Positions 1 through 64,000 of a DNA stretch of 64,000 bases are shown piece by piece; within the stretch, counting starts at the first letter, position 1; every line of letters begins with the position of its first letter. The translations under genes were made by a program, and so were the position numbers. This DNA comes from Paracoccaceae bacterium (GTDB taxonomy: Bacteria; Pseudomonadota; Alphaproteobacteria; Rhodobacterales; Rhodobacteraceae), in assembly GCA_004153385.1 (NCBI GenBank), contig SDAL01000001.1, forward strand, positions 310,001 through 374,000, given 5' to 3'. Below the pieces are notes generated by a model. It was not told where the DNA came from. It was given only the letters and a program-made list of their open reading frames with translations, and ran no database searches.

Positions 1-18
1 GATATTAAAGGACAAAGT

Positions 19-315
19 ATGGCCGATAGTGATGATGAATATGTCTATGACGAGGTCAGCGGCGAATGGCGTCCCGCGTCTGAAATGGCCCAAGCATCGG
101 GCCCGGAGGTTACCGATTCACAAGGCACTGTACTGGCCGATGGCGACAGTGTGACACTGATCAAGGATCTGAAAGTCAAGGGCGCCAACCAGACGCTCAA
201 GCGTGGAACCGTGATCAAATCCATTCGCCTGACCGATGATCCCGATCTGGTGGATTGCCGCCATGACGCGATCAAGGGGCTGGTGTTGCGCACGGAGTTC
301 TTGCGGAAACGCTGA
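19..315 (+). CDS. PhnA-domain (YjdM-like) protein without zinc ribbon
   Basis: A 98-residue protein. From about residue 33 to the end it follows the PhnA/YjdM C-terminal domain pattern: GTVLADGDSVTLIKDLKVKG, then a TVIKSIRL segment, a VDC segment and a closing LRTEFLRKR. YjdM of E. coli carries an N-terminal zinc ribbon with paired cysteines. Here the matching stretch (YVYDEVSGEW) has none, and the only cysteine lies inside the C-terminal domain. The start at 19 follows AAAGGA with 6 nt spacing. Despite its name, the family has no proven role in phosphonate breakdown, so I assign only the domain. It is encoded alone, facing a convergent unknown gene. Confidence 0.8.
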   Translation: MADSDDEYVYDEVSGEWRPASEMAQASGPEVTDSQGTVLADGDSVTLIKDLKVKGANQTLKRGTVIKSIRLTDDPDLVDCRHDAIKGLVLRTEFLRKR

Positions 316-388
316 CCAACTGCCTTTGGCAAATGCGCCCTGTTTTATGGGCGCATTATACCGGCTTCGCTCGGGCAATGAGGGGCTT

Positions 389-1264
389 TCAGGGGCGGAT
401 GAACTCCACACCCGGCATGGCCGCGATCTGGTCGATATCGGCTTCGTAGATTTCGGTGACCGAATCGACAAGATCCTCGTCCCAACCGGGCATGTCTGCA
501 TCAATACGCAACGCGTTTTCGGTTGCGTATTTATCCAAAAATGCTGTGGTGATATCCCGACGCTCCTCGATCGATTGCGGTGGGGTGTCACGCAGATATT
601 GCTTGTATCGCGTCAAGCCTTCTTCGCTCACCAGGGATTGCAAAATCATGTTTTCGCCGTTGAGTGCCAGATCGTCGGGCAGTCCCGCAAGGCTGCGCAT
701 CACCTCCGGCCAGATAAGCGGAAGATCTTCGTTGCACCATAAAACCAGCCGGTGACCGCGTGCGGTCTGCACCATGCTTTCTATGATCGGTGCCCAGCGC
801 AGATCCAGTGGATCGAAACCGTTCATCAGATCCTCGTAAGGCAGGTCCTTTTCGCGCCGCACCAGCGACGGGATCAGCACGGCAGGGTTGATCAGCGCCA
901 TGTAGAATTCGATATCGGCGTTAGGAAAGATATTGGCCAGCGGCGGCAGCTTGTCCGGCACCATATCGTAAAACCCCTTGTCAGATATCACCCGCGTCGG
1001 CACGCACATGAAAAACTCATGGCTGAAGACGATCCTCTCCACATTTTCCTGCTGGGTCACGGCGGAGAGAAGCGCATCCGATGCTGCCGGATCGGCGGAC
1101 GCGCCGCGCAAGCTGCGCAAGGTATCGCGTAGCAGCATCCGGTAATGGCGGGGATGGGGAACAACGACATTATGGTGGGATAAATGCTGGGGGTTGCGCG
1201 ACAGGCTACGGATGAGCCGGTCTTCGTCTGTCGCATGTGCCCCGAGATGAAAAACAACCTGCAT
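389..1264 (-). CDS. Conserved-looking protein of unknown function
   Basis: An open frame coding for 291 residues from the ATG at 1264. The frame can be extended upstream to 1321, but the MQVVFHLGAHATDEDRL start reads like a natural N terminus. That N terminus, a hydrophobic strand followed by HLGAH, resembles the first strand and loop of sulfotransferase-like P-loop proteins (HIGAHKTGTT type). It lacks the expected Lys-Thr/Ser, so the similarity is weak. No signal peptide or membrane segment is visible, and the composition is that of a soluble mixed alpha/beta protein. It is divergent from the ABC permease at 1379 and the two share about 110 bp of promoter DNA. Coding-like composition supports a real gene; the function is unknown. 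Confidence 0.65.
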   Translation of the reverse strand: MQVVFHLGAHATDEDRLIRSLSRNPQHLSHHNVVVPHPRHYRMLLRDTLRSLRGASADPAASDALLSAVTQQENVERIVFSHEFFMCVPTRVISDKGFYDMVPDKLPPLANIFPNADIEFYMALINPAVLIPSLVRREKDLPYEDLMNGFDPLDLRWAPIIESMVQTARGHRLVLWCNEDLPLIWPEVMRSLAGLPDDLALNGENMILQSLVSEEGLTRYKQYLRDTPPQSIEERRDITTAFLDKYATENALRIDADMPGWDEDLVDSVTEIYEADIDQIAAMPGVEFIRP

Positions 1265-1378
1265 ACTGTTTATTCCTGACAATTCTGAGCGCACCCTAGC
1301 CTTGCTCGGCTTTACAGGCAAACGGCTTTCGGGCTAAGCGCGTTGGACAATAGTCCACGCAATTTCTCAGGATTTGGC

Positions 1379-3067
1379 ATGCAGGTGTTATCGTCACTGT
1401 TCAAAAAAGCCGGATCCCGGCCGGGCAGGCGTGGGGGCATGTCGGCCACGCGTATGTGGTCTGCTTTCGCGCTGGGCGTGGCGGCCCTTGTTCTGGCCCC
1501 GATCATAGCCGTGATCGGAATTGCCCTGCATCCTACCGAAAACATCTGGCCTCACCTGATTTCAACCGCATTGCCGCGCTATCTCGGCAACACCGCGATA
1601 CTTGCGCTGGGCGTAGGGTTGCTTACGGCAATGATCGGGGCAGGGGCGGGGTGGCTGGTATCGATCTACCGCTTTCCCGGGCGGCGCTGGTTGGAATGGG
1701 CCCTGCTTTTCCCGCTCGCCGTGCCGGCTTATGTCGGGGCCTATGCGCTGGTCGATTTTCTTGATTATTCGGGTCCGCTGCAAATTCTGTTGCGTGAGAC
1801 ATTCGGCTGGAACAACGCTCAGGATTACTGGTTTCCGGTGATCCGGTCGCGTTGGGCGGCGGTCTTGGTGCTGGCGTTTGCCTTCTATCCCTATGCCTAC
1901 CTTCTGGCACGCAATGCCTTTCACGAACAGTCGGGGGCCAGTTTCGAAGTGGCTCGCGCCTTGGGGTGCGGGCCGGTGTCCCTGTTCTGGCGCGTGGGGC
2001 TACCGCTCGCGCGTCCGGCGATTGTGGCAGGAGCGGCGATTGCCATGATGGAAGCCGTGGCCGATTTTGGGGTGGTGGATTATTTCGGTGTGCAAACTCT
2101 GACCACGGGTATCTTTACCACATGGCTTGAGGCTGGAAACGCAGGCGGGGCCGCCCAGATCGCGCTTGTGATCTTAGGGGTCGTCTTCGCGCTTTTCGCG
2201 GTTGAAAAGATCGGGCGCCGTCATGCACGTTATTACCAATCCGCCCGCCAAAGCCGGCCGATCTCGCGTATTCCCCTTACGCCTTGGGCGGGCTGGACGG
2301 CGTTCGGTTTGTGTCTGATTCCGGTTGTGGCAGGGTTTGTGCTGCCGGTTGCGGTGATCGGCGCGCACGCGATTGCCAATGCGCAGGCGTGGGGCGGGGC
2401 AGGTCTGGTGCGTGCGGTGTATCACACATTGGTCACCGGCGGAGTTGCCGCAGCACTGTGTGTGACGGTGGCGCTGGTGATGGTGTACGGCGTGCGCCTT
2501 TCCGGGCGCGGGCTTGTGCGGGCGGTTCTGCCGTTGACCGCATTGGGATATGCCGCGCCGGGGGCGGTTCTGGCCGTTGGCATTCTGATCCCTCTGGCGG
2601 CTGTTGATCACAGGCTGGCCGATGGTATCTGGGCCGTGACCGGACGCGATCCGGGGCTGTTGCTGACAGGCAGCGGGTTTGCGATCATCCTTGCCTATAT
2701 CGTGCGGTTCTTTGCCTTGGCACAAGGGGCGGCGGATAGCGCCTTTGGTCGTGTGCCTCCGTCCTTGCCGATGGCGGCGCGCTCTTTAGGCCGCTCCTTG
2801 GGGCAGGTGCTGCGCCAGATCTATGTGCCGTTGATGCGCAGCTCTGTCGGATCGGCGCTGTTGTTGGTGTTTGTGGAATGCGTGAAGGAGCTGCCGGCCA
2901 CGATGCTGCTTCGGCCTTTCAATTACGAAACATTGGCCACCCGCGTGCATGAGAAAGCCAGTTTGGAAAATCTGGGCGATGCATCACCGCCTGCGTTACT
3001 TGTGATGGGGGTAGGTTTGTTGGCTATGCTGGTTCTGGCGCGCACCAACCTGCGTAAACTGCGTTGA
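1379..3067 (+). CDS. Fe(III)-type ABC transporter permease (FbpB/AfuB family)
   Basis: An inner-membrane permease of about 562 residues built from two fused permease modules, as in FbpB/SfuB/AfuB. Hydrophobic segments run through the whole length. Two EAA-type cytoplasmic loops are visible, one near ARALGCGPVSLFWRVGLPLA and one near AARSLGRSLGQVLRQIYVPL; these dock the ATPase. The frame can start at a TTG (1343), an ATG at 1379 preceded by CAGGA, or an ATG at 1439. I prefer 1379. Family members import ferric iron released by a periplasmic binding protein (FbpA) with an ATPase (FbpC). Neither partner is beside it in the window, so this is an orphan permease or its partners are elsewhere. Confidence 0.88.
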   Translation: MQVLSSLFKKAGSRPGRRGGMSATRMWSAFALGVAALVLAPIIAVIGIALHPTENIWPHLISTALPRYLGNTAILALGVGLLTAMIGAGAGWLVSIYRFPGRRWLEWALLFPLAVPAYVGAYALVDFLDYSGPLQILLRETFGWNNAQDYWFPVIRSRWAAVLVLAFAFYPYAYLLARNAFHEQSGASFEVARALGCGPVSLFWRVGLPLARPAIVAGAAIAMMEAVADFGVVDYFGVQTLTTGIFTTWLEAGNAGGAAQIALVILGVVFALFAVEKIGRRHARYYQSARQSRPISRIPLTPWAGWTAFGLCLIPVVAGFVLPVAVIGAHAIANAQAWGGAGLVRAVYHTLVTGGVAAALCVTVALVMVYGVRLSGRGLVRAVLPLTALGYAAPGAVLAVGILIPLAAVDHRLADGIWAVTGRDPGLLLTGSGFAIILAYIVRFFALAQGAADSAFGRVPPSLPMAARSLGRSLGQVLRQIYVPLMRSSVGSALLLVFVECVKELPATMLLRPFNYETLATRVHEKASLENLGDASPPALLVMGVGLLAMLVLARTNLRKLR

Positions 3068-3193
3068 TATCGCGGTTTGCAGGGTCTTGAACCGCCATTG
3101 CCGGAAAGCATTGCAAAAAAAATGCGCTGTTTTTCAAAAAAATGACCTCACCCACTGGACGCGTGAAATATTTTGGCATATTTGCACTCGCGT

Positions 3194-3269
3194 GCCTCTA
3201 TAGCTCAGCTGGTAGAGCAACTGATTTGTAATCAGTAGGTCCCGGGTTCGATCCCTGGTGGGGGCACCA
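3194..3269 (+). tRNA. tRNA-Thr(TGT)
   Basis: A complete 76-nt cloverleaf. The seven-base acceptor stem GCCTCTA pairs with TGGGGGC using G-T wobbles. The anticodon loop TTTGTAA gives anticodon TGT (reads ACA and related Thr codons). The T loop is TTCGATC, and CCA is encoded. Confidence 0.97.
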
Positions 3270-4472
3270 TTTATCAAAATGTATCAGTGCTATGCGGACC
3301 ACAGAGGTGATCGAATATCATGTCTGCGTAGGGTTCGCGCCGTGCTGCTGCCCCTCCCTTTGTGTATCGGTTTCACGGGTCGCGCATCTCATTTGCCGTC
3401 AGATGCCAATTTACAAAACACGCCGGCCCGCTGAGCATGTGCAGGCCGCCCATCAGGCAGGCACGCCTTTGCGTAAACACATGTAAAGGCAGACGGTCCT
3501 CCATGGTGTTTGACAAAGATCATAATGGACCTGTTTTCTAAGCCCCGAAGCCGATTGCCGGCTGTATTGTTTAATGAATAGAAGCAATATCAGGGTCTTG
3601 AAGGGATGGCGAACGCCGCCCCAGCGGGTGAGCGACCTCAGACCGACCAAATCTTGATGATCGGTGCGGCGCAGATGCCGGACGCGGCGGAGTTTGGCGA
3701 GACGGGCGAGGAAGGGGACCTTGACGCGCCTTGGCGCAGACCGGGCGAACATGGCGGTTGTTTGAGCTCGTCGGCGCAGCAATACCACCACGACTGATCA
3801 CTCTCACTTTCATTGCCAACTTTGGTTTGTTCCGTATGGCGTAGGGAGCAATCCGCTAGTGTGTGTCGGGTTTGGACGCACAGCAGCTCGGCTTGAGTAA
3901 GGTTGGAATTTCAATTTTTGTTGAAGGTGAATGCCACGATCGAGGTGCCCGACGGGGTAAGCCGCGCCTTTGACAACTCCGAGGCTACGCCACGCCTTAT
4001 GCCGCGCGCAAAAGATAGTCTACGTGGTGTGTTTGGCTGAGGCGTAGCCGGTTGGCCTACAGGTTGAACATCGCGGTCGCATCGGTTGATCTGCACAGCG
4101 GCAACCTGCGCCGGGAAACCGGGCGCGCGCACAATTGCGCAGGCCATTGCGATCCCGCTCAAGAAAAAAGGTGTCTCGCGCGGTCAATATCATCCGGGGA
4201 ACATGGCGCACCATGGCGGTCCCAAAATCGGTGTTCAGATACAATGGGACAAAGTGCCGACTGGTCGGCAGAGGCTCGCAGCTTCGGTGGACGTATCGCT
4301 TAAAGGAGGTGCGGCTGGCGTGGAGCATCCAGAGGCCACAGGCGCAAGCTGACTGGACTGTCCTTCGGTACTCAAAGGGGCGTTGTGTCCCTTAGTTCCA
4401 AATGAAAAATAGCAATATCGAAGCCGCAGACCTAAAATCTTTTACAAATCAAATAATTACAATGAGGTGATT
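3270..4472. other. 1.2 kb without a convincing gene between two tRNA genes
   Basis: Several short overlapping frames exist on both strands, none with recognisable domains, a good ribosome site or consistent codon use. The longest is about 112 residues on the minus strand at 3453-3791. A short stop-to-stop frame around 3905-4040 has somewhat coding-like composition. The stretch may be decayed DNA from an old insertion next to tRNA-Thr. I saw no transposase, integrase or copy of the tRNA 3' end. Confidence 0.5.
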
Positions 4473-4546
4473 TGGAGCGGGTAGCGGGAATCGAACCCGC
4501 GCGTTCAGCTTGGGAAGCTGACAGGCTACCATTACATCATACCCGC
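4473..4546 (-). tRNA. tRNA-Gly(CCC)
   Basis: Read on the minus strand this is a 74-nt cloverleaf. The acceptor stem GCGGGTA pairs with TACCCGC, the anticodon stem TCAGC/GCTGA encloses loop TTCCCAA (anticodon CCC), the T loop is TTCGATT, and CCA is encoded. It reads the GGG codon. Confidence 0.96.
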
Positions 4547-4761
4547 GCTGGGGCTGTATTTATTGTGTAAGACCTGCGGCTGCAAGCGAAAATCTGAGAT
4601 GTATCGGGAAAATCGCGTGATCCTACCGCGTGGTTTTGCCGATACAGACCGTTTCGATAAGGTGGCGCCAATTTGGCGTGACACACTGGGCGCATATGCT
4701 TTGTGTATCACGCGCGGTGGCTTGGCGGGATATGGCTGTCGGGTCCGTGGTCGGGCCGGTT

Positions 4762-6777
4762 TCATCCCCGCTTGCGACGCCTGCGACCATCGCCGCTGCC
4801 GTTGGTATTGAAACTGACATCAGGCAGGGGTGCAATCGCACGCAACTGCGTAAAAGGATCAGTGGCATGTGGCAAGGCGTTGGCGGCTACGAAATGCTCT
4901 TGAAATTTCGGCTCGATCGCGGTTTCGATCTTGTGGATTTTATGGACCTGCGCCTCGATCTGGCGGCGGGCCTTGCACGAACACAGCGCCATCTGGGCGC
5001 CTGTTCCCGCCGCATTGCCCGCCGAGGTCACTTGATCCAGAGGCACATCGGGGATCATGCCAAGCACCATCGCATGTTTGGCGCTGATATGCGCGCCAAA
5101 GGCACCGGCAAGCACGACCCTGTCGACCGCGTCCACACCCATTTCATCCATCAATAACCGCGCGCCCGCATAAAGCGCGGATTTCGCCAGTTGAATGGCG
5201 CGGATATCGCCTTGGGTCACTGTGATCAGCGGACCATCAGGGCGCGCATCATGGATGACATATTCATGTGTACGCCCTGCGGGCTGGCTGCGCGGGCTGC
5301 CGATCTGCGCGGCCGAGCCGATCAGGCCGGAGGCATCGCAGATACCGCTCATGCGCATTTCGGCCACAGCCTCGATAATGCCCGACCCGCAGATGCCGGT
5401 GATCTGCGGCGTGCCGAATTCCGGCGTGTCGGACCAGTGGTCGTTGCCGATGATGCAAAAACGCGGCTCTTTGGTCAGTGGATCGATGCGAATTTTCTCG
5501 ATCGCGCCTGGGGCTGCGCGCTGCCCCGAGGAGATTTGCGCGCCCTCGAAGGCGGGTCCCGTCGGCGAGGAACACGCCAGAACACGTTTGGAATTGCCCA
5601 GAATGATCTCGGCATTGGTGCCGACATCGACGATTAGCGACAGCTCTTCGCGGGCCTCGGGGGCCTCAGACAGGGCCACGGCGGCCGCGTCAGCCCCCAC
5701 ATGCCCTGCAATCAGCGGCAGGATATAGCACCGTCCCGCAGGGGCGATGGTGGTAAGGCCGACATCGCGCGCATGCAGGTTCAGGCTGTCGGATGTGGCC
5801 AGCGCAAAGGGGGCCTGTCCCAGCTCGACAGGATCAATTCCCAAAAGCAGATGGTGCATCACGGGGTTGCACACGACCGTGGCCTCCATGATGTCATGCG
5901 GGTCAATGCCCGCATCTTCGGCCAGAGTGGTGGCAAGCGTGCCCATGGCATCTTGCACGACGCGGGTCATTTCAACCTCGCCGCCCGGGTTCATCATCAC
6001 ATAGGAGACGCGGCTCATCAGATCCTCGCCAAACCGGATCTGCGGGTTCATCACACCCGAGGACACCAGAACACGCCCGTCATCGAGTGCTACAAGATGG
6101 CCTGCGATGGTGGTCGAGCCCAGATCAATGGCCAGCCCGTAAAGCGGGGCCTCGCGCAGACCCGGCCATAGGCCGGTCAGTTCCGCGCCCTGACCTGCGT
6201 CATGAACCGCCGCCGTAACCTGCCAGTTGCCCTTGCGCAGCGCCGGTTGCAACTGGCGCAAAACCGCCAGATCCGCGCCAAGGCCGGTGATGCCCCATTC
6301 GCGCTCCAGCGCCTGTGCCAGACGTTGGAAATCGCCCGAAGGCTCGTGCATATCGGGCTGGGTCACCTCTACCAGATAGGGGCGTGTGGCCGGATCCATC
6401 ACCATGACACGCTCTGTCGCGGATTTGCGGATGACCTGTTTGTGCACCTGACTTTCTGCCGGCACATCGATCACCACATCCCCCTCGATACACGCCTGAC
6501 ATCCCAAACGGCGTCCGGGCTTCAGGCCCCGCACCCGGTCATAGCGCGCCTCGACCGCATTCACATCGCTGAGCGCATCTTGGGCCACATGCACGCCGTG
6601 TTTGGAAAAATCGCCATAGCCCGGCGCGACCTGACATTTCGAACAGATGCCGCGCCCGCCACACACAGAATCAAGATCCACACCAAGACTGCGCGCGGCT
6701 TGCAAAACCGCAGTGCCCTTGGCCACGCGCCCGCGTTTGCCCGAGGGGGTAAATATCACCAGCGCGTCATCGGCCAT
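4762..6777 (-). CDS. RACo-type corrinoid activation protein (2Fe-2S + ASKHA ATPase)
   Basis: A 671-residue protein from the ATG at 6777; an upstream in-frame extension to 6855 looks non-coding. The N-terminal ferredoxin domain has cluster cysteines C39-x5-C45-x2-C48 and C93 (CGGRGICSKC, then RLGC). The rest is the DUF4445/ASKHA part. It shows an actin-like phosphate motif (AIDLGSTTIAGH, about residue 215), a second one (IVDVGTNAEI, about 382) and GICGSGIIEA. Known members use ATP to return inactive cob(II)alamin of a corrinoid protein to cob(I)alamin for methyl transfer from methylated amines, betaines or aryl ethers. No methyltransferase or corrinoid protein is nearby, so the substrate is unknown. 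It follows the FAD monooxygenase by about 96 bp on the same strand. Confidence 0.9.
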   Translation of the reverse strand: MADDALVIFTPSGKRGRVAKGTAVLQAARSLGVDLDSVCGGRGICSKCQVAPGYGDFSKHGVHVAQDALSDVNAVEARYDRVRGLKPGRRLGCQACIEGDVVIDVPAESQVHKQVIRKSATERVMVMDPATRPYLVEVTQPDMHEPSGDFQRLAQALEREWGITGLGADLAVLRQLQPALRKGNWQVTAAVHDAGQGAELTGLWPGLREAPLYGLAIDLGSTTIAGHLVALDDGRVLVSSGVMNPQIRFGEDLMSRVSYVMMNPGGEVEMTRVVQDAMGTLATTLAEDAGIDPHDIMEATVVCNPVMHHLLLGIDPVELGQAPFALATSDSLNLHARDVGLTTIAPAGRCYILPLIAGHVGADAAAVALSEAPEAREELSLIVDVGTNAEIILGNSKRVLACSSPTGPAFEGAQISSGQRAAPGAIEKIRIDPLTKEPRFCIIGNDHWSDTPEFGTPQITGICGSGIIEAVAEMRMSGICDASGLIGSAAQIGSPRSQPAGRTHEYVIHDARPDGPLITVTQGDIRAIQLAKSALYAGARLLMDEMGVDAVDRVVLAGAFGAHISAKHAMVLGMIPDVPLDQVTSAGNAAGTGAQMALCSCKARRQIEAQVHKIHKIETAIEPKFQEHFVAANALPHATDPFTQLRAIAPLPDVSFNTNGSGDGRRRRKRG

Positions 6778-6873
6778 CAGAAAATTCCTTTGTTCGTCAC
6801 ATGCCGTTCTAAAGGCAGAGTGGCGCCACGCAAACCCCAACAATGGCCATGCCAACCGGATAAAAGATCAAGC

Positions 6874-8058
6874 TTAACTTGAGCCTTGTTGCAAGGCGGC
6901 TGTGGCATCATAGTCGTAGACCCAGTCGAACCGGCCCAGTAGGGCGTGCGGTGCCAGACGCGACAGCGCCTGCAAGCCCAGATGCCCCACCGTACGCGAT
7001 ACGCCTGACAGGTGATAATTGCGCGCGTTGCCTTGCGCGGCTTTCACGATTTTTTCGCACCGTACCTGACGGGCGGCCTGATAGGCTGCAAAGGCCACGT
7101 TGTCCTCCTCGTGCTGGCTCAGGGACTGTGCCAGAATCCATGCATCCTCCAGCGCCATATTAGCCCCTTGCGCCATAAAGGGCAGGGTAGGATGGACAGC
7201 ATCCCCGATGATGACGCAGCGCGGCCCGTGCCAGCGCGGGGCCACCGGATGGCGGAACAACCCCCACAGATAAGGGTCCTCGATCCGCTCCAGCCAGCCG
7301 CGTACACGTGGGCAGAAATCGCTGAACGCCATACGCAGGGACATCGGATCATCGCGCAGATGCCAGCTTTCCTCGGCCCAGCGGTTGCGCTCCTCCACCG
7401 CGACAATGTTGCGCAGCCCGCCTGCCAGCGGATAGCTGGTCACGTGTTTCTTGACCCCCATGAACACCTCTGCCACAGGCGGGGCGTCGGGGTCTTCTTC
7501 AATCAGGCCACGCCATGCCACCTGATGGGTAAAAAACGGTGCCACGCGCCCGTTGAGCGCCGTGCGCACCTTGGAGTGCAGCCCGTCCGCGCCAATCAGC
7601 AGGCCGGGCCGCAGTTCCTGCCCTTGGGCCATTTTCAGCACCGGCCCGTCTGGATCAAGTGTCACATCGGCTACCGATTGCAGCAGCCGGATCTGCACGC
7701 CTGCCTCGCGTGCGCCTTGTGCCAGCAGATCGATCAGGCGCGCGCGATGGACAAAATGATAGGGCGCATCGGGGCGCAGCCGTCCCATGGGAAGATGTGC
7801 CACAGGTGTATCGCTCTCGCCATTGCGCAGATCGACCGCGTGGATCGACGGGCCGGTCGCGCGCAGTTCATCGCCCAGCCCCAGCGCATCCAGCACACGC
7901 GCACCATTGGGCGAAATCTGCAGACCTGCGCCGATATCGCTCAGACTATCGGCACGTTCCAACAGCTCGACCTGCGCACCGCGCAGCGCCAAGGCACGCG
8001 CCACCGCAAGTCCGGCCACGCCAGCCCCCAAAACGGTAATTTTCCTGCCCATCAGCAT
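6874..8058 (-). CDS. FAD-dependent monooxygenase (salicylate hydroxylase/UbiH-like)
   Basis: A 394-residue class A flavoprotein monooxygenase. It has an N-terminal Rossmann GxGxxG (VLGAGVAGLAVARAL) ending in an acidic ELLER, the DG motif (LLIGADGLHSKVR, about residue 155) and the GD motif (VIIGDAVHPTLPFMAQG, about residue 285). These bind FAD and NAD(P)H. The closest architecture is salicylate 1-monooxygenase and related aromatic hydroxylases; the actual substrate cannot be read from sequence. I chose the ATG at 8058 because GGAGGG lies 7 nt upstream; ATGs at 8076 and 8052 are alternatives. It lies between dksA and the RACo gene, all on the minus strand. Confidence 0.88.
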   Translation of the reverse strand: MLMGRKITVLGAGVAGLAVARALALRGAQVELLERADSLSDIGAGLQISPNGARVLDALGLGDELRATGPSIHAVDLRNGESDTPVAHLPMGRLRPDAPYHFVHRARLIDLLAQGAREAGVQIRLLQSVADVTLDPDGPVLKMAQGQELRPGLLIGADGLHSKVRTALNGRVAPFFTHQVAWRGLIEEDPDAPPVAEVFMGVKKHVTSYPLAGGLRNIVAVEERNRWAEESWHLRDDPMSLRMAFSDFCPRVRGWLERIEDPYLWGLFRHPVAPRWHGPRCVIIGDAVHPTLPFMAQGANMALEDAWILAQSLSQHEEDNVAFAAYQAARQVRCEKIVKAAQGNARNYHLSGVSRTVGHLGLQALSRLAPHALLGRFDWVYDYDATAALQQGSS

Positions 8059-8087
8059 CCGGTTGCCCTCCGTCAAAACGCCGCAAC

Positions 8088-8112
8088 CACCGGCATGGGC
8101 TGCATGCCGGTG
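8088..8112 (-). terminator. Perfect 10-bp hairpin after dksA
   Basis: CACCGGCATG and CATGCCGGTG flank a 5-nt loop, about 30 bp past the dksA stop codon. There is no U-tract. A second 18-bp palindrome, GATACGCGCGCGCGTATC, sits at 8127-8144 across the dksA stop. Together they are a plausible 3'-end structure for dksA. Confidence 0.4.
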
Positions 8113-8142
8113 ATCAGATCTGTTCCGATACGCGCGCGCGTA

Positions 8143-8565
8143 TCAGTCGTCGCGGTGGACCCGTTCGCGGCGTTCGTGGCGTTCTTGCGCCTCAAGTGTC
8201 ATTGTGGCGATCGGGCGGGCATCAAGACGGCGCAGGGAAATTTGCTCGCCGGTTTTTTCGCAATAGCCGAACTCGCCGGAGTCCAGCCGGCGCAGGGCGG
8301 CGTCGATCTTGTTGACCAGTTTGCGCTGGCGGTCGCGTGTGCGCAGCTCCAACGACCGGTCGGTTTCTTCGGAGGCGCGATCGGATACATCCGGCACGCT
8401 GCGCGCGGATTGTGACAAACCTTCAAGCGTTTCTGCGGATTGCTCGAGAAGTTCGTGTTTCCAAGTAAGGAGCTTTTGACGAAAATAGTCCATCTGACGC
8501 TCGTTCATGAACGGCTCGTCCTCGGTCGGGCGGTATTCGTCCGTGAGAGAGTTATCGGGTTTCAT
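8143..8565 (-). CDS. dksA: RNA polymerase-binding transcription factor DksA (single-cysteine type)
   Basis: A 140-residue DksA/TraR protein from the ATG at 8565 (AAAGG upstream). DksA binds the RNA polymerase secondary channel and with ppGpp adjusts rRNA and amino-acid promoters. The coiled-coil tip residues are kept (DVSDRA: D59, D62, A64), followed by the family hallmark SLELRTRDRQRKL. The zinc finger is degenerate: of four cysteines only C102 (GYCEKTGEQI) remains, and the second CxxC is replaced within RPIATMTLEA. Single-cysteine DksA proteins that still work are known from Rhodobacter sphaeroides. It is transcribed upstream of the monooxygenase gene, from a 408-bp gene-free region. Confidence 0.93.
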   Translation of the reverse strand: MKPDNSLTDEYRPTEDEPFMNERQMDYFRQKLLTWKHELLEQSAETLEGLSQSARSVPDVSDRASEETDRSLELRTRDRQRKLVNKIDAALRRLDSGEFGYCEKTGEQISLRRLDARPIATMTLEAQERHERRERVHRDD

Positions 8566-8973
8566 GACTGGCCTTTCTGTGGTGCCTGACCCTTGATGTA
8601 ATGGAAGCGCACCCGACGGGCACACGGGGCTGCCTCACGCCGGTCAGATAGCGCAACTACAGGCATTTGTCACGCCTGAGCACACTTGCGACAGTGATGA
8701 AGGACGAATGATGCAAACTTGCGCGTCCCGCAGGAGCGTTTGTCATGCACCTGTCATTCAAGTCGTGATTTTTGCCCTGAATTCAGCCCCGAAGCAGCGA
8801 TGCATCGGGTTAGCAGCCATCTCAAGGCGGGGTGTTGACCGTGAACACCCATCATGGAAGCGCGCATATGATTCGGACGGTCAGGGCCAGCGCCTTTCCC
8901 CCGGGGACCGGGGTACGGGCACGCAAAAGGGGGCCGAAGCCCCCTTTAGTGGTCTGGTGGCGCGCGTCGCAGA
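8566..8973. other. Intergenic region upstream of dksA
   Basis: About 400 bp between the start of dksA and the end of the nlpD-like gene. It must hold the dksA promoter. The end nearest the nlpD-like gene carries that gene's terminator (8926-8947). No other gene is seen. Confidence 0.6.
8926..8947 (-). terminator. Rho-independent terminator of the nlpD-like gene
   Basis: Perfect 9-bp stem AAAGGGGGC/GCCCCCTTT with a 4-nt loop. On the minus strand the loop is TTCG and the stem runs into TTTTGC. It sits 26 bp after the nlpD-like stop codon. Confidence 0.82.
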
Positions 8974-10143
8974 TCAATCCAGATATGTCACCGGATCGAC
9001 GCTGTCATAGCCTTGGCGTACCTCGAAATGCAGGAAGCTCGGATCGCCTTGGCGCACTTTCGCCACGGTCTGGCCGCGGCTGACATTGTCGCCTTTCTGA
9101 ACGGTGATGTCATCGATATTGGCATACACCGTCAGCAGACCGTTGGCATGGCGCAGCACCATGATAGGCACCTGATCGGTGTCTTTGGTGATTGCGGCGA
9201 CCGTGCCTGCATCGGCGGCCTTTACAGGCGTGCCCGCGCTTGCGGCAATATCGATACCGTCGTTTTTCTTTTTCACATACGGACGGATGATCGACCCCGG
9301 GACAGGCATCACCAGCTTGCCCTTGCCTGTTGATTTCGACACCGACGCACTCAGATCGGGGGCGGGGGAGCTGTCGACCGGCTCGGAGGCTTTGGGCGGC
9401 ACTTTTTGCGGCAGGGGCTCTGCCGCCGACGGCGGGGTGGGCGTCAGCGAGCCTTGGCCCGGGGCCTCGGGCTGGGTTGCTTTGGGCGGCTGGTTATCCA
9501 GCGCCGTCGGGATCAGCAGGAACTGCCCCTCGCGTACGCTCATGTCGGATGGCAGTCCGTTCCAGTCGGCCAGCGAGCGCACAGAGACATTGTAGTAGCG
9601 TGCGATGGAATAGGCGGTCTCGCCGCGCGCGACCTTGTGGCGCACGGGCTCGGGGCCTGCGGGTTTGCCGGCCACGGGCGCGCTCGGGGTGTTGGGGGTG
9701 GTGCCCTCGGCGCGATCAATTGCATTCGAGGCAAGCGATGTGATGTCGATCTGCCCGTTGGAGGAGGCCGCGCCATTCGGCTCTGCCACGCGCGAGGGCA
9801 GCGCAAGAACCGCGCCTTGGTTCAGCACCGCATTCGCATCCACCGCATTATAACGTGCCAGTTGACCCGCATCCACGCCGACGCGTGCCGCAAGTGTGGC
9901 CGGTGTTTCGCCCTTGCGTGCAACGGCCACCTGATAGGTGGGGTATGATATCACGCCGCGCGCATCCGCGGCCGGACGATTGGCGGTGGCGGTCAGGGCC
10001 GCCTCGCTCGTGTCGAACCCGAGGTTGGAATAACTCCGAAGATCCGGATCGAACTGGCCGTTCGGGTCGCACGCGGCCAGTGCGACTGCGGCGCAGCCCA
10101 GCAGCATAAATGTTGCGAGGCGTTGGGGGCGTTGGATCATCAT
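8974..10143 (-). CDS. NlpD-like lipoprotein with LysM and M23 (LytM) domains
   Basis: A 389-residue envelope protein. A signal peptide ends in a lipobox (ALAAC, C25). Two LysM motifs follow (YQVAVARKGETPATLA, about residue 70, and HKVARGETAYSIARYYNVS, about 167), then a Pro/Ala/Ser-rich linker and a C-terminal M23 domain ending in LHFEVR. The usual metal ligands are partly lost: the first His position reads KKNDGIDI and the YAH position reads YAN. This resembles E. coli NlpD, which activates an amidase rather than cutting peptidoglycan. The ATG at 10143 has GAGGA upstream. The longer frame to 10242 would overlap pcm, so I rejected it. It is the third gene after surE and pcm, an order common in proteobacteria. 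Confidence 0.88.
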   Translation of the reverse strand: MMIQRPQRLATFMLLGCAAVALAACDPNGQFDPDLRSYSNLGFDTSEAALTATANRPAADARGVISYPTYQVAVARKGETPATLAARVGVDAGQLARYNAVDANAVLNQGAVLALPSRVAEPNGAASSNGQIDITSLASNAIDRAEGTTPNTPSAPVAGKPAGPEPVRHKVARGETAYSIARYYNVSVRSLADWNGLPSDMSVREGQFLLIPTALDNQPPKATQPEAPGQGSLTPTPPSAAEPLPQKVPPKASEPVDSSPAPDLSASVSKSTGKGKLVMPVPGSIIRPYVKKKNDGIDIAASAGTPVKAADAGTVAAITKDTDQVPIMVLRHANGLLTVYANIDDITVQKGDNVSRGQTVAKVRQGDPSFLHFEVRQGYDSVDPVTYLD

Positions 10144-10219
10144 AGGCTCGCGGTCCTCACTCGTTGTCTTCATTGGTGCCCCGGCGTGTCCGGGATCATT
10201 GGCAATCGGCACGCGTACA

Positions 10220-10891
10220 TTACTCATTCGCGATCCCTTCAATCAGGGGCACGAACCGAACGGGGCGCAGTTCTTCGTAATCATATCCGTCATCGCGTTT
10301 GCACACACGGATCAGCGTTTGTACCGTGTTCGACTGTCCGACAGGCAACACCATGATACCCCCGGGTTTCAGCTGCGACAATAGGGGGCCGGGCGGGTCT
10401 TCGGCCGCGGCGGTCACGATTATCCGATCAAACGGGGCCTGCTCGGGCAAGCCGAAGGACCCATCGACGGTCAGCGCCACGATATTGGCCAGATCCAGCT
10501 TGCGAAACAGATCCTCTGCGTCGCGCACCAGCCGTTTGTGGCGATCAACGGTATAGACGCGCCGCGCAAGACCGGCCAGCACGGCGGCCTGATAGCCGGA
10601 GCCTGTGCCCACCTCCAGCACCTTGTCGCGCGGGCGGACCTGTAGGGCCTGTGTCATCAACCCCACGATGGAGGGCTGCGAGATGGTCTGGCCGCATGCG
10701 ATGGGCAGCGGCATATCCTCATAGGCGCGGTTGGCAAACAAGCCGCGCACGAACTGGCCACGATCTATCCTCTCCATCGCCTGAAGCACTGCCGCATCCG
10801 TCACCCCGCGAGAGCGGATCTGGTACAAAAAGCGCATCTTGCGCTCTGCTGGGCTATCGCCAGAGGAAGGATCATCGCCGGAATGGGTCAT
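10220..10891 (-). CDS. pcm: Protein-L-isoaspartate O-methyltransferase
   Basis: A 223-residue Pcm. It transfers a methyl group from S-adenosylmethionine to L-isoaspartyl residues and so starts repair of damaged proteins in the cytoplasm. The Rossmann motif I ([17 protein letters not shown]) is near residue 90, the family segment [10 protein letters not shown] precedes it, and the VTAAAEDPP / [12 protein letters not shown] segments follow. Its length is near the usual 210-220. The start codon overlaps the surE stop by 4 bp (ATGA), which indicates translational coupling. Confidence 0.95.
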
Positions 10892-11673
10892 GCCAGACGG
10901 GCCTCCAGTTCGCGCAGATGGTCATGTGCGGTCAGATCGGCGCGCATCGGTGTCACCGAGATATAGCCTTCGAGATTGACGGCTGCATCCGTGCCTGCGG
11001 CGGTGGGCGTCTGTTGCTGGCCTCCCTTCACCCACAGGAACTTGCGCCCCGACGGCGCATGCGCGGCCTCGACGGAGAAGAAACTGTCATGGCGGTAGCC
11101 TTGCGGCGCGACCTTGTGGCCTTTCACATCGGCGGCGGCCACGGGCGGGAAGTTGATGTTGTAAAACAGCCGGTATGCGCCATCATCACACAGCCAGTTT
11201 TCCCACAGCTTGCGCACCAAAGCCGCGCCATGCACGCGGGAGGCCTCGAATATATCGTCCAGATCGTTTGTGGCAGGGCCCATGAACTGGCTCAATGCAA
11301 TGGCGGGAATGCCTTGCAGGGCTGCCTCCATCGCACCGCCCAGCGTGCCCGAATACAGCGCGTTCTCGGCAGAGTTGTTGCCACGGTTCACCCCCGACAG
11401 CACCAGATCGGGGCGGTGGTCGCCCATGACATCGTAGATCCCCGCCAACACACAATCGGCCGGGCTGCCTTCGGCGGCAAAGCGGCGCGGGGCTAGCTGG
11501 GCAATCATCATCGGGCGGCTGTAGCTGATGCAATGGCCCACCCCCGATTGCTCGAACGCCGGCGCGACCGTCCAGACCTCGCCGTCGGGGCCGGCCAGCT
11601 CGGTTGCGATCTCGTGCAAAACCGCCAGCCCTGGTGCATTGATACCGTCGTCATTGGTGATGAGAATGCGCAT
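10888..11673 (-). CDS. surE: 5'/3'-nucleotidase SurE
   Basis: A 261-residue SurE phosphatase, which removes phosphate from nucleoside monophosphates in stationary phase and stress. The metal site is [10 protein letters not shown] (D8 and D9). The second signature is [18 protein letters not shown] near residue 93, and HCISYS precedes it. Length fits the family (about 250-260). It is first in a block with pcm (4-bp overlap) and the nlpD-like gene. Confidence 0.96.
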
Positions 11674-11774
11674 ATCGACCCCTTATGTCCCTTTCTCCCT
11701 GCTTAACCTGCGCGCGCCAACCGGTAAAGCGGCGTTAGACGCGCGGTCGGGGTGTGAGGCGTCGGGGAAACGGT

Positions 11775-12443
11775 TCACGGCCCGCGGACCCGTTCCAGCA
11801 GCCTGTGCGCCTCGTTTTGGGGGGAGGTCAGGGCGGCGCGATCCTCGCCCGGAAAAAACCGCGCGCGCAGGGCGCCGCGCATCGGGCGGGGGTGCAAAAT
11901 ACGCACATCCGGCCCGATGCGTGCGGATTCTGTCGCCCAACTGCGCACCAAGGCAATCTGCGCGGCCTTGGTGGCCCCGTAGCTGCCAAAGAATTTGGCC
12001 CCTGCACAGGCGGGATCGTCAAAAAACACGGCCCGACCGGCGCGGGCGCGCAACAGCGGCTCCAGATGCGCGATCAGGGCGGCGGTCGCACTCAGGTTCG
12101 TGGCCAGCGCGCGGGCCATGTCTTTTTCGACGATATGGGCGGCAGGGGTCAATGGCGGCGCGTTGATCGCGCAATGCACCCAAAGCGATAGCCCGCCCCA
12201 GCGCGCCATGATTGCGTCGGACAGATGCTGCCTGTGGGCGGGATCGCAAATATCCATCGGGGCAAGTGTCGCGCGTCCGCCTGCCTCCACGATCCGGTCG
12301 TCCAGCGCCTCTAGCCCGCCCGACTGTCGTGCCACGGCCATGATATGGAAGCCTTTGCGCGCCAGTTCGAGTGCGAATGCAGCGCCAAGCCCCCGCGATG
12401 CGCCGGTGATCAGCGCCAGTTGTGTGATGTGGGCGGCAGTCAC
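11775..12443 (-). CDS. Atypical short-chain dehydrogenase/reductase
   Basis: An SDR-fold protein of about 222 residues, starting at a GTG (12443); the frame extends to 12560 but the extra residues look non-coding. The cofactor motif TGASRGLGAAFA is intact, as is the YxxxK pair (SYGATKAA). Two usual elements are changed. The NNAG segment reads HCAINAPP, and the catalytic serine about 13 residues before Tyr is replaced by aspartate (VFFDDPA). It may be catalytically altered or act on an unusual substrate. It sits between surE and the opp operon on the same strand, separated from oppF by a strong hairpin. Confidence 0.75.
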   Translation of the reverse strand: MTAAHITQLALITGASRGLGAAFALELARKGFHIMAVARQSGGLEALDDRIVEAGGRATLAPMDICDPAHRQHLSDAIMARWGGLSLWVHCAINAPPLTPAAHIVEKDMARALATNLSATAALIAHLEPLLRARAGRAVFFDDPACAGAKFFGSYGATKAAQIALVRSWATESARIGPDVRILHPRPMRGALRARFFPGEDRAALTSPQNEAHRLLERVRGP

Positions 12444-12543
12444 GATGCGCCAACGCTCCGGTTCAGGGGTAAACTGAGCCGTGTTGTGGCAGAGCGCGGG
12501 GCGCGGGGCAAGGGAGGGCAGAGGGGCACACTGCCTGTCCCGT

Positions 12544-12582
12544 CCCCTTTGCGCGCGCATGGTCTCTGCGCGTGCAAAGGGG
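12544..12582 (-). terminator. Long GC-rich hairpin after oppF
   Basis: Sixteen-base arms at 12544-12559 and 12567-12582 pair fully apart from one G-U wobble, around a 7-nt loop. It lies 17 bp past the oppF stop. There is no U-tract, so it may end transcription with help or protect a 3' end. Confidence 0.6.
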
Positions 12583-12598
12583 GGCTAGCGATCCGCGT

Positions 12599-13594
12599 TC
12601 AGCCCTGCGCGGCGAGTGCGCCTGGAAAATGGCACATGGTCTGGTGTGTGCCGTTCTCATGGGCAGGCGGCATAGTCGCGCACAGGCTTTGGGCTTTGGG
12701 GCAACGCGTACGAAACACGCAACCTTCAGGCGGGCGCATCGGCGAAGGCAGATCGCCCTCCAGCGGCACGACCTTCTTGGTCCGCTCGACCTTGGGGTCG
12801 GGGATCGGCACGGCTGACAAAAGCGCCTGTGTATAGGGATGGCGCGGATCGGCGAATAGCTCGTCCGAGCCTGCCTTCTCCATGATCCGGCCCAGATACA
12901 GCACCATCACATCATCGGAGAGATGTTTGACCACACTCAGATCATGCGCAATGAAGATGATCGTCAGCCCCAGATCGCGGCGCAGCTCTTCCAGCAGCCC
13001 GATCACCTGCGCCTGAATCGACACATCCAGCGCCGAGACCGGCTCGTCGCAGATCAGCAGCTTGGGTTCCACCACCAGCGCGCGGGCAATCCCGATACGC
13101 TGGCACTGCCCGCCCGAGAATTCGTGCGGATATCGGTTGAGCTGGTTGGGCAGCAGGCCCACACGCTCCATCACCGCGCGCACCTTTTCCTTGCGCGCCT
13201 TGGCGCCCATCTTGGGCCGGTGGGTGCGCAAAGGCTCTGCGATGATCTCGCCTACCGTCATGCGCGGGTTGAGCGAGGCCAGAGGGTCTTGAAAGATCAT
13301 CTGGATATCGGCGCGGTATTTCAGCATCTGGCGTGGCGAGAGGGTCAACAGATCGGTGCCATCTTCCCAGATAAGCGACCCCGACGCCGGAAGCATCCGG
13401 ATCAGCGCGCGTGCGAGCGTGGACTTGCCGCAGCCGCTTTCGCCCACGATGCCCAACGTCTGTCCCTTTTGCAACGAAAAGCTGACACCGTTGACCGCAT
13501 GCAGCTGCGCAGGTGCCTGCCACGGCAAATCCGAGGGGCGGCGGATATCAAAGCTGACCCTGATATCACGGGCTTCGATCAATGGCTGGCTCAT
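12599..13594 (-). CDS. oppF: Oligopeptide ABC transporter ATP-binding protein OppF
   Basis: A 331-residue ATPase of the peptide/nickel subfamily. It has Walker A GESGCGKST (residues 51-59), signature FSGGQCQRIGIARAL, Walker B LLICDEPVSALD, and the C-terminal oligopeptide extension with RCPKA that this subfamily carries. With OppD it drives peptide uptake through OppBC. Its start overlaps the end of oppD by 4 bp. It is the last gene of the operon and is followed by a long hairpin. Confidence 0.94.
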   Translation of the reverse strand: MSQPLIEARDIRVSFDIRRPSDLPWQAPAQLHAVNGVSFSLQKGQTLGIVGESGCGKSTLARALIRMLPASGSLIWEDGTDLLTLSPRQMLKYRADIQMIFQDPLASLNPRMTVGEIIAEPLRTHRPKMGAKARKEKVRAVMERVGLLPNQLNRYPHEFSGGQCQRIGIARALVVEPKLLICDEPVSALDVSIQAQVIGLLEELRRDLGLTIIFIAHDLSVVKHLSDDVMVLYLGRIMEKAGSDELFADPRHPYTQALLSAVPIPDPKVERTKKVVPLEGDLPSPMRPPEGCVFRTRCPKAQSLCATMPPAHENGTHQTMCHFPGALAAQG

Positions 13595-14562
13595 GCGGCG
13601 ACCTCCTCGATCGGGCGATAGCAGGCGCGGGCGCGGGCACCGTCAAATGCCACGAGCGGCGGCGTCTCGGCCCAGCACCGCTCTGTTACGAAACCGCAGC
13701 GCGGCGCAAAGGGGCAGCCTTTCGGCGCGCCTGCCATATTGGGCGGGTTGCCGGGGATGGCGCGCAGGGCGTCCTGACCCTGATCCACCCGCGGGATCGC
13801 GTCCAGCAGACCACGGGTATAGGGGTGGGTCGGTTTTTCAAACAGCGGATCAATCGGGGCCTCTTCCATGACACGGCCGCCGTACATCACGATCGCACGT
13901 TCGCAAAAACCGGCCACCACGCCCAGATCATGGGTGATCAGGATCGTAGCCATATTGAAATCACGCTGCAAATCGGCCAGCAACTCCATGATCTGCGCCT
14001 GAACTGTCACATCAAGCGCCGTTGTCGGTTCATCCGCGATCAGGATTTCAGGGTGGCACAACAGCGACATCGCGATCATCACCCGCTGGCGCATACCGCC
14101 CGAAAACTCGTGCGGATAAAGCCGGACACGGTTTTTCGCATCCGGAATGCGCACCGCATCCAGCATATGGATGCTTTCCTCCACAGCCTTGCGCTTGGAC
14201 AGGCCCTTGTGCAGCATCAGGACCTCCGCCATCTGCTCGGAGATCCGCATATAGGGGTTGAGCGAGGTCATGGGGTCTTGGAACACCATCGCGATGCGCT
14301 TGGCGCGGATCGCGTTCAACTGGCGCGCTGATGCGTCAAGAAGGTTCAGCCCGTCAAACATCGCGCGTCCGCCGGTGCGCCCGTTGCGGGCCAATAGCCC
14401 CAGCAGGGCAAAATTCAGCTGGCTCTTGCCAGAGCCGCTTTCGCCCACGATACCCAGCGTCTCGCCCTTGTCCAAGGTGAAGCTGACCCCGTTGACCGCA
14501 TGGATCTCGCCCTCGGGCGTATCAAAGCGGACGGTGAGGTTTTCTACATCCAGAAGTGCCAT
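13591..14562 (-). CDS. oppD: Oligopeptide ABC transporter ATP-binding protein OppD
   Basis: A 323-residue ATPase partner of OppF. Walker A is GESGSGKSQ (residues 40-48), the signature is [15 protein letters not shown], and Walker B is [14 protein letters not shown] followed by THDLGVV. The C terminus has the CPFAPRC oligopeptide-transporter extension. It is translationally coupled to oppF (ATGA overlap) and 3 bp from oppC, as expected for one transcript. Confidence 0.94.
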
Positions 14563-14565
14563 ATG

Positions 14566-15492
14566 TCAGCGGTCCTTCGGGTCTAATGCATCGCGCAGCC
14601 CGTCACCGACAAAGAAAAAGCCGAACAGCGTGATGATGAAAAAAAGAAGCGGGAAGGCAAGCTGCCATAATGTCCCGTAAGCGATGGTGCGGGCCCCTTC
14701 GGAGATCAGCGCCCCGAGCGACGTCAGCGGTTCCTGCACACCCAGACCGAGGAACGAGATGAAGCTTTCGGTCAGGATCATGTTGGGCACCAAGAGCGTG
14801 GCAAACACGGTGACCACGCCGATCAGGTTGGGCAGGATATGGCGGCGGATAATCACCGGCGCAGGCACGCCGATGGCGCGCGCGGCCTCGATATATTCGC
14901 GGCCCTTGAGGGTCAGGGTCTGCCCGCGCACGATCCTGCTCATTTCCAGCCACGAGATCAGGCCGACCCCGACAAACAGCATGGTGATCGAGCGGCCATA
15001 CATCACCAAAAGCAAGATCAGAACGAACATATACGGGATCGCCAGAAGGATATCGACCGCCCGCATCATCAGGTTGTCCAGACGCCCGCCGAAATACCCC
15101 GCCGTGGCCCCGTAAAGCGTGCCCACGATCACCGCGATGGCAGAGCCGATCACCCCGACCGCAAGCGAGATTTGCGTGCCCTGCACGGTGCGCGCAAACA
15201 GATCGCGGCCCAGATCATCGGTGCCGAAGTAATGCCCGTTTGCCAAAGACGGCCCGCCTTCCTGCGCCACCATCCCCATCACCGAGAAATCGATTTCCTG
15301 ATTGCTCCATTGCGCGAAAAAGTTGCCGAAACCGGCAAACATGACCACGATCACCAGCAGAACCAGCCCGAACATTGCGGCCTTGTTGCGCACGAACCTG
15401 CGCCGCGCATCGGCCCAAAGCGAACGGCCCGCCACCTCTTCGGCCGCGGTGGCTTGGGCCAGCGAGTGCATTTTTTGACTATCAATGACCAT
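14566..15492 (-). CDS. oppC: Oligopeptide ABC transporter permease OppC
   Basis: A 308-residue permease. An N-terminal OppC-type segment (ARRRFVRNKAAMFGLVLL) leads into the first membrane helix. A periplasmic region and five more helices follow, with the EAA loop EAARAIGVPAPVIIRRHILP. It pairs with OppB to form the inner-membrane channel. It lies 3 bp from both neighbours in the opp operon. Confidence 0.94.
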   Translation of the reverse strand: MVIDSQKMHSLAQATAAEEVAGRSLWADARRRFVRNKAAMFGLVLLVIVVMFAGFGNFFAQWSNQEIDFSVMGMVAQEGGPSLANGHYFGTDDLGRDLFARTVQGTQISLAVGVIGSAIAVIVGTLYGATAGYFGGRLDNLMMRAVDILLAIPYMFVLILLLVMYGRSITMLFVGVGLISWLEMSRIVRGQTLTLKGREYIEAARAIGVPAPVIIRRHILPNLIGVVTVFATLLVPNMILTESFISFLGLGVQEPLTSLGALISEGARTIAYGTLWQLAFPLLFFIITLFGFFFVGDGLRDALDPKDR

Positions 15493-15495
15493 GGC

Positions 15496-16419
15496 TTAGT
15501 ACCGGATTTTCGGGTCGATCCATCCGTAGATTATATCGACAAAAAGATTGAAGAAGATGGTCAGCGCCCCCACCAGAATGGTGACCCCCATCATCACCGC
15601 ATAGTCGCGGTTCAGCGCGCTGTCGACAAAGGCCTTGCCGATGCCGCCGGTGGAAAAATAGATATCCACAATCACTGAGCCTGTGATCATCGCCACAAAG
15701 GCCGGACCTAGATAGGACACCACCGGCAACAGTGCGGGTTTAAGCGCGTGACGGATAATCACACGATAGCCCGGCAGGCCCTTGGCGCGTGCGGTGCGGA
15801 TATGGTTGGAGTTCAGCACCTCCAGCATGGACGAGCGCATGATCCGCGCAATCGAGGCCATATAGGAGGTTGAAAGCGCAATCACAGGCATGATCCAGTA
15901 GCTGGGATCGTTGAACCGCCAGCCGCCACCGGGCAGCCAGCCCAGGATCAGCGTGAACACGATCACAAGGATTGGCGCCATCACGAAATTGGGCAGCACC
16001 TGCGCGCCGATGGAAATGCCAACGGCGAAATAATCGATAATGGTGTTGTGTTTGACAGCCGCGACCGCCCCCAGCGTGACGCCGGCCAGCACTGCCACCA
16101 GAAAGGACACACCGCCATAGGTCAGCGTTACCGGAAAGCCCTGCGCGATGATGTCGTTGACGGAGCGATCCTTGTACACGAAGGACGGGCCGAAATCGAA
16201 ATGCGCCACAATCCCCCAGATATAAGACCAGATCTGCTGCCACAGCGGCTGGTCAAGCCCGTATTTCGCGTTGAGGTTGGCCAGAACCTCGGGTGGCATC
16301 TGGCGTTCTTGGGTGAACGGGCCGCCGGGGGCCGCATGCATCAGCAAAAACGAAAACACGATCAGCAACAGCAGCGTCGGGATCGCGATGGCCAGACGCT
16401 TGAGAATAAAGACGAGCAT
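15496..16419 (-). CDS. oppB: Oligopeptide ABC transporter permease OppB
   Basis: A 307-residue permease starting MLVFILKRLAIAIPTLLLL, the typical OppB/DppB first helix. FTQERQMPPEVLANLNAKYG is the usual periplasmic loop after helix 1, and the EAA loop TARAKGLPGYRVIIRHALKP is present. It follows oppA by 68 bp. Confidence 0.94.
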   Translation of the reverse strand: MLVFILKRLAIAIPTLLLLIVFSFLLMHAAPGGPFTQERQMPPEVLANLNAKYGLDQPLWQQIWSYIWGIVAHFDFGPSFVYKDRSVNDIIAQGFPVTLTYGGVSFLVAVLAGVTLGAVAAVKHNTIIDYFAVGISIGAQVLPNFVMAPILVIVFTLILGWLPGGGWRFNDPSYWIMPVIALSTSYMASIARIMRSSMLEVLNSNHIRTARAKGLPGYRVIIRHALKPALLPVVSYLGPAFVAMITGSVIVDIYFSTGGIGKAFVDSALNRDYAVMMGVTILVGALTIFFNLFVDIIYGWIDPKIRY

Positions 16420-16487
16420 GAGAATGTCCCTTGGGGTAGGGGCGCGAGGATCTTGCCCCGCGCGCCTTGCCTTGGTTTATGAAGCGA

Positions 16488-18098
16488 TCACTGCGCGACG
16501 CGGTAGATATCCTTGCCATACCAGGTCTGCATCACGTTTTGCGTGGGCAGGCCCTTGATGTCTTTGGCAATCATGCTGACCTTCGCGTATTGATAGATCG
16601 GGATCAACGGCATCTCTTCGTTCAGGATGCTTTCCGCTTTGGTATAAAGCGGCTGGGGATCCTCGGCGGTTTTGCTTTCTTTCATCACCGCATCGTATTC
16701 GTCGTTATAGAAATGGCCCTGATTGTGGCCCGAATAGGAGGTGAAGAAATCAAGATAGGTCGAGGCTTCGTTATAATCGCCGCACCATGCATAGCGCCCC
16801 AGATCGAAGTCCTGGTTTTGCATCCGATCCGTGTGGACCTTCCACTCCATGTTGTTGAGGGTGAGGTTGACCCCTAGCGGACGGTAGAATTGCTGCGCTG
16901 CGATTGCGATCTTCTTGTGATCTTCCGACGAGTTGTAGTTGAGCGTCAGCTCCAGCGGATTATCGGGGCCGTAGCCTGCTTCTGCCAGCAGTTCCTTGGC
17001 CTTGTCCATGCGCTCTTTCTGGCTCCAGTGCGCATAATCGATATCGGGCATCTCGAAGCCGGCCGTGGCCCAGTGGGTCCAGTTATAGGCCGGTTTCTGG
17101 CCGCCTTGCAGGATGTTGTCCACCACCACATCGCGGTTCATCGCATAAGACAACGCCTTGCGCACGCGCACATCTTTCAACGCCTCGGGGCCTTTTTCCG
17201 ACAGGTTAATTAGATAGGTATAGGTGCACGAGAAAGGCAGGCTGGTCGCCTGATCGGGATATTGTTCTTTCAGGCGCGGATATTGTCCTGCGGGAATGTC
17301 CACACGGTCCAGTTCGCCCGCCAGATACCGTGTCAGGCCCTGATTGACGTCATTGATGGTCAGCGCCGTCAGATGCGTAATGACAGTATTATCGGCATCC
17401 CAATAGGTGTCCGATTTGTCCATCTCTACACGTTCGCCAAGGATGTGTTTGCTCAGCGTATAGGCCCCGTTGCCAACAAGGTTCTCGGGCTTGGTCCAGT
17501 TGGAGCCGTACTCGGCGATGACGTCCTCGCGCACAGGGAAGGTGGAGCCGTGGGTCAGCATCTGCGGGAAATAGGGCAGGGGCGTTTCGATCGTCACTTC
17601 CAGCGTGTGGTCATCAATCGCTTTGATGCCCAAGTCCTCCACCGGCATATCGCCCTCTACAATCGCTGTGGCATTTTTCACCTGCATCAGCTGCAAATAC
17701 CACGCATATTCCGACGCGGTCGCCGGATCGGCCAGACGATGCCATGCGTACACGAAATCACCCGCCACAACAGGTTTGCCATCGGACCATTCGGCATCGG
17801 GGCGCAGATGGAACGTATAGGTCAGACCGTCATCGGACAGATCATGGTCCAGCGCCACACCCGGCACCAGATCGCCGTTGCCATCCTCGTTATAAAGCCC
17901 CTCGAACAGGTTGCGCACGATATCGGAGCCTTCGACATCGGTGTTGATCTGCGGGTCGAGCGATTTGATCGCATCCAGAAGCCAGAATGTATAAGTCTGG
18001 TTCTCGGCAAGCTTGGTGCCCTCAGGCACATTTGCCGCAAAGGCCGCCGGTGCGGCCACAAAAAGCGCAAGCGCCGAGAGTGCAGTGGTGAGTTTCAT
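16488..18098 (-). CDS. oppA: Oligopeptide-binding periplasmic protein OppA
   Basis: A 536-residue solute-binding protein (SBP family 5). A signal peptide (MKLTTALSALALFVAAPAAFA) sends it to the periplasm. The typical N-terminal pattern is visible: IKSLDPQINTD, then RNLFEGLYNEDGNGDLVPG and FHLRPDAEWSDGKPVVAGDF. I set the start at 18098 because AAGGAGG stands 4-5 nt upstream; the frame extends to 18182 without support. It heads the oppABCDF operon, and the 68-bp gap to oppB may allow higher expression of the binding protein, as in other such operons. Confidence 0.95.
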   Translation of the reverse strand: MKLTTALSALALFVAAPAAFAANVPEGTKLAENQTYTFWLLDAIKSLDPQINTDVEGSDIVRNLFEGLYNEDGNGDLVPGVALDHDLSDDGLTYTFHLRPDAEWSDGKPVVAGDFVYAWHRLADPATASEYAWYLQLMQVKNATAIVEGDMPVEDLGIKAIDDHTLEVTIETPLPYFPQMLTHGSTFPVREDVIAEYGSNWTKPENLVGNGAYTLSKHILGERVEMDKSDTYWDADNTVITHLTALTINDVNQGLTRYLAGELDRVDIPAGQYPRLKEQYPDQATSLPFSCTYTYLINLSEKGPEALKDVRVRKALSYAMNRDVVVDNILQGGQKPAYNWTHWATAGFEMPDIDYAHWSQKERMDKAKELLAEAGYGPDNPLELTLNYNSSEDHKKIAIAAQQFYRPLGVNLTLNNMEWKVHTDRMQNQDFDLGRYAWCGDYNEASTYLDFFTSYSGHNQGHFYNDEYDAVMKESKTAEDPQPLYTKAESILNEEMPLIPIYQYAKVSMIAKDIKGLPTQNVMQTWYGKDIYRVAQ

Positions 18099-18857
18099 AA
18101 AAACCTCCTTGGTGCTTTTTTGATTGGGTCGTGTTTTTGGCGATGGATGCCGTAAGATGAAAGGCACGGCACCAATGTGCATATGGATCCACCTGTCAGG
18201 GGATGGGATCGGTTTTGTGTTAGAAAAACAAGCCCTGCTGACAGATCCGACGCAAAGTTACCCGGCATGACCCACACATACAGTGTCGGTGGGGTGTGTG
18301 CGCCGTACCACCGGCCACGTTCGATTTTGCTCGGGCAAGATACCCCCTTCGACATCTGCGCCCGCGCGGGGGTTACCGTGCAAGCGATCAGGCTGACCTC
18401 CCGCATGTCGATGCGATCAGGTATATTTTTGATTGGCGGGCCCGCGGTCGGTGTGCTGGACTACGATTTGATACCGTCTGGTTCAGAGTATTTGATAAGG
18501 GCGTAGCGCGGCGGCTTCAAAACAAAATTCGCCGGTGCAATATGGCATATGACATCCGGCCTGCATTATATCCTGCCATGCTTGGAATTTTTCCAAACGA
18601 TCAAATTTATGTGAGTTGCAATTTTTGCCTAAAATTTAGGCAAATCAATCTTTCCGCCCATCACCAATCCAACGTGCTCAAGGCATATCAGGTTGAAAAC
18701 TATGGGTCTCGGGGCCGGCCGGTTACATGCAGGGCGATGCTGTATCACAGATGCCTTTTTGAGCACACAGCCGGACAAAGACCACCCTCTCGAACCGTAT
18801 CACGAAAAAGCCGGGCATGATGACCCGGCTTTTTGTTTTTGATGGCTATGTGCGCGA
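18099..18857. other. Intergenic region upstream of oppA
   Basis: About 760 bp without a convincing gene. It includes the oppA promoter region and ribosome site. An AT-richer patch around 18590-18690 stands out. The gltA terminator is at 18805-18834. Short frames on the plus strand lack coding features. Confidence 0.55.
18805..18834. terminator. Bidirectional Rho-independent terminator of gltA
   Basis: Perfect 11-bp stem AAAAAGCCGGG/CCCGGCTTTTT with an 8-nt loop. The plus side continues TTTTTGTTTTT and the minus side continues with T residues. It lies 24 bp after the gltA stop codon. Confidence 0.9.
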
Positions 18858-20147
18858 TTAGCGGTCGTTGACCTGAATGTAATCGCGCGCGGTCGGGCCG
18901 GTATAAAGCTGACGCGGACGGCCGATCTTGCCGGTCGGATCCTCGGTCATCTCTTTCCACTGCGCAATCCAGCCAACGGTGCGCGACAGCGCAAAGATCG
19001 GCGTGAACATCGAGGTCGGGAAGCCCATGGCCTCCAGAATGATGCCGGAATAGAAATCGACATTGGGATAGAGTTTTTTCTCGACGAAATACTCGTCTTC
19101 CAAAGCGATCCGCTCCAGCTCTTTGGCCACTTGCAGCAGCGGGTTGTCGCCCACGCCCAGCAGTTCCAGAACCTCGTCTGCGGATTCCTTCATCACATTC
19201 GCCCGCGGATCGAAGTTTTTGTAAACGCGGTGGCCAAAGCCCATCAGGCGGAAGGGGTCATCCTTGTCCTTGGCGCGTTTCACATATTCCGGAATATTCT
19301 CGACGGACCCGATCTGACGCAGCATTTCCAGACATGCCTGGTTTGCCCCGCCATGTGCAGGCCCCCAAAGACAGGCGATACCGGCTGCGATACATGCAAA
19401 CGGGTTGGCGCCCGAGGACCCCGCCAGACGCACCGTCGAGGTCGAGGCGTTCTGCTCGTGGTCGGCATGCAGCATCATGATCCGGTCCATGGCTTTCGCC
19501 AGTGCCGGCTCCACATGATAGGGTTCTGCCGGAACGGCAAAACACATGTGCAGGAAGTTCGACGCATAATCGAGATCGTTGCGCGGATATACAATCGGCT
19601 GGCCGATGGAATACTTATAGGCCATTGCCGCAATCGTTGGCAATTTCGCGATCAGGCGAATGGCCGACACTTCGCGCTGCCATGGATCGGAGATGTCCAG
19701 ACTGTCGTGATAGAACGCAGACAAACCGCCAACCACGCCGACCATCGTGGCCATCGGGTGGGCATCGCGGCGGAAACCACGGAAGAAGTTGTTGATCTGC
19801 TCGTGCAGCATCGTGTGACGCGTTACACGATATTCGAAATCTTCCATCTGCTCCTTGTTGGGCAGCTCGCCATTGAGCAGCAGATAGCAGGTTTCGAGAT
19901 AATGCGATTTCTCGGCAAGTTGATCGATCGGATAACCACGATACAGCAGTTCGCCTTTTGCACCGTCAATATAGGTGATCGCGGATTCACACGAAGCAGT
20001 CGAGGTGAAACCCGGGTCAAACGTAAAGACATCAGCCTGCGCGTATAGTTTCCGGATATCAATTACATCCGGTCCAGCTTCCGGGGAGAGCACGGGGAAA
20101 TCATACGATTTTCCATCCAGTGTCAGCGTCGCCGTCTTATCAGCCAT
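18858..20147 (-). CDS. gltA: Citrate synthase (type II)
   Basis: A 429-residue citrate synthase, which condenses acetyl-CoA and oxaloacetate at the entry to the TCA cycle. An N-terminal beta-strand domain ([19 protein letters not shown]) marks the type II form of Gram-negative bacteria. The catalytic residues are visible: His in [15 protein letters not shown], His in [14 protein letters not shown], and Asp in [10 protein letters not shown]. It is encoded alone on the minus strand after gltX and ends in a strong terminator. Confidence 0.97.
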
Positions 20148-20211
20148 TGGGTTCCCTTTCGTTATGCCGGCTGGGCCGTGCCGGTCGTTGTTATCCGGTC
20201 TGATCCGGAAA

Positions 20212-20233
20212 GGTGACCCGGCCTCAGGTCACC
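20212..20233 (-). terminator. Candidate hairpin across the gltX stop
   Basis: A 7-bp stem GGTGACC/GGTCACC has an 8-nt loop that contains part of the gltX stop codon. The minus strand then reads CTTTCC. It is a weak candidate. Confidence 0.35.
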
Positions 20234-21624
20234 TGATCGTTCAATCGCGCTAATGTCTCGTCCTTACCAAGGATCAACATCATGTCGAATATGCTTGGAC
20301 ACACCGATCGTCCGGCGAGTGCAGCACGTAACGGGGCGGCCAGTTTGCCCAAGCCCAGCCCGTGCGTTTGTGCCACTGTCGATACGATGGCCTCCAAATC
20401 TTCCCGCGTCCAGCTAGCATTTTGCAGCTGCGGCGTCAATTCTGCCAGAATACCACGGTATACCGGATCAAGCGCCTTGACGGCTTTTTCGTCCAGATCA
20501 AGCGGGCGGGACGATAAGATAAACGACGCTTTATCAAGCAGTTCCGGCAGTGTCTTTGCGCGCTCTTTCAAACAATACATCGCGCGCAAAAGATTTTCTT
20601 TCTGTGCATCGCTGAGTGGTAGGTGTCCGGAAGCTTCCAGATAGCCCTCAATTTGCACAATCAATTCCGCGTCTTGTGCAGCTGCAATATGTTGCCCGCT
20701 GATATTGGCGAGCTTTTTGAAATCAAGCCGTGCGGGTGATTTGCCGATTCCGTCCAGATCGAACCACTCACGGGCTTGGGCATCGCTGAAAAATTCGTCA
20801 TTCCCATGGCTCCAGCCAAGCCGCGTCAGATAATTCCGCATGCCGGGGGCCGGATAGCCCATGACCTGATATTCCTCCAGCCCCACCGCGCCGTGGCGTT
20901 TGGACAGTTTCTTGCCATCGGGGCCATGGATCAACGGGATATGGGCAAAAACCGGCAGATCCCATCCCATGGCATTATAGACCAGTATCTGGCGTGCGGT
21001 ATTGGTCAGGTGGTCATCGCCCCTGATCACATGGGTCACGCCCATATCATGGTCATCTACAACAACAGCCAACATATAGGTGGGTGTGCCATCCGAACGT
21101 AAACAAATCATGTCATCCAGCTGGTCATTGCGCACGGTGACGTCGCCTTGCACACGATCTTCGATCACGGTTTTGCCTGTGCGCGGCGCTTTCACCCGGA
21201 TCACATAAGGGGCATCCGGATGAGTGGAAGGGTCTGCATCGCGCCACGGGCTTTGGAAAAGGGTCGATTTGCCCTCGGCCTTGGCCGCATCGCGGAAGGC
21301 CTGAATTTCCTCTTGGCTTGAAAAACACTTGTAGGCCACGCCGCGCGCCAGCATCTCCTCGGCGACGGCTTTGTGGCGGGGCGCTTGGGCCGCCTGACTG
21401 ACCGGCTCGTTGTCGAAATCCAGACCCAGCCAGTTCAACCCTTTCAAGATCGCATCATGGGCGGCCTGCGTGGAGCGTTCGCGATCCGTGTCCTCGATCC
21501 TGAGCAGGAATTTCCCGCCCATATGACGCGCATAAAGCCAGTTGAACAATGCCGTACGCGCGCCACCAATATGCAGATAGCCGGTGGGCGAGGGGGCAAA
21601 ACGGGTGACGATCTGTTCAGACAT
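20224..21624 (-). CDS. gltX: Glutamate--tRNA ligase
   Basis: A 466-residue class I aminoacyl-tRNA synthetase that charges tRNA-Glu (and possibly tRNA-Gln in organisms relying on the amidotransferase route). The HIGH motif reads HIGG in [20 protein letters not shown], and the KMSKS motif reads [12 protein letters not shown]. The ATG at 21624 is preferred over 21642 because it gives the standard [15 protein letters not shown] start. Alphaproteobacteria often carry two gltX paralogues; only one lies here. Confidence 0.95.
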
Positions 21625-21820
21625 TGGATGAGGCCTTTCCATGCACCCGATCTAGGGCGCGTTAAACATTTGGAAACCACGACGACCGAAGCTGGCCTGA
21701 CGGGGCTGTCATATCTCTTGGTGCCGATGAATAAGCAGCACCGGAAGGAAGGACAAGACCCGCGTATCGCGCAAAGGTCTCACACCACACCGTCATATCG
21801 GAGCCATATCGGAGAGCGCC

Positions 21821-23917
21821 ATGGTTGCATCGGAGGATGCGGATGCACGGGGCTGCCCTGCCCAGCCCTACGCGGGACCATCATGGCGCGGGCGGCTGTC
21901 GGGCGAGCTTACGGCTGCGTCCTTGCAGGGGTGTCGCGATCTGCTGCTTTGGGCGCCTTTGGCGTTGGGAACGGGTGTGGGGCTGTGGTTCTCGTGGCTG
22001 AGCGACCCTACGACCGGCAGCTATCTGGCGGCAGTGGCCTGTCTGGCATGTGCACTGGCTGTGCGGCGTTGGGGGCCACAGGTGCTGTGGTTTGCGGCGC
22101 TTCTGGTCGCGCTGGCGAATGCCGGATTTCTGGCCGCAGGGCTGCGCGCGGCACATGTGGATGCGCCGGTTTTGGGGTTTCGGTTCTACGGCGCGGTGGA
22201 GGGGCGTGTTCTGGCGGTGGAGCGTACCCGTGACGACAGGATGCGCCTGCTTGTTGATCGTGTGCAGCTCGGCGGTGTCGGGGTGGCGCAAACCCCGCAC
22301 CGTGTGCGGATATCGCTGCATGGTGATCAATCACATCTGGCGCTGCGGCCGGGGTTGCGCGTCATGACAACCGCACATCTTATGCCGCCCCTCGGGCCGG
22401 CGATGCCGGAGGGGTTTGATTTCCGCCGTTTCGCCTATTTCCAGAAACTGGGCGCTGTGGGGTATGCGCGCGGGCCGGTGATGCTGGTGGCCCCGCCGCA
22501 AGATACCGCCCAGCTGGCCGCCCACCGGCTGCGCAGCTATCTGGCGCAGGGCGTGCGTGCACATATCGATGGTCAGCCGGGTGCGATGGCCGCCGCCATC
22601 CTGACCGGAGATCGCTCGGGGTTGAGCGCGCATAGCAACCAGATCATGCGCGATGCGAATATCTTTCATGTCGTGGCAATATCGGGCCTGCATGTGGGGC
22701 TGCTGGTCAGCGTGGTTTTCGTCTCGCTCAGGTGGGGGCTTGCCGCATTGGAATGGCCAGCACTGAGGATGCCCGCGCGCAAGATCGCAGCGGTCGTGGC
22801 GCTGCTGGCGGCAAGCGGATATCTGTGGGTGTCAGGGGCACAGGTGTCGACCCAGCGGGCATGGGTGATGGCTGCAATCATGCTGGTGGCGATACTGCTG
22901 GACCGGCGCGCGCTCAGCTTGCGCAATGTGGCGCTGGCGGCCGTCGTGATCCTGCTTCTGACGCCAGAGGCCCTGCTGGGCCCGGGATTCCAGCTTTCAT
23001 TTGCCGCCACAACGGCCCTGATTGTCGGGTTCGGTCAATGGACCCAAATCGCACGCGCCATGCCCGCACCGGTCCGTGCAGTGCTTGGGGTGGCGGTCAG
23101 TTCGCTTATCGCGGGGCTTGCCACAGCGCCGCTGACAGCAGCCGTATTTCACCGGTTTGCGCAGTACGGATTTGTGGCAAATCTGGTGGCCGTGCCGGTT
23201 ATGGGGTTGGTGGTTATGCCGGCGGGCGTCTTGAGCGCGATATTGGCCCCTGTGGGTCTGGCCGCTCCGGCATTGTGGCTGCTGGGGGTGGGCACCGGCT
23301 GGTTGCTGGGGGTGGCCGAGTGGGTGGCAGCCCTGCCAGGGGCGGTGCGCATGGTGGCCGCGCCAGACGGGCTGACCGTGCCATGCTTGGCGGTCGGGGC
23401 ATATCTTCTGGTGTTGGGGCGGTGGCCGGTCAAGCTGTGTGGCGGTGTGATTGGCGGAGCAGCCTTCGCGCTATGGGCGCTGCATGCGCCGCCTGCGCTG
23501 ACTGTTGCCCTTGAGGCGACACAGGTCGGTCTGATGACGAACAATGGCCGCAGCCTGTCAAAAAACGGGGGGGAGTTTATAGCATCGGTCTGGCTTGCCG
23601 CGGACGGTGATCGCGCCACATTGCCAGAGGCGGCCAGCCGCCCCGCATGGACAGGGCCCGCGGCGCAAAGAGCGGCCAGATGGAACAACCGCCGCATTGT
23701 CCATCTAAGCGGTAAAGGGGCTGCAATGCGGGCCCGCCGCCTGTGCAAGGACAATGCCTTGCTCATCGTGGCGGCGGAGATGGACGGGCCTGTCAGCGGA
23801 TGCGATCTGTGGGATCGGGGGCGATTGTCGCGCACAGGTGCAGTGTCATGGAGCGCGCAAGGCCGGCTGACCACCACCGCGCAGATCACCGGTAAAAGGC
23901 GGTGGACCGCCCCTTAG
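21821..23917 (+). CDS. comEC: ComEC/Rec2-family DNA uptake channel protein
   Basis: A 698-residue inner-membrane protein. After an N-terminal soluble stretch come two hydrophobic helices, the DUF4131 domain (about residues 60-230), and the Competence domain. The last has its hallmark NIFHVVAISGLHVGLLVSVV near residue 285 and multiple helices to about 560. The family forms the channel taking single-stranded DNA into the cytoplasm. The C-terminal part is short and lacks the metallo-beta-lactamase HxHxDH motif of Bacillus ComEC. The start at 21821 has GGAGA upstream. It is convergent with lexA and divergent from gltX. Confidence 0.88.
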   Translation: MVASEDADARGCPAQPYAGPSWRGRLSGELTAASLQGCRDLLLWAPLALGTGVGLWFSWLSDPTTGSYLAAVACLACALAVRRWGPQVLWFAALLVALANAGFLAAGLRAAHVDAPVLGFRFYGAVEGRVLAVERTRDDRMRLLVDRVQLGGVGVAQTPHRVRISLHGDQSHLALRPGLRVMTTAHLMPPLGPAMPEGFDFRRFAYFQKLGAVGYARGPVMLVAPPQDTAQLAAHRLRSYLAQGVRAHIDGQPGAMAAAILTGDRSGLSAHSNQIMRDANIFHVVAISGLHVGLLVSVVFVSLRWGLAALEWPALRMPARKIAAVVALLAASGYLWVSGAQVSTQRAWVMAAIMLVAILLDRRALSLRNVALAAVVILLLTPEALLGPGFQLSFAATTALIVGFGQWTQIARAMPAPVRAVLGVAVSSLIAGLATAPLTAAVFHRFAQYGFVANLVAVPVMGLVVMPAGVLSAILAPVGLAAPALWLLGVGTGWLLGVAEWVAALPGAVRMVAAPDGLTVPCLAVGAYLLVLGRWPVKLCGGVIGGAAFALWALHAPPALTVALEATQVGLMTNNGRSLSKNGGEFIASVWLAADGDRATLPEAASRPAWTGPAAQRAARWNNRRIVHLSGKGAAMRARRLCKDNALLIVAAEMDGPVSGCDLWDRGRLSRTGAVSWSAQGRLTTTAQITGKRRWTAP

Positions 23918-23926
23918 GTGCGGTTT

Positions 23927-23960
23927 CCCGATCTCCCCAGCCCACGTCGTGGCAATCGGG
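23927..23960. terminator. Weak hairpin between comEC and lexA
   Basis: CCCGAT pairs with ATCGGG around an inner CCACG/CGTGG stem, lying between the two convergent stop codons. No U-tract is present. Confidence 0.3.
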
Positions 23961-23992
23961 CAAATCGCAGTGTCGCGCACTACATGCAACCT

Positions 23993-24694
23993 TCAGTAGC
24001 TGCGGATCAGTCCCACAAGCCGCCCCTGCACCCGAACCTGATCGTCGCGCAGCATGCGTGTTTGATAGGCAGGGTTTGCCGCCTCGAGCGCAATCATCTT
24101 GCCGCGGCGATGGAAGCGTTTCAGCGTGGCTTCGCTATCGGCGATCAGGGCCACGACGATATCGCCATTTTCTGCGGTGGTCTGCTCGCGGATCACCACG
24201 ATATCGCCATCATTGATGCCTGCCTCGATCATGGAATCGCCATGAACTTCCAGCGCGTAATGGGCACTGTTACCGGTCAGCATACTGCCCGGTACGGCCA
24301 CGTGATGCGACACCTCCGAAATCGCCTCGATCGGGACACCGGCGGCAATCCGTCCCATCACCGGCAATTCCAGCGCATGAACCGCCTCGATCGGGCGTGC
24401 ATCACGCGGTGCTGGCGGGGCCGGTTTGCGCCCCTCGATCACGGAAGGGGTGAAACCGGTGGATCTGGCAGGCTCTTGCGCCTCCGGTAGTTTCAGCACC
24501 TCAATCGCGCGGGCACGATGCGCCAGTCTGCGGATGAAGCCACGTTCTTCCAGCGCGGTGATCAGCCGGTGGATGCCGGATTTGGACCGCAGGTCGAGCG
24601 CATCTTTCATCTCGTCGAATGAGGGCGAGACGCCGTCCTCATTCAGCCGCTTGTTGATAAAATTTAACAATTCCAGTTGCTTGCGTGTAAGCAT
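23993..24694 (-). CDS. lexA: SOS repressor LexA
   Basis: A 233-residue LexA. The N-terminal winged helix starts [17 protein letters not shown], with the recognition region [17 protein letters not shown]. The autocleavage site is Ala-Gly in [11 protein letters not shown]. The serine of the Ser/Lys dyad is in [16 protein letters not shown] and the lysine in [10 protein letters not shown]. RecA filaments trigger self-cleavage and release of DNA-damage genes. The ATG at 24694 has GGAGG upstream; the frame extends to 24721 without support. A perfect SOS box lies about 43 bp before the start, so it is autoregulated. Confidence 0.97.
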
Positions 24695-24736
24695 GCGGCG
24701 CCTCCGATGGTTCGGGATCAACCCCGTTCGGGCAAT

Positions 24737-24751
24737 GTTCTATACGCGTTC
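24737..24751 (-). promoter_or_regulatory. LexA operator (SOS box) of lexA
   Basis: On the minus strand GAAC-GCGTATA-GAAC, a perfect match to the alphaproteobacterial SOS box GAAC-N7-GAAC (equivalently GTTC-N7-GTTC). It is 43 bp upstream of the lexA start codon. Confidence 0.92.
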
Positions 24752-24786
24752 CCGTTATGTGTCAATCGCCTCTTGTCGGTAAATGG

Positions 24787-25971
24787 TTAATTTAACGGCA
24801 AAAATTGCACTTTCGTGCCGGCGCGGGCGGGCCCGTCGTCCTTTTCGCGGATCAAAAGCGCGTCGGCTTGCGCCAGCACGCTTACCATCGCGCTGTCTTG
24901 ATTGTCGAACGGTGTGATCTCTGGCCCCTGCGGTGTACGGCGCAATGTGGCGCGCATGAAGTGGGTGCGGGGGCCGGCAGGGCCCAGATCACAGCCCAGA
25001 ACGGCCTGCTCGGGACGGTAGTCGTGACGCTCGCCCAGCATCTTGGCCAGCATGGGCCTTAAAAACAACTCCGCACACACAGCGGCAGAGACGGGGTTGC
25101 CCGGTAGCCCCAGCATCGCTGCATCGCCAAGCTTGCCCGCCATCAGCGGTTTGCCCGGACGCATGGCGATTTTCCAAAAATGCCGCTCCAGCCCCAGTTC
25201 GGTGGCGACCTCGCCCACGATATCATGCGCCCCGACCGAGGCGCCGCCCGAGGTCACAATCAGATCGGCCCCCTTGGCCAGATCAAACACCATGCGCAGG
25301 CTTTCGCGATCATCGGCCGCGATCGGCAGCATTCGTGCCTGACCGCCAGCGGCCTCGATCAGCGCGGCAAGGATGAAGCTGTTGGAGGCAATGATCTGGT
25401 CGGGGCCGGGGGCCTCGCCTGGCATGACCAGCTCGTCGCCGGTTGCGATAATCGCGACCACCGGACGCCGGTGGACGGCCACATGCGCCACATTCATTGC
25501 GGCAAGAAGGCCCAGATCACGGGCGCTTAGCGGGCGGGTGGGCTGAAACAGATGGCCTTCGGTGAAATCCTGACCACGGGCGCGAATGTTGTCTTTCGCC
25601 GAAAGCTGTGCGGGCAGGGTGATCTGCTGGCCCTCAACGGTGATATCTTCCTGCATCACCACCACACCGCCTTCCGCAGGCACCGGCGCACCGGTAAAGA
25701 TACGGATGGCGTGCCCTTGCGCCACAGGCCCCGCAAAGCGGTGACCGGCCGCGGATTCGCCGATTAGATGCAACCGTGCGCCGGGCGTGTGGTCGCAGCC
25801 ATTGACCCAATACCCGTCCATGGCAGAGGCCGAAAACGGCGGTTGGGTCAATCGTGCGGTTACGGGGGCGGCCATGATGCGGCCCGCCGCATCGCGCAGT
25901 GCCACCAGCTCCGCATCAAGCGGCTCCACCAGATCCAGAACAGCGGCGCGCGCCTGTGCAACAGAAATCAT
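24787..25971 (-). CDS. moeA: Molybdopterin molybdenumtransferase MoeA
   Basis: A 394-residue MoeA, which inserts molybdate into adenylated molybdopterin to finish the molybdenum cofactor. Typical segments are [17 protein letters not shown] near residue 40, [20 protein letters not shown], the central [20 protein letters not shown] and [12 protein letters not shown], and LPGNPVSA near the C terminus. It is the last gene of the trpGDC-moaC-moeA run and overlaps moaC by 4 bp. Confidence 0.95.
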
Positions 25972-26444
25972 CGGGTGGCCTCATACCGGCCGGATTTACC
26001 ACCGTCTTTCAACACAACCTCGATCCCCTCGATCCGCATCGATTTCTCCACCGCCTTGAGCATGTCATAGACCGTAAGGCAGGCCCCTGACACAGCCGTC
26101 AGGGCCTCCATCTCCACACCGGTCTGGCCGGTGGTTTTGACTGTCGCGCTGACCCGCACGCCCGGCAGGTCGGGATCGGGGGTCAGATCAACGGTCACTT
26201 TGGTGATGGGCAGCGGATGGCACAGCGGGATCAGATCGGCGGTTTTCTTGGCCGCCTGAATGCCGGCGATCCGCGCAATGCCCAGCACGTCGCCCTTCTT
26301 GGCCGTGCCTTGCAGCACATAGTCCAGCGTCTCGGCGCGCATCACAACGGCACCGCGTGCGGTCGCAATCCGTGCGGTGAGCGGTTTTGCGGATACATCG
26401 ACCATATGCGCCTGACCTTCGGCGTCGAAATGCGACAGGCTCAT
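25968..26444 (-). CDS. moaC: Cyclic pyranopterin monophosphate synthase MoaC
   Basis: A 158-residue MoaC that makes cyclic pyranopterin monophosphate in molybdenum cofactor synthesis. Visible signatures are [18 protein letters not shown], the metal/substrate loop IPLCHPLPI, and [20 protein letters not shown] with catalytic-site residues Lys and Asp following. Length matches the family. It overlaps trpC and moeA by 4 bp each. Confidence 0.96.
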
Positions 26445-27235
26445 GCGGCCCCCAGCAAGGTTGCGGTGGCCGCGGCCACATCATCCTGACGCATCAGGCT
26501 TTCACCGATCAGGAAACGCCGCGCGCCCACTGCGGCCATTGCGGCCAGATCGTCGGGGGTAAAGATGCCGCTTTCACAGACCAGATCCCGGCCCGCCTCC
26601 AGAATGCGGGGGGCCAGATCGCGGGTGGTGTCCAGCGTCACATCAAAGGTTTTCAGATTGCGGTTGTTGACCCCCATCAGCGGGGATTTCAGCGCCATTG
26701 CCCGCTCCAGCTCTGCGGCGTCATGTACCTCCAGCAGCACATCCATGCCATGCTCGAAGGCGCAGGCTTCCAGCTCTGCGGCCTGTGCATCCTCGACCGT
26801 GGCAAGGATAATCAGGATGCAATCGGCCCCCCATGCACGCGCTTGGGTCACCTGATAGGTGTCATACAAGAAATCCTTGCGCAGGGCGGGCAGATCGCAG
26901 GCCGCGCGCGCGGCGCGCAAGAACTCGGGCGCGCCCTGAAACGAGGGCCGGTCTGTCAGCACCGACAAACACGCAGCCCCACCTTGGGCATAGGCGCGTG
27001 CCAAGGCCGGCGGATCGAAATCGGGGCGGATCAGCCCTTTTGAAGGCGAGGCTTTCTTGATCTCGGCAATCAGCCCGTAGCCGGTGGCGGCCTTGGCGCC
27101 GAGGGCCTTGGCAAATCCGCGGGGCGCGGATTGGGCGCGGGCCTCTTGTGCCAGTGTGGCAAGGGGAATTGCGCGTTTTTCGGCGGCGATTTCGTCCAGC
27201 TTGTAGGCTTTGATGCGGTCCAAAACGTTGCTCAT
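26441..27235 (-). CDS. trpC: Indole-3-glycerol phosphate synthase
   Basis: A 264-residue TIM-barrel enzyme closing the indole ring in tryptophan synthesis. The order of active-site strands is clear: [67 protein letters not shown], and VCESGI. It is a free TrpC, not fused to TrpF. ATGA overlaps link it to trpD upstream and moaC downstream. Confidence 0.97.
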
Positions 27236-28266
27236 GGCGCGACCTCCTGCGTGATGCGGGCGAGGGTTTCAAGCGCGGTGCGCGCGGCACCGCTGTCAAT
27301 CGAATGGGCGGCCAGTTCGGCGCCTTCCTTCAGGTGGGCGGCACGGTCGGCCACCACAAGGGCGGCTGCGGCATTCAAGATAACCGCATCGCGGTAGGCG
27401 TTTTTCTCGCCTGCGAAAATCGCGCGCAGGGCGGCGGCATTTTGTGCAGCCGTCCCCCCCACAATATCGCGAAACGGGTGAACCGGCAGGCCCGCATCTT
27501 CGGGGTGGATGTCAAAGCCGGTGATCTTGCCATCCGTCAGTGCCGCCACGGATGTGGTGCCGGTGATCGTGATCTCGTCCGTGCCATCCGATCCGTAGAC
27601 AAGCCATGCTTTCTCGCTGCCGAGGATTTGCAGCGTTTCGGCCATGGGCCAGATCAGATCGGGGGCAAACACGCCCGTAAGCTGGCGTTTGACGCCTGCG
27701 GGATTGGTCAACGGGCCGAGAATGTTGAAAATCGTCTTGCACCCGAGCTCGGTGCGCACAGGTCCCACGTGACGCATCGCAGGGTGATGGATCTGGGCCA
27801 TCAAGAACCCGATATTGGCCTCGTTCAGCCCGCGGTTCACAGCCTCAAGGCCCGCCATCACATTGATGCCCAACTCGTCTTGCACATCGGCTGTGCCCGA
27901 TTTCGACGAGGCCGCGCGATTGCCGTGTTTGGCCACAGGCACGCCCGCGCCTGCCACAACAAAGGCCGTCGCGGTGGAGATATTGAGCGTGTGCTTGCCA
28001 TCCCCGCCCGTGCCCACGATATCCATCGCGCCGTCAGGCGCGGTCACGCTGATGGATTTGGCCCGCATCGCGGCGGCGGCGGCGGCATATTCGCTGACAC
28101 TTTCGCCGCGCGCGCGCATCGCCATCAAAAGCCCCGCGATCTGGGCAGGGCTGGCCTGACCTTCGAAAAGAATGGTAAAGGCGGCCTCTGCCTGCGCGCG
28201 GCTGAGCGGCCCTTCGGAGGCCGCAAAGATCATCGGCTTCATCGCGTCATTGGGGACGTGGCTCAT
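27232..28266 (-). CDS. trpD: Anthranilate phosphoribosyltransferase
   Basis: A 344-residue TrpD that joins anthranilate to PRPP. The PRPP loop is [17 protein letters not shown] (about residue 80), followed by [18 protein letters not shown], which binds anthranilate. [17 protein letters not shown] comes later. It starts [19 protein letters not shown] and overlaps trpG and trpC by 4 bp each. Confidence 0.97.
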
Positions 28267-28865
28267 CTTTGCACCTCGATGTCGCGCAAGGTGACACCTG
28301 CATCTTCAAGAAAGTTCTGGATCATCTTGTGACCGTGTTCGGAGGCGATGGATTCAGGGTGGAACTGCACCCCCTCGATCAGCTTTTCCTTGTGGCGCAG
28401 CCCCATGATGGTACCGTCCTCCAGCCATGCGGTGACTTCCAGACACTCGGGCAGGCTGTCGCGTTCCACCACCAGCGAATGATAGCGCGTGGCGTTCAGG
28501 GGCGAGGGCAGGCCGCGAAATACGCCGGTGCCGTTGTGATGGATCCGGCCCATTTTGCCATGCACGATTTCTGTATGGCGCACGACCGCGCCGCCAAAGG
28601 CCTCGCCAATGGTCTGCTGGCCCAGACATACCCCGAACAGCGGCAGACCGGCATCATAGGCCGCACGGGTCAGCGCCAGACAGATGCCCGATTGCGACGG
28701 CGTGCCGGGACCGGGGGACAGGACAATCGCCTCCGCCCCGCGCGCCATTGCCGCCTCGGGCGTCAGCGCGTCATTGCGAACCACGTTCACATCCGCGCCG
28801 AGTTCGCCAAAATAATGCACCAGATTATAGGTGAAACTATCGTAATTATCGATCAGCAGGAGCAT
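28263..28865 (-). CDS. trpG: Anthranilate synthase glutaminase component
   Basis: A 200-residue class I glutamine amidotransferase that feeds ammonia to TrpE. It starts [20 protein letters not shown]. The oxyanion segment is [12 protein letters not shown], the nucleophile cysteine is in [16 protein letters not shown], and the His-Glu pair is in VQFHPESI. In organisms with one such subunit it may also serve 4-amino-4-deoxychorismate synthesis (PabA). It is first in the trpGDC-moaC-moeA run, with its promoter in the 247 bp before the yibQ-like gene. Confidence 0.96.
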
Positions 28866-29112
28866 GGGGACCGCCTCTTGTCTGTGTCGCGCCCGCAGGC
28901 GCCCGCTTTATGGGGGTGAACCGGGCGTTCTGTCGCGCTATAGATGCCCGTAGGGGCGGTCCATGGTCAAGGGTCACGGGCGCGGTTTTTGCGGCAGTTT
29001 TGCGAAACCGTCCGGCGGACCGGATCACAATCGCCCCATCTCGCAGGGGAAGCGGTCACCCGAACAGACCGCAACCGGCACGCAAGGACGTGGAGACAAA
29101 GGGGCAATCAGG

Positions 29113-31257
29113 ATGCGTGGACTGCTTGGGGGGATCGCAACTGGCGCGATTGTTGCTGTGGTGGGCTTTGGTGGGCTGGTGGTGTTGGCGCCACCGCCTG
29201 TGCCTGATGTGCCTGCCTCTAATGCGCCTGTCCCTGATGTGCCTGTCCCTGGTGTGCCTGGCGAGGAGGGCCTTGCCGCAGATCAGGCCCCGCGGGCGAC
29301 GGATATCGCGCCCCCGAACGCAGATGCAGCCTCGCCTGCGGGTCTTGCAGCCTCCGGTCCGGACGTCTCCGACCCGCTGTCCCGAGTGCCGCAAGATCCC
29401 GCAACGCCCGACGGGGAGATGCACACACCTGCGGCCGCCGGACCCGCCCGCGGGTCAGCGCCCGACACGCAATCGGGCCCGATAGATCGCTCCCCCGTCA
29501 TGGGGGCGGTGACGGGGGACGGGCAGGCGCAGATGTCGGCACAGGATCAAAGCGGGGCTTTGACGCGTCCCGATGCCTCCGACCCGCCCCGCGTGCCGGT
29601 GATGCCGGTGATGCCAGAGGCGGATCGCGCCGCAGCACCTGATGCGGGGAGTGCACCTGCCTTGCAGGCCGAAGGACAAACGGGCGCGCAAGAGATCCCA
29701 GCAGACCCCGATGCGCGGCCCGCAGATGCCGCGCCCTTGGCGGCCGATGATGCGCGCGTGCGCGGCGGTGTTTCCACGCCTGCCGATCCGGCGGTGCCGC
29801 CACAGGATATGGCCGCAATCGGGGACCTGTCCGGCGCGCGGGCCGTTCAAGATCAATCCGCAGACACGGGATCCGTAGACACGGGCACAGACCCCGCCGC
29901 GTTTGAGGGGCACGGGCAGCGGGGCGGCGAGCGCGGCGATGCTGAAAGATCCGTGGCCCTTGGCCTTGATACCCCTGCCACCGATGCGCATCGCGATGTT
30001 GGTCCATTCGACCCCATTGCCGACGGTGCGGGGCGTGGTCCTGATCCGGCGATAACATTGCCGACGGGCAGGGCAGGTCAGGCGGGCCACGTGATCGCCC
30101 CGCAACCCGCCAGCCCCGCCACTGGACGCGCGCCCGACAACCGCGCGTTGGACCAGACCGACGCTGAGGCCGGCGCGGTGGACGGTGCCGGACACCGTGG
30201 CGCAGATCAGCCGTCGCCTGCGCGCCCCGATCAGGCGCTCGTTCTGTCCGCGCGATCTGCGTTTGGCCTGCCGCCCACGGACCGGATGCCCGTCAGGCCC
30301 GGTGCGGACGCCGCCCCCGCGCGGCGCGCGCCCTCGCAGGTGTTTTCCGCCCTGCCTGCGCGTGCGCCCACCCCCGATCTTGCCCAGATGAACGCAGGCC
30401 AGCGCCCCGTGGCGTCGGTAGAGGTACAAGCCCCCGAAATGATGCCCGAACGCGATGCCGAGGCCCTGAGCCGGCCCTTAATGCCGCTGGGCCAGATCCC
30501 TGTGCCCCCGCCCGGTGAAGCTGTCGCCCCCGGGATGCCCGCCACGGCAACCGGCGGTGATATCGTTTTGCTGCCTGACGGCTCTATGGTGGGACATGCG
30601 GCGCAAGATAATCCCGATCCGGCGGGCTATGCCAATCTGGCCCCTGTGGGGACGCCCGCCCGTCCGGGGCCGGATGTGATGGTCATTGCCGACGACGGGG
30701 CCGTGAGGCCCGACCCGCAGACACTGCGCGCCGCCGGACGGCGGGTGATGGTGGTGCTTGATCCAACAGCAGCGCAGGCAAAGACCACCGCGGATGGATT
30801 GGTTCAGGCAGGTATCGGTGTGGCGATCTTGCTGCCCCCGTCTTCGGCCAGTGCGCCAGACGTTGCAACGGCCCTGTCACGTTGGCAGGAAACCATGCCG
30901 TTTGCCAATGTCGCGGTCTTTGCGCCCCTGCCAGCAGGGCGCGCGCCGGATAGGGGCGCTGTTGCCACAGACGGGGGGGCGACAGACGCGGGGGAGGCGC
31001 AGATGCCGCCGCAGGATCCGGCCGTGCTCCGCGCCATCGCCCAGACAGGTCTCACGCTTGGTATCGCGGCCAGCGACACGCAGATGATCGATCAGGCGCG
31101 CGCCGCAGGGCTGGATGTGATGGTGGTGCAATCCGCGCCAGTGCCCGGGCCGGACGGGGCCGGTCAGGCACAGCCCACAGGCGACACTGTGCTGTTGCCG
31201 TCTTGGCGGGCGCTTGATCGTTATCTTGCTGATACGCAAAAACGCCCCGCGCCCTGA
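29113..31257 (+). CDS. YibQ-like divergent polysaccharide deacetylase family protein, long low-complexity linker
   Basis: About 714 residues from the ATG at 29113; an upstream extension to 28963 looks non-coding. One N-terminal membrane anchor (GLLGGIATGAIVAVVGFG) is followed by roughly 480 residues rich in Pro, Ala, Asp and Gly with repeats such as VPDVP, probably disordered and periplasmic. The last 200 residues (from about VMVIADDGAVRPDPQTL) look like the divergent polysaccharide deacetylase (YibQ) fold, in an eroded form. The family call rests partly on location: a yibQ gene lies between trpE and trpG in Rhodobacter. It faces against both trp segments. Enzymatic activity is doubtful; a cell-envelope role is inferred. 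Confidence 0.7.
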   Translation: MRGLLGGIATGAIVAVVGFGGLVVLAPPPVPDVPASNAPVPDVPVPGVPGEEGLAADQAPRATDIAPPNADAASPAGLAASGPDVSDPLSRVPQDPATPDGEMHTPAAAGPARGSAPDTQSGPIDRSPVMGAVTGDGQAQMSAQDQSGALTRPDASDPPRVPVMPVMPEADRAAAPDAGSAPALQAEGQTGAQEIPADPDARPADAAPLAADDARVRGGVSTPADPAVPPQDMAAIGDLSGARAVQDQSADTGSVDTGTDPAAFEGHGQRGGERGDAERSVALGLDTPATDAHRDVGPFDPIADGAGRGPDPAITLPTGRAGQAGHVIAPQPASPATGRAPDNRALDQTDAEAGAVDGAGHRGADQPSPARPDQALVLSARSAFGLPPTDRMPVRPGADAAPARRAPSQVFSALPARAPTPDLAQMNAGQRPVASVEVQAPEMMPERDAEALSRPLMPLGQIPVPPPGEAVAPGMPATATGGDIVLLPDGSMVGHAAQDNPDPAGYANLAPVGTPARPGPDVMVIADDGAVRPDPQTLRAAGRRVMVVLDPTAAQAKTTADGLVQAGIGVAILLPPSSASAPDVATALSRWQETMPFANVAVFAPLPAGRAPDRGAVATDGGATDAGEAQMPPQDPAVLRAIAQTGLTLGIAASDTQMIDQARAAGLDVMVVQSAPVPGPDGAGQAQPTGDTVLLPSWRALDRYLADTQKRPAP

Positions 31258-31265
31258 GCCTGCCG

Positions 31266-31309
31266 CGACGCCACGCCCGAAGGACCGGTTTCGGCGTGGC
31301 GTGGCGTCG
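31266..31309. terminator. GC-rich hairpin between yibQ-like gene and trpE
   Basis: Perfect 12-bp stem CGACGCCACGCC/GGCGTGGCGTCG with a 20-nt loop, 8 bp after the yibQ-like stop codon and between convergent genes. No U-tract. Confidence 0.5.
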
Positions 31310-31367
31310 GAGTACGGAGGCGTCGGGCGCGGCGAATGGGGGCCGCGCCCGCCCGCACCGGAAGGCG

Positions 31368-32876
31368 TTAGCTGTTACGTCCGTGCGTGAACCGGCCCGC
31401 ATCTTCGGCCGCTTGCCGCAGGGCCTTGGATTTATTGACCGTTTCTTCGTATTCGGCGGCCGGATCGCTGTCATAGACCACCCCGCCACCAGCCTGGATA
31501 TAAAGCGTCTGATCCTTCAGCACCGCCGTGCGCAGCGCGATACACATATCCATTTCGCCATTGGCCGCGAAATAGCCCACACCGCCGCCATAAACGCCAC
31601 GTTTTTCCGGCTCCAGCTCGTCGATAATCTGCATTGCACGCACCTTGGGTGCGCCCGACACCGTTCCCGCAGGCAGGCCCGCCAGAAGGGCCGACAGCGC
31701 ATCATGCTCTGGCGATATCTCGCCCACGACGTTGGACACGATATGCATCACGTGGCTATAGCGTTCGATGATGAATTTTTCGGTCGGATGCACGGTGCCG
31801 ATTTTCGACACGCGCCCGACATCGTTACGCCCCAGATCCAGCAGCATCAGATGCTCGGCCAGTTCTTTTTTGTCAGACAGAAGATCGGCTTCCAGCGCAT
31901 TGTCTTGGGCAGGGGTTGCGCCACGCGGGCGGGTGCCCGCAATCGGGCGGATGGTCACCTCGCCCTCGCGCACGCGCACCAGAATTTCGGGCGAGGCACC
32001 GATGATCTGGAACCCGCCGAAATTGAGAAAGAACATGAACGGCGACGGGTTGGTGCGCCGCAGGCTGCGATAGAGCGAGAATGGCGGAAGCGGAAAATCT
32101 GCCGCCCACCGCTGTGCCGGCACGCATTGGAAGATATCGCCTGCGCGGATGTATTCCTTGGCTTTCTCTACCGCAGACATATAGCCTTCGCGGGTAAAGT
32201 TGGACTGCAGGGGGCCGACTTTGGCAGCCTCGCCCATTTCACGCGGCGGGCTTGGGTTGCGGTCCAGATCGCGCAGCGCATCCATCACCCGTTCGGCGGC
32301 CTGTGCATAGGCCGCGCGGGCCGACATGCCGCTTTGTGCCCATGCCGGTGCGCATAAGATCACCTCGCCCTTCACGCCATCCAGCACCGCCACAACAGAC
32401 GGGCGCAGCAATACCGCATCCGGTACACCCAGTGGATCGGGATTTACATCGGGCAGGTTTTCCACAAGCCGGATCATGTCATAGCCGAGATAACCGAACA
32501 GACCGGCCGCACCTGCGGGCAGATCGGACGGCATGTCGATCTGGCTTTCGGCAATCAGCGCGCGCAGGCTTTCAAGGGGCGCGTCTTGTGCATCCTCGAA
32601 CGTGTCATCGAACCGCGCATTGCGATTGATCTGCGCCCGCGTGCCATGGGTGCGCCAGATCACGTCCGGCTTCATACCCACAAACGAATACCGCCCACGG
32701 ATTTCACCGCCCGTGACAGATTCCAGCATAAAGCTGTTTTTGCCAGCATCGGTCAGCTTCAGCATGACCGAGACAGGCGTATCCAGATCGGCCGTCAGGC
32801 GGGCATAGACCAACTGGTTGCGGCCCTCCTGCCAGCCGGCCTCGAACGCCTCGAATGAGGGGAAAACTGTAGCCAT
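31368..32876 (-). CDS. trpE: Anthranilate synthase component I
   Basis: A 502-residue chorismate-using enzyme that works with TrpG to make anthranilate, the first step to tryptophan. The N-terminal feedback region includes SFMLESVTGGEIRGRYSF (LLES-type motif for tryptophan binding). The C-terminal catalytic domain shows PSPFMFFLNFGGFQIIGASPE, IRPIAGTRPRG, DLGRNDVGRV and GAPKVRAMQIIDELEP. It is separated from trpGDC by the opposing yibQ-like gene, and starts 47 bp after the ppiD-like gene on the same strand. Confidence 0.97.
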   Translation of the reverse strand: MATVFPSFEAFEAGWQEGRNQLVYARLTADLDTPVSVMLKLTDAGKNSFMLESVTGGEIRGRYSFVGMKPDVIWRTHGTRAQINRNARFDDTFEDAQDAPLESLRALIAESQIDMPSDLPAGAAGLFGYLGYDMIRLVENLPDVNPDPLGVPDAVLLRPSVVAVLDGVKGEVILCAPAWAQSGMSARAAYAQAAERVMDALRDLDRNPSPPREMGEAAKVGPLQSNFTREGYMSAVEKAKEYIRAGDIFQCVPAQRWAADFPLPPFSLYRSLRRTNPSPFMFFLNFGGFQIIGASPEILVRVREGEVTIRPIAGTRPRGATPAQDNALEADLLSDKKELAEHLMLLDLGRNDVGRVSKIGTVHPTEKFIIERYSHVMHIVSNVVGEISPEHDALSALLAGLPAGTVSGAPKVRAMQIIDELEPEKRGVYGGGVGYFAANGEMDMCIALRTAVLKDQTLYIQAGGGVVYDSDPAAEYEETVNKSKALRQAAEDAGRFTHGRNS

Positions 32877-32923
32877 GTTCGGACCTCCTGACAGGATGGG
32901 ATAGGGGCGTAGGGCCGCCCGTG

Positions 32924-34789
32924 TTAGCGCATTTGTGCCTGAACGGCAGTCACGGCGGAGGAATCGATCTGGATCCCGGCCTCGCTTTGCACCGCGCGGG
33001 CATAAAGGTCCAGCAGATCGCCGCTCACTGCTTGGGACAGTTGCTCGCGAAGCTGGTCATGGGTCTGCACCACGTCCGGGTTTTTGAGATCGGCCTCGTT
33101 GATCGCGGTGGGCATGACCACGAACACGCGTCCCTCAGCGGTGACCTTTGCGCTTTCACCTTGGGCCAGTTCGAACCCGCGGGCGATCACGCCTTGGGGA
33201 ATGCCGTCCAGATAGGCGCCACGCGACAGGTTCTGGCGGGATTGGGTCAAAAGCCCCGTCGCGCTCAACCCTGATGTGGCAGCCTGTTCGGTGTCGGCCA
33301 TTTTGGCCACGGCCGCATCGGCACGCGCCTGTTTCAGTTCAAGGATCTTGGCGGCGCGCCAGTCCGCTTCGACCGCGTCGCGGCTGTCTTCGAAGGGAAT
33401 GACCGATGCCGGGGTGATGCCGTCCAGTCGAAGGGCGAAAATGCCGCCATCTTCCAGCTCGACCAGTTGCGGGAAATCTTCCGCCGTGGCCTTTTGGGCC
33501 GCTGCGCGGAATGCCTCGTAGCCCGCGATGCCCTGATCGGTTTCGGGTCCGAAATCAACGGTGCCCAGTTCCATATCGGTTTCGTCTGCCAGATTCTCCA
33601 GCGTGGCACCACCGGCCAGAAGATCCTCGATCTTGCTGGAACGGTCACCGATCAGACGGCGGGCATTTTCATGCGCGGCCTCGTCGCCCAGCTCCTCTTT
33701 TGCATCCTCGAAGCTGCGCTCCTCGCCAGCCAGAACGCCGTTGATGCGGAACAGGGCAGGGCCCAAGCTGGTATCCACCGGACCGACGACGCCTTCACCG
33801 TCCAGCCCGAACACCGCATCCCCCGCAGGGCCCAGATCGGATTTGGTCACATCGCCCATATCGGTGTCTTGCAACGTCAGGCCACGATCCTTGGCCAGAT
33901 CGGCGAATGTAGCATCGCCGGCATCAAGGCGCGCGCGGGCGGCTTGGGCCTCGTCCGTGCTGGGGTAGATCAGCCGCTCGACCAACCGGCGTTCGGGTTG
34001 GACGAACTCGTCCATCCGCGCCTGATAGGCTTCTTGCAGCATGTCATCGGTCAACTGGACCTGATCTGCGATCATGTCGGGCGACAACCACGCATAGGTG
34101 ATCTGGCGCGTTTCAGGCTGCATGAAGCGGTCCTCATGCGCGTCGTGCCATGCGCGCAGCTCGTCATCGGTGGGTTGGGCCAGCGGCTCTTGCAGATCAG
34201 CCTCCTCGACCTCGGCATAGGCCAGATCGCGGGTTTGGGTCAGATAGCTTGCAAAGGCGTCCAGCTCAGGGCCCGGGGCCGGTGTGCCGGTGATGATCGC
34301 GTTTTGCAGCACAGAGCGCGACAACTCGCCGCGCAGTTTTTCCTCGAACTCGGTCTCTGTCAGGCCCTGATTGCGTAATGCCATACGATAGGTTTCGCGA
34401 TTGAACGCGCCATCGGCCCCGTGAAAGGCCTGTGCCTCCTGAATTTGTGTGGCAAGCGCGCTGTCACCGATGGACACGCCCAACTGGTCTGCGGCCTCCT
34501 CGAAGGCGGCTTGGGCAAAAAGCTGGCCCTGCACACGGCGGTCCAGCCCCATCATCTGCGCTTGCTGGAAGCTCAGTTGCTGACCGGTCTGGCGGCTCAT
34601 GGACTGCTGTTCGCGCTGAAGCGCGCGGGCATAGTCGTTGGTGGAGACCTTTGTATCACCCACAGAGCCGATACTATCGATATTGCCGCCGAAATTTGTG
34701 GCCGAAAACCCGACCAGCCCCAAAATCAACAGCCCGAGCAAAACCCAGACAACCATGTTCTTGCCATGGGTGCGCAGCTTGTTTGCCAT
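32924..34789 (-). CDS. PpiD/SurA-type periplasmic peptidyl-prolyl isomerase
   Basis: A 621-residue membrane-anchored foldase. A short cytoplasmic start (MANKLRTHGKN) precedes one membrane helix (MVVWVLLGLLILGLVGF, residues 12-30). A SurA_N-type chaperone region follows (about 35-200). A parvulin-like segment (about 255-345, RRLVERLIYPSTDEAQAA) is poorly conserved and may lack activity, as in PpiD. A C-terminal helical part completes it. PpiD helps outer-membrane and secreted proteins fold as they leave the Sec channel. It lies upstream of trpE on the same strand. Confidence 0.9.
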   Translation of the reverse strand: MANKLRTHGKNMVVWVLLGLLILGLVGFSATNFGGNIDSIGSVGDTKVSTNDYARALQREQQSMSRQTGQQLSFQQAQMMGLDRRVQGQLFAQAAFEEAADQLGVSIGDSALATQIQEAQAFHGADGAFNRETYRMALRNQGLTETEFEEKLRGELSRSVLQNAIITGTPAPGPELDAFASYLTQTRDLAYAEVEEADLQEPLAQPTDDELRAWHDAHEDRFMQPETRQITYAWLSPDMIADQVQLTDDMLQEAYQARMDEFVQPERRLVERLIYPSTDEAQAARARLDAGDATFADLAKDRGLTLQDTDMGDVTKSDLGPAGDAVFGLDGEGVVGPVDTSLGPALFRINGVLAGEERSFEDAKEELGDEAAHENARRLIGDRSSKIEDLLAGGATLENLADETDMELGTVDFGPETDQGIAGYEAFRAAAQKATAEDFPQLVELEDGGIFALRLDGITPASVIPFEDSRDAVEADWRAAKILELKQARADAAVAKMADTEQAATSGLSATGLLTQSRQNLSRGAYLDGIPQGVIARGFELAQGESAKVTAEGRVFVVMPTAINEADLKNPDVVQTHDQLREQLSQAVSGDLLDLYARAVQSEAGIQIDSSAVTAVQAQMR

Positions 34790-34952
34790 GAAAGACCCTC
34801 CCGCCCGAGGGGCGCCAGTGTAAATATGTTGGGGTGTGTTTAGGGCCTCGCGCTCCTGCTCGCAAGCGCTCGCCGTGCGCCATCACGCCCCAACCGCGCC
34901 TATGTGATGGATTTATGGCCCATATCCCGTCCGCATCCCGTCCGCGCCATGG

Positions 34953-34980
34953 AAAACGGGCCCGATCAGGGGCCCGTTTT
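34953..34980. terminator. Rho-independent terminator after the aminotransferase gene
   Basis: Perfect 11-bp stem AAAACGGGCCC/GGGCCCGTTTT with a 6-nt loop, 15 bp past the stop codon of the minus-strand aminotransferase. T residues flank both sides, six on the plus strand. Confidence 0.85.
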
Positions 34981-34994
34981 TTGGGGGGCGTTCC

Positions 34995-36176
34995 TTAGGT
35001 TGGCAGCGCGGCCAGACGCTCGATCAGGCAGTCAATGCCCGCGCAATCGACATTGGCAAAGGCAATCCGCATCTGACGCGCGCCGTTGGGGTCTGTGTCG
35101 GGCATGAACATCGTGCCGGGCAACAACAAGACCCCCGCCTCGCGCACCAGCCACTGGGCCGCCTCGGGCGAGGGTGTGGTGAACGGATGCGTGACATAGG
35201 CGAAATAGGCCCCGCACCCCAGCACCTGCCACCCCTCAAGGGTTTTCAGACCCCGCGCCATGGCCGCGCGGCGGCGCAAAATCTCCAGTCGCTCTTCGGC
35301 GACCCAGTCTTGCAGGTTCCGCATGCCCCATAGCGCACCGATCTGGCCAAGCTGTCCGGGGCAGATCGCGACCGTGTCGAGGAATTTCTCAACCTCTTGC
35401 AGCCGCGCGGTGGAGGCCACAATCGCCCCCACGCGATGGCCCGTCAGCCGGTACGCCTTGGAGAAGGAATACAGCTGGATCAGTGTCTGTGCCCAATCGG
35501 GATCGGTGAAGAGGTCATGCGCGGCCCCCTCGCGGCTGTCGAAATCGCGATAGGTTTCGTCCACGATCAGCGCGATCTTGTGGCGTTGGGCAAGGGTGTA
35601 GAACGCGCGCATCAATGCCGCGGGATATTCCACGCCGCCCGGATTGTTGGGCGATACCAGAACGATGGCGCGCGTTTTGGGGGTGATAAGGGCGGCGGCG
35701 GCCTCGGGATCGGGCAAAAGATCGTGTCCTGTGGTAAGCGCCACTGTGCGCACCGATGCCATATCGAGCCACATCTTGTGGTTGAAGTACCAAGGGGTGG
35801 GCACGATCACCTCGTCGCCCGGTGCGGCCAGCGTGGCAAGGGCTGCAGCAAAAGCCTGATTGCAGCCTTGGGTGATGGCCACCTGTTCGGGGGTGACCGT
35901 GCCGGCGTAGGCGCGGCTCCATTGGGTGGCCACTTCGGCGCGTAACGCAGGCAGACCAAGGACGGGACCATAAAGATGGGCGTTCACGTCATGTAGGGCG
36001 GCATCTGCAATGGCCTGACGCAGGCCTTGTGGGGGGGCTGCGGCAGGGGCGGCCTGCGAAACATTGATCAGGGGCCGCTCTGGCGGGAAGCTAACCCCGT
36101 CCAGCCAACGGCGCGCGGCCATGACAGGGGGGGCGAATGTCGCGGCCATAGCCGGAGACAGCGGAGAGAGCGGCAT
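34995..36176 (-). CDS. Class I/II PLP-dependent aminotransferase
   Basis: A 393-residue fold-type I aminotransferase. The PLP lysine is in YSFSKAYRLTGHRVGAIV, the phosphate/ring contacts in VSPNNPGGVEYP and VDETYRDFD, and the C-terminal Arg in RIAFANVD. The N terminus has HLYGPVLGLPALRAEVA and ITQGCNQAFAAAL. Relatives include aspartate- and aromatic-type aminotransferases; the substrate is not evident. It is a single gene on the minus strand with its own terminator, separated by 226 bp from the DUF4174 gene. Confidence 0.9.
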   Translation of the reverse strand: MPLSPLSPAMAATFAPPVMAARRWLDGVSFPPERPLINVSQAAPAAAPPQGLRQAIADAALHDVNAHLYGPVLGLPALRAEVATQWSRAYAGTVTPEQVAITQGCNQAFAAALATLAAPGDEVIVPTPWYFNHKMWLDMASVRTVALTTGHDLLPDPEAAAALITPKTRAIVLVSPNNPGGVEYPAALMRAFYTLAQRHKIALIVDETYRDFDSREGAAHDLFTDPDWAQTLIQLYSFSKAYRLTGHRVGAIVASTARLQEVEKFLDTVAICPGQLGQIGALWGMRNLQDWVAEERLEILRRRAAMARGLKTLEGWQVLGCGAYFAYVTHPFTTPSPEAAQWLVREAGVLLLPGTMFMPDTDPNGARQMRIAFANVDCAGIDCLIERLAALPT

Positions 36177-36402
36177 GGGATATCCTTATATCGGAGCTAT
36201 TCGTGCAGTTGAGCAGAGCCGCCCCCCATGTGCAAGCGCGGGCGCGCGCGACGTACACATGGGGCATCAGGGCAGGGTCGTGGCAAACAACCGCCGATAT
36301 CGGGAATGTTAGGTTTTCAGGAACCAATACGGCGGTAGTCTGTTGGACGTGTGAAGGCGTAAGACGCCAGCAATCCCTCAGGCCAGAGACGGAGACATTT
36401 AC

Positions 36403-36888
36403 GTGTTCAGATCCCGACCGCTCAGATCTTTGCTCTTGCCGGTGGCGTGTATGGTATGTGCGGTATCGGGCGGTGCGATTGCACTATCTGGTACGGGGGT
36501 GCCCCATTTTGGTGTGACCCCCGCCACGGCCGCCCCGTTCGAGGAAGTCGATTCCCCCACTTTGGCCTTGGACGCCTATCGCTGGCAGTCCCGGCCTGTC
36601 GTTGTGCTGGCAGATGATGCCAGCGATCCCGCCTATCAGCTTCAGGCAAATGCGCTCAAACAGGCCGCAGATGGCCTCGCCGCGCGCGACGTTGTTGTAT
36701 TGAGTGATGCCGACGAAGAGGCGCATTCCATCCGGTCGCACTTGAACGCCGGTTCCGGGTTCGGGGTCTACCTGATCGGGAAGGACGGTGGCGTGAAGCT
36801 GCATGAGACCACCCCTGTGAGTGCCGAGGCGATTTTTGCACTGATTGATGCCATGCCGATGCGCAAAAGCGAAATGGCCGCACAATAA
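36403..36888 (+). CDS. DUF4174 secreted or anchored protein
   Basis: A 161-residue protein starting at a GTG with GGAG 8 nt upstream. An N-terminal hydrophobic stretch (SLLLPVACMVCAVSGGAIAL) is a likely signal peptide or anchor. The mature part matches the DUF4174 pattern: LDAYRWQSRPVVVLADD, a helix, ARDVVVLSDADE, and GVYLIGKDGGVKL, an arrangement like a thioredoxin-fold domain without the CxxC. The function is unknown. It is convergent with gpt, and the two stop codons are 34 bp apart. Confidence 0.82.
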   Translation: MFRSRPLRSLLLPVACMVCAVSGGAIALSGTGVPHFGVTPATAAPFEEVDSPTLALDAYRWQSRPVVVLADDASDPAYQLQANALKQAADGLAARDVVVLSDADEEAHSIRSHLNAGSGFGVYLIGKDGGVKLHETTPVSAEAIFALIDAMPMRKSEMAAQ

Positions 36889-36899
36889 GGCGGCCATTT
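36872..36899. terminator. Hairpin between the DUF4174 gene and gpt
   Basis: A 10-bp inverted repeat AAATGGCCGC/GCGGCCATTT spans the stop codon of the DUF4174 gene and faces the gpt stop. It has no long U-tract but lies at a convergent junction. Confidence 0.5.
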
Positions 36900-36922
36900 G
36901 CGCGTCATCCATACGTGGAGGA

Positions 36923-37435
36923 TCAGTTGTCGGTGCCGCGATAGGGCTGCACATATTGCAAGGCCATATCCCACGGGAAGAAGATCCATGTGTCCTGACT
37001 GACCTCGGTGATGAAGCTGTCGACCATCGGCACGCCAAGCGGCTTGGCATAGATCGTGGCGAAATGCGCTTTGGGATACAGGCTGCGCACCAGCTCAAGC
37101 GTGCGGCCGGTGTCCACAAGATCGTCCACGATCAGCACGCCCTCGCCATCGGTGCCCATGATATCGGCCTGCGGCGGCTTGATCACACGCGGCGCGGCCT
37201 GCGTCTGGTGATTGTAGCTTTTAACCGAAATCGTATCGACGGTGCGGATGTCCAGCTCGCGTGCCATGATGGCCGCCGGCACCAGCCCGCCCCGTGTGAT
37301 GCCCAGCACGGCAGACCAGCCCCCGTTATCGGGGCCTTTTCCATCCAGACGCCATGCAAGGGCGCGCGCGTCGCGATGGATCTGGTCCCAACTGATGTGG
37401 AACCCTTTTTCGTGGGGCAGGCGGTTGGTCATCAT
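36923..37435 (-). CDS. gpt: Xanthine(-guanine) phosphoribosyltransferase
   Basis: A 170-residue purine salvage enzyme that converts xanthine and guanine with PRPP to nucleotides. The PRPP motif is [18 protein letters not shown] (about residue 100), [16 protein letters not shown] lies before it, and the C-terminal FPWDMALQ is typical of Gpt. Two adjacent ATGs (37435, 37432) follow AAGGAG; the second has the better spacing. It is the third gene of the fabI-lysE-gpt run, 7 bp after the exporter gene. Confidence 0.94.
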
Positions 37436-37442
37436 ACTCTCC

Positions 37443-38057
37443 TTAGGTCAGCGCGAGTTTCAGACCCAAAAGGCCCAAAACCGTGCCAAACAGCCGGTCA
37501 ATCGCGGTTTTCAGGTTCAGGTATCCCTGTCGTGTGCGGTCCATCGAAAAGACGCGTGACACGATCACATTCCAGCCGGCGTCATTGATGAACACAATCA
37601 GCAAGATAACACCGTATGCCCATAGCGGCGCATGTGGCGGAACAAAGGTCAGAAAAATCGTGCCGAAAAACACGGCCGGTTTGGGGTTGGCAAGTTGCGT
37701 GGTGATGCCCAGCCATATCAGGCCCATCGGGCCACGGCGTGCGGCATCCACACTGATTGCGGTGTCCAGCGGCTCTGGCGCGTGGCGCCACATCTTCCAT
37801 GCAAGATACAGCAGATAGGCCGCGCCGCAAAGCTTCAGAACGGTCATCAGAACCGGCGCGACCTGAAATACAAGCGCCAGTCCGAAAAGGGCGGCGCATG
37901 CCCATGCACATGCGCCCAGCCCCACACCGACGGCCAGCCAGCTGCCGCGCGCAAACCCTTCGCGCAGGCCGGTGCGGGCGCACATCAGCACAGCCGGGCC
38001 CGGCGAGATTGCCGCCCCCAGATGCACCAGATAGATCGCGCCCAAAGCGGCCAGCAT
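37443..38057 (-). CDS. LysE/RhtB family amino acid exporter
   Basis: A 204-residue membrane protein with about six hydrophobic helices. The family signature [20 protein letters not shown] follows helix 1, and [20 protein letters not shown] marks the middle of the protein. LysE/RhtB proteins export amino acids or their derivatives; the substrate here is unknown. It lies 6 bp after fabI and 7 bp before gpt. Confidence 0.92.
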
Positions 38058-38063
38058 CGGGTG

Positions 38064-38885
38064 TTAGCCTTTGGGTTTGGTGGTGACGTCGATATCGGGC
38101 GCGTCGACCGCCTTCATACCCACAACGTGATAGCCCGCGTCCACATGCAGTGTTTCACCGGTGGTCGCCGTGCCAAGATCCGACAGAAGATAAAGCGCGG
38201 CTTTGCCGACCTCGTCCTGTGTCACGTTGCGCCGCAGCGGGGAGTTCAGCTCGTTCCACTTCATGATATAGCGGAAATCGCCGATACCCGAGGCTGCGAG
38301 GGTTTTGATCGGCCCGGCAGAGATTGCATTACAGCGGATCGCGTTCTTGCCCAGATCCTCGGCGATATATTTCACCGATGCCTCCAGCGCCGCTTTGGCC
38401 ACGCCCATCACATTGTAGTGCGGCATCACCTGTTCTGCGCCATAATAGGTCAGCGTCACCATCGAGCCGCCATCCACCATCAGATCGGCGGCACGGCGTG
38501 CCACGGCGGTGAAGGAATAGACCGAAATATCCATCGTCATGCGGAAGTTTTCAGCCGTCGTATCGACATAGCGGCCGCGTAACTGGTTTTTGTCAGAGAA
38601 GCCGATGGCATGAACCAGAAAGTCGATTTTACCCCATTTCGCCTTCAGCGCCTCAAAAAGAGCATCAATGGATGCCCCATCGGAGACGTCGCATTCAATG
38701 ATAGTGTCGCAATCGAGTTGTTCTGCAAGCGGGCCCACGCGCTTTTTCAGCGCTTCGCCTTGATAGGACAGGGCGAGTTCCGCGCCGGCGTCATGCAATT
38801 GTTTCGCAATGCCGTAGGCGATGGATTTGTCGTTCGCCAAGCCCATGATCAGGCCGCGTTTGCCCTTCATCAGATTGTTGCTCAT
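38064..38885 (-). CDS. fabI: Enoyl-[acyl-carrier-protein] reductase (NADH) FabI
   Basis: A 273-residue SDR-type reductase performing the last step of each fatty acid elongation cycle. The N-terminal pattern MKGKRGLIMGLANDKSIAYG is typical of FabI. The catalytic pair appears as Y-x6-K in HYNVMGVAKAALE, and AAGPIKTLAASGI follows. The ATG at 38885 gives the standard length; the frame runs on to 39356, but that part is antisense to pdxH. It heads the fabI-lysE-gpt run and diverges from pdxH. Confidence 0.96.
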   Translation of the reverse strand: MSNNLMKGKRGLIMGLANDKSIAYGIAKQLHDAGAELALSYQGEALKKRVGPLAEQLDCDTIIECDVSDGASIDALFEALKAKWGKIDFLVHAIGFSDKNQLRGRYVDTTAENFRMTMDISVYSFTAVARRAADLMVDGGSMVTLTYYGAEQVMPHYNVMGVAKAALEASVKYIAEDLGKNAIRCNAISAGPIKTLAASGIGDFRYIMKWNELNSPLRRNVTQDEVGKAALYLLSDLGTATTGETLHVDAGYHVVGMKAVDAPDIDVTTKPKG

Positions 38886-39035
38886 GTCAGGTTTTCCCCG
38901 CTTCCCTCTGGTAAGTGGAACAGCATTAAGAGATGTAGGGCATTTAGACAAGGTGTCGCAGGTGCAAACTTTGTGCGGTTGGTGCACAATGTCACATGAA
39001 CGCGGCGGCAATTTCACAGCAATGAAAGGCAAGCC

Positions 39036-39659
39036 ATGAGCGATAGAACCGGTATTTTCGAAGGCAGCGATCCTTTCGCCATCGCCCAGAGCTGGCTTGC
39101 CGAGGCCGAGGCCAGCGAGCCCAACGATCCGAATGCGATTGCACTGTCGACCGTGGATGCCGACGGTATGCCCAATGCGCGGATGGTGCTTTTGAAGGAA
39201 ATCGAGGGGCGCGAGGCCGCCTCTGGCGGGGCGTTCTTGTTCTATACCAATTACGGCTCGGTCAAAGCACAGGAGATCGAGGCCGCAGGCAAGGCCGCCT
39301 TTGTGATGCACTGGAAATCGCTGCGCCGCCAGATCAGGGTGCGCGGGCTCGTGCACCGCGAAGACGGGGTGCAGGCAGATGACTATTACCGCTCGAGGTC
39401 GCTGAAATCACGGCTGGGCGCTTGGGCCAGTGCGCAAAGCCAACCGCTTGCAAGCCGCGGCGCCCTGATGGCGGATGTTGCAAAAATCACCGCCACTAAA
39501 GGCACAAATCCCGCGCGTCCGCCATTCTGGGGCGGCTTTCGCATTGTTCCCACAGAGATAGAATTCTGGGCCGACGGGGCATTCAGGCTGCATGACCGGT
39601 TTCGGTGGACACGAGATGACATGACGTCGCAATGGCAGATTACACGCTTGAATCCTTGA
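39036..39659 (+). CDS. pdxH: Pyridoxamine 5'-phosphate oxidase
   Basis: A 207-residue FMN enzyme that makes pyridoxal 5'-phosphate from PNP or PMP. Family features are [52 protein letters not shown] (FMN binding), [16 protein letters not shown], and the C-terminal HDRFRWTR. The start at 39036 lies 150 bp from fabI, divergent. Confidence 0.96.
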
Positions 39660-39737
39660 ATTCCGGCGGGCGTCAAGGCCGCCTCACATTCATAGACGGA
39701 AGTTTTCTCCTTGAACTTTCAACTTCAAATATGCGGA

Positions 39738-39743
39738 TATAAT
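39738..39743 (+). promoter_or_regulatory. Candidate -10 element (TATAAT) before the cold-shock gene
   Basis: A perfect TATAAT stands 51 bp upstream of the first ATG of the cold-shock gene, in an AT-rich patch. TTGAAC occurs upstream but with 21-bp spacing, so the -35 element is not convincing. Confidence 0.35.
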
Positions 39744-39793
39744 GTATTATGACGTATGTGGAAGGTCGACCATCGTGCCAATGGCTCGTTTGA

Positions 39794-40348
39794 ATGGATA
39801 TGAGACAGATGAATGATGGTGAAAATGAACTGAAGACATTCACTGGCCGGGTGAAGTGGTTTGATTCGACAAAAGGCTTCGGCTTTTTGCTCGATGAGGT
39901 AGGGGGCGCGGATGTTTTGCTGCATGGCAACGTGCTGCGTAACTTCGGGCAGGGATCTGTGGCAGACGGGGCCGTCGTGACGGCCAAAATCCAAAGCACG
40001 TCACGCGGACGTCAGGCGGTCGAGGTGTTGACGATCGCCCCGCCCGTGACACAAGACGGGTTGCCTGCGATAGAGGATCTGGGCCAGACGGATGCAGCGC
40101 AGCTTGCGACGCTTCCCATAGAGGCCGTGCGGGTGAAGTGGTTCGATCCCGGCAAGGGGTTCGGGTTCGCAAACGCGTTCGGCCGTAGCGAGGATATCTT
40201 TATTCACATAGAGGTGCTGCGGCAGTCGGGTTTTGCTGACCTGTCTCCGGGGGAGGCGGTGTGTATGCGCGTCATCGAAGGGCGGCGCGGTCGCATGGCC
40301 GCGCAGGTTCTGGCATGGGAGAGTGCACAATCCGAAAGCGCGCAATGA
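39794..40348 (+). CDS. Double cold-shock-domain protein
   Basis: A protein of up to 184 residues with two cold-shock domains. Domain 1 (about residues 16-80) has RVKWFDSTKGFGFLLDE with the RNP-1-like KGFGFL and the RNP-2-like VLLHG. Domain 2 (about 111-175) has RVKWFDPGKGFGFANAF and IFIHI. A linker of about 30 residues joins them. Such proteins bind single-stranded RNA or DNA and relieve RNA structure. ATGs at 39794, 39800 and 39809 are all possible and none has a strong ribosome site. It overlaps the DUF192 gene by 4 bp. Two-domain forms are typical of alphaproteobacteria. Confidence 0.92.
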   Translation: MDMRQMNDGENELKTFTGRVKWFDSTKGFGFLLDEVGGADVLLHGNVLRNFGQGSVADGAVVTAKIQSTSRGRQAVEVLTIAPPVTQDGLPAIEDLGQTDAAQLATLPIEAVRVKWFDPGKGFGFANAFGRSEDIFIHIEVLRQSGFADLSPGEAVCMRVIEGRRGRMAAQVLAWESAQSESAQ

Positions 40349-40875
40349 CGATTTTGAACAGAGTTGGGGGTGCCGCGCTGGTTTGTGCGGCTTTGTTTAT
40401 TTCCGGCGAGATTGTTCGTGCACAATCAACTATTGGCCCATCGACTGCCACCTCGCAATGTGCGGCGGATCAGGTTCTGGTAACCGTGCCCGACGGCGTG
40501 CATGGTTTCAATGTCGAGGTGGCCGATACCGAGCAAGATCGTGCCCGTGGCCTGATGTTCCGCGAGCGGATGGCCGCGGATGCCGGCATGCTCTTTGTGT
40601 ATCCCGACAGCGCGCCGCGGGCTTTTTGGATGCGAAATACACTTATCCCGCTTGATATCATCTTTGCGGATGCTGGCGGGACGGTGGTGTCTATTGCAGC
40701 CAATGCCGTGCCCGGCGACGAGACGCCGCTGCCCTCCAAGGGGGCCGCACAATTCGTGCTGGAGGTGAACGGCGGCGTGGCACAGCGGCTTGGGATAACG
40801 GCGGGGCACAGCGTCTTGCGCCATCGTGCCATTCCTTCGGCACAATCTTCATTCCCTTGCGTCGCTCTGGAGTAA
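40345..40875 (+). CDS. DUF192 secreted protein
   Basis: A 176-residue protein starting at the ATG that overlaps the cold-shock stop (ATGA). A signal peptide ([16 protein letters not shown]) indicates export. The mature part matches DUF192: [58 protein letters not shown], and [13 protein letters not shown]. The family is widespread and its role unknown. The 40345 start is chosen over the longer frame from 40261 because of the signal peptide and the overlap. Confidence 0.9.
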
Positions 40876-40939
40876 AATCCGCATATCTTTGTGCATTTTC
40901 GCTTCCCCTTTCGGAATCGAGATTGTATGGAGAGCGCGT

Positions 40940-41016
40940 CGGGGCGTAGCGCAGCCTGGTAGCGCGTCTGTTTTGGGTACAGAAGGTCGTGAGTTCGAAT
41001 CTCGCCGCCCCGACCA
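40940..41016 (+). tRNA. tRNA-Pro(TGG)
   Basis: A 77-nt cloverleaf. Acceptor CGGGGCG pairs with CGCCCCG, the anticodon stem TCTGT/ACAGA holds loop TTTGGGT (anticodon TGG), the T loop is TTCGAAT, and CCA is encoded. Confidence 0.97.
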
Positions 41017-41832
41017 TTTCCTTAAATTCGAAACCGTTTTGATGGATCATAATGATGACCCGCGGCGGTGGTTTGCTTGAAAGCCCGTTGGGTCTTCCTC
41101 GGGCAGGGATGCAGGGCTTCTGCATGCCGGATGGCACTGTGCCCGCGCCACTGTGATGTGGGGATCGAAATCCGTCCCCCCGCAGTCTCCGCATGATGAT
41201 GTTTGACCGCTTTTGGCAACAGGGCGGAGGGCTGATTTCACCTCAAATCATCATCTGCGATTCGCTTTTGACGCATATCCTTGGTGTGGCGGGTCGCAGG
41301 GCGCTGCCACGCAAAGCGAGAGTTGCATAAATTTTGTGCACCACGTGAGATGTCCGGATATCCCACCGAGATGTGGGCCGGATGTGGACAATTTTGCCCT
41401 ACACGCAAGACGGTGCCGCCAACCGCATTATTATGTTCAGAGAATCCTTATGGCTACCACATCTGCCATCTGTGGATAATAAAAACGACTCGCTCCAGGT
41501 GGTGCCGGAGTCGCAAATGCCGTTTGTTTTCAAGTGTGAAGTTTTGTTGACCTCGGCCGCGTTGAGCAGACAATTTCCCCGAACCTGGACGCCGGACCAC
41601 CAGATATAGTGGTCTCGACAGGGTTCACTGAAGGCGCGCGTGACGCACCGCCAGATATAGACTGTGAAGGGGCACCATTGGGTCTGCATAGATCGGGCAT
41701 CATCGACAGAGTTCCAGCGCCGGAACTGTACCGCACACTGTGCCGCACACGGAGCGGTTGCATGTATGCCCCCGAAGATATGCGCCTGCGGGTGTGGCCC
41801 TTATCGCCTTTCATTTCAAGGGATGCTTTGCT
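41017..41832. other. 0.8 kb without a recognisable gene after tRNA-Pro
   Basis: Only short frames of non-coding character are present. A 6-bp hairpin (ATGCAG/CTGCAT) occurs near 41108-41124. CCAGATATAG occurs twice, near 41598 and 41651. No tRNA-end duplication or integrase was seen. Confidence 0.5.
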
Positions 41833-42078
41833 TTGCAACTGATCATCGCCACAGAACGTTTTGCCGATATCGCGCTTCGCCCCATCCCGGGCGGTTTCGA
41901 GGCTGTGCTGGCCGGCGACGCGCTCAAACGTCTGGTGGAGGCCAGCTTTGGCGGGGCCTCGATCGAGCTGTGGGACGAAAAAGGGCCCGCGCAGCGGCTG
42001 AATGTGACCGATATCCGCATGGCGGGCCGGACAACCTGCGTGACCTTGATGAGTTCGGGGGAGTACACCCTGCATTAA
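41833..42078 (+). CDS. Small protein of unknown function
   Basis: An 81-residue frame starting at a TTG with AAGGGA about 9 nt upstream. Codon use is strongly coding-like (G/C at third positions), unlike the DNA before it. The sequence has strands and helices but no known motif: it opens MQLIIATERFADIALRP and closes TCVTLMSSGEYTLH. A single-domain soluble protein is likely. It is followed after about 195 bp by marR on the same strand. Confidence 0.5.
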   Translation: MQLIIATERFADIALRPIPGGFEAVLAGDALKRLVEASFGGASIELWDEKGPAQRLNVTDIRMAGRTTCVTLMSSGEYTLH

Positions 42079-42273
42079 GCGCTGCTAGGTAACGCAGCGT
42101 TTGCTGTAGGCCTCTGGCGCGCCCGCCATCATGTGCGATCTTTAGACCGAAAAACAGGCAACGTTACAGCGGTCGGCCGTGTTTGGTTGTGTTTTGCAAC
42201 TTTCAGGTTGTGTTGGCTGCTGTCAGCTTTCACTTTGGGTCTGGATATCACAGATGAAAGACGCCTTGCCTTC

Positions 42274-42777
42274 ATGCCTCCGACCACCCCGGATATATCG
42301 CCAGACGGTCCGCCCCTGACGCTGGCCGGACTGCAGATCGACGTGCTGGAAGGCGCGTTCAGCTGGTATATCAGGTCGCTTGATTTCGCGGTCTCCAACG
42401 ACCTTGATCGGCGGATGGCGCATCTGGATATGGCCAAGGGCAAAGGCAAGATCACCGCGGTATTGCTGGTGGACCGTTATCCCGGTGTGCGCCCGTCCCA
42501 GATCGCCGAGGTTTTGCTGCGCGACCGTCCGGCCACGGGGCGGATTATCGACGCTCTTGTGACATCGGGCGATCTGCGGCGCGAGACAGATCGCGGTGAT
42601 TTGCGCGCCCAGTCTCTGTTTGTCACCCCCAAAGGGCAGGCGCTTGCCAACAGTGTGCGGCGCATCATCCAAGAGCAGGAGCGGGAGTTTTTCGATTTCA
42701 TCGCGCCGCAGGATCGCGCGCAGTTCATGCGTATGCTCAAACGCGCGTATCTGAACATGAGGAAGAAGCTAGAATGA
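42274..42777 (+). CDS. MarR-family transcriptional regulator
   Basis: A protein of 167 residues from the ATG at 42274; the frame extends to 42133 without support. It has a MarR winged helix: YPGVRPSQIAEVLLRDRPAT leads to the recognition helix GRIIDALVTSGDLRRETD, and the wing contains RAQSLFVTPKGQAL. MarR proteins usually repress an adjacent operon and let go on binding a small ligand. It is coupled by a 4-bp overlap to an SDR gene and followed by an FAD oxidoreductase, so it probably controls these two genes. Confidence 0.85.
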   Translation: MPPTTPDISPDGPPLTLAGLQIDVLEGAFSWYIRSLDFAVSNDLDRRMAHLDMAKGKGKITAVLLVDRYPGVRPSQIAEVLLRDRPATGRIIDALVTSGDLRRETDRGDLRAQSLFVTPKGQALANSVRRIIQEQEREFFDFIAPQDRAQFMRMLKRAYLNMRKKLE

Positions 42778-43478
42778 CGAATGATCGTATTGCCATGATT
42801 TCGGGGGCAAGCCGCGGCATCGGCGCGGCGGTGGCGCAGACGCTTTTCAATGCCGGATGGACCGTATCACTGGGGATGCGCAATCCTGTTATGCCGCACT
42901 GGGCGCACAGTGATCCGGGGCGTGTCGATCTGTGCAGCTATAACGCCGAAGATCCCCAAAGCGCCACTGATTGGGCCACACAGGTAACGAACCGGTTCGG
43001 CCGTATTGATGCCGTGATCGCAAGCGCGGGTATCATGATCGCGCAATCTGTCGTGGAGATCACTGACAATGATATGGCGCAGATGCTGGATGTGAATGTG
43101 CAAGGCCCGCGCAGGCTGGCCGCGGCCACGTGGGACGGATTGGCGGCCAGCGGTCAGGGACGGATTATCCTTCTGGCATCGCTGTCTGGTAAACGGGTGA
43201 AATCCGAACACTCAGGGGCCTATGCCGTCTCGAAATTCGCAACCGTCGGTCTGGCCCATGCGCTGCGTCACGCGGGTTTTGCCGAAGGGATCCGCGCCAC
43301 AGCGGTATGCCCCGGTTTTGTCGCAACTGATATGGGCACCGCAGTCACCGACCGCGATCGTGCGCAAATGACCACCCCCGAGGATCTGGCAGGGGTCATA
43401 AAAATGCTGATCGATCTTCCCAATACGGCCAGCGTCGCCGAGTTTTGTGTCAATTGTCAGCTAGAGGAGTCGTTCTGA
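42774..43478 (+). CDS. Short-chain dehydrogenase/reductase
   Basis: A 234-residue classical SDR. The cofactor motif is MISGASRGIGAAVA (residues 8-21), the NNAG position reads IASAGIM, the catalytic serine is in LLASLSGKR, and the Tyr/Lys pair is in YAVSKFA. PGFVATDMG follows. The substrate is unknown. It sits between marR (4-bp overlap) and an FAD-dependent oxidoreductase (1-bp gap), so the two enzymes probably act in one pathway. Confidence 0.93.
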   Translation: MTNDRIAMISGASRGIGAAVAQTLFNAGWTVSLGMRNPVMPHWAHSDPGRVDLCSYNAEDPQSATDWATQVTNRFGRIDAVIASAGIMIAQSVVEITDNDMAQMLDVNVQGPRRLAAATWDGLAASGQGRIILLASLSGKRVKSEHSGAYAVSKFATVGLAHALRHAGFAEGIRATAVCPGFVATDMGTAVTDRDRAQMTTPEDLAGVIKMLIDLPNTASVAEFCVNCQLEESF

Positions 43479-43479
43479 T

Positions 43480-44811
43480 ATGCCAGGGCCTTTTGTTGTG
43501 CCGGTTCACGGTGATCTCGAATTGCCGCAAAAAGTCGATGTGGTGGTGATTGGCGGGGGCATCATCGGTGCCTCGACCGCGTTCGAACTGGCCGATCAGG
43601 GGATGAAGGTTGCCTTATGCGAAAAGGGCGGGATCGGACACGAACAATCGAGCCGCAACTGGGGCTGGGTCCGGATCACGCGTCGCGACCCCCGAGAGAT
43701 TGCGCTGATGGCAGAGGCGCTCAGGATCTGGGATACGTTGGGGGCGCGTACGGGCCGCGATCTGGGCTATAAGAAAACCGGTATCGCCTTTGCCTGTGCC
43801 ACAGAAGAAGCCTTTGAGGAACATGCCCGCTGGCTGGAGCATATCAACGAGTACCAGCTGGGCAGCCGTATGCTGTCGGCGGACGAGTTCCACGCCATGG
43901 CGCCCGGGTGCCGGATGAAAGTGGAAGGCGCGCTTTATACCCCCGCCGACGGTCGCGCCGAGCCGCAAAAGGCCGCCCCTGCCATTGCCGAGGCCGCACG
44001 TGATCGCGGGGCCGCTATTTTGACCGAATGCGCCGTGCGCGGGATTGAAACCAAGGCGGGGCAGGTGTGTGGCGTGGTCACCGAACGCGGCGAAATTGCC
44101 TGCGAACAGGTGGTGCTTGCAGGTGGAGCATGGTCGAGCCTGTTTGCCCGAAATAACGACCTTCGTCTGCCCCAGCTGAAGGTCAAAAACTCGGTTATTC
44201 GCACAGCCCCCTTGGAAGGTGGGCCTGAGCATGCGATCTGGTCGGAGGGGTTTTCCATCCGAAAGCGTCAGGATGGCGGCTACACCATTGCCGACGGGTT
44301 CCGCAATATCGTGGATATCGTGCCTGACAGTTTCCGGTTCATGCGGGAATTCATGCCTGCGCTGGGCGCGGAGTGGAAATCGCTGATGGTGCGGTTTGGC
44401 GGGCGGTTCTATGACGAAGCGCGGCTGCCCAACCGCTGGTCGATGGACGAGGCAAGCCCGTTTGAATACAATCGCGTGCTTGATCCCAAACCGTCGTTTT
44501 CGATGCAGGATCAGGCGCTTGCCAATCTGCGCAAGGCCTTTCCTGTTTTTGATCACGCCCAGATCGCGCAGCGCTGGGCCGGTGCCATCGACGTGACGCC
44601 CGATGCGATCCCCGTCATCTCGCCAGTGGACCAGATCCCCGGCTTTCATATCGCCACCGGATTTTCCGGCCACGGGTTCGGGATAGGTCCGGCAGCAGGG
44701 GTGCTTGCAGCCAATCTTGTGATGAACCGTGCCCCCATAGTGGATCCGGCGGCCTACCGTTTCAGCCGGTTCAGTGATGGCACCAAGCCAAAGATCATCA
44801 GCGGCTTTTAA
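43480..44811 (+). CDS. FAD-dependent oxidoreductase (DAO family)
   Basis: A 443-residue DAO-fold flavoenzyme. The FAD motif VVVIGGGIIGASTAFELA is near residue 25, followed by SSRNWGWVRITRRDPRE, and the C terminus has the second FAD contact TGFSGHGFGIGPAAGVLAA. Relatives oxidise secondary or D-amino acids (D-amino acid dehydrogenase, glycine/sarcosine oxidase types). The start has AGAGGAG upstream. It lies directly after the SDR gene and ends 15 bp before a 22-bp hairpin. The substrate cannot be told from sequence. Confidence 0.92.
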   Translation: MPGPFVVPVHGDLELPQKVDVVVIGGGIIGASTAFELADQGMKVALCEKGGIGHEQSSRNWGWVRITRRDPREIALMAEALRIWDTLGARTGRDLGYKKTGIAFACATEEAFEEHARWLEHINEYQLGSRMLSADEFHAMAPGCRMKVEGALYTPADGRAEPQKAAPAIAEAARDRGAAILTECAVRGIETKAGQVCGVVTERGEIACEQVVLAGGAWSSLFARNNDLRLPQLKVKNSVIRTAPLEGGPEHAIWSEGFSIRKRQDGGYTIADGFRNIVDIVPDSFRFMREFMPALGAEWKSLMVRFGGRFYDEARLPNRWSMDEASPFEYNRVLDPKPSFSMQDQALANLRKAFPVFDHAQIAQRWAGAIDVTPDAIPVISPVDQIPGFHIATGFSGHGFGIGPAAGVLAANLVMNRAPIVDPAAYRFSRFSDGTKPKIISGF

Positions 44812-44826
44812 AGGCAAGGCCAGGCG

Positions 44827-44907
44827 CGACAGGAGGCACGCTCAAGGGGCAGGCCCCGCGCGCCCCCCGGGGACCTTGGCCCCGGCCCTTGAGCGTGCCT
44901 CCTGTCG
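44827..44907. terminator. 22-bp perfect hairpin between convergent genes
   Basis: Arms at 44827-44848 and 44886-44907 are perfectly complementary over 22 bp and enclose a 37-nt GC-rich loop that can fold further. It sits between the stop codons of the FAD oxidoreductase (plus) and the esterase (minus). No U-tract is present on either strand. It probably acts as a two-way transcript end or barrier. Confidence 0.6.
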
Positions 44908-44916
44908 GGGCGCCCT

Positions 44917-46530
44917 TCAGGGGCGCGCAAACAGGTCGATCAGCCCCTCGGCCAATGCGCCGCGCCAGATCACATAGTCATGCCCGCCTGCATATTCGCG
45001 GTATCTGACGTCCACATTCTTCAACCGCAGGATATCGCGCAAATGGCGGTTGGTTTCCAGAATGGAGACCTCTGCAGGGCGGGCGGCCATTTCAAACTGT
45101 CCCGCCGACATCCACAGCCGCACATCGCGCGGGGCCGACTGGCTCCACAGATGCGACAGATAGGGCGTGCCATTGGCGCGATAGCCGTCGGGCGACCACT
45201 GAAACGAGCCAGACAGGCTGATCGCGTTGCCGAAGACATCGGGGCGTTCATGCACAAACCAGTTGGCCGCAAGCCCGCCATAGGAGGATCCTGCCACAAC
45301 GGTGCGGCTGCGATCAATTGTGATGCCTAGATCGCGCCCGATACCGGGCAGAAGATCGTCGGCCACAGCGTTTAGGAAGGCGGGGTCGGGTGGCAGTTCG
45401 CGCCCGCGGGTCTCGCCATCCAGCGGATCGATCATCACGGCCAGCACCGGCGGCAGCTGCCCGCGTGCAATCAACCGGTCAAGGATGCGGGGCAGGGGCG
45501 CACGGTCGCTTTGATAGGCCGGCCCGTCGAACATGACCAACACCACCAGATCGGGATCATCGGCTGAAAACCCCGCAGGCGTATAGATGTCGATCCCGCG
45601 CGTATTGCCCAAGGCGTCAGAGGTGAACTCGAACGACGTGATCGTGCCTTTTTCGGGCGCAGGCGGGCCTGACATGCCGGGTTGGGGCGGGGCGTCAGGC
45701 AGCTCCAGCAACGACCGCTGGGACCAGATATCGGGGGCGTTTGCATAAACGGGATGCCGGTTGAGTGGATCGCCCTGCAGCGTGGCCAGAAGCGCTATCC
45801 GGTTTTCGCGGGGCGATGCATCGAATTGAGGCACATCGGGGGCCAGACCATACGCAAGGCGCAGGCTATCTGGTACCTCGAAAGAGGCATACCAGACATC
45901 GCTCTGGCCCAGCCGCGCCAGCCATGAATGATCCGGCGCAGGCGCCCCCCACAGTCGTACGTTCTTTTGCGCGCCCTGCCAGAGGAAGGTGACAATGGAA
46001 TGGCCGGCGGTGGACGCAGGTTCGACCATGGGCGTGCCACGGCTGCGGCGCTCGGCCCAGAAGGCGCGCGTATCGCCGCCGGTGCGCAGGCTGTGTGCCA
46101 GCCGCGCCATTGCGGGGCTTAGCAATTGTGGGGCGGGCGCACCCGTTTGCGCCTCGGGGGGGATGATCTTGTCCAGATCCAAGGTGATCTGGGCGCCCTG
46201 ATCATCGTGGTTGCGCAGTTGAAGGGCGGTGGCCGCCGGTGGTGTCACAAAATAGAATGTATCCTTGCCCGTTTTTTCGACCCTGAGCAGTCGGATGTCG
46301 CGGCCCGCGGCGGTGACCAGCGCAAGGTCCACTGCGCGGCGCCCGCTGTCCAAAGTGCCGGTGACATAGGTGCCCTGATCCAGATCCAGCGGCCATGTCA
46401 GGCTTTGGCCAGCCTCCAGTCGTGCGGTGACGGTGGCGGGGCCGCGCAGGGGCTGGGCGGTGTCTGCCAGCGCAGGCCCTGCGAGTGTCACACAAAGGCC
46501 TGCCATCTGTGCCAGTTGCTTACCATTCAT
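44917..46530 (-). CDS. Periplasmic enterochelin-esterase-like hydrolase
   Basis: A 537-residue protein with a signal peptide (MNGKQLAQMAGLCVTLAGPALA). It has an N-terminal beta-rich region and a Fes-type N domain (about 150-270, TFLWQGAQKNVRLWG). The C-terminal alpha/beta hydrolase has nucleophile Ser in VVAGSSYGGLAANW and His in the Fes hallmark GGHDYVIWR near residue 517. Fes/IroE/PfeE-type esterases cut ferric triscatecholate siderophores to release iron. A signal peptide places this one in the periplasm, as for PfeE and IroE. It overlaps the receptor gene by 11 bp. No siderophore synthesis gene is nearby, so import of foreign siderophores is likely. Confidence 0.92.
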   Translation of the reverse strand: MNGKQLAQMAGLCVTLAGPALADTAQPLRGPATVTARLEAGQSLTWPLDLDQGTYVTGTLDSGRRAVDLALVTAAGRDIRLLRVEKTGKDTFYFVTPPAATALQLRNHDDQGAQITLDLDKIIPPEAQTGAPAPQLLSPAMARLAHSLRTGGDTRAFWAERRSRGTPMVEPASTAGHSIVTFLWQGAQKNVRLWGAPAPDHSWLARLGQSDVWYASFEVPDSLRLAYGLAPDVPQFDASPRENRIALLATLQGDPLNRHPVYANAPDIWSQRSLLELPDAPPQPGMSGPPAPEKGTITSFEFTSDALGNTRGIDIYTPAGFSADDPDLVVLVMFDGPAYQSDRAPLPRILDRLIARGQLPPVLAVMIDPLDGETRGRELPPDPAFLNAVADDLLPGIGRDLGITIDRSRTVVAGSSYGGLAANWFVHERPDVFGNAISLSGSFQWSPDGYRANGTPYLSHLWSQSAPRDVRLWMSAGQFEMAARPAEVSILETNRHLRDILRLKNVDVRYREYAGGHDYVIWRGALAEGLIDLFARP

Positions 46531-48667
46531 AGGTCAGGCTCGCCTGAACGGTGCGCCCTTCGCCCAGCCAGCAATAGCTGCGCACACAAGACGAGACATA
46601 GCGTTCGTCCGTCAGGTTCTGGACTGTCAGATTGGCCCGCGCGCCGTCACCGGCCTGCCAGAACCGACCCAGATCCACCCCGATGCCCGCGTCATACAGC
46701 GTATAGGAGGGAACGGTTTGCGTGTTGGCCCCATCGGCGTAGCTTTTGCCGGTATAGCGTGCGCCCAATGACAGATCGAGCCCGTCGATCACGGCATATT
46801 TCATCCATACCGCTGCTTGTTCAGTGGGAACGGCGTAAAATGTATTGCCCTTGTTGTCGCCGGTTTTATAGGTCGCATCGGTGTTGAAATAGGACGCGAT
46901 GAGCGAAAGCCTGTCTGTGATCTCGCCGCGCGCTTCCAGCTCGAACCCTTTTGATCCGACCTCGCCGATCTGGCGGGTCACATCGGTGACCGGATCGTTT
47001 TCGGTGATGTTTGTCTTTGAAATGTCGAAATAGGCGGCCGACACGGTGAACCGTCCGTCGTTGCTGGCCCATTTGCCACCAACTTCCCATTGCTCGCCTG
47101 TGGTCGGCTTGAACGAGGCGCGTCCGTTGTCGTCCAGTGATGTCACAGGCTCGAACGAGGTCGAGTAGCTGATATAGGGCATCAGGCCGAATGCCGTCTG
47201 ATAGCTAAGCGCCGCGCGTCCGGTGAATTTCTCGTCCTTGTAACGCCCTGTCATGGTGCCGTCGCGGGTGGCTTTCGTGTCCGTCCAGTCGTAGCGCCCG
47301 CCCACCAGCACGGCCCAGTCGCCCAAACTTATACGGTTTTGAGCGAACACACCGGTTTGGGTCAGATCGGATGTGGTTGTGTTGGAGGACGCATCAAGCG
47401 TCAGCCCTGCGATATCGCTGGCGGTGGGGAAGTTCATATCCACAAGGCTGAAGACATAGGCATCAGTGGCCGAACGTGCATATGCCCCGTCCGATTTCAC
47501 CCGCAAATAATCCATACCCACCGCGATATCATGCGAAAGCGCGCCGGTTTGCGCCGTGCCCGACAGGCGGATATTGGTGCCAAGCGTCTGGGCGCTTGTC
47601 GTTTCATAGAAACGGTAAAGATAAAGATCGCTATCGGCTGTGCCGTAATTGACCGGATCCCAAAATCCGACCTGGCTGTGGGTCAGATCAACATCACTGT
47701 AGCGCAGGGTGTGATCCAGCTTCCAGCCGTTGGCGAAGCGGTGTTCCAGCGTATAGCCCAGCGACCACGTCTCGCGCTTGGCAAAATCGTAATCCGGCGC
47801 ATAGGACTGAAAGCTGTCGTCCAGCAAAACCCCGTCTTCGGTGGGCGCGGCAACCCCGTAATAGGGCATGAACCCTCGGTTGCCCGCATCAGGTTCGTTT
47901 TGATACAGCGCGGACAGCGTCACGGTCGTGCGATCGGACATGGCCCATTGCACGGACGGGGCGACAAAAAGACGGTTCTGGTCGAAATCGCCTTGCAGGT
48001 TTTTTTGCCATGCCGACCCGACCACGCGATATTTGAATTGTCCCTGCCGATCCAGATCGCCTTGGAAATCACCGTCAAGGCGAAGGTAGTCGTCCGATCC
48101 GGCGCTCAGACGTACCATATTGCCTTGGGCGTCTGTCGGGCGTTTGGAGACCATCGCCACCAGCCCGCCCGGCGTCACCTGGCCATAGGTGAGGGAGTTG
48201 GGACCTTTGACCACCTCGATACGTTCCAGATAAAAGGGATCAAGCTGCGATTTGACGCCGCGCCCGAAGGACAAGCCATCAAGGAACTGCGGCACGAAAC
48301 TGCGATCGCCAAATCCGCGCAACTGAACCGCGTCATCCATATTCGAGGTGCCACGATATTCCACGGCCACACCTGCGGAATACCGCAGCGCCTGTGATAC
48401 AGATGTGGCACCCTGATCCTCGATCTGTTCCTGACCTATCACAGAGACGCTAACAGGTGTTTTCGACAATGCCAGATCCTGCCCCAAGGCCGTGGCACTG
48501 GTGGTCGCACTGTAGCCGGTGACGGGTCCGCTGCCTGCCTCGGCGTCCGATTGCACAAGGATCGGGGCCAGTTCTACCACCTCCTGCGCGCCCGCAGGGG
48601 GAATGATCGCTGTGGTGGCCAACAGGGCCGATATGCTCAACACGCGGCACGGGGCTATATGTATCAT
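46520..48667 (-). CDS. TonB-dependent siderophore receptor
   Basis: A 715-residue outer-membrane receptor. A signal peptide (ISALLATTAIIPPAGAQ) precedes a TonB-box-like stretch (ELAPILVQ). The plug domain (about 60-170) includes SVSVIGQEQIEDQGATS, VQLRGFGDRSF and VKGPNSLTYGQVTPGGLVAM. A 22-strand barrel ends in an aromatic residue (LTYEW). The plug is of the FhuA/FoxA siderophore type. The esterase gene overlaps its 3' end and the AraC gene diverges from it, making a siderophore uptake unit whose ligand is probably a catecholate. Confidence 0.95.
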   Translation of the reverse strand: MIHIAPCRVLSISALLATTAIIPPAGAQEVVELAPILVQSDAEAGSGPVTGYSATTSATALGQDLALSKTPVSVSVIGQEQIEDQGATSVSQALRYSAGVAVEYRGTSNMDDAVQLRGFGDRSFVPQFLDGLSFGRGVKSQLDPFYLERIEVVKGPNSLTYGQVTPGGLVAMVSKRPTDAQGNMVRLSAGSDDYLRLDGDFQGDLDRQGQFKYRVVGSAWQKNLQGDFDQNRLFVAPSVQWAMSDRTTVTLSALYQNEPDAGNRGFMPYYGVAAPTEDGVLLDDSFQSYAPDYDFAKRETWSLGYTLEHRFANGWKLDHTLRYSDVDLTHSQVGFWDPVNYGTADSDLYLYRFYETTSAQTLGTNIRLSGTAQTGALSHDIAVGMDYLRVKSDGAYARSATDAYVFSLVDMNFPTASDIAGLTLDASSNTTTSDLTQTGVFAQNRISLGDWAVLVGGRYDWTDTKATRDGTMTGRYKDEKFTGRAALSYQTAFGLMPYISYSTSFEPVTSLDDNGRASFKPTTGEQWEVGGKWASNDGRFTVSAAYFDISKTNITENDPVTDVTRQIGEVGSKGFELEARGEITDRLSLIASYFNTDATYKTGDNKGNTFYAVPTEQAAVWMKYAVIDGLDLSLGARYTGKSYADGANTQTVPSYTLYDAGIGVDLGRFWQAGDGARANLTVQNLTDERYVSSCVRSYCWLGEGRTVQASLTYEW

Positions 48668-48878
48668 GAGACCAATCTATCTTTCCGGCCGCATCCATAG
48701 GCCGGCCGATGAAATTCGGTACGGATGTGCGGCATATCTTGAGTTATTTTGTCGGATTAATTATCTTGGTCCGCAGATCACGTCCACTTGATTACACCCT
48801 GTGCAGGCGACTGCTTTCTTTGCGCAGGCGACAGCGGGGGGACGACGGTGCACAGACCACGCCAGACATGGACAAAAC

Positions 48879-49697
48879 ATGAGTGTAGATATCTTTCCCG
48901 GCGAGTTCCGGATCGGCGTTCTGGATGTGGACAAGACCAGTATCGAAGATGGCTCGTGTCAGCAGCTGACCCCGAAATGCCAGCTTTTGATCCTGCTCAG
49001 CGGCAGGCATGTGTTCGACATCGGTGCGCAGCGTTTCGACCTTGATGCGCGCATCACCCCTGCGGCCTTGATGATGGCCATTCACACCCCTACGACCCTG
49101 CGCCATATCGAAAGCAACGGGCATCCCTATCGCAAACTGGCGATTGCCACGCCACTGGAGTGGGCCGTGCGGATGGGCAGCCTGCCACAGGCACTGCAAC
49201 TGGCGGGCAACGGGTTCTGGCAATGGGCGCCCGACAAAGACACCATCGCACTTGCCACCCAGATTATCGCCCCGCCGCCACAAGGGGGCAGCGCGTCCAG
49301 CGGTCTGTATCGTATGTCGCGTGGAATGGAACTGCTGCGCCGGATCGTATCAGAGGCGGCCCCGCAGGAGGGCGGTCTTGCCACAGTGGCCGAAAGAACG
49401 CGCCTGTATCTGCGAAGGCATCTGGCCCGCGACGTGGATCTTGCGGAGCTGGAACGCCATCTGGGGCTGAACCGCCGCTCGCTCCAGCGCCGCTTCAAGG
49501 CGGCTTTCGGTGTAACCATCTGTGAGTATATGCGCCAAGAGCGTCTGGCCCTTGCCTACCGCGCCCTGAGCGAGGACGGCGTGACGATTGCACAGGCGGC
49601 GTTCGCGGCACGGTATAGGTCGCCCGAAAATTTCACCACCGCGTTCAAGCGCCAGTTCAAGCTGACGCCGGGACAGCTGCGCAACCATGTGATTTGA
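48879..49697 (+). CDS. AraC-family regulator
   Basis: A protein of 272 residues from the ATG at 48879; the frame extends to 48801. The N terminus is a possible ligand-binding beta domain. The C terminus has the AraC double HTH: LAELERHLGLNRRSLQRRFKA, then TIAQAAFAARYRSPENFTTA and FKRQFKLTPGQLR. Divergent AraC genes beside siderophore receptors (PchR-type) commonly activate the receptor when the ferric siderophore is present, and the 211-bp shared region would hold the site. A long hairpin follows the gene. Confidence 0.9.
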   Translation: MSVDIFPGEFRIGVLDVDKTSIEDGSCQQLTPKCQLLILLSGRHVFDIGAQRFDLDARITPAALMMAIHTPTTLRHIESNGHPYRKLAIATPLEWAVRMGSLPQALQLAGNGFWQWAPDKDTIALATQIIAPPPQGGSASSGLYRMSRGMELLRRIVSEAAPQEGGLATVAERTRLYLRRHLARDVDLAELERHLGLNRRSLQRRFKAAFGVTICEYMRQERLALAYRALSEDGVTIAQAAFAARYRSPENFTTAFKRQFKLTPGQLRNHVI

Positions 49698-50255
49698 GCC
49701 GATCACGCCAAGGCACGCGCGGGGGCCTTATCATGGAAGGCTCCGATACGCGGGGTGCCTTGGCCCAGCGCATGCGCGTGCAAAACCGCGGCCCCTGCGC
49801 TGGGCCAAGGCCGGCGGGTCATCGGGCCGTTGCTCTTTTGTTCACGATTTCGGGAGCCGATATCTTCCGCGGACGCATGTCGTCGCCCGCGCAGTACCGC
49901 TATGTGCACAGAGCGTCGCGGCGGCGGACGTTCTTCTTTTGATCCAGAATCTGAAGGATCGTGGTGTTTAATGGGGGTCATGTGCAGATTTTGGCCGTGA
50001 TCGGGGCGGGGTCGGGATCAGGCCATCGCCGCACTGTAAAGAACAAACCATGATCTGGATGCCATGACAGCTGTCCGGAGCACAGGGATATCCACACCAC
50101 CGGACGTTAGATAAATCCTTGAATCTGTGAAAAAATAATTTAGGTCTCTGATACTCTTCTGGGCCGGCTCGGCAAGCTCGGGCCGTGTGTCATAATTCAA
50201 CGCGAAATGTGGCTGCCGCAGGTCAACAAGGCGGCAGTTTCCGGTCAGGATCACT
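49698..50255. other. Intergenic region before the large helicase gene
   Basis: About 560 bp with no convincing gene. The first part holds a 16-bp hairpin (49757-49811). An AT-rich patch around 50105-50160 is the likeliest promoter for the helicase gene; no ribosome site stronger than GGATC is seen before its ATG. Confidence 0.5.
49757..49811 (+). terminator. 16-bp perfect hairpin after the AraC gene
   Basis: Arms GCCTTGGCCCAGCGCA (49757-49772) and TGCGCTGGGCCAAGGC (49796-49811) enclose a 23-nt loop, 59 bp past the AraC stop. No U-tract. Confidence 0.5.
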
Positions 50256-53200
50256 ATGGATACGTCATTAGATTTTGTGGATGAGGACGCGGGCACCGCC
50301 CTGCAGATCGATCTGAGCACAACGGCCAAGGTCAACTTTGCCTCGTCGCAAAACGGCGTGTCGATCCTCCAGCACCTGACGCTTGTGAACACAGGCTCCG
50401 TGGCGCTGGAGGGTTTGGTGGTCCACGCCAGTTGCCAGCCCGGACTGATCCGCCCCAAAACATGGACGCTGGACCGGCTTGCGCCCGGTGATCGCCAGTC
50501 AATACGCGATCTGGAAACCCCGCTTGATACCGCGATATTGGGCATGCTCAACGAGGCGGAATGGGGTGAGGTGTCTGTGCGCATCGACTATGACGGTGCC
50601 CCGCGCCTGACCGAGACGCGCCGCATCGAGATGCTGGCCCGCGACGAATGGGGCGGGCTTGAGGATATGTCGGGGCTGATCGCCGCCTTCGTGCAGCCCA
50701 ATAACGCGACCGTGGCTGCGATCTTGAAAGACGCAAGCGGGCTGTTGGAACAGGCCGGCCTGAGCGGCGCGATCGATGGCTATCAAAGCCGCGATCCGGC
50801 GCGGGCGTGGATGCTGGCCGGTGCGATCTGGTCTGCGGCCACCGCGCTCGGACTGAGCTATGCCGTGCCGCCTGCCAGTTTCGAACACCGCGGCCAGAAA
50901 ATCCGCGATCCGGGACGGATGCGCACCGAAGGCCTGGCCACGTGTCTTGACAGCGCGCTGTTGCTTGCGGGCTGTTTCGAGGCGGCGGGCCTTAATCCGG
51001 TCGTGCTGTTTGGCGAGGGCCACGCCTGGACCGGCGTCTGGCTGACGGATCGTGATTTCGGCTCGATCACCGAGCCAGATGTCATGGCGGTGCGTAAGGC
51101 GATTGATGCGCGCGAGTTTGTGACGATGGAAACCACGCTTTTGTGCCAGCGCCCGACTGTCGGGTTCGATCAGGCTGTGGAGCAGGGGCGCGATCTGACC
51201 GCCGAGCGGGTCGAGCATACGTTTGCGGTTGCGGTGGATATCTGTCGTGCACGGTCCGCGCGGATCCGGCCGCTGGCGCAGCATGCCGCGGGCGAGGAGA
51301 TCGAAAGCCGCGATATTCCGGCCAGCCCGGCTGCCTTGCCCAAACCGCTGGATTTCGGTTTTCTTCCCGATGATCTGGTCGAAGAGGCGCCCAAGACTGC
51401 CGCGGACCGTATTTCGCGCTGGCAGCGCAAACTCCTGGATCTGTCGTTGCGCAACCGGTTGCTGAATTTCCGCGATTCCAAGCAAACCCTGCCTTTTCTG
51501 TGCCCCGATGTCGCATCGCTCGAAGATCAGCTTGCCGCGAATGGCAAATTCAGAACGCTGGCGCTGAACGATGAAAATCCGCCCGGTATGGCGGAGGCAA
51601 TCGCCCGCGACGAGGCCCAGATACTGGAGGAGGTGGCCCGCGATGCTTTTGATAAAGGCCAGATTGCGGTTCCACTGACACGGCGCGAAACCGACAAGCG
51701 GCTGCTGGAGCTGCACCGCCGCGCCAAAAGCGATATGCAGGAGGGGGGGACGAACACGCTGTTTCTGGCCGCAGGGTTCTTGCGCTGGAAGAAAACGGAA
51801 ACCGACGGGCGCAGCTACCGCGCACCGCTTTTGCTGATTCCTGTCAAAATCTCGCGCCGGTCGGCGCAGTCCGAATTCGTGATCGAGCATCACGAGGATG
51901 ATGTGCGGTTCAACTCTACCTTGCTGGAATTTCTCAAGCGTGATTTCGATCTGAGCATCCCAGAGCTTGAGGGCGATCTGCCGCGCGATGGGGTGGGCTA
52001 TGATCTGCCGCGTATCTTCGAGATCCTGCGCCGGCGTGTGCGCGATATTGCAGGTTTCGAGGTGGTCGAGGAACTGGCCCTGTCCACCTTCTCTTTCGCC
52101 AAATTCCTGATGTGGAAGGATCTGGTGGACCGCACCGATGACTTGCGTGAAAGCCCTCTGGTCAGATATCTGGTGGATAACCCTACCGAGCCGTTTTTGC
52201 CTGATGGCTCTGCCGGACTGCCACAGCCCGCCGATATCGACAGACGGGTCGCGCCGCGCGATCTGTTCACGCCTTTGCCGGCCGACAGCTCGCAGCTGTC
52301 GGCGGTTCTGGCCGCGCAAGAGGGCCATGATTTCGTTTTGATCGGCCCCCCCGGCACCGGCAAAAGCCAGACCATCGCCAATATCATCGCGCAATGCATC
52401 GCGGTGGGCAAAACGGTCCTGTTTGTCGCCGAGAAATCTGCCGCGCTGGATGTGGTCCATCGCAGGCTGAAGGCGCACGGGCTGGCCGATGCGGTGCTGG
52501 AGCTGCATTCCAACAAATCCGATCGCAAATCGGTTGTCTCGCAGCTGGGGCGCAGCTGGGATCGGGCCTGTGATACAACACAAGCCGATTGGCACCGTGT
52601 GACCGATGATCTGGGCATCACCCGACAGGAGCTGAACACATATGTGGCCGCACTCCACCGCACCGGCTCGCAAGGCTTCAGCGTGTATCAAGCCATCGGC
52701 CACAGCGCGCGCCTGCGTCCGCCATTCCGGCTGCAGTTCGACAATATCGATGCCCATGATACTGAAAGCTACGCCAATTTGCAGCGGCTTGCGCAATCGC
52801 TGGCGCGTGGTCAGGAAATCATCGCCACCTTGCCTCAGTTCCCGTTGGTCGGGGCGACGGATTGGTCTTTCGCGTGGCAAGATGCGTTTCTGACGGCGGC
52901 TGATGCACTGGCGCGGGCGACAACCGATCTGGTGACGGCGGCCACTTCGGTGGTGCAGCTGACGGGTCTTCGCGCCGACCCGGCCCAAAACCGGGAGGAT
53001 CTTGGGAAGATAGCCGCGCTGGGTCAGATCACGACAACGGGGCAGGATGTCAGCTGGGGCTTGTCGCAGGATATGGCGCGGTTGTCGCAGGAAGTGGACG
53101 ATTTTATCCAGCTTGTGGCAGACTATCACGACAGTGTCGCGGCCTGCGCGGCGCGCTACCAGATGGACCGGCTGGAGACGATGCCGCTGGATCAGCTGGA

Positions 53201-56200
53201 CGCGGACTGGCGTGTGGCGCAAACAAAACTGTGGCCGTTTTCCAGCCTTGCGCAATCGTCGGTGCGCAAGCTGTTGCAAACCTACGCGGTAGAAGGCACC
53301 GCCGATCCGGCCCGTGATATCACGGCATTAAGCAATGCCCGCCGCGCCCGCACCAAAATCGAGGCACATCGTTTGCAAGCGTGCCCCGCCTGCGACGGGG
53401 TCAAGACGGACACCGCGACGCTTTCTCAGTGGCTTGTGCAGGCGCAAGACCTCTATGGGGTCCTTCGCCCGTTGTCGCCAAGTGTGGTGGAGCGCACCCG
53501 ATGGGAGGCCGCCTGCACCAGCCTTGCCACGCGCGAGGCAGGGGAGGTTGCGCGCGCTGTGGCCGATCTGGGGGCGGCGCACTCGGAATGGAGCGATGCG
53601 GCCGCAAAATTCGCGCAGGTCGCTGCGTGCGATCTGGCACAGATCAGCCTGTCGGGGCTGGAAAAATCGCTGCGCACAATCCTTGCCAACAAAGAGCATC
53701 TTCTGGAATGGACCCGCTGGACGGAGCTGCGCACACGTGCGCGTGCCTGCGGTCTATCGCCGCTTGTAGAGGCGATAGAGGATGGCCGCCTGCAAGACGA
53801 TGCGGGTGATGCATTCGCGGCAGCCTATGCGGCATGGTGGCTGCCACTGGCCATGGATGGTGACGAGGCCTTGCGCGGGTTTTCGCATTGGGCGCATGAG
53901 GATGCGATCAAACGCTTCCGTGAACTGGTCGATCAGGCCACGCAGATGTCGTCCGCGCAGGTTTTGCAGCGCGTCCAGCACGGTCTGCCGGCACAGGATA
54001 TGGTGGCACGCCGGTCCGAGTTGGGGACATTGCGCCACCAGATGGGCCTGCAGCGGCCCAGCATGCCGATCCGCTCGCTGATCTCGGAGATGCCCGACAC
54101 TTTCACCAAACTTGCGCCCTGTGTGCTGATGTCGCCCTTGTCGGTGGCGCAATACCTGCCCGCAGGGCAGGCGGCGTTTGATGTGGTGATCTTTGATGAG
54201 GCCTCCCAAATCACCACATGGGATGCCATAGGCGCCATCGCGCGCGGGCGTCAGGCGATTATCGTGGGCGATCCCAAACAGCTGCCGCCGACCAATTTCT
54301 TTGGCCGCGTTGACGGGGGCGAGGAAGAAGTGGCTGAAAACGAACGTGATCTGGCCTCTATTCTGGACGAGGTCGCCGCTGCAGGCGTGCCCACCCGACA
54401 GCTTGACTGGCACTATCGCAGCCGCGACGAGGCGTTGATTGCCTTTTCAAACTGGCATTATTACGGCGGGCGTCTGGTCACGTTCCCGTCGCCCACGATT
54501 ACCTCGGATGCGGTCCAGTTGCATTATGTGGATGGCGTTTATGGTCGTGGGCAGGCGCGCACCAACGTGGCCGAGGCCCGTGCGATCGTGCGCATGGCTG
54601 TTGGGCGCTTGAAGGGCTGGTTGAAAGACCCCGAGGCAGACCGCCTGACTTTGGGTGTGATCACATTCAACGCCGAACAACAGGGTCTGATCCTTGATCT
54701 GCTGGACGAGGAACGCCGTCAGACCCCCGATCTGGAGTGGTTCTTCGAAGATGCCCGCGAAGAGCCGGTGATCGTAAAGAACCTTGAAAATATCCAAGGT
54801 GACGAACGCGACGTGATGCTGTTTTCGGTGACGTTCGGCCCTGATCCGGCGGGCAAATTGTCCATGGCCTTTGGTGCGCTGAACGGCGAGGGCGGCGAAA
54901 AGCGCCTGAATGTGGCGGTCACACGGGCGCGGCGCGAATTGCATGTGTTCTCGTCGGTGCGTGCCGACCAGATCGATCTGGGCCGGACGCGTGCGATGGG
55001 GGTGAAGCACCTCAAGGGCTTCCTTGATTACGCGGCCCGCGGTGCGGAGGCTTTGCCCGCGCAGGACGACGGTTCTTTGGGGCCGGTAGAGAATGTGTTC
55101 GAAGCGGCGATCAAAACCGCAATTGAGGCCAAGGGCTGGGAGCTGCGGCCACAGATCGGGGTGTCTGGGTTCCGCATCGATCTGGGTGTGGTCCATCCCG
55201 ATCATGCGGGCGTCTATCTGGCGGGGATCGAATGTGATGGTGCCAGCTATCACAGCTCTGCCACCGCGCGCGACCGTGACAAGGTGCGACAGGTCGTATT
55301 GGAAAACCTTGGCTGGACAATTTTGCGCATCTGGTCAACCGACTGGTTCCGCAACCCCAAACCGGTGATCGAGCGTATTCACGCGGCGCTGTGCGATCAT
55401 CTTGAACGTGATCGCGCAGCGCGCGCGCAGCGCGATAGTGCGGCCGATGCGAATAACATCCCGTTTGACGCGGATGCCGAGCTGGCTGCACCCAGCGGGG
55501 ATACTCCGGCCAGTGATGCGCAAGAAAAGGACGCGCATGAGAATGACGCGGTGCCTAGGGACATGCCCGCCCGCCATGCCGCGACAGGCGCGCAGGCCAT
55601 GACATCCATACCTGAGGGCGGCGTTGAGGGGGGCGATCACACACTCGCAGGCGATGTCGTGCCCTGCGCACCGCCCGCCACCCCTTACGCGCTTCATGAT
55701 GCCAGCAGGGCGCAGGCCAAGACGGCCACACCCCCTCCACCCGATCCGGCGCGGTTCTATGATCTGTCCTATATTCCGGTGCTTGAGCGATTGGTGGCGG
55801 ACGTGGCTCACGCACATGCGCCGCTGACCTTTTCGCAACTGGCCAAGCAGATCACCGCGATGCACGGGTGGACGCGTGCGGGGCGGCGCATCTGCGAGCA
55901 GATATATGACGCGCTGGCGTTGGTCGAGGTCCATCCAGAGGAAGGTGTGGACTTCATCTGGACCACAGGCAGCTACACCGACCGCTTGCCGTTTCGTGCA
56001 GGGCTGATGCGCGATGTGCGCGATATCTCGCGAACCGAGATTGCCGGTCTGATCGAGGCGCATCCGGACGCCCTGACAGTCGCGACCGATCCCGTACGGG
56101 AACTGGCGCGCCTGGCAGAGGTGGGCCGTTTGTCATCAGACGTCCGCAGCTATCTGGAGGGCTGTCTGCGATGGCAGGCCGAGACCGCACACAGCCCGCG

Positions 56201-56216
56201 TGGGCCGGAGGCGTGA
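50256..56216 (+). CDS. Giant TGase-like / DUF4011 / SF1 helicase / PD-(D/E)XK nuclease / DUF3320 protein
   Basis: A 1986-residue multidomain protein. About 1-200: beta-rich region. About 205-330: transglutaminase-like region with ATCLDSALLLAG (C230) and EGHAWTGVWL (H256). About 385: DUF4011 start (RISRWQRKLLDLSLRNRLLN). SF1 helicase: Walker A GPPGTGKS (697-704), DEAS (1314-1317), GDPKQLPP, HYRSRDEAL, IQGDERDV, VTRARRE (about 1555). Nuclease of the MTES_1575 type: GFRIDLGVV (D1642), GIECDGASYH (E1659, D1661), then LGWTILRIWSTDWF. A disordered linker (about 1725-1830) leads to a winged-helix DUF3320 at the C terminus. The combination suggests ATP-driven DNA or RNA processing and cutting. Related helicase-nuclease proteins turn up in bacterial conflict systems; an anti-phage role is inference. 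It is encoded alone. Confidence 0.93.
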   Translation: MDTSLDFVDEDAGTALQIDLSTTAKVNFASSQNGVSILQHLTLVNTGSVALEGLVVHASCQPGLIRPKTWTLDRLAPGDRQSIRDLETPLDTAILGMLNEAEWGEVSVRIDYDGAPRLTETRRIEMLARDEWGGLEDMSGLIAAFVQPNNATVAAILKDASGLLEQAGLSGAIDGYQSRDPARAWMLAGAIWSAATALGLSYAVPPASFEHRGQKIRDPGRMRTEGLATCLDSALLLAGCFEAAGLNPVVLFGEGHAWTGVWLTDRDFGSITEPDVMAVRKAIDAREFVTMETTLLCQRPTVGFDQAVEQGRDLTAERVEHTFAVAVDICRARSARIRPLAQHAAGEEIESRDIPASPAALPKPLDFGFLPDDLVEEAPKTAADRISRWQRKLLDLSLRNRLLNFRDSKQTLPFLCPDVASLEDQLAANGKFRTLALNDENPPGMAEAIARDEAQILEEVARDAFDKGQIAVPLTRRETDKRLLELHRRAKSDMQEGGTNTLFLAAGFLRWKKTETDGRSYRAPLLLIPVKISRRSAQSEFVIEHHEDDVRFNSTLLEFLKRDFDLSIPELEGDLPRDGVGYDLPRIFEILRRRVRDIAGFEVVEELALSTFSFAKFLMWKDLVDRTDDLRESPLVRYLVDNPTEPFLPDGSAGLPQPADIDRRVAPRDLFTPLPADSSQLSAVLAAQEGHDFVLIGPPGTGKSQTIANIIAQCIAVGKTVLFVAEKSAALDVVHRRLKAHGLADAVLELHSNKSDRKSVVSQLGRSWDRACDTTQADWHRVTDDLGITRQELNTYVAALHRTGSQGFSVYQAIGHSARLRPPFRLQFDNIDAHDTESYANLQRLAQSLARGQEIIATLPQFPLVGATDWSFAWQDAFLTAADALARATTDLVTAATSVVQLTGLRADPAQNREDLGKIAALGQITTTGQDVSWGLSQDMARLSQEVDDFIQLVADYHDSVAACAARYQMDRLETMPLDQLDADWRVAQTKLWPFSSLAQSSVRKLLQTYAVEGTADPARDITALSNARRARTKIEAHRLQACPACDGVKTDTATLSQWLVQAQDLYGVLRPLSPSVVERTRWEAACTSLATREAGEVARAVADLGAAHSEWSDAAAKFAQVAACDLAQISLSGLEKSLRTILANKEHLLEWTRWTELRTRARACGLSPLVEAIEDGRLQDDAGDAFAAAYAAWWLPLAMDGDEALRGFSHWAHEDAIKRFRELVDQATQMSSAQVLQRVQHGLPAQDMVARRSELGTLRHQMGLQRPSMPIRSLISEMPDTFTKLAPCVLMSPLSVAQYLPAGQAAFDVVIFDEASQITTWDAIGAIARGRQAIIVGDPKQLPPTNFFGRVDGGEEEVAENERDLASILDEVAAAGVPTRQLDWHYRSRDEALIAFSNWHYYGGRLVTFPSPTITSDAVQLHYVDGVYGRGQARTNVAEARAIVRMAVGRLKGWLKDPEADRLTLGVITFNAEQQGLILDLLDEERRQTPDLEWFFEDAREEPVIVKNLENIQGDERDVMLFSVTFGPDPAGKLSMAFGALNGEGGEKRLNVAVTRARRELHVFSSVRADQIDLGRTRAMGVKHLKGFLDYAARGAEALPAQDDGSLGPVENVFEAAIKTAIEAKGWELRPQIGVSGFRIDLGVVHPDHAGVYLAGIECDGASYHSSATARDRDKVRQVVLENLGWTILRIWSTDWFRNPKPVIERIHAALCDHLERDRAARAQRDSAADANNIPFDADAELAAPSGDTPASDAQEKDAHENDAVPRDMPARHAATGAQAMTSIPEGGVEGGDHTLAGDVVPCAPPATPYALHDASRAQAKTATPPPPDPARFYDLSYIPVLERLVADVAHAHAPLTFSQLAKQITAMHGWTRAGRRICEQIYDALALVEVHPEEGVDFIWTTGSYTDRLPFRAGLMRDVRDISRTEIAGLIEAHPDALTVATDPVRELARLAEVGRLSSDVRSYLEGCLRWQAETAHSPRGPEA

Positions 56217-56280
56217 TGATGACCTTCGGACCCAAGGCGTAAGGGGGGCGCACCCGATGCGTCTGGTGTAAACGGCCAGC

Positions 56281-56311
56281 AAAGGGGCCTGTCCCTGACC
56301 TATGCCCCTTT
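56281..56311. terminator. Hairpin between the helicase gene and the aldo/keto reductase gene
   Basis: An 8-bp stem AAAGGGGC/GCCCCTTT with a 15-nt loop lies between convergent stop codons. Only short T runs follow. Confidence 0.5.
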
Positions 56312-56350
56312 GCCGCCAGACACGTGCAGGTGAGAGGGAGGGGGCGAACC

Positions 56351-57334
56351 TCAGGCGTTCACCCCTTTCATGCCTTCATCGGTATACCGCGCCCCCGACA
56401 CCTGCAGCGCGTCCACAGATGCGCCGATGGCGGCCAGATCTTGCGCGCTGAGCGTGATGTCGGCCGCCGCGACGTTTTCGGTCAGATATCCGATCTGCTT
56501 TGTGCCGGGAATCGGGACGATATCGGGGCCTTGCGCAAGCAGCCACGCCAGTGCCAACTGCCCCGGCGTGCAGCCTTTTTGCTGCGCGATTTCACGCAGC
56601 ACCTCGACGATGCGCATGTTTTCCTGCATCGCCGCGTTCTGGAAACGTGGCAGCGCCGGTCTGAAATCGTCTGTGCCGAACGCGTCACGGTTTTCAAACC
56701 GGCCGGTCAGAAAGCCGCGCCCCAACGGCGCATAGGGCACAAAACCCACACCCAGCTCACGGCAGGCGGGCAAAATCTCGGCCTCGACCCCGCGTGACCA
56801 AAGCGAATATTCGGTTTGCACCGCTGTGACCGGATGCACGCAATGGGCCCGTCGTAATGTGTCGGCGCGCACCTCGCACAGGCCGACGCGGTCGATCTTG
56901 CCCTCATCAACCAGCTGCGACAGCGCGCCCATCGCCGCCTCGATATCCTGTTCGGGATTGACGCGATGCACATAATAAAGGTCGATCCGTTCAACCCCAA
57001 GGCGCGATAGCGACGCCTCGCAGGACTGCCGGATATAGTCGGGCGACATCTCAAGGGTTCTGGCATAGGCACCGGGTTCGCGCACGATCCCGAATTTGGT
57101 CGCGATTTTGACGGGGTGGGCCGTGGTTTTCAAAAACCGGCCCAAGAGCGCCTCGTTATGATAGGGACCATACATGTCTGCGGTGTCGAAGAAATCCACA
57201 CCCAGGTCTGCGGCCTTGTGCAATACCTCCAGCGATGTGGCGTCATTGCACGGGCCGTAGAATTCGCTCATCCCCATGCAGCCCAAACCCAGTGCCGATA
57301 CCTCGAACCCGTCTGCCAGACGACGTTTTTCCAT
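56351..57334 (-). CDS. Aldo/keto reductase
   Basis: A 327-residue TIM-barrel oxidoreductase using NADPH. The catalytic tetrad can be placed: Asp in DFFDTADMY, Tyr in MYGPYHNEALLG, Lys in KIATKFG, His in LYYVHRVNPEQD. The C terminus has the cofactor loop VPIPGTKQIGYLTENVAA. It belongs to the YajO/AKR13-like group. The ATG at 57334 has AAGGA upstream. It diverges from a LysR gene, which probably regulates it. Confidence 0.94.
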   Translation of the reverse strand: MEKRRLADGFEVSALGLGCMGMSEFYGPCNDATSLEVLHKAADLGVDFFDTADMYGPYHNEALLGRFLKTTAHPVKIATKFGIVREPGAYARTLEMSPDYIRQSCEASLSRLGVERIDLYYVHRVNPEQDIEAAMGALSQLVDEGKIDRVGLCEVRADTLRRAHCVHPVTAVQTEYSLWSRGVEAEILPACRELGVGFVPYAPLGRGFLTGRFENRDAFGTDDFRPALPRFQNAAMQENMRIVEVLREIAQQKGCTPGQLALAWLLAQGPDIVPIPGTKQIGYLTENVAAADITLSAQDLAAIGASVDALQVSGARYTDEGMKGVNA

Positions 57335-57380
57335 TCTGTGTCCTTTCAAGCTGCGTTGTGATGCAAGGACGAATGCCAGT

Positions 57381-57434
57381 TTCCGAAAATGGAATATATG
57401 TATAAGATGGAAATCCTGTTTTCCATTAATGGAA
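57381..57434. promoter_or_regulatory. Paired inverted repeats between the aldo/keto reductase and LysR genes
   Basis: Two TTCC-N6-GGAA elements lie at 57381-57394 and 57421-57434, with centres 40 bp apart (about four DNA turns). The second is part of a perfect 16-bp palindrome TTTCCATTAATGGAAA (57420-57435). They are likely LysR-type operator sites. Confidence 0.55.
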
Positions 57435-57445
57435 AGGATGCGGTT

Positions 57446-58336
57446 TTGGTCGATGTGATCTGGGATGATCTGCGGGTGTTTCTGGCCCTTGCACGGGAGG
57501 GAACGCTCACGGGGGCTGCGCGCCGGCTGCGACTGGGGCTTGCCACTGTCTCGCGACGGATCGAACGGTTGGAGGCTCAGGTCGACCAACCACTGTTCGT
57601 GCGGCTGCAAACCGGATACCGCCTGACCGAGGACGGGGCCGAACTGGTCGAGCGGGCAGAGGCGATGGAAGCCTGCGCCAATGGGCTCGGCGTCGGTGGC
57701 GCCCGAACCCCGGATGTGTCGGGGCGTGTGTGTCTGGCGACGGCCGAGAATTTGGCAAACCATTTGATCATGCCGGCGCTTGCAGAATTTCGCGCGCAAT
57801 ATCCGCGGCTTACGCTGGATGTTGTAACCGATATTTCCACCGTGAACCTGCACAGGCGGGATGCAGATCTGGCCTTGCGCATGGTGGCACCGGTGCGCGG
57901 GCATGTGATGGTGCAAAAGCTGGGGCTGTTGGGCTATGGGCTGTATGGTGCGCCACGCTATATCGCGCAGCGCACGCGTGCAGGCGACAGTTCCGCCTAT
58001 GACCACGATGATTTCATCACATGGTCCGAGGCACAGGCCCATCTGCCGGCCGCCGACTGGGTGGAGCGCCGGCTGTGCGGGCGTGCGCCTGCGTTGAGCA
58101 CAACCAGTCTGTCCAGCCAGTTTGCCGCATGTCGGGCAGGCGTAGGGCTGGCGGTTTTGCCGCATTTTCTGGCACAGCCCGACGGGCTGGTGTGTGTCGA
58201 CGCTGATCTGGGGGTTGATCAGGCGATCTGGCTGGTAACCCAGAAGGACCTGATGCAATCACGCCGCGTGCAAGCGGTGGCGGGGTTCTGCCGCATGCTG
58301 GTGGCAACACATCGGGCGCAGCTGGCAGGTAGGTAG
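57446..58336 (+). CDS. LysR-family transcriptional regulator
   Basis: About 296 residues if it starts at the TTG at 57446; in-frame ATGs at 57389 and 57407 lie on or before the palindromic sites. The product then begins VDVIWDDLRVFLALAREGTL, the common LysR N terminus, with the HTH in TGAARRLRLGLATVSRRIERLE. The effector domain includes LTLDVVTDISTVNLHRRDADLAL and FAACRAGVGLAVLPHFLA. GGAAAGGA precedes the TTG. It diverges from the aldo/keto reductase gene, its probable target. Confidence 0.88.
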   Translation: MVDVIWDDLRVFLALAREGTLTGAARRLRLGLATVSRRIERLEAQVDQPLFVRLQTGYRLTEDGAELVERAEAMEACANGLGVGGARTPDVSGRVCLATAENLANHLIMPALAEFRAQYPRLTLDVVTDISTVNLHRRDADLALRMVAPVRGHVMVQKLGLLGYGLYGAPRYIAQRTRAGDSSAYDHDDFITWSEAQAHLPAADWVERRLCGRAPALSTTSLSSQFAACRAGVGLAVLPHFLAQPDGLVCVDADLGVDQAIWLVTQKDLMQSRRVQAVAGFCRMLVATHRAQLAGR

Positions 58337-58367
58337 CCTGCCAATCGGTGCCATGCAGAAAAGCGCC

Positions 58368-59546
58368 CTATTGCGGCATACGGAAGGTGAAAACCGTCCG
58401 CGCGTCTGTGGTATCGACTTCAAGCGTGCCACCGTGGCCCTTTGCGATTTCCGAGGCGATGAACAGCCCCAAGCCCAAGCCGTTATGGCTGGCATGCGCA
58501 CCTTGGTGCTTGAACGGCAAAAACAGAACCGGCAGGACATCATCCGCGATTTTCTCGCCGCTGTTGGCGACAGACAGAACGAACGTGTCTTCCTCCATAG
58601 CCGCGCAAATCCGGATCGGCTCGTTTTGCGTGCCGTGGGTGACGGCGTTGGACAACAGGTTTGAAAACAGCTGTGTGACACGGGCCACATCGCAATTCAC
58701 CGCAACCGGCAGATCGATCTGTGTCTCGAACGGCTGTTTGGGGGCCACGGCTTGCAGCTCTGCAATCACCTGGCTCAGCGCAGGGGCCAGATCATGGCTC
58801 GGTGCGCGGTCGATCACAATGCCGCCGCCACTGCGTTTGCGCGCCTGATCTAACAGGTTCTCGATCAGCAGCCCCATGCGATTGACCGATCCGCGCATCA
58901 GCCCCACGATGGCCAAAGCGCGATCATCCACCCCCAGCCGTTCTATCATGCGCAGGCCGGATGTCAGCGCGCTGATGGGATTGCGCAGATCATGGGCGAG
59001 AATAGCGATAAACTGCTCCTGCACCTCGGCCATTTCGCGTTCTTCGTGCAATTCCCCCTCGACCGTTGCCAGGGTCTGATCGGCATCCAGCGCATCACCG
59101 ATCAGCTTGGCAAACAGCCGGAACATCCGCAGGATACGATCGTTTTTGAGCGTACGGGGTTGTGGGTCAATCGCGCAAAGCGTGCCGAAAAATGACCCGT
59201 CCGTGCAATAGATCGGAACCGAGACATAGCTTCGGAACCCGTAACGGGCAGGACAGTGATGGTTCACGTAGATTGGATCGACCTCGACATCGTCGATCAC
59301 AACTTCCTCTTGATACAGCCGCACCTCGTGACACAGTGTGCTTTCCACCTCCAGTTCATCACCGGGTTTTAAGCCAAAATCAATATGATCAAGCGCCTGA
59401 CACGTGATCCAGCGCGATTGTGTCACGCGCGCAATCGCGACAAACCCCATGCCGGTGGCCAATGTGATCGTCTCGAGCAATGTGGGGATGGCGCTATTGC
59501 GGCTGATTGCATCAATGTCGTCTTGAAAATCGTGTTGTCTGATCAA
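58368..59546 (-). CDS. Soluble GAF-domain sensor histidine kinase
   Basis: A 392-residue kinase with no membrane segment. The N-terminal GAF domain (about 20-165) includes CHEVRLYQEEVVIDDVEVDP and YVSVPIYCTDGSFFGTLCAI. A short coiled coil leads to the HisKA domain with His (about 185) in FIAILAHDLRNPISAL. The ATPase domain has an N box (FSNLLSNAVTHG) and G box (NGLGLGLFIASEIAKGHGG). It probably senses a cytoplasmic small molecule or redox state. No response regulator is adjacent, so its partner is elsewhere. It is convergent with the LysR gene, 31 bp apart. Confidence 0.93.
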   Translation of the reverse strand: MIRQHDFQDDIDAISRNSAIPTLLETITLATGMGFVAIARVTQSRWITCQALDHIDFGLKPGDELEVESTLCHEVRLYQEEVVIDDVEVDPIYVNHHCPARYGFRSYVSVPIYCTDGSFFGTLCAIDPQPRTLKNDRILRMFRLFAKLIGDALDADQTLATVEGELHEEREMAEVQEQFIAILAHDLRNPISALTSGLRMIERLGVDDRALAIVGLMRGSVNRMGLLIENLLDQARKRSGGGIVIDRAPSHDLAPALSQVIAELQAVAPKQPFETQIDLPVAVNCDVARVTQLFSNLLSNAVTHGTQNEPIRICAAMEEDTFVLSVANSGEKIADDVLPVLFLPFKHQGAHASHNGLGLGLFIASEIAKGHGGTLEVDTTDARTVFTFRMPQ

Positions 59547-59809
59547 GCCACCCGGTCCCTTACTTGCAAAACACTCCGCCAGACGCAGAGCATGGCGCTT
59601 TGGAGGAAAACTTCAGGTTTGCCTCCGAGCGCTACGAAACAGACTTACCTGATGTTTTACACAGGTAGAAGGGTCAGTTTCGCATGTGCAATCCGGTTTG
59701 TGATAAAAAGAAGTGGAATCAGTGCAGATGGCGTGCGACCGGCTTTGGTGCGTCTTCGGGCGCAAAACTGTGTGCGCCCACCTTGGGTCCACGTCCTTTG
59801 GCGCGCGGG

Positions 59810-60100
59810 TCAGCTGGCGTGGGGATAGTCATCGCCCCAGATCGCGCGGGTATCGGCGCGCAATCGCGCTTGTTCCAGAAAATCCAGCCGGGTGTGGGCG
59901 CGCCGCGTATCGCCGTAGCTTTCGCGCAGGGCCTTGCGCCATGCGCGGGCGGCCGACCTTGGCGACCACGGCAAAGCCGCCTGTGCAAGCCACAGGCGCA
60001 ACTCTGGCGGCAGGCGGTCGAATTCGGACATCGGGCAGGTGACCCTGCGCCGGTTTTTGAGCGTGGTGCGACGGTTTTTGCAAGCTGCAGGTTGGCCCAT
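59810..60100 (-). CDS. DUF6525 small protein
   Basis: A 96-residue, Arg-rich protein starting with GGAGA 7 nt before the ATG. It opens MGQPAACKNRRTTLKNRRR and contains LPPELRLWLAQAALPWSPRS and AWRKALRESYGD, a pattern I recognise from a small family (DUF6525) of Rhodobacteraceae. The function is unknown. The charge and the absence of a signal peptide suggest a cytoplasmic, possibly nucleic-acid-contacting protein. It follows the CobW gene on the same strand after about 110 bp containing a small hairpin. Confidence 0.72.
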   Translation of the reverse strand: MGQPAACKNRRTTLKNRRRVTCPMSEFDRLPPELRLWLAQAALPWSPRSAARAWRKALRESYGDTRRAHTRLDFLEQARLRADTRAIWGDDYPHAS

Positions 60101-60158
60101 CAGATTTTCTCCGCTGTTATGGGGCGTGGCAAAAAATGCGCGCGTCGTCGTCCCCCAC

Positions 60159-60184
60159 CACGCATCTGCATGGATGCAGGCGTG
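60159..60184 (-). terminator. Small hairpin between the CobW and DUF6525 genes
   Basis: CACGC and CTGCAT pair with ATGCAG and GCGTG around a tight turn, with an AT bulge. It may weaken read-through from the CobW gene into the DUF6525 gene. Confidence 0.3.
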
Positions 60185-60209
60185 TTGGGAGGGCGGGGGA
60201 CGGTCGGCC

Positions 60210-61430
<1,221 letters not shown>

Positions 61431-61448
61431 CGCTATCTCCTTTTGTTA

Positions 61449-61463
61449 TGTTATTACATAGCA
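61449..61463 (-). promoter_or_regulatory. Candidate Zur box of the CobW gene
   Basis: TGTTATTACATAGCA matches 12 of 15 positions of the Zur-type consensus TGTTATA-N-TATAACA and contains the inverted repeat TATGT-N4-ACATA. It is 19-33 bp before the CobW start codon, next to the ribosome site. Confidence 0.55.
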
Positions 61464-61651
61464 ATCGTGCGCAGTGGTTTGCAAGCCGTTTTTGGACGAG
61501 CGCCCCTGATGATAGGCCCAAGGGCGGCTGAATACGGGCGCAAGGCAACTGGTTGACCTGCGTTCAAAGTCACGCAGCCGGGGGCAATTCCCTTGCGCGA
61601 AAGGCAACGGTCCTTTAATCAAAACTCGAAATTGCGGCAGGGAGAAGCCTT

Positions 61652-62149
61652 ATGCGTGTTGGATTGTATCCGGGCACCTTCGATCCGGTAACGCTCGGGC
61701 ATATCGATATAATCGAACGTGGTTTGTCCTTGGTGGACCGGCTGGTCATCGGGGTGGCAATCAACCGTGACAAGGGGCCGCTTTTCTCGTTAGAAGAACG
61801 GGTCGAGATGCTGGAAGAGGAATGTGCCGCCATTACCGCACGTTGCGGCGGAGAGATCATCGTACATCCTTTCGAAAACCTGCTGATCGATTGCGCCAAA
61901 GATGTCGGGGCAACTGTCATCTTGCGCGGGTTGCGCGCTGTGGCGGATTTTGAATATGAATTCCAGATGGTTGGTATGAACCGCGCGCTTAATAACAAGA
62001 TCGAAACCGTGTTCATGATGGCCGATGCACGACGTCAGGCGATTGCCTCGAAACTGGTGAAGGAAATCGCACGGCTGGACGGCGATATCTCGCATTTCGT
62101 GACGCAGTCCGTGCATACGCGCATGAAAGCCAAATACGCCCAAAGCTGA
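61652..62149 (+). CDS. coaD: Phosphopantetheine adenylyltransferase
   Basis: A 165-residue nucleotidyltransferase making dephospho-CoA from 4'-phosphopantetheine and ATP. The TxGH motif (T14-H17) is in YPGTFDPVTLGHIDIIERG. VILRGLRAVADFEYEFQM and ASKLVKEIARLDGDISHFV are family segments. The start at 61652 is preceded by AGGGAGA. It is convergent with the YfdX gene and followed by a strong terminator. Confidence 0.97.
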   Translation: MRVGLYPGTFDPVTLGHIDIIERGLSLVDRLVIGVAINRDKGPLFSLEERVEMLEEECAAITARCGGEIIVHPFENLLIDCAKDVGATVILRGLRAVADFEYEFQMVGMNRALNNKIETVFMMADARRQAIASKLVKEIARLDGDISHFVTQSVHTRMKAKYAQS

Positions 62150-62175
62150 CCCGACCACGGAACCCGCCGTCATAA

Positions 62176-62208
62176 AAATGCCCTCCGTTTCGAAAACGGA
62201 GGGCATTT
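62176..62208. terminator. Bidirectional terminator between coaD and the YfdX gene
   Basis: A 15-base inverted repeat, AAATGCCCTCCGTTT/AAACGGAGGGCATTT, with only CGA between the arms, lies between convergent stop codons. T-rich ends are present on both strands. Confidence 0.88.
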
Positions 62209-62232
62209 GATGTAGGAGACTTTGAAATCCGA

Positions 62233-62955
62233 TCAGGTGTCGTTGGCACGCGCCGAGCGACGATCAGCTATATCTTTGTAATCCACGGTCTGGCTTACAA
62301 TTGACTCCTCGACCGTCTGCAGCGCGATATTTGCGGCCTGCATGTCGCCATCGGCATAAGCGGCCTGCGCATCTTCAAGATCACTCAGCGCTTGATCCAC
62401 AGGGATAAGGGCGGCCGACATCGAGACATCCACATCCGCGGCTTTCAACAACTTTGCCGCGCCTTGCGGGTCACCTGCCTGTGCTTTGGCCTGCGCCGCA
62501 CTCACATCTTTTTCATTCTCAGGCGTCACAACAAATTCGTCACCAACCATCATCGCCAGATCAAACGGTACATAATCGCCCGGTTGCGTGGTGTTGGAAG
62601 GGGTGATGCTCATGCTATCGCTGTCGGCTTGCGCCTTTTGCATCGCATCTACAGCGCCGCTGATCATCTCGCCTGCCGCATCTTCCTGACCATCAAAAAT
62701 TGCCAGACGGGCCGCACGCACCGCATGCAGGGACAGCGCGGCATTATCGGACACCTCCAACAGTTCGGGGTCGTCTGCGGCTTCCTGTTGCACATCACGC
62801 GCAGCTTGGTTGGCAGCATAATCCTGCGCTGCAACATCAGAAACATCAGAGTTGGCGATGTCGCCTGTCTCAACGGCGAAAGCCGGAGCCACGGCGGCTG
62901 TCATCATCAGGGCGCTGGTGGCGGCGAGGGTCGCGATGGGTGTCTTGCGTGTCAT
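62233..62955 (-). CDS. YfdX-family periplasmic protein
   Basis: A 240-residue protein with a signal peptide (LAATSALMMTAAVAPAFA). The mature part is acidic and helical. It has the YfdX pattern: an early helix with VRAARLAIFDGQEDAAGEMI, then YVPFDLAMMVGDEFVVTPE, AAKLLKAADVDVSMSAALIP, and LEDAQAAYADGDMQAANIAL near the end. YfdX in enterobacteria is a stress-linked periplasmic protein with no firm function. It is transcribed from a 281-bp region upstream and is convergent with coaD. Confidence 0.82.
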   Translation of the reverse strand: MTRKTPIATLAATSALMMTAAVAPAFAVETGDIANSDVSDVAAQDYAANQAARDVQQEAADDPELLEVSDNAALSLHAVRAARLAIFDGQEDAAGEMISGAVDAMQKAQADSDSMSITPSNTTQPGDYVPFDLAMMVGDEFVVTPENEKDVSAAQAKAQAGDPQGAAKLLKAADVDVSMSAALIPVDQALSDLEDAQAAYADGDMQAANIALQTVEESIVSQTVDYKDIADRRSARANDT

Positions 62956-63233
62956 GATCTAACTCCTTCCCGGAGTGGTTGCTACGTCTGCCGGCGAGGG
63001 GTCGGGTTCATCTACTCACCGGCGTGTCTTGCAAACAAAACGGATAAGACCGGAATATGTTCCAACTTCGCTTGCAGAGCGGCGATCACATTTTTCGCAC
63101 GCAAAACGGAGAACGGGCATGACCACCTGTGACACTTGGACAGGAATATGTCGGGTTTTATATTTAAACTATAGGCTTAGGCGCGGTTTTACAGCTCTTG
63201 GCCGGCATAGCTGTTTCGATGCCTGTGGGCATG

Positions 63234-63268
63234 AAAAAACCCAAGGAACCACTGGGCACCTTGGGTTT
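63234..63268 (-). terminator. Rho-independent terminator of gap
   Basis: Stem AAACCCAAGG/CCTTGGGTTT (10 bp) with a 12-nt loop. On the minus strand the right arm runs into a six-T tract. It lies about 32 bp after the gap stop codon. Confidence 0.9.
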
Positions 63269-63300
63269 GATGATGTTGTTAAGCGGTGTTCACGCAGTGC

Positions 63301-64000
63301 TCAGAGCAGTTTTCCCATCGCAACTGCCGTATCTGCCATACGGTTGGAGAAACCCCATTCGTTGTCATACCACGTCAGGATGCGCACCATATTGCCTTCA
63401 AGAACTTTCGTCTGATCCAGCGCAAAGGTCGAGCTGTGGGCATCATGGTTAAAATCGATCGAGACATTCGGACGCGCGGTGACATTCAACACGCCTTTCA
63501 ACGGGCCTTCGGCTGCGGCTTTGACGGCGTCGTTGATTTCTTCAACGGTGGTGTCGCGCGACGCCTCGATGGTCAGATCGACAACCGACACATTGGGCGT
63601 GGGCACGCGGATCGCCACACCGTCCAGTTTTCCGTTCAGTTCCGGCAGAACCAGACCCACGGCTTTGGCCGCACCCGTGGAGGTGGGGATCATCGACATC
63701 GCCGCCGCACGGCCACGGTAAAGATCCTTGTGCATGGTATCCAGCGTCGGCTGGTCACCGGTATAGCTGTGGATCGTGGTCATGAAGCCTTTGACGATAC
63801 CGACGGTATCGTTAAGGACTTTTGCAACCGGCGATAGGCAGTTGGTTGTGCACGATGCGTTGGACACGATCAGATCGTCCTTCGTCAGCACATCATCGTT
63901 CACACCGTAAACGATGGTTTTGTCCGCGCCTTTTGACGGGGCCGATACCAACACACGCTTGGAACCGTTTTCCAGATGCAGGGCGGCCTTGTCCCGGTCA
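63301..64000 (-). CDS. gap: Glyceraldehyde-3-phosphate dehydrogenase, partial (5' end outside window)
   Basis: The C-terminal 232 or so residues of GAPDH; the frame continues past the window edge without a stop (edge residues [19 protein letters not shown]). The active-site Cys is in [15 protein letters not shown], the phosphate site in [12 protein letters not shown], and [19 protein letters not shown] and [13 protein letters not shown] are present. It oxidises glyceraldehyde-3-phosphate with NAD(P) in glycolysis or runs in reverse in gluconeogenesis/Calvin cycle. NAD or NADP preference cannot be judged without the N terminus. Confidence 0.96.

Follow-up and report, generated by a model that had tools for sequence, protein, structure and literature searches.

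Giant proteins combining HEPN, transglutaminase, SF1-helicase, Vsr-nuclease and wHTH domains (MTES_1575) were described by Anantharaman et al. in 2013 (PMC3710099), who proposed a role in defence in which the wHTH domains recognise invading DNA and the transglutaminase-like peptidase forms a further, protein-cleaving line of defence. NCBIfam holds an equivalog model, NF058533, under the name 'anti-phage protein ProA' (the primary paper behind this name was not found in the literature searched), and PADLOC lists PDC-S37 as a candidate defence protein with a DUF4011-helicase-nuclease-DUF3320 core. The Hhe system likewise has DUF4011, SF1 helicase and nuclease domains, and Mokosh (MkoA/MkoC) uses a related SF1 motor. 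Here we analysed a gene at 50256..56216 of the window, by which we mean the whole 64,000-nucleotide stretch under study. Its product matches NF058533 at 2057.3 bits (E 0, cut-off 1500; 2057.2 bits in the genome search), and positions 1-1901 of the 1903 in the profile align with residues 27-1956 of the protein, a full-length match that includes the N-terminal head.

Domain architecture and conserved residues

The gene is a single intact ORF on the + strand, with an ATG start, no internal stop and its stop codon within 50256..56216, and it codes for 1986 amino acids. A first-pass annotation made from the sequence had described a 1986-residue protein here, with a transglutaminase-like head, DUF4011, an SF1 helicase, a PD-(D/E)XK nuclease and a DUF3320 tail; the intact frame and the Pfam matches bear this out, and C230, H256, K703, D1642, E1659 and D1661 all lie at the positions it named. 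The HMM searches that it suggested place DUF4011 (162 bits) at residues 392-560 (51429..51935), REase_MTES_1575 (118.5 bits against a cut-off of 38.2) at residues 1615-1712 (55098..55391) and DUF3320 (35 bits) at residues 1833-1879 (55752..55892), each over its curated cut-off, as are the SF1 helicase families AAA_11 and AAA_12; like the gene itself, all of the features given here lie on the + strand. An antisense ORF of 926 aa overlaps the gene at 50499-53279, and at one homologous locus (L186:1393-7437) the antisense ORF overlapping ProA reaches 2015 aa; a longest-ORF gene caller chooses the wrong strand in L186 and L057.

Conservation was scored across 50 non-redundant full-length homologues from the fetched loci, and for the putative catalytic residues it is far beyond chance. 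The helicase is split (residues about 665-1590, 52248..55025, from Pfam, motifs and conservation), with a long and poorly conserved middle insertion at residues about 800-1240. Walker A (GPPGTGKS, 697-704, including motif I K703), Walker B (motif II, DEAS, 1314-1317) and the remaining SF1 motifs, among them motif III (GDPKQ at 1338), are all present and place the motor in SF1; G697, K703, S704, D1314, E1315, G1338 and G1515 are invariant. It resembles IGHMBP2, Sen1 and Dna2, and its best relatives among solved structures are SMUBP-2, Sen1 and Nam7. The nuclease residues D1642, E1659 and D1661 are each kept in 50 of 50 homologues, and the Vsr-like class is supported both by the profile match over cut-off and by these D...E.D residues. 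A model of residues 1591-1986 has a nuclease domain, then a disordered linker (residues about 1720-1820, 55413..55715, also poorly conserved) and then a winged-helix end, which Foldseek as well as the DUF3320 match supports. For the nuclease, Foldseek finds the Vsr-type endonuclease domain of 3hrl and the catalytic domain of I-Bth0305I, with weak E-values (about 0.01-0.03) and high target TM-scores.

The head was noted in the first-pass annotation for a Cys/His pair, which stands; a third residue of the putative triad, D275, had been overlooked. C230 (50943-50945) and H256 (51021-51023) are each kept in 49 of the 50 homologues and D275 (51078-51080) in 48, with a glutamate in one more. An AlphaFold model of residues 1-392, built from 46 homologues (mean pLDDT 91.9), shows an Ig/transglutaminase-type beta-sandwich (residues 14-129, 50295..50642) followed by an alpha/beta domain, the predicted transglutaminase-like core (residues 130-345, 50643..51290), with C230 starting a helix and H256 a strand. 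VIA-align gives the beta-sandwich a Z of 9-10 against the beta-sandwich domains of factor XIII, TG3, protein 4.2 and others. Foldseek puts transglutaminases 3 and 2 at the top for the whole head model (E 1e-4), with low TM-scores and a structural re-alignment that covers mainly the beta-sandwich. When eight regions of the protein were compared by hhalign with TGase cores from the same genomes, the head scored best, at a probability of only 5-6%, and the alignment put C230 and H256 onto the catalytic Cys and His. Pfam Transglut_core gave no match to the head, the transglutaminase-like family DUF553 was found in 12 of 46 members and only below threshold, with E values from 0.026 upwards, and a profile search of the head against solved structures gave no real match. 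Because the sequence evidence is very weak, the assignment of the head as transglutaminase-like leans on the triad and the model, and we make it with moderate confidence. Nothing supports the crosslinking activity that the first-pass annotation had entertained, and what has been proposed in print is a peptidase.

Relatives of about 1560-1575 aa from the same bacterial family lack the head altogether (L180-L183, in genomes G074, G113, G176 and G286). One of these headless copies (L181) adjoins type I restriction HsdR- and HsdS-like genes, and another (L183) lies near a reverse-transcriptase-like gene and a primase/Toprim-like gene. In Limimaricola pyoseonensis (L112:9908-15055), the head Cys and His are both lost (to A and R) while the helicase and nuclease residues are kept; the tail of this copy is apparently absent, since nothing matches beyond residue 1708.

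Distribution and genomic setting

The window lies on contig 1 of a 3.77-Mb genome whose genus is presumably Thioclava. Of the 16 genomes of this genus, 3 have a full-length copy; at the level of the family, the NF058533 cut-off is exceeded in 9 of 248 genomes. The copies in G011, G033 and G048 have different neighbours in each genome, and no neighbour matches a window gene. The G011 copy sits on a replicon of 478,822 bases, and the gene has identical coordinates on plasmid NZ_CP149927.1 (Thioclava sp. GXIMD4216). On 64 plasmid records at least 80% of the protein is present, and four Thioclava plasmids are among the best matches. The tree mixes bacterial classes: the mainly Rhodobacterales clade of the window copy also takes in copies from Halomonadaceae, Alcaligenaceae, Aurantimonadaceae and Chelatococcaceae, with gamma- and betaproteobacterial copies nested in it. 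The two Thioclava copies in the tree are not sisters; that of G011 is placed with Alloyangia and Mameliella, apart from the window copy.

One point against the defence reading is that a gene carrying DUF4011 can be core: such a gene marks hotspot cDHS1 on its right flank in all of the P. aeruginosa isolates examined (PMC10250203). The first-pass annotation had named a vertically inherited core gene, at one place in all relatives, as the finding that would count against its defence reading. What we find is patchy occurrence in genus and family, unrelated and variable sites, plasmid copies and a class-mixing tree, which rule out a vertical core gene; judged from these comparisons, ProA has spread horizontally. 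Several copies elsewhere are damaged, including one on a Rhizobium leguminosarum plasmid that is split by an IS21-type element (H20, NZ_CP018231.1:131019-139219) and frame-broken copies at L102, L104 and L115. Two Thioclava plasmid copies (L192, from the Thioclava sp. FTW29 plasmid, and L122) border a cluster of type VI secretion genes and have a Ser/Thr kinase gene next to them.

The window gene is flanked on one side by genes for an AraC regulator, a TonB receptor and an enterochelin esterase-like protein, and on the other by genes for an aldo-keto reductase, a histidine kinase and CobW; 558 bp of gene-free DNA (49698..50255) precede it. PADLOC found no further convincing defence gene among the 44 other window proteins, and no defence island was found at the site. 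GC3 of the gene is 0.717, equal to that of its neighbours, and there is therefore no compositional sign of recent arrival. We also looked for a clean empty site and obtained none: the left flank lacks a counterpart in 15 congeners, and the aldo-keto reductase region on the right aligns well in only three. Flanks of homologues matched 55 PADLOC models and control regions 19, a modest and weak excess in which single proteins match many models.

Possible partner genes, proposed action and alternatives

Clustering of the flanking genes showed that ProA is adjoined at many loci by two genes, one of about 375-419 aa, the other of about 880 or 1150 aa, the smaller coding for an SbcD/Mre11-like metallophosphoesterase and the larger for an SbcC/Rad50/SMC-like ATPase. 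The pair is present at 40 of 90 ProA loci, a raw count inflated by near-identical Mesorhizobium loci, and at none of 14 control regions; it is absent from all four headless loci and from the window. The label for the pair is carried by 21 of the 50 rows of the non-redundant tree, and its distribution requires several changes. Clade II, the sister clade (Mesorhizobium, Sphingomonas, Erythrobacter and others), has the operonic form, with the SbcD-like gene starting about 0-15 nt from the ProA stop; across many alphaproteobacteria the two genes lie directly downstream of ProA (L073:15970-19718, L074:6414-10162, L063:15552-19687 and others). In clade I, to which the window copy belongs, 5 of the 35 loci have the pair, oriented differently, and L188 holds another pair that has diverged. 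We found no description of this association in the literature searched. A RecQ-UvrD double-helicase fusion of 1896 aa lies directly downstream of ProA at three other loci (L045:15847-21534, L084:11777-17464, L046:6150-11726) and is possibly a second type of partner. The first-pass description of a solitary, all-in-one gene accordingly fits the window copy and most of its clade; it does not extend to the family, in which the SbcCD-like pair is common.

We consider it probable that the window gene belongs to the ProA anti-phage family as a solitary member that was acquired horizontally, and that its product has a DNA-travelling motor, Vsr-like cutting and a peptidase-type head. Invading DNA, of phage or plasmid, would be engaged by the winged helix at the C-terminus together with the SF1 motor; powered by ATP hydrolysis, the protein would move along this DNA, which the Vsr-like PD-(D/E)XK nuclease would cut. 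The transglutaminase-like Cys-His-Asp head would be a peptidase-type module that either regulates the enzyme or attacks a protein as a second line. We infer DNA rather than RNA as the substrate, the order of these steps, and that the head is a peptidase and not a crosslinker. More tentatively, the ProA core may be a platform with interchangeable heads and partners, working in the broad clade as a coupled three-gene system with the SbcD/Mre11-like and SbcC/Rad50-like proteins and in the window's clade as a self-sufficient single gene, with the head linking protein cleavage to the detection of processed DNA ends; we regard this as conceivable and somewhat doubtful.

The recurrence of the pair at ProA loci and its absence from controls also raise the question of whether the window gene is an orphaned or incomplete part of a larger system, one in which ProA works with the SbcD/Mre11-like and SbcC/Rad50-like proteins in relatives while the window copy either uses the host SbcCD or is less active. 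The operonic pairs of clade II and the five clade I loci that also hold the pair point this way, as does the window, since neither it nor its genome has a close partner (for the genome, the empty search is weak evidence). However, many of the operonic loci come from closely related Mesorhizobium, and clade I is mostly solo: 30 of its 35 loci lack a full pair, yet the clade keeps its catalytic residues, which makes the solo form look stable, and we think it rather unlikely that the window copy is a remnant.

SbcCD-like proteins are repair-type enzymes, and together with the likeness of the motor to IGHMBP2, Sen1 and Dna2 and the metabolic neighbourhood of the window gene they would suit a housekeeping helicase-nuclease of DNA repair or recombination with no defence role. 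Such a gene is hard to reconcile with sporadic presence, spread across classes, plasmid carriage and variable sites, or with the name anti-phage that NCBI gives to the family, and we judge it very unlikely. An RNA-targeting system, in which a motor of Upf1/Sen1/IGHMBP2 type acts on phage transcripts, is the reading to which we give the least credence. The closest solved structures of the motor would suit an RNA substrate; the DNA-endonuclease fold of the Vsr-like nuclease and the DNA-break enzymes that are frequent SbcCD-like neighbours favour DNA, and the winged-helix tail also argues against RNA.

Relation to known systems

The window copy is ordinary: it is one more member of a family that has already been named and that carries a functional hypothesis from 2013. 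It matters more as a lead, and what is of most interest came as a by-product from beyond the window, the SbcCD-like association of its relatives; those recurrent neighbours, the headless relatives and the one natural C230/H256 double loss offer a clear way to probe the role of a transglutaminase-like peptidase inside a DNA-cutting defence protein. The claim that the gene is a candidate defence system holds at the level of the family, for which a defence role is supported by NF058533, by PDC-S37 and by patchy, horizontal and plasmid occurrence; no direct phage evidence for this gene was found. Its novelty falls away, since NF058533 already covers the protein and both family and architecture were described earlier, and it is not a new candidate system.

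The known systems differ in how much of the protein they share. With Mokosh the motor alone matches (80-95 bits), far more weakly than PDC-S37 or Hhe. Hhe scores 543 bits with PADLOC and 791.5 bits with NCBIfam NF042953, well below the cut-off of 2000, which rules out membership and makes it a relative. PDC-S37, recovered by the PADLOC search that the first-pass annotation had called for, matches residues 383-1974 at 1186.8 bits (profile positions 7-1533 of 1550) and represents the shared core only. The MTES_1575 proteins of 2013 have the same domains from transglutaminase head to wHTH tail and the same nuclease family. The described cases also have a HEPN domain; in the window protein Pfam finds no HEPN family at E up to 1. 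With ProA as defined by NF058533, the match runs the full length of the protein and no difference was found.
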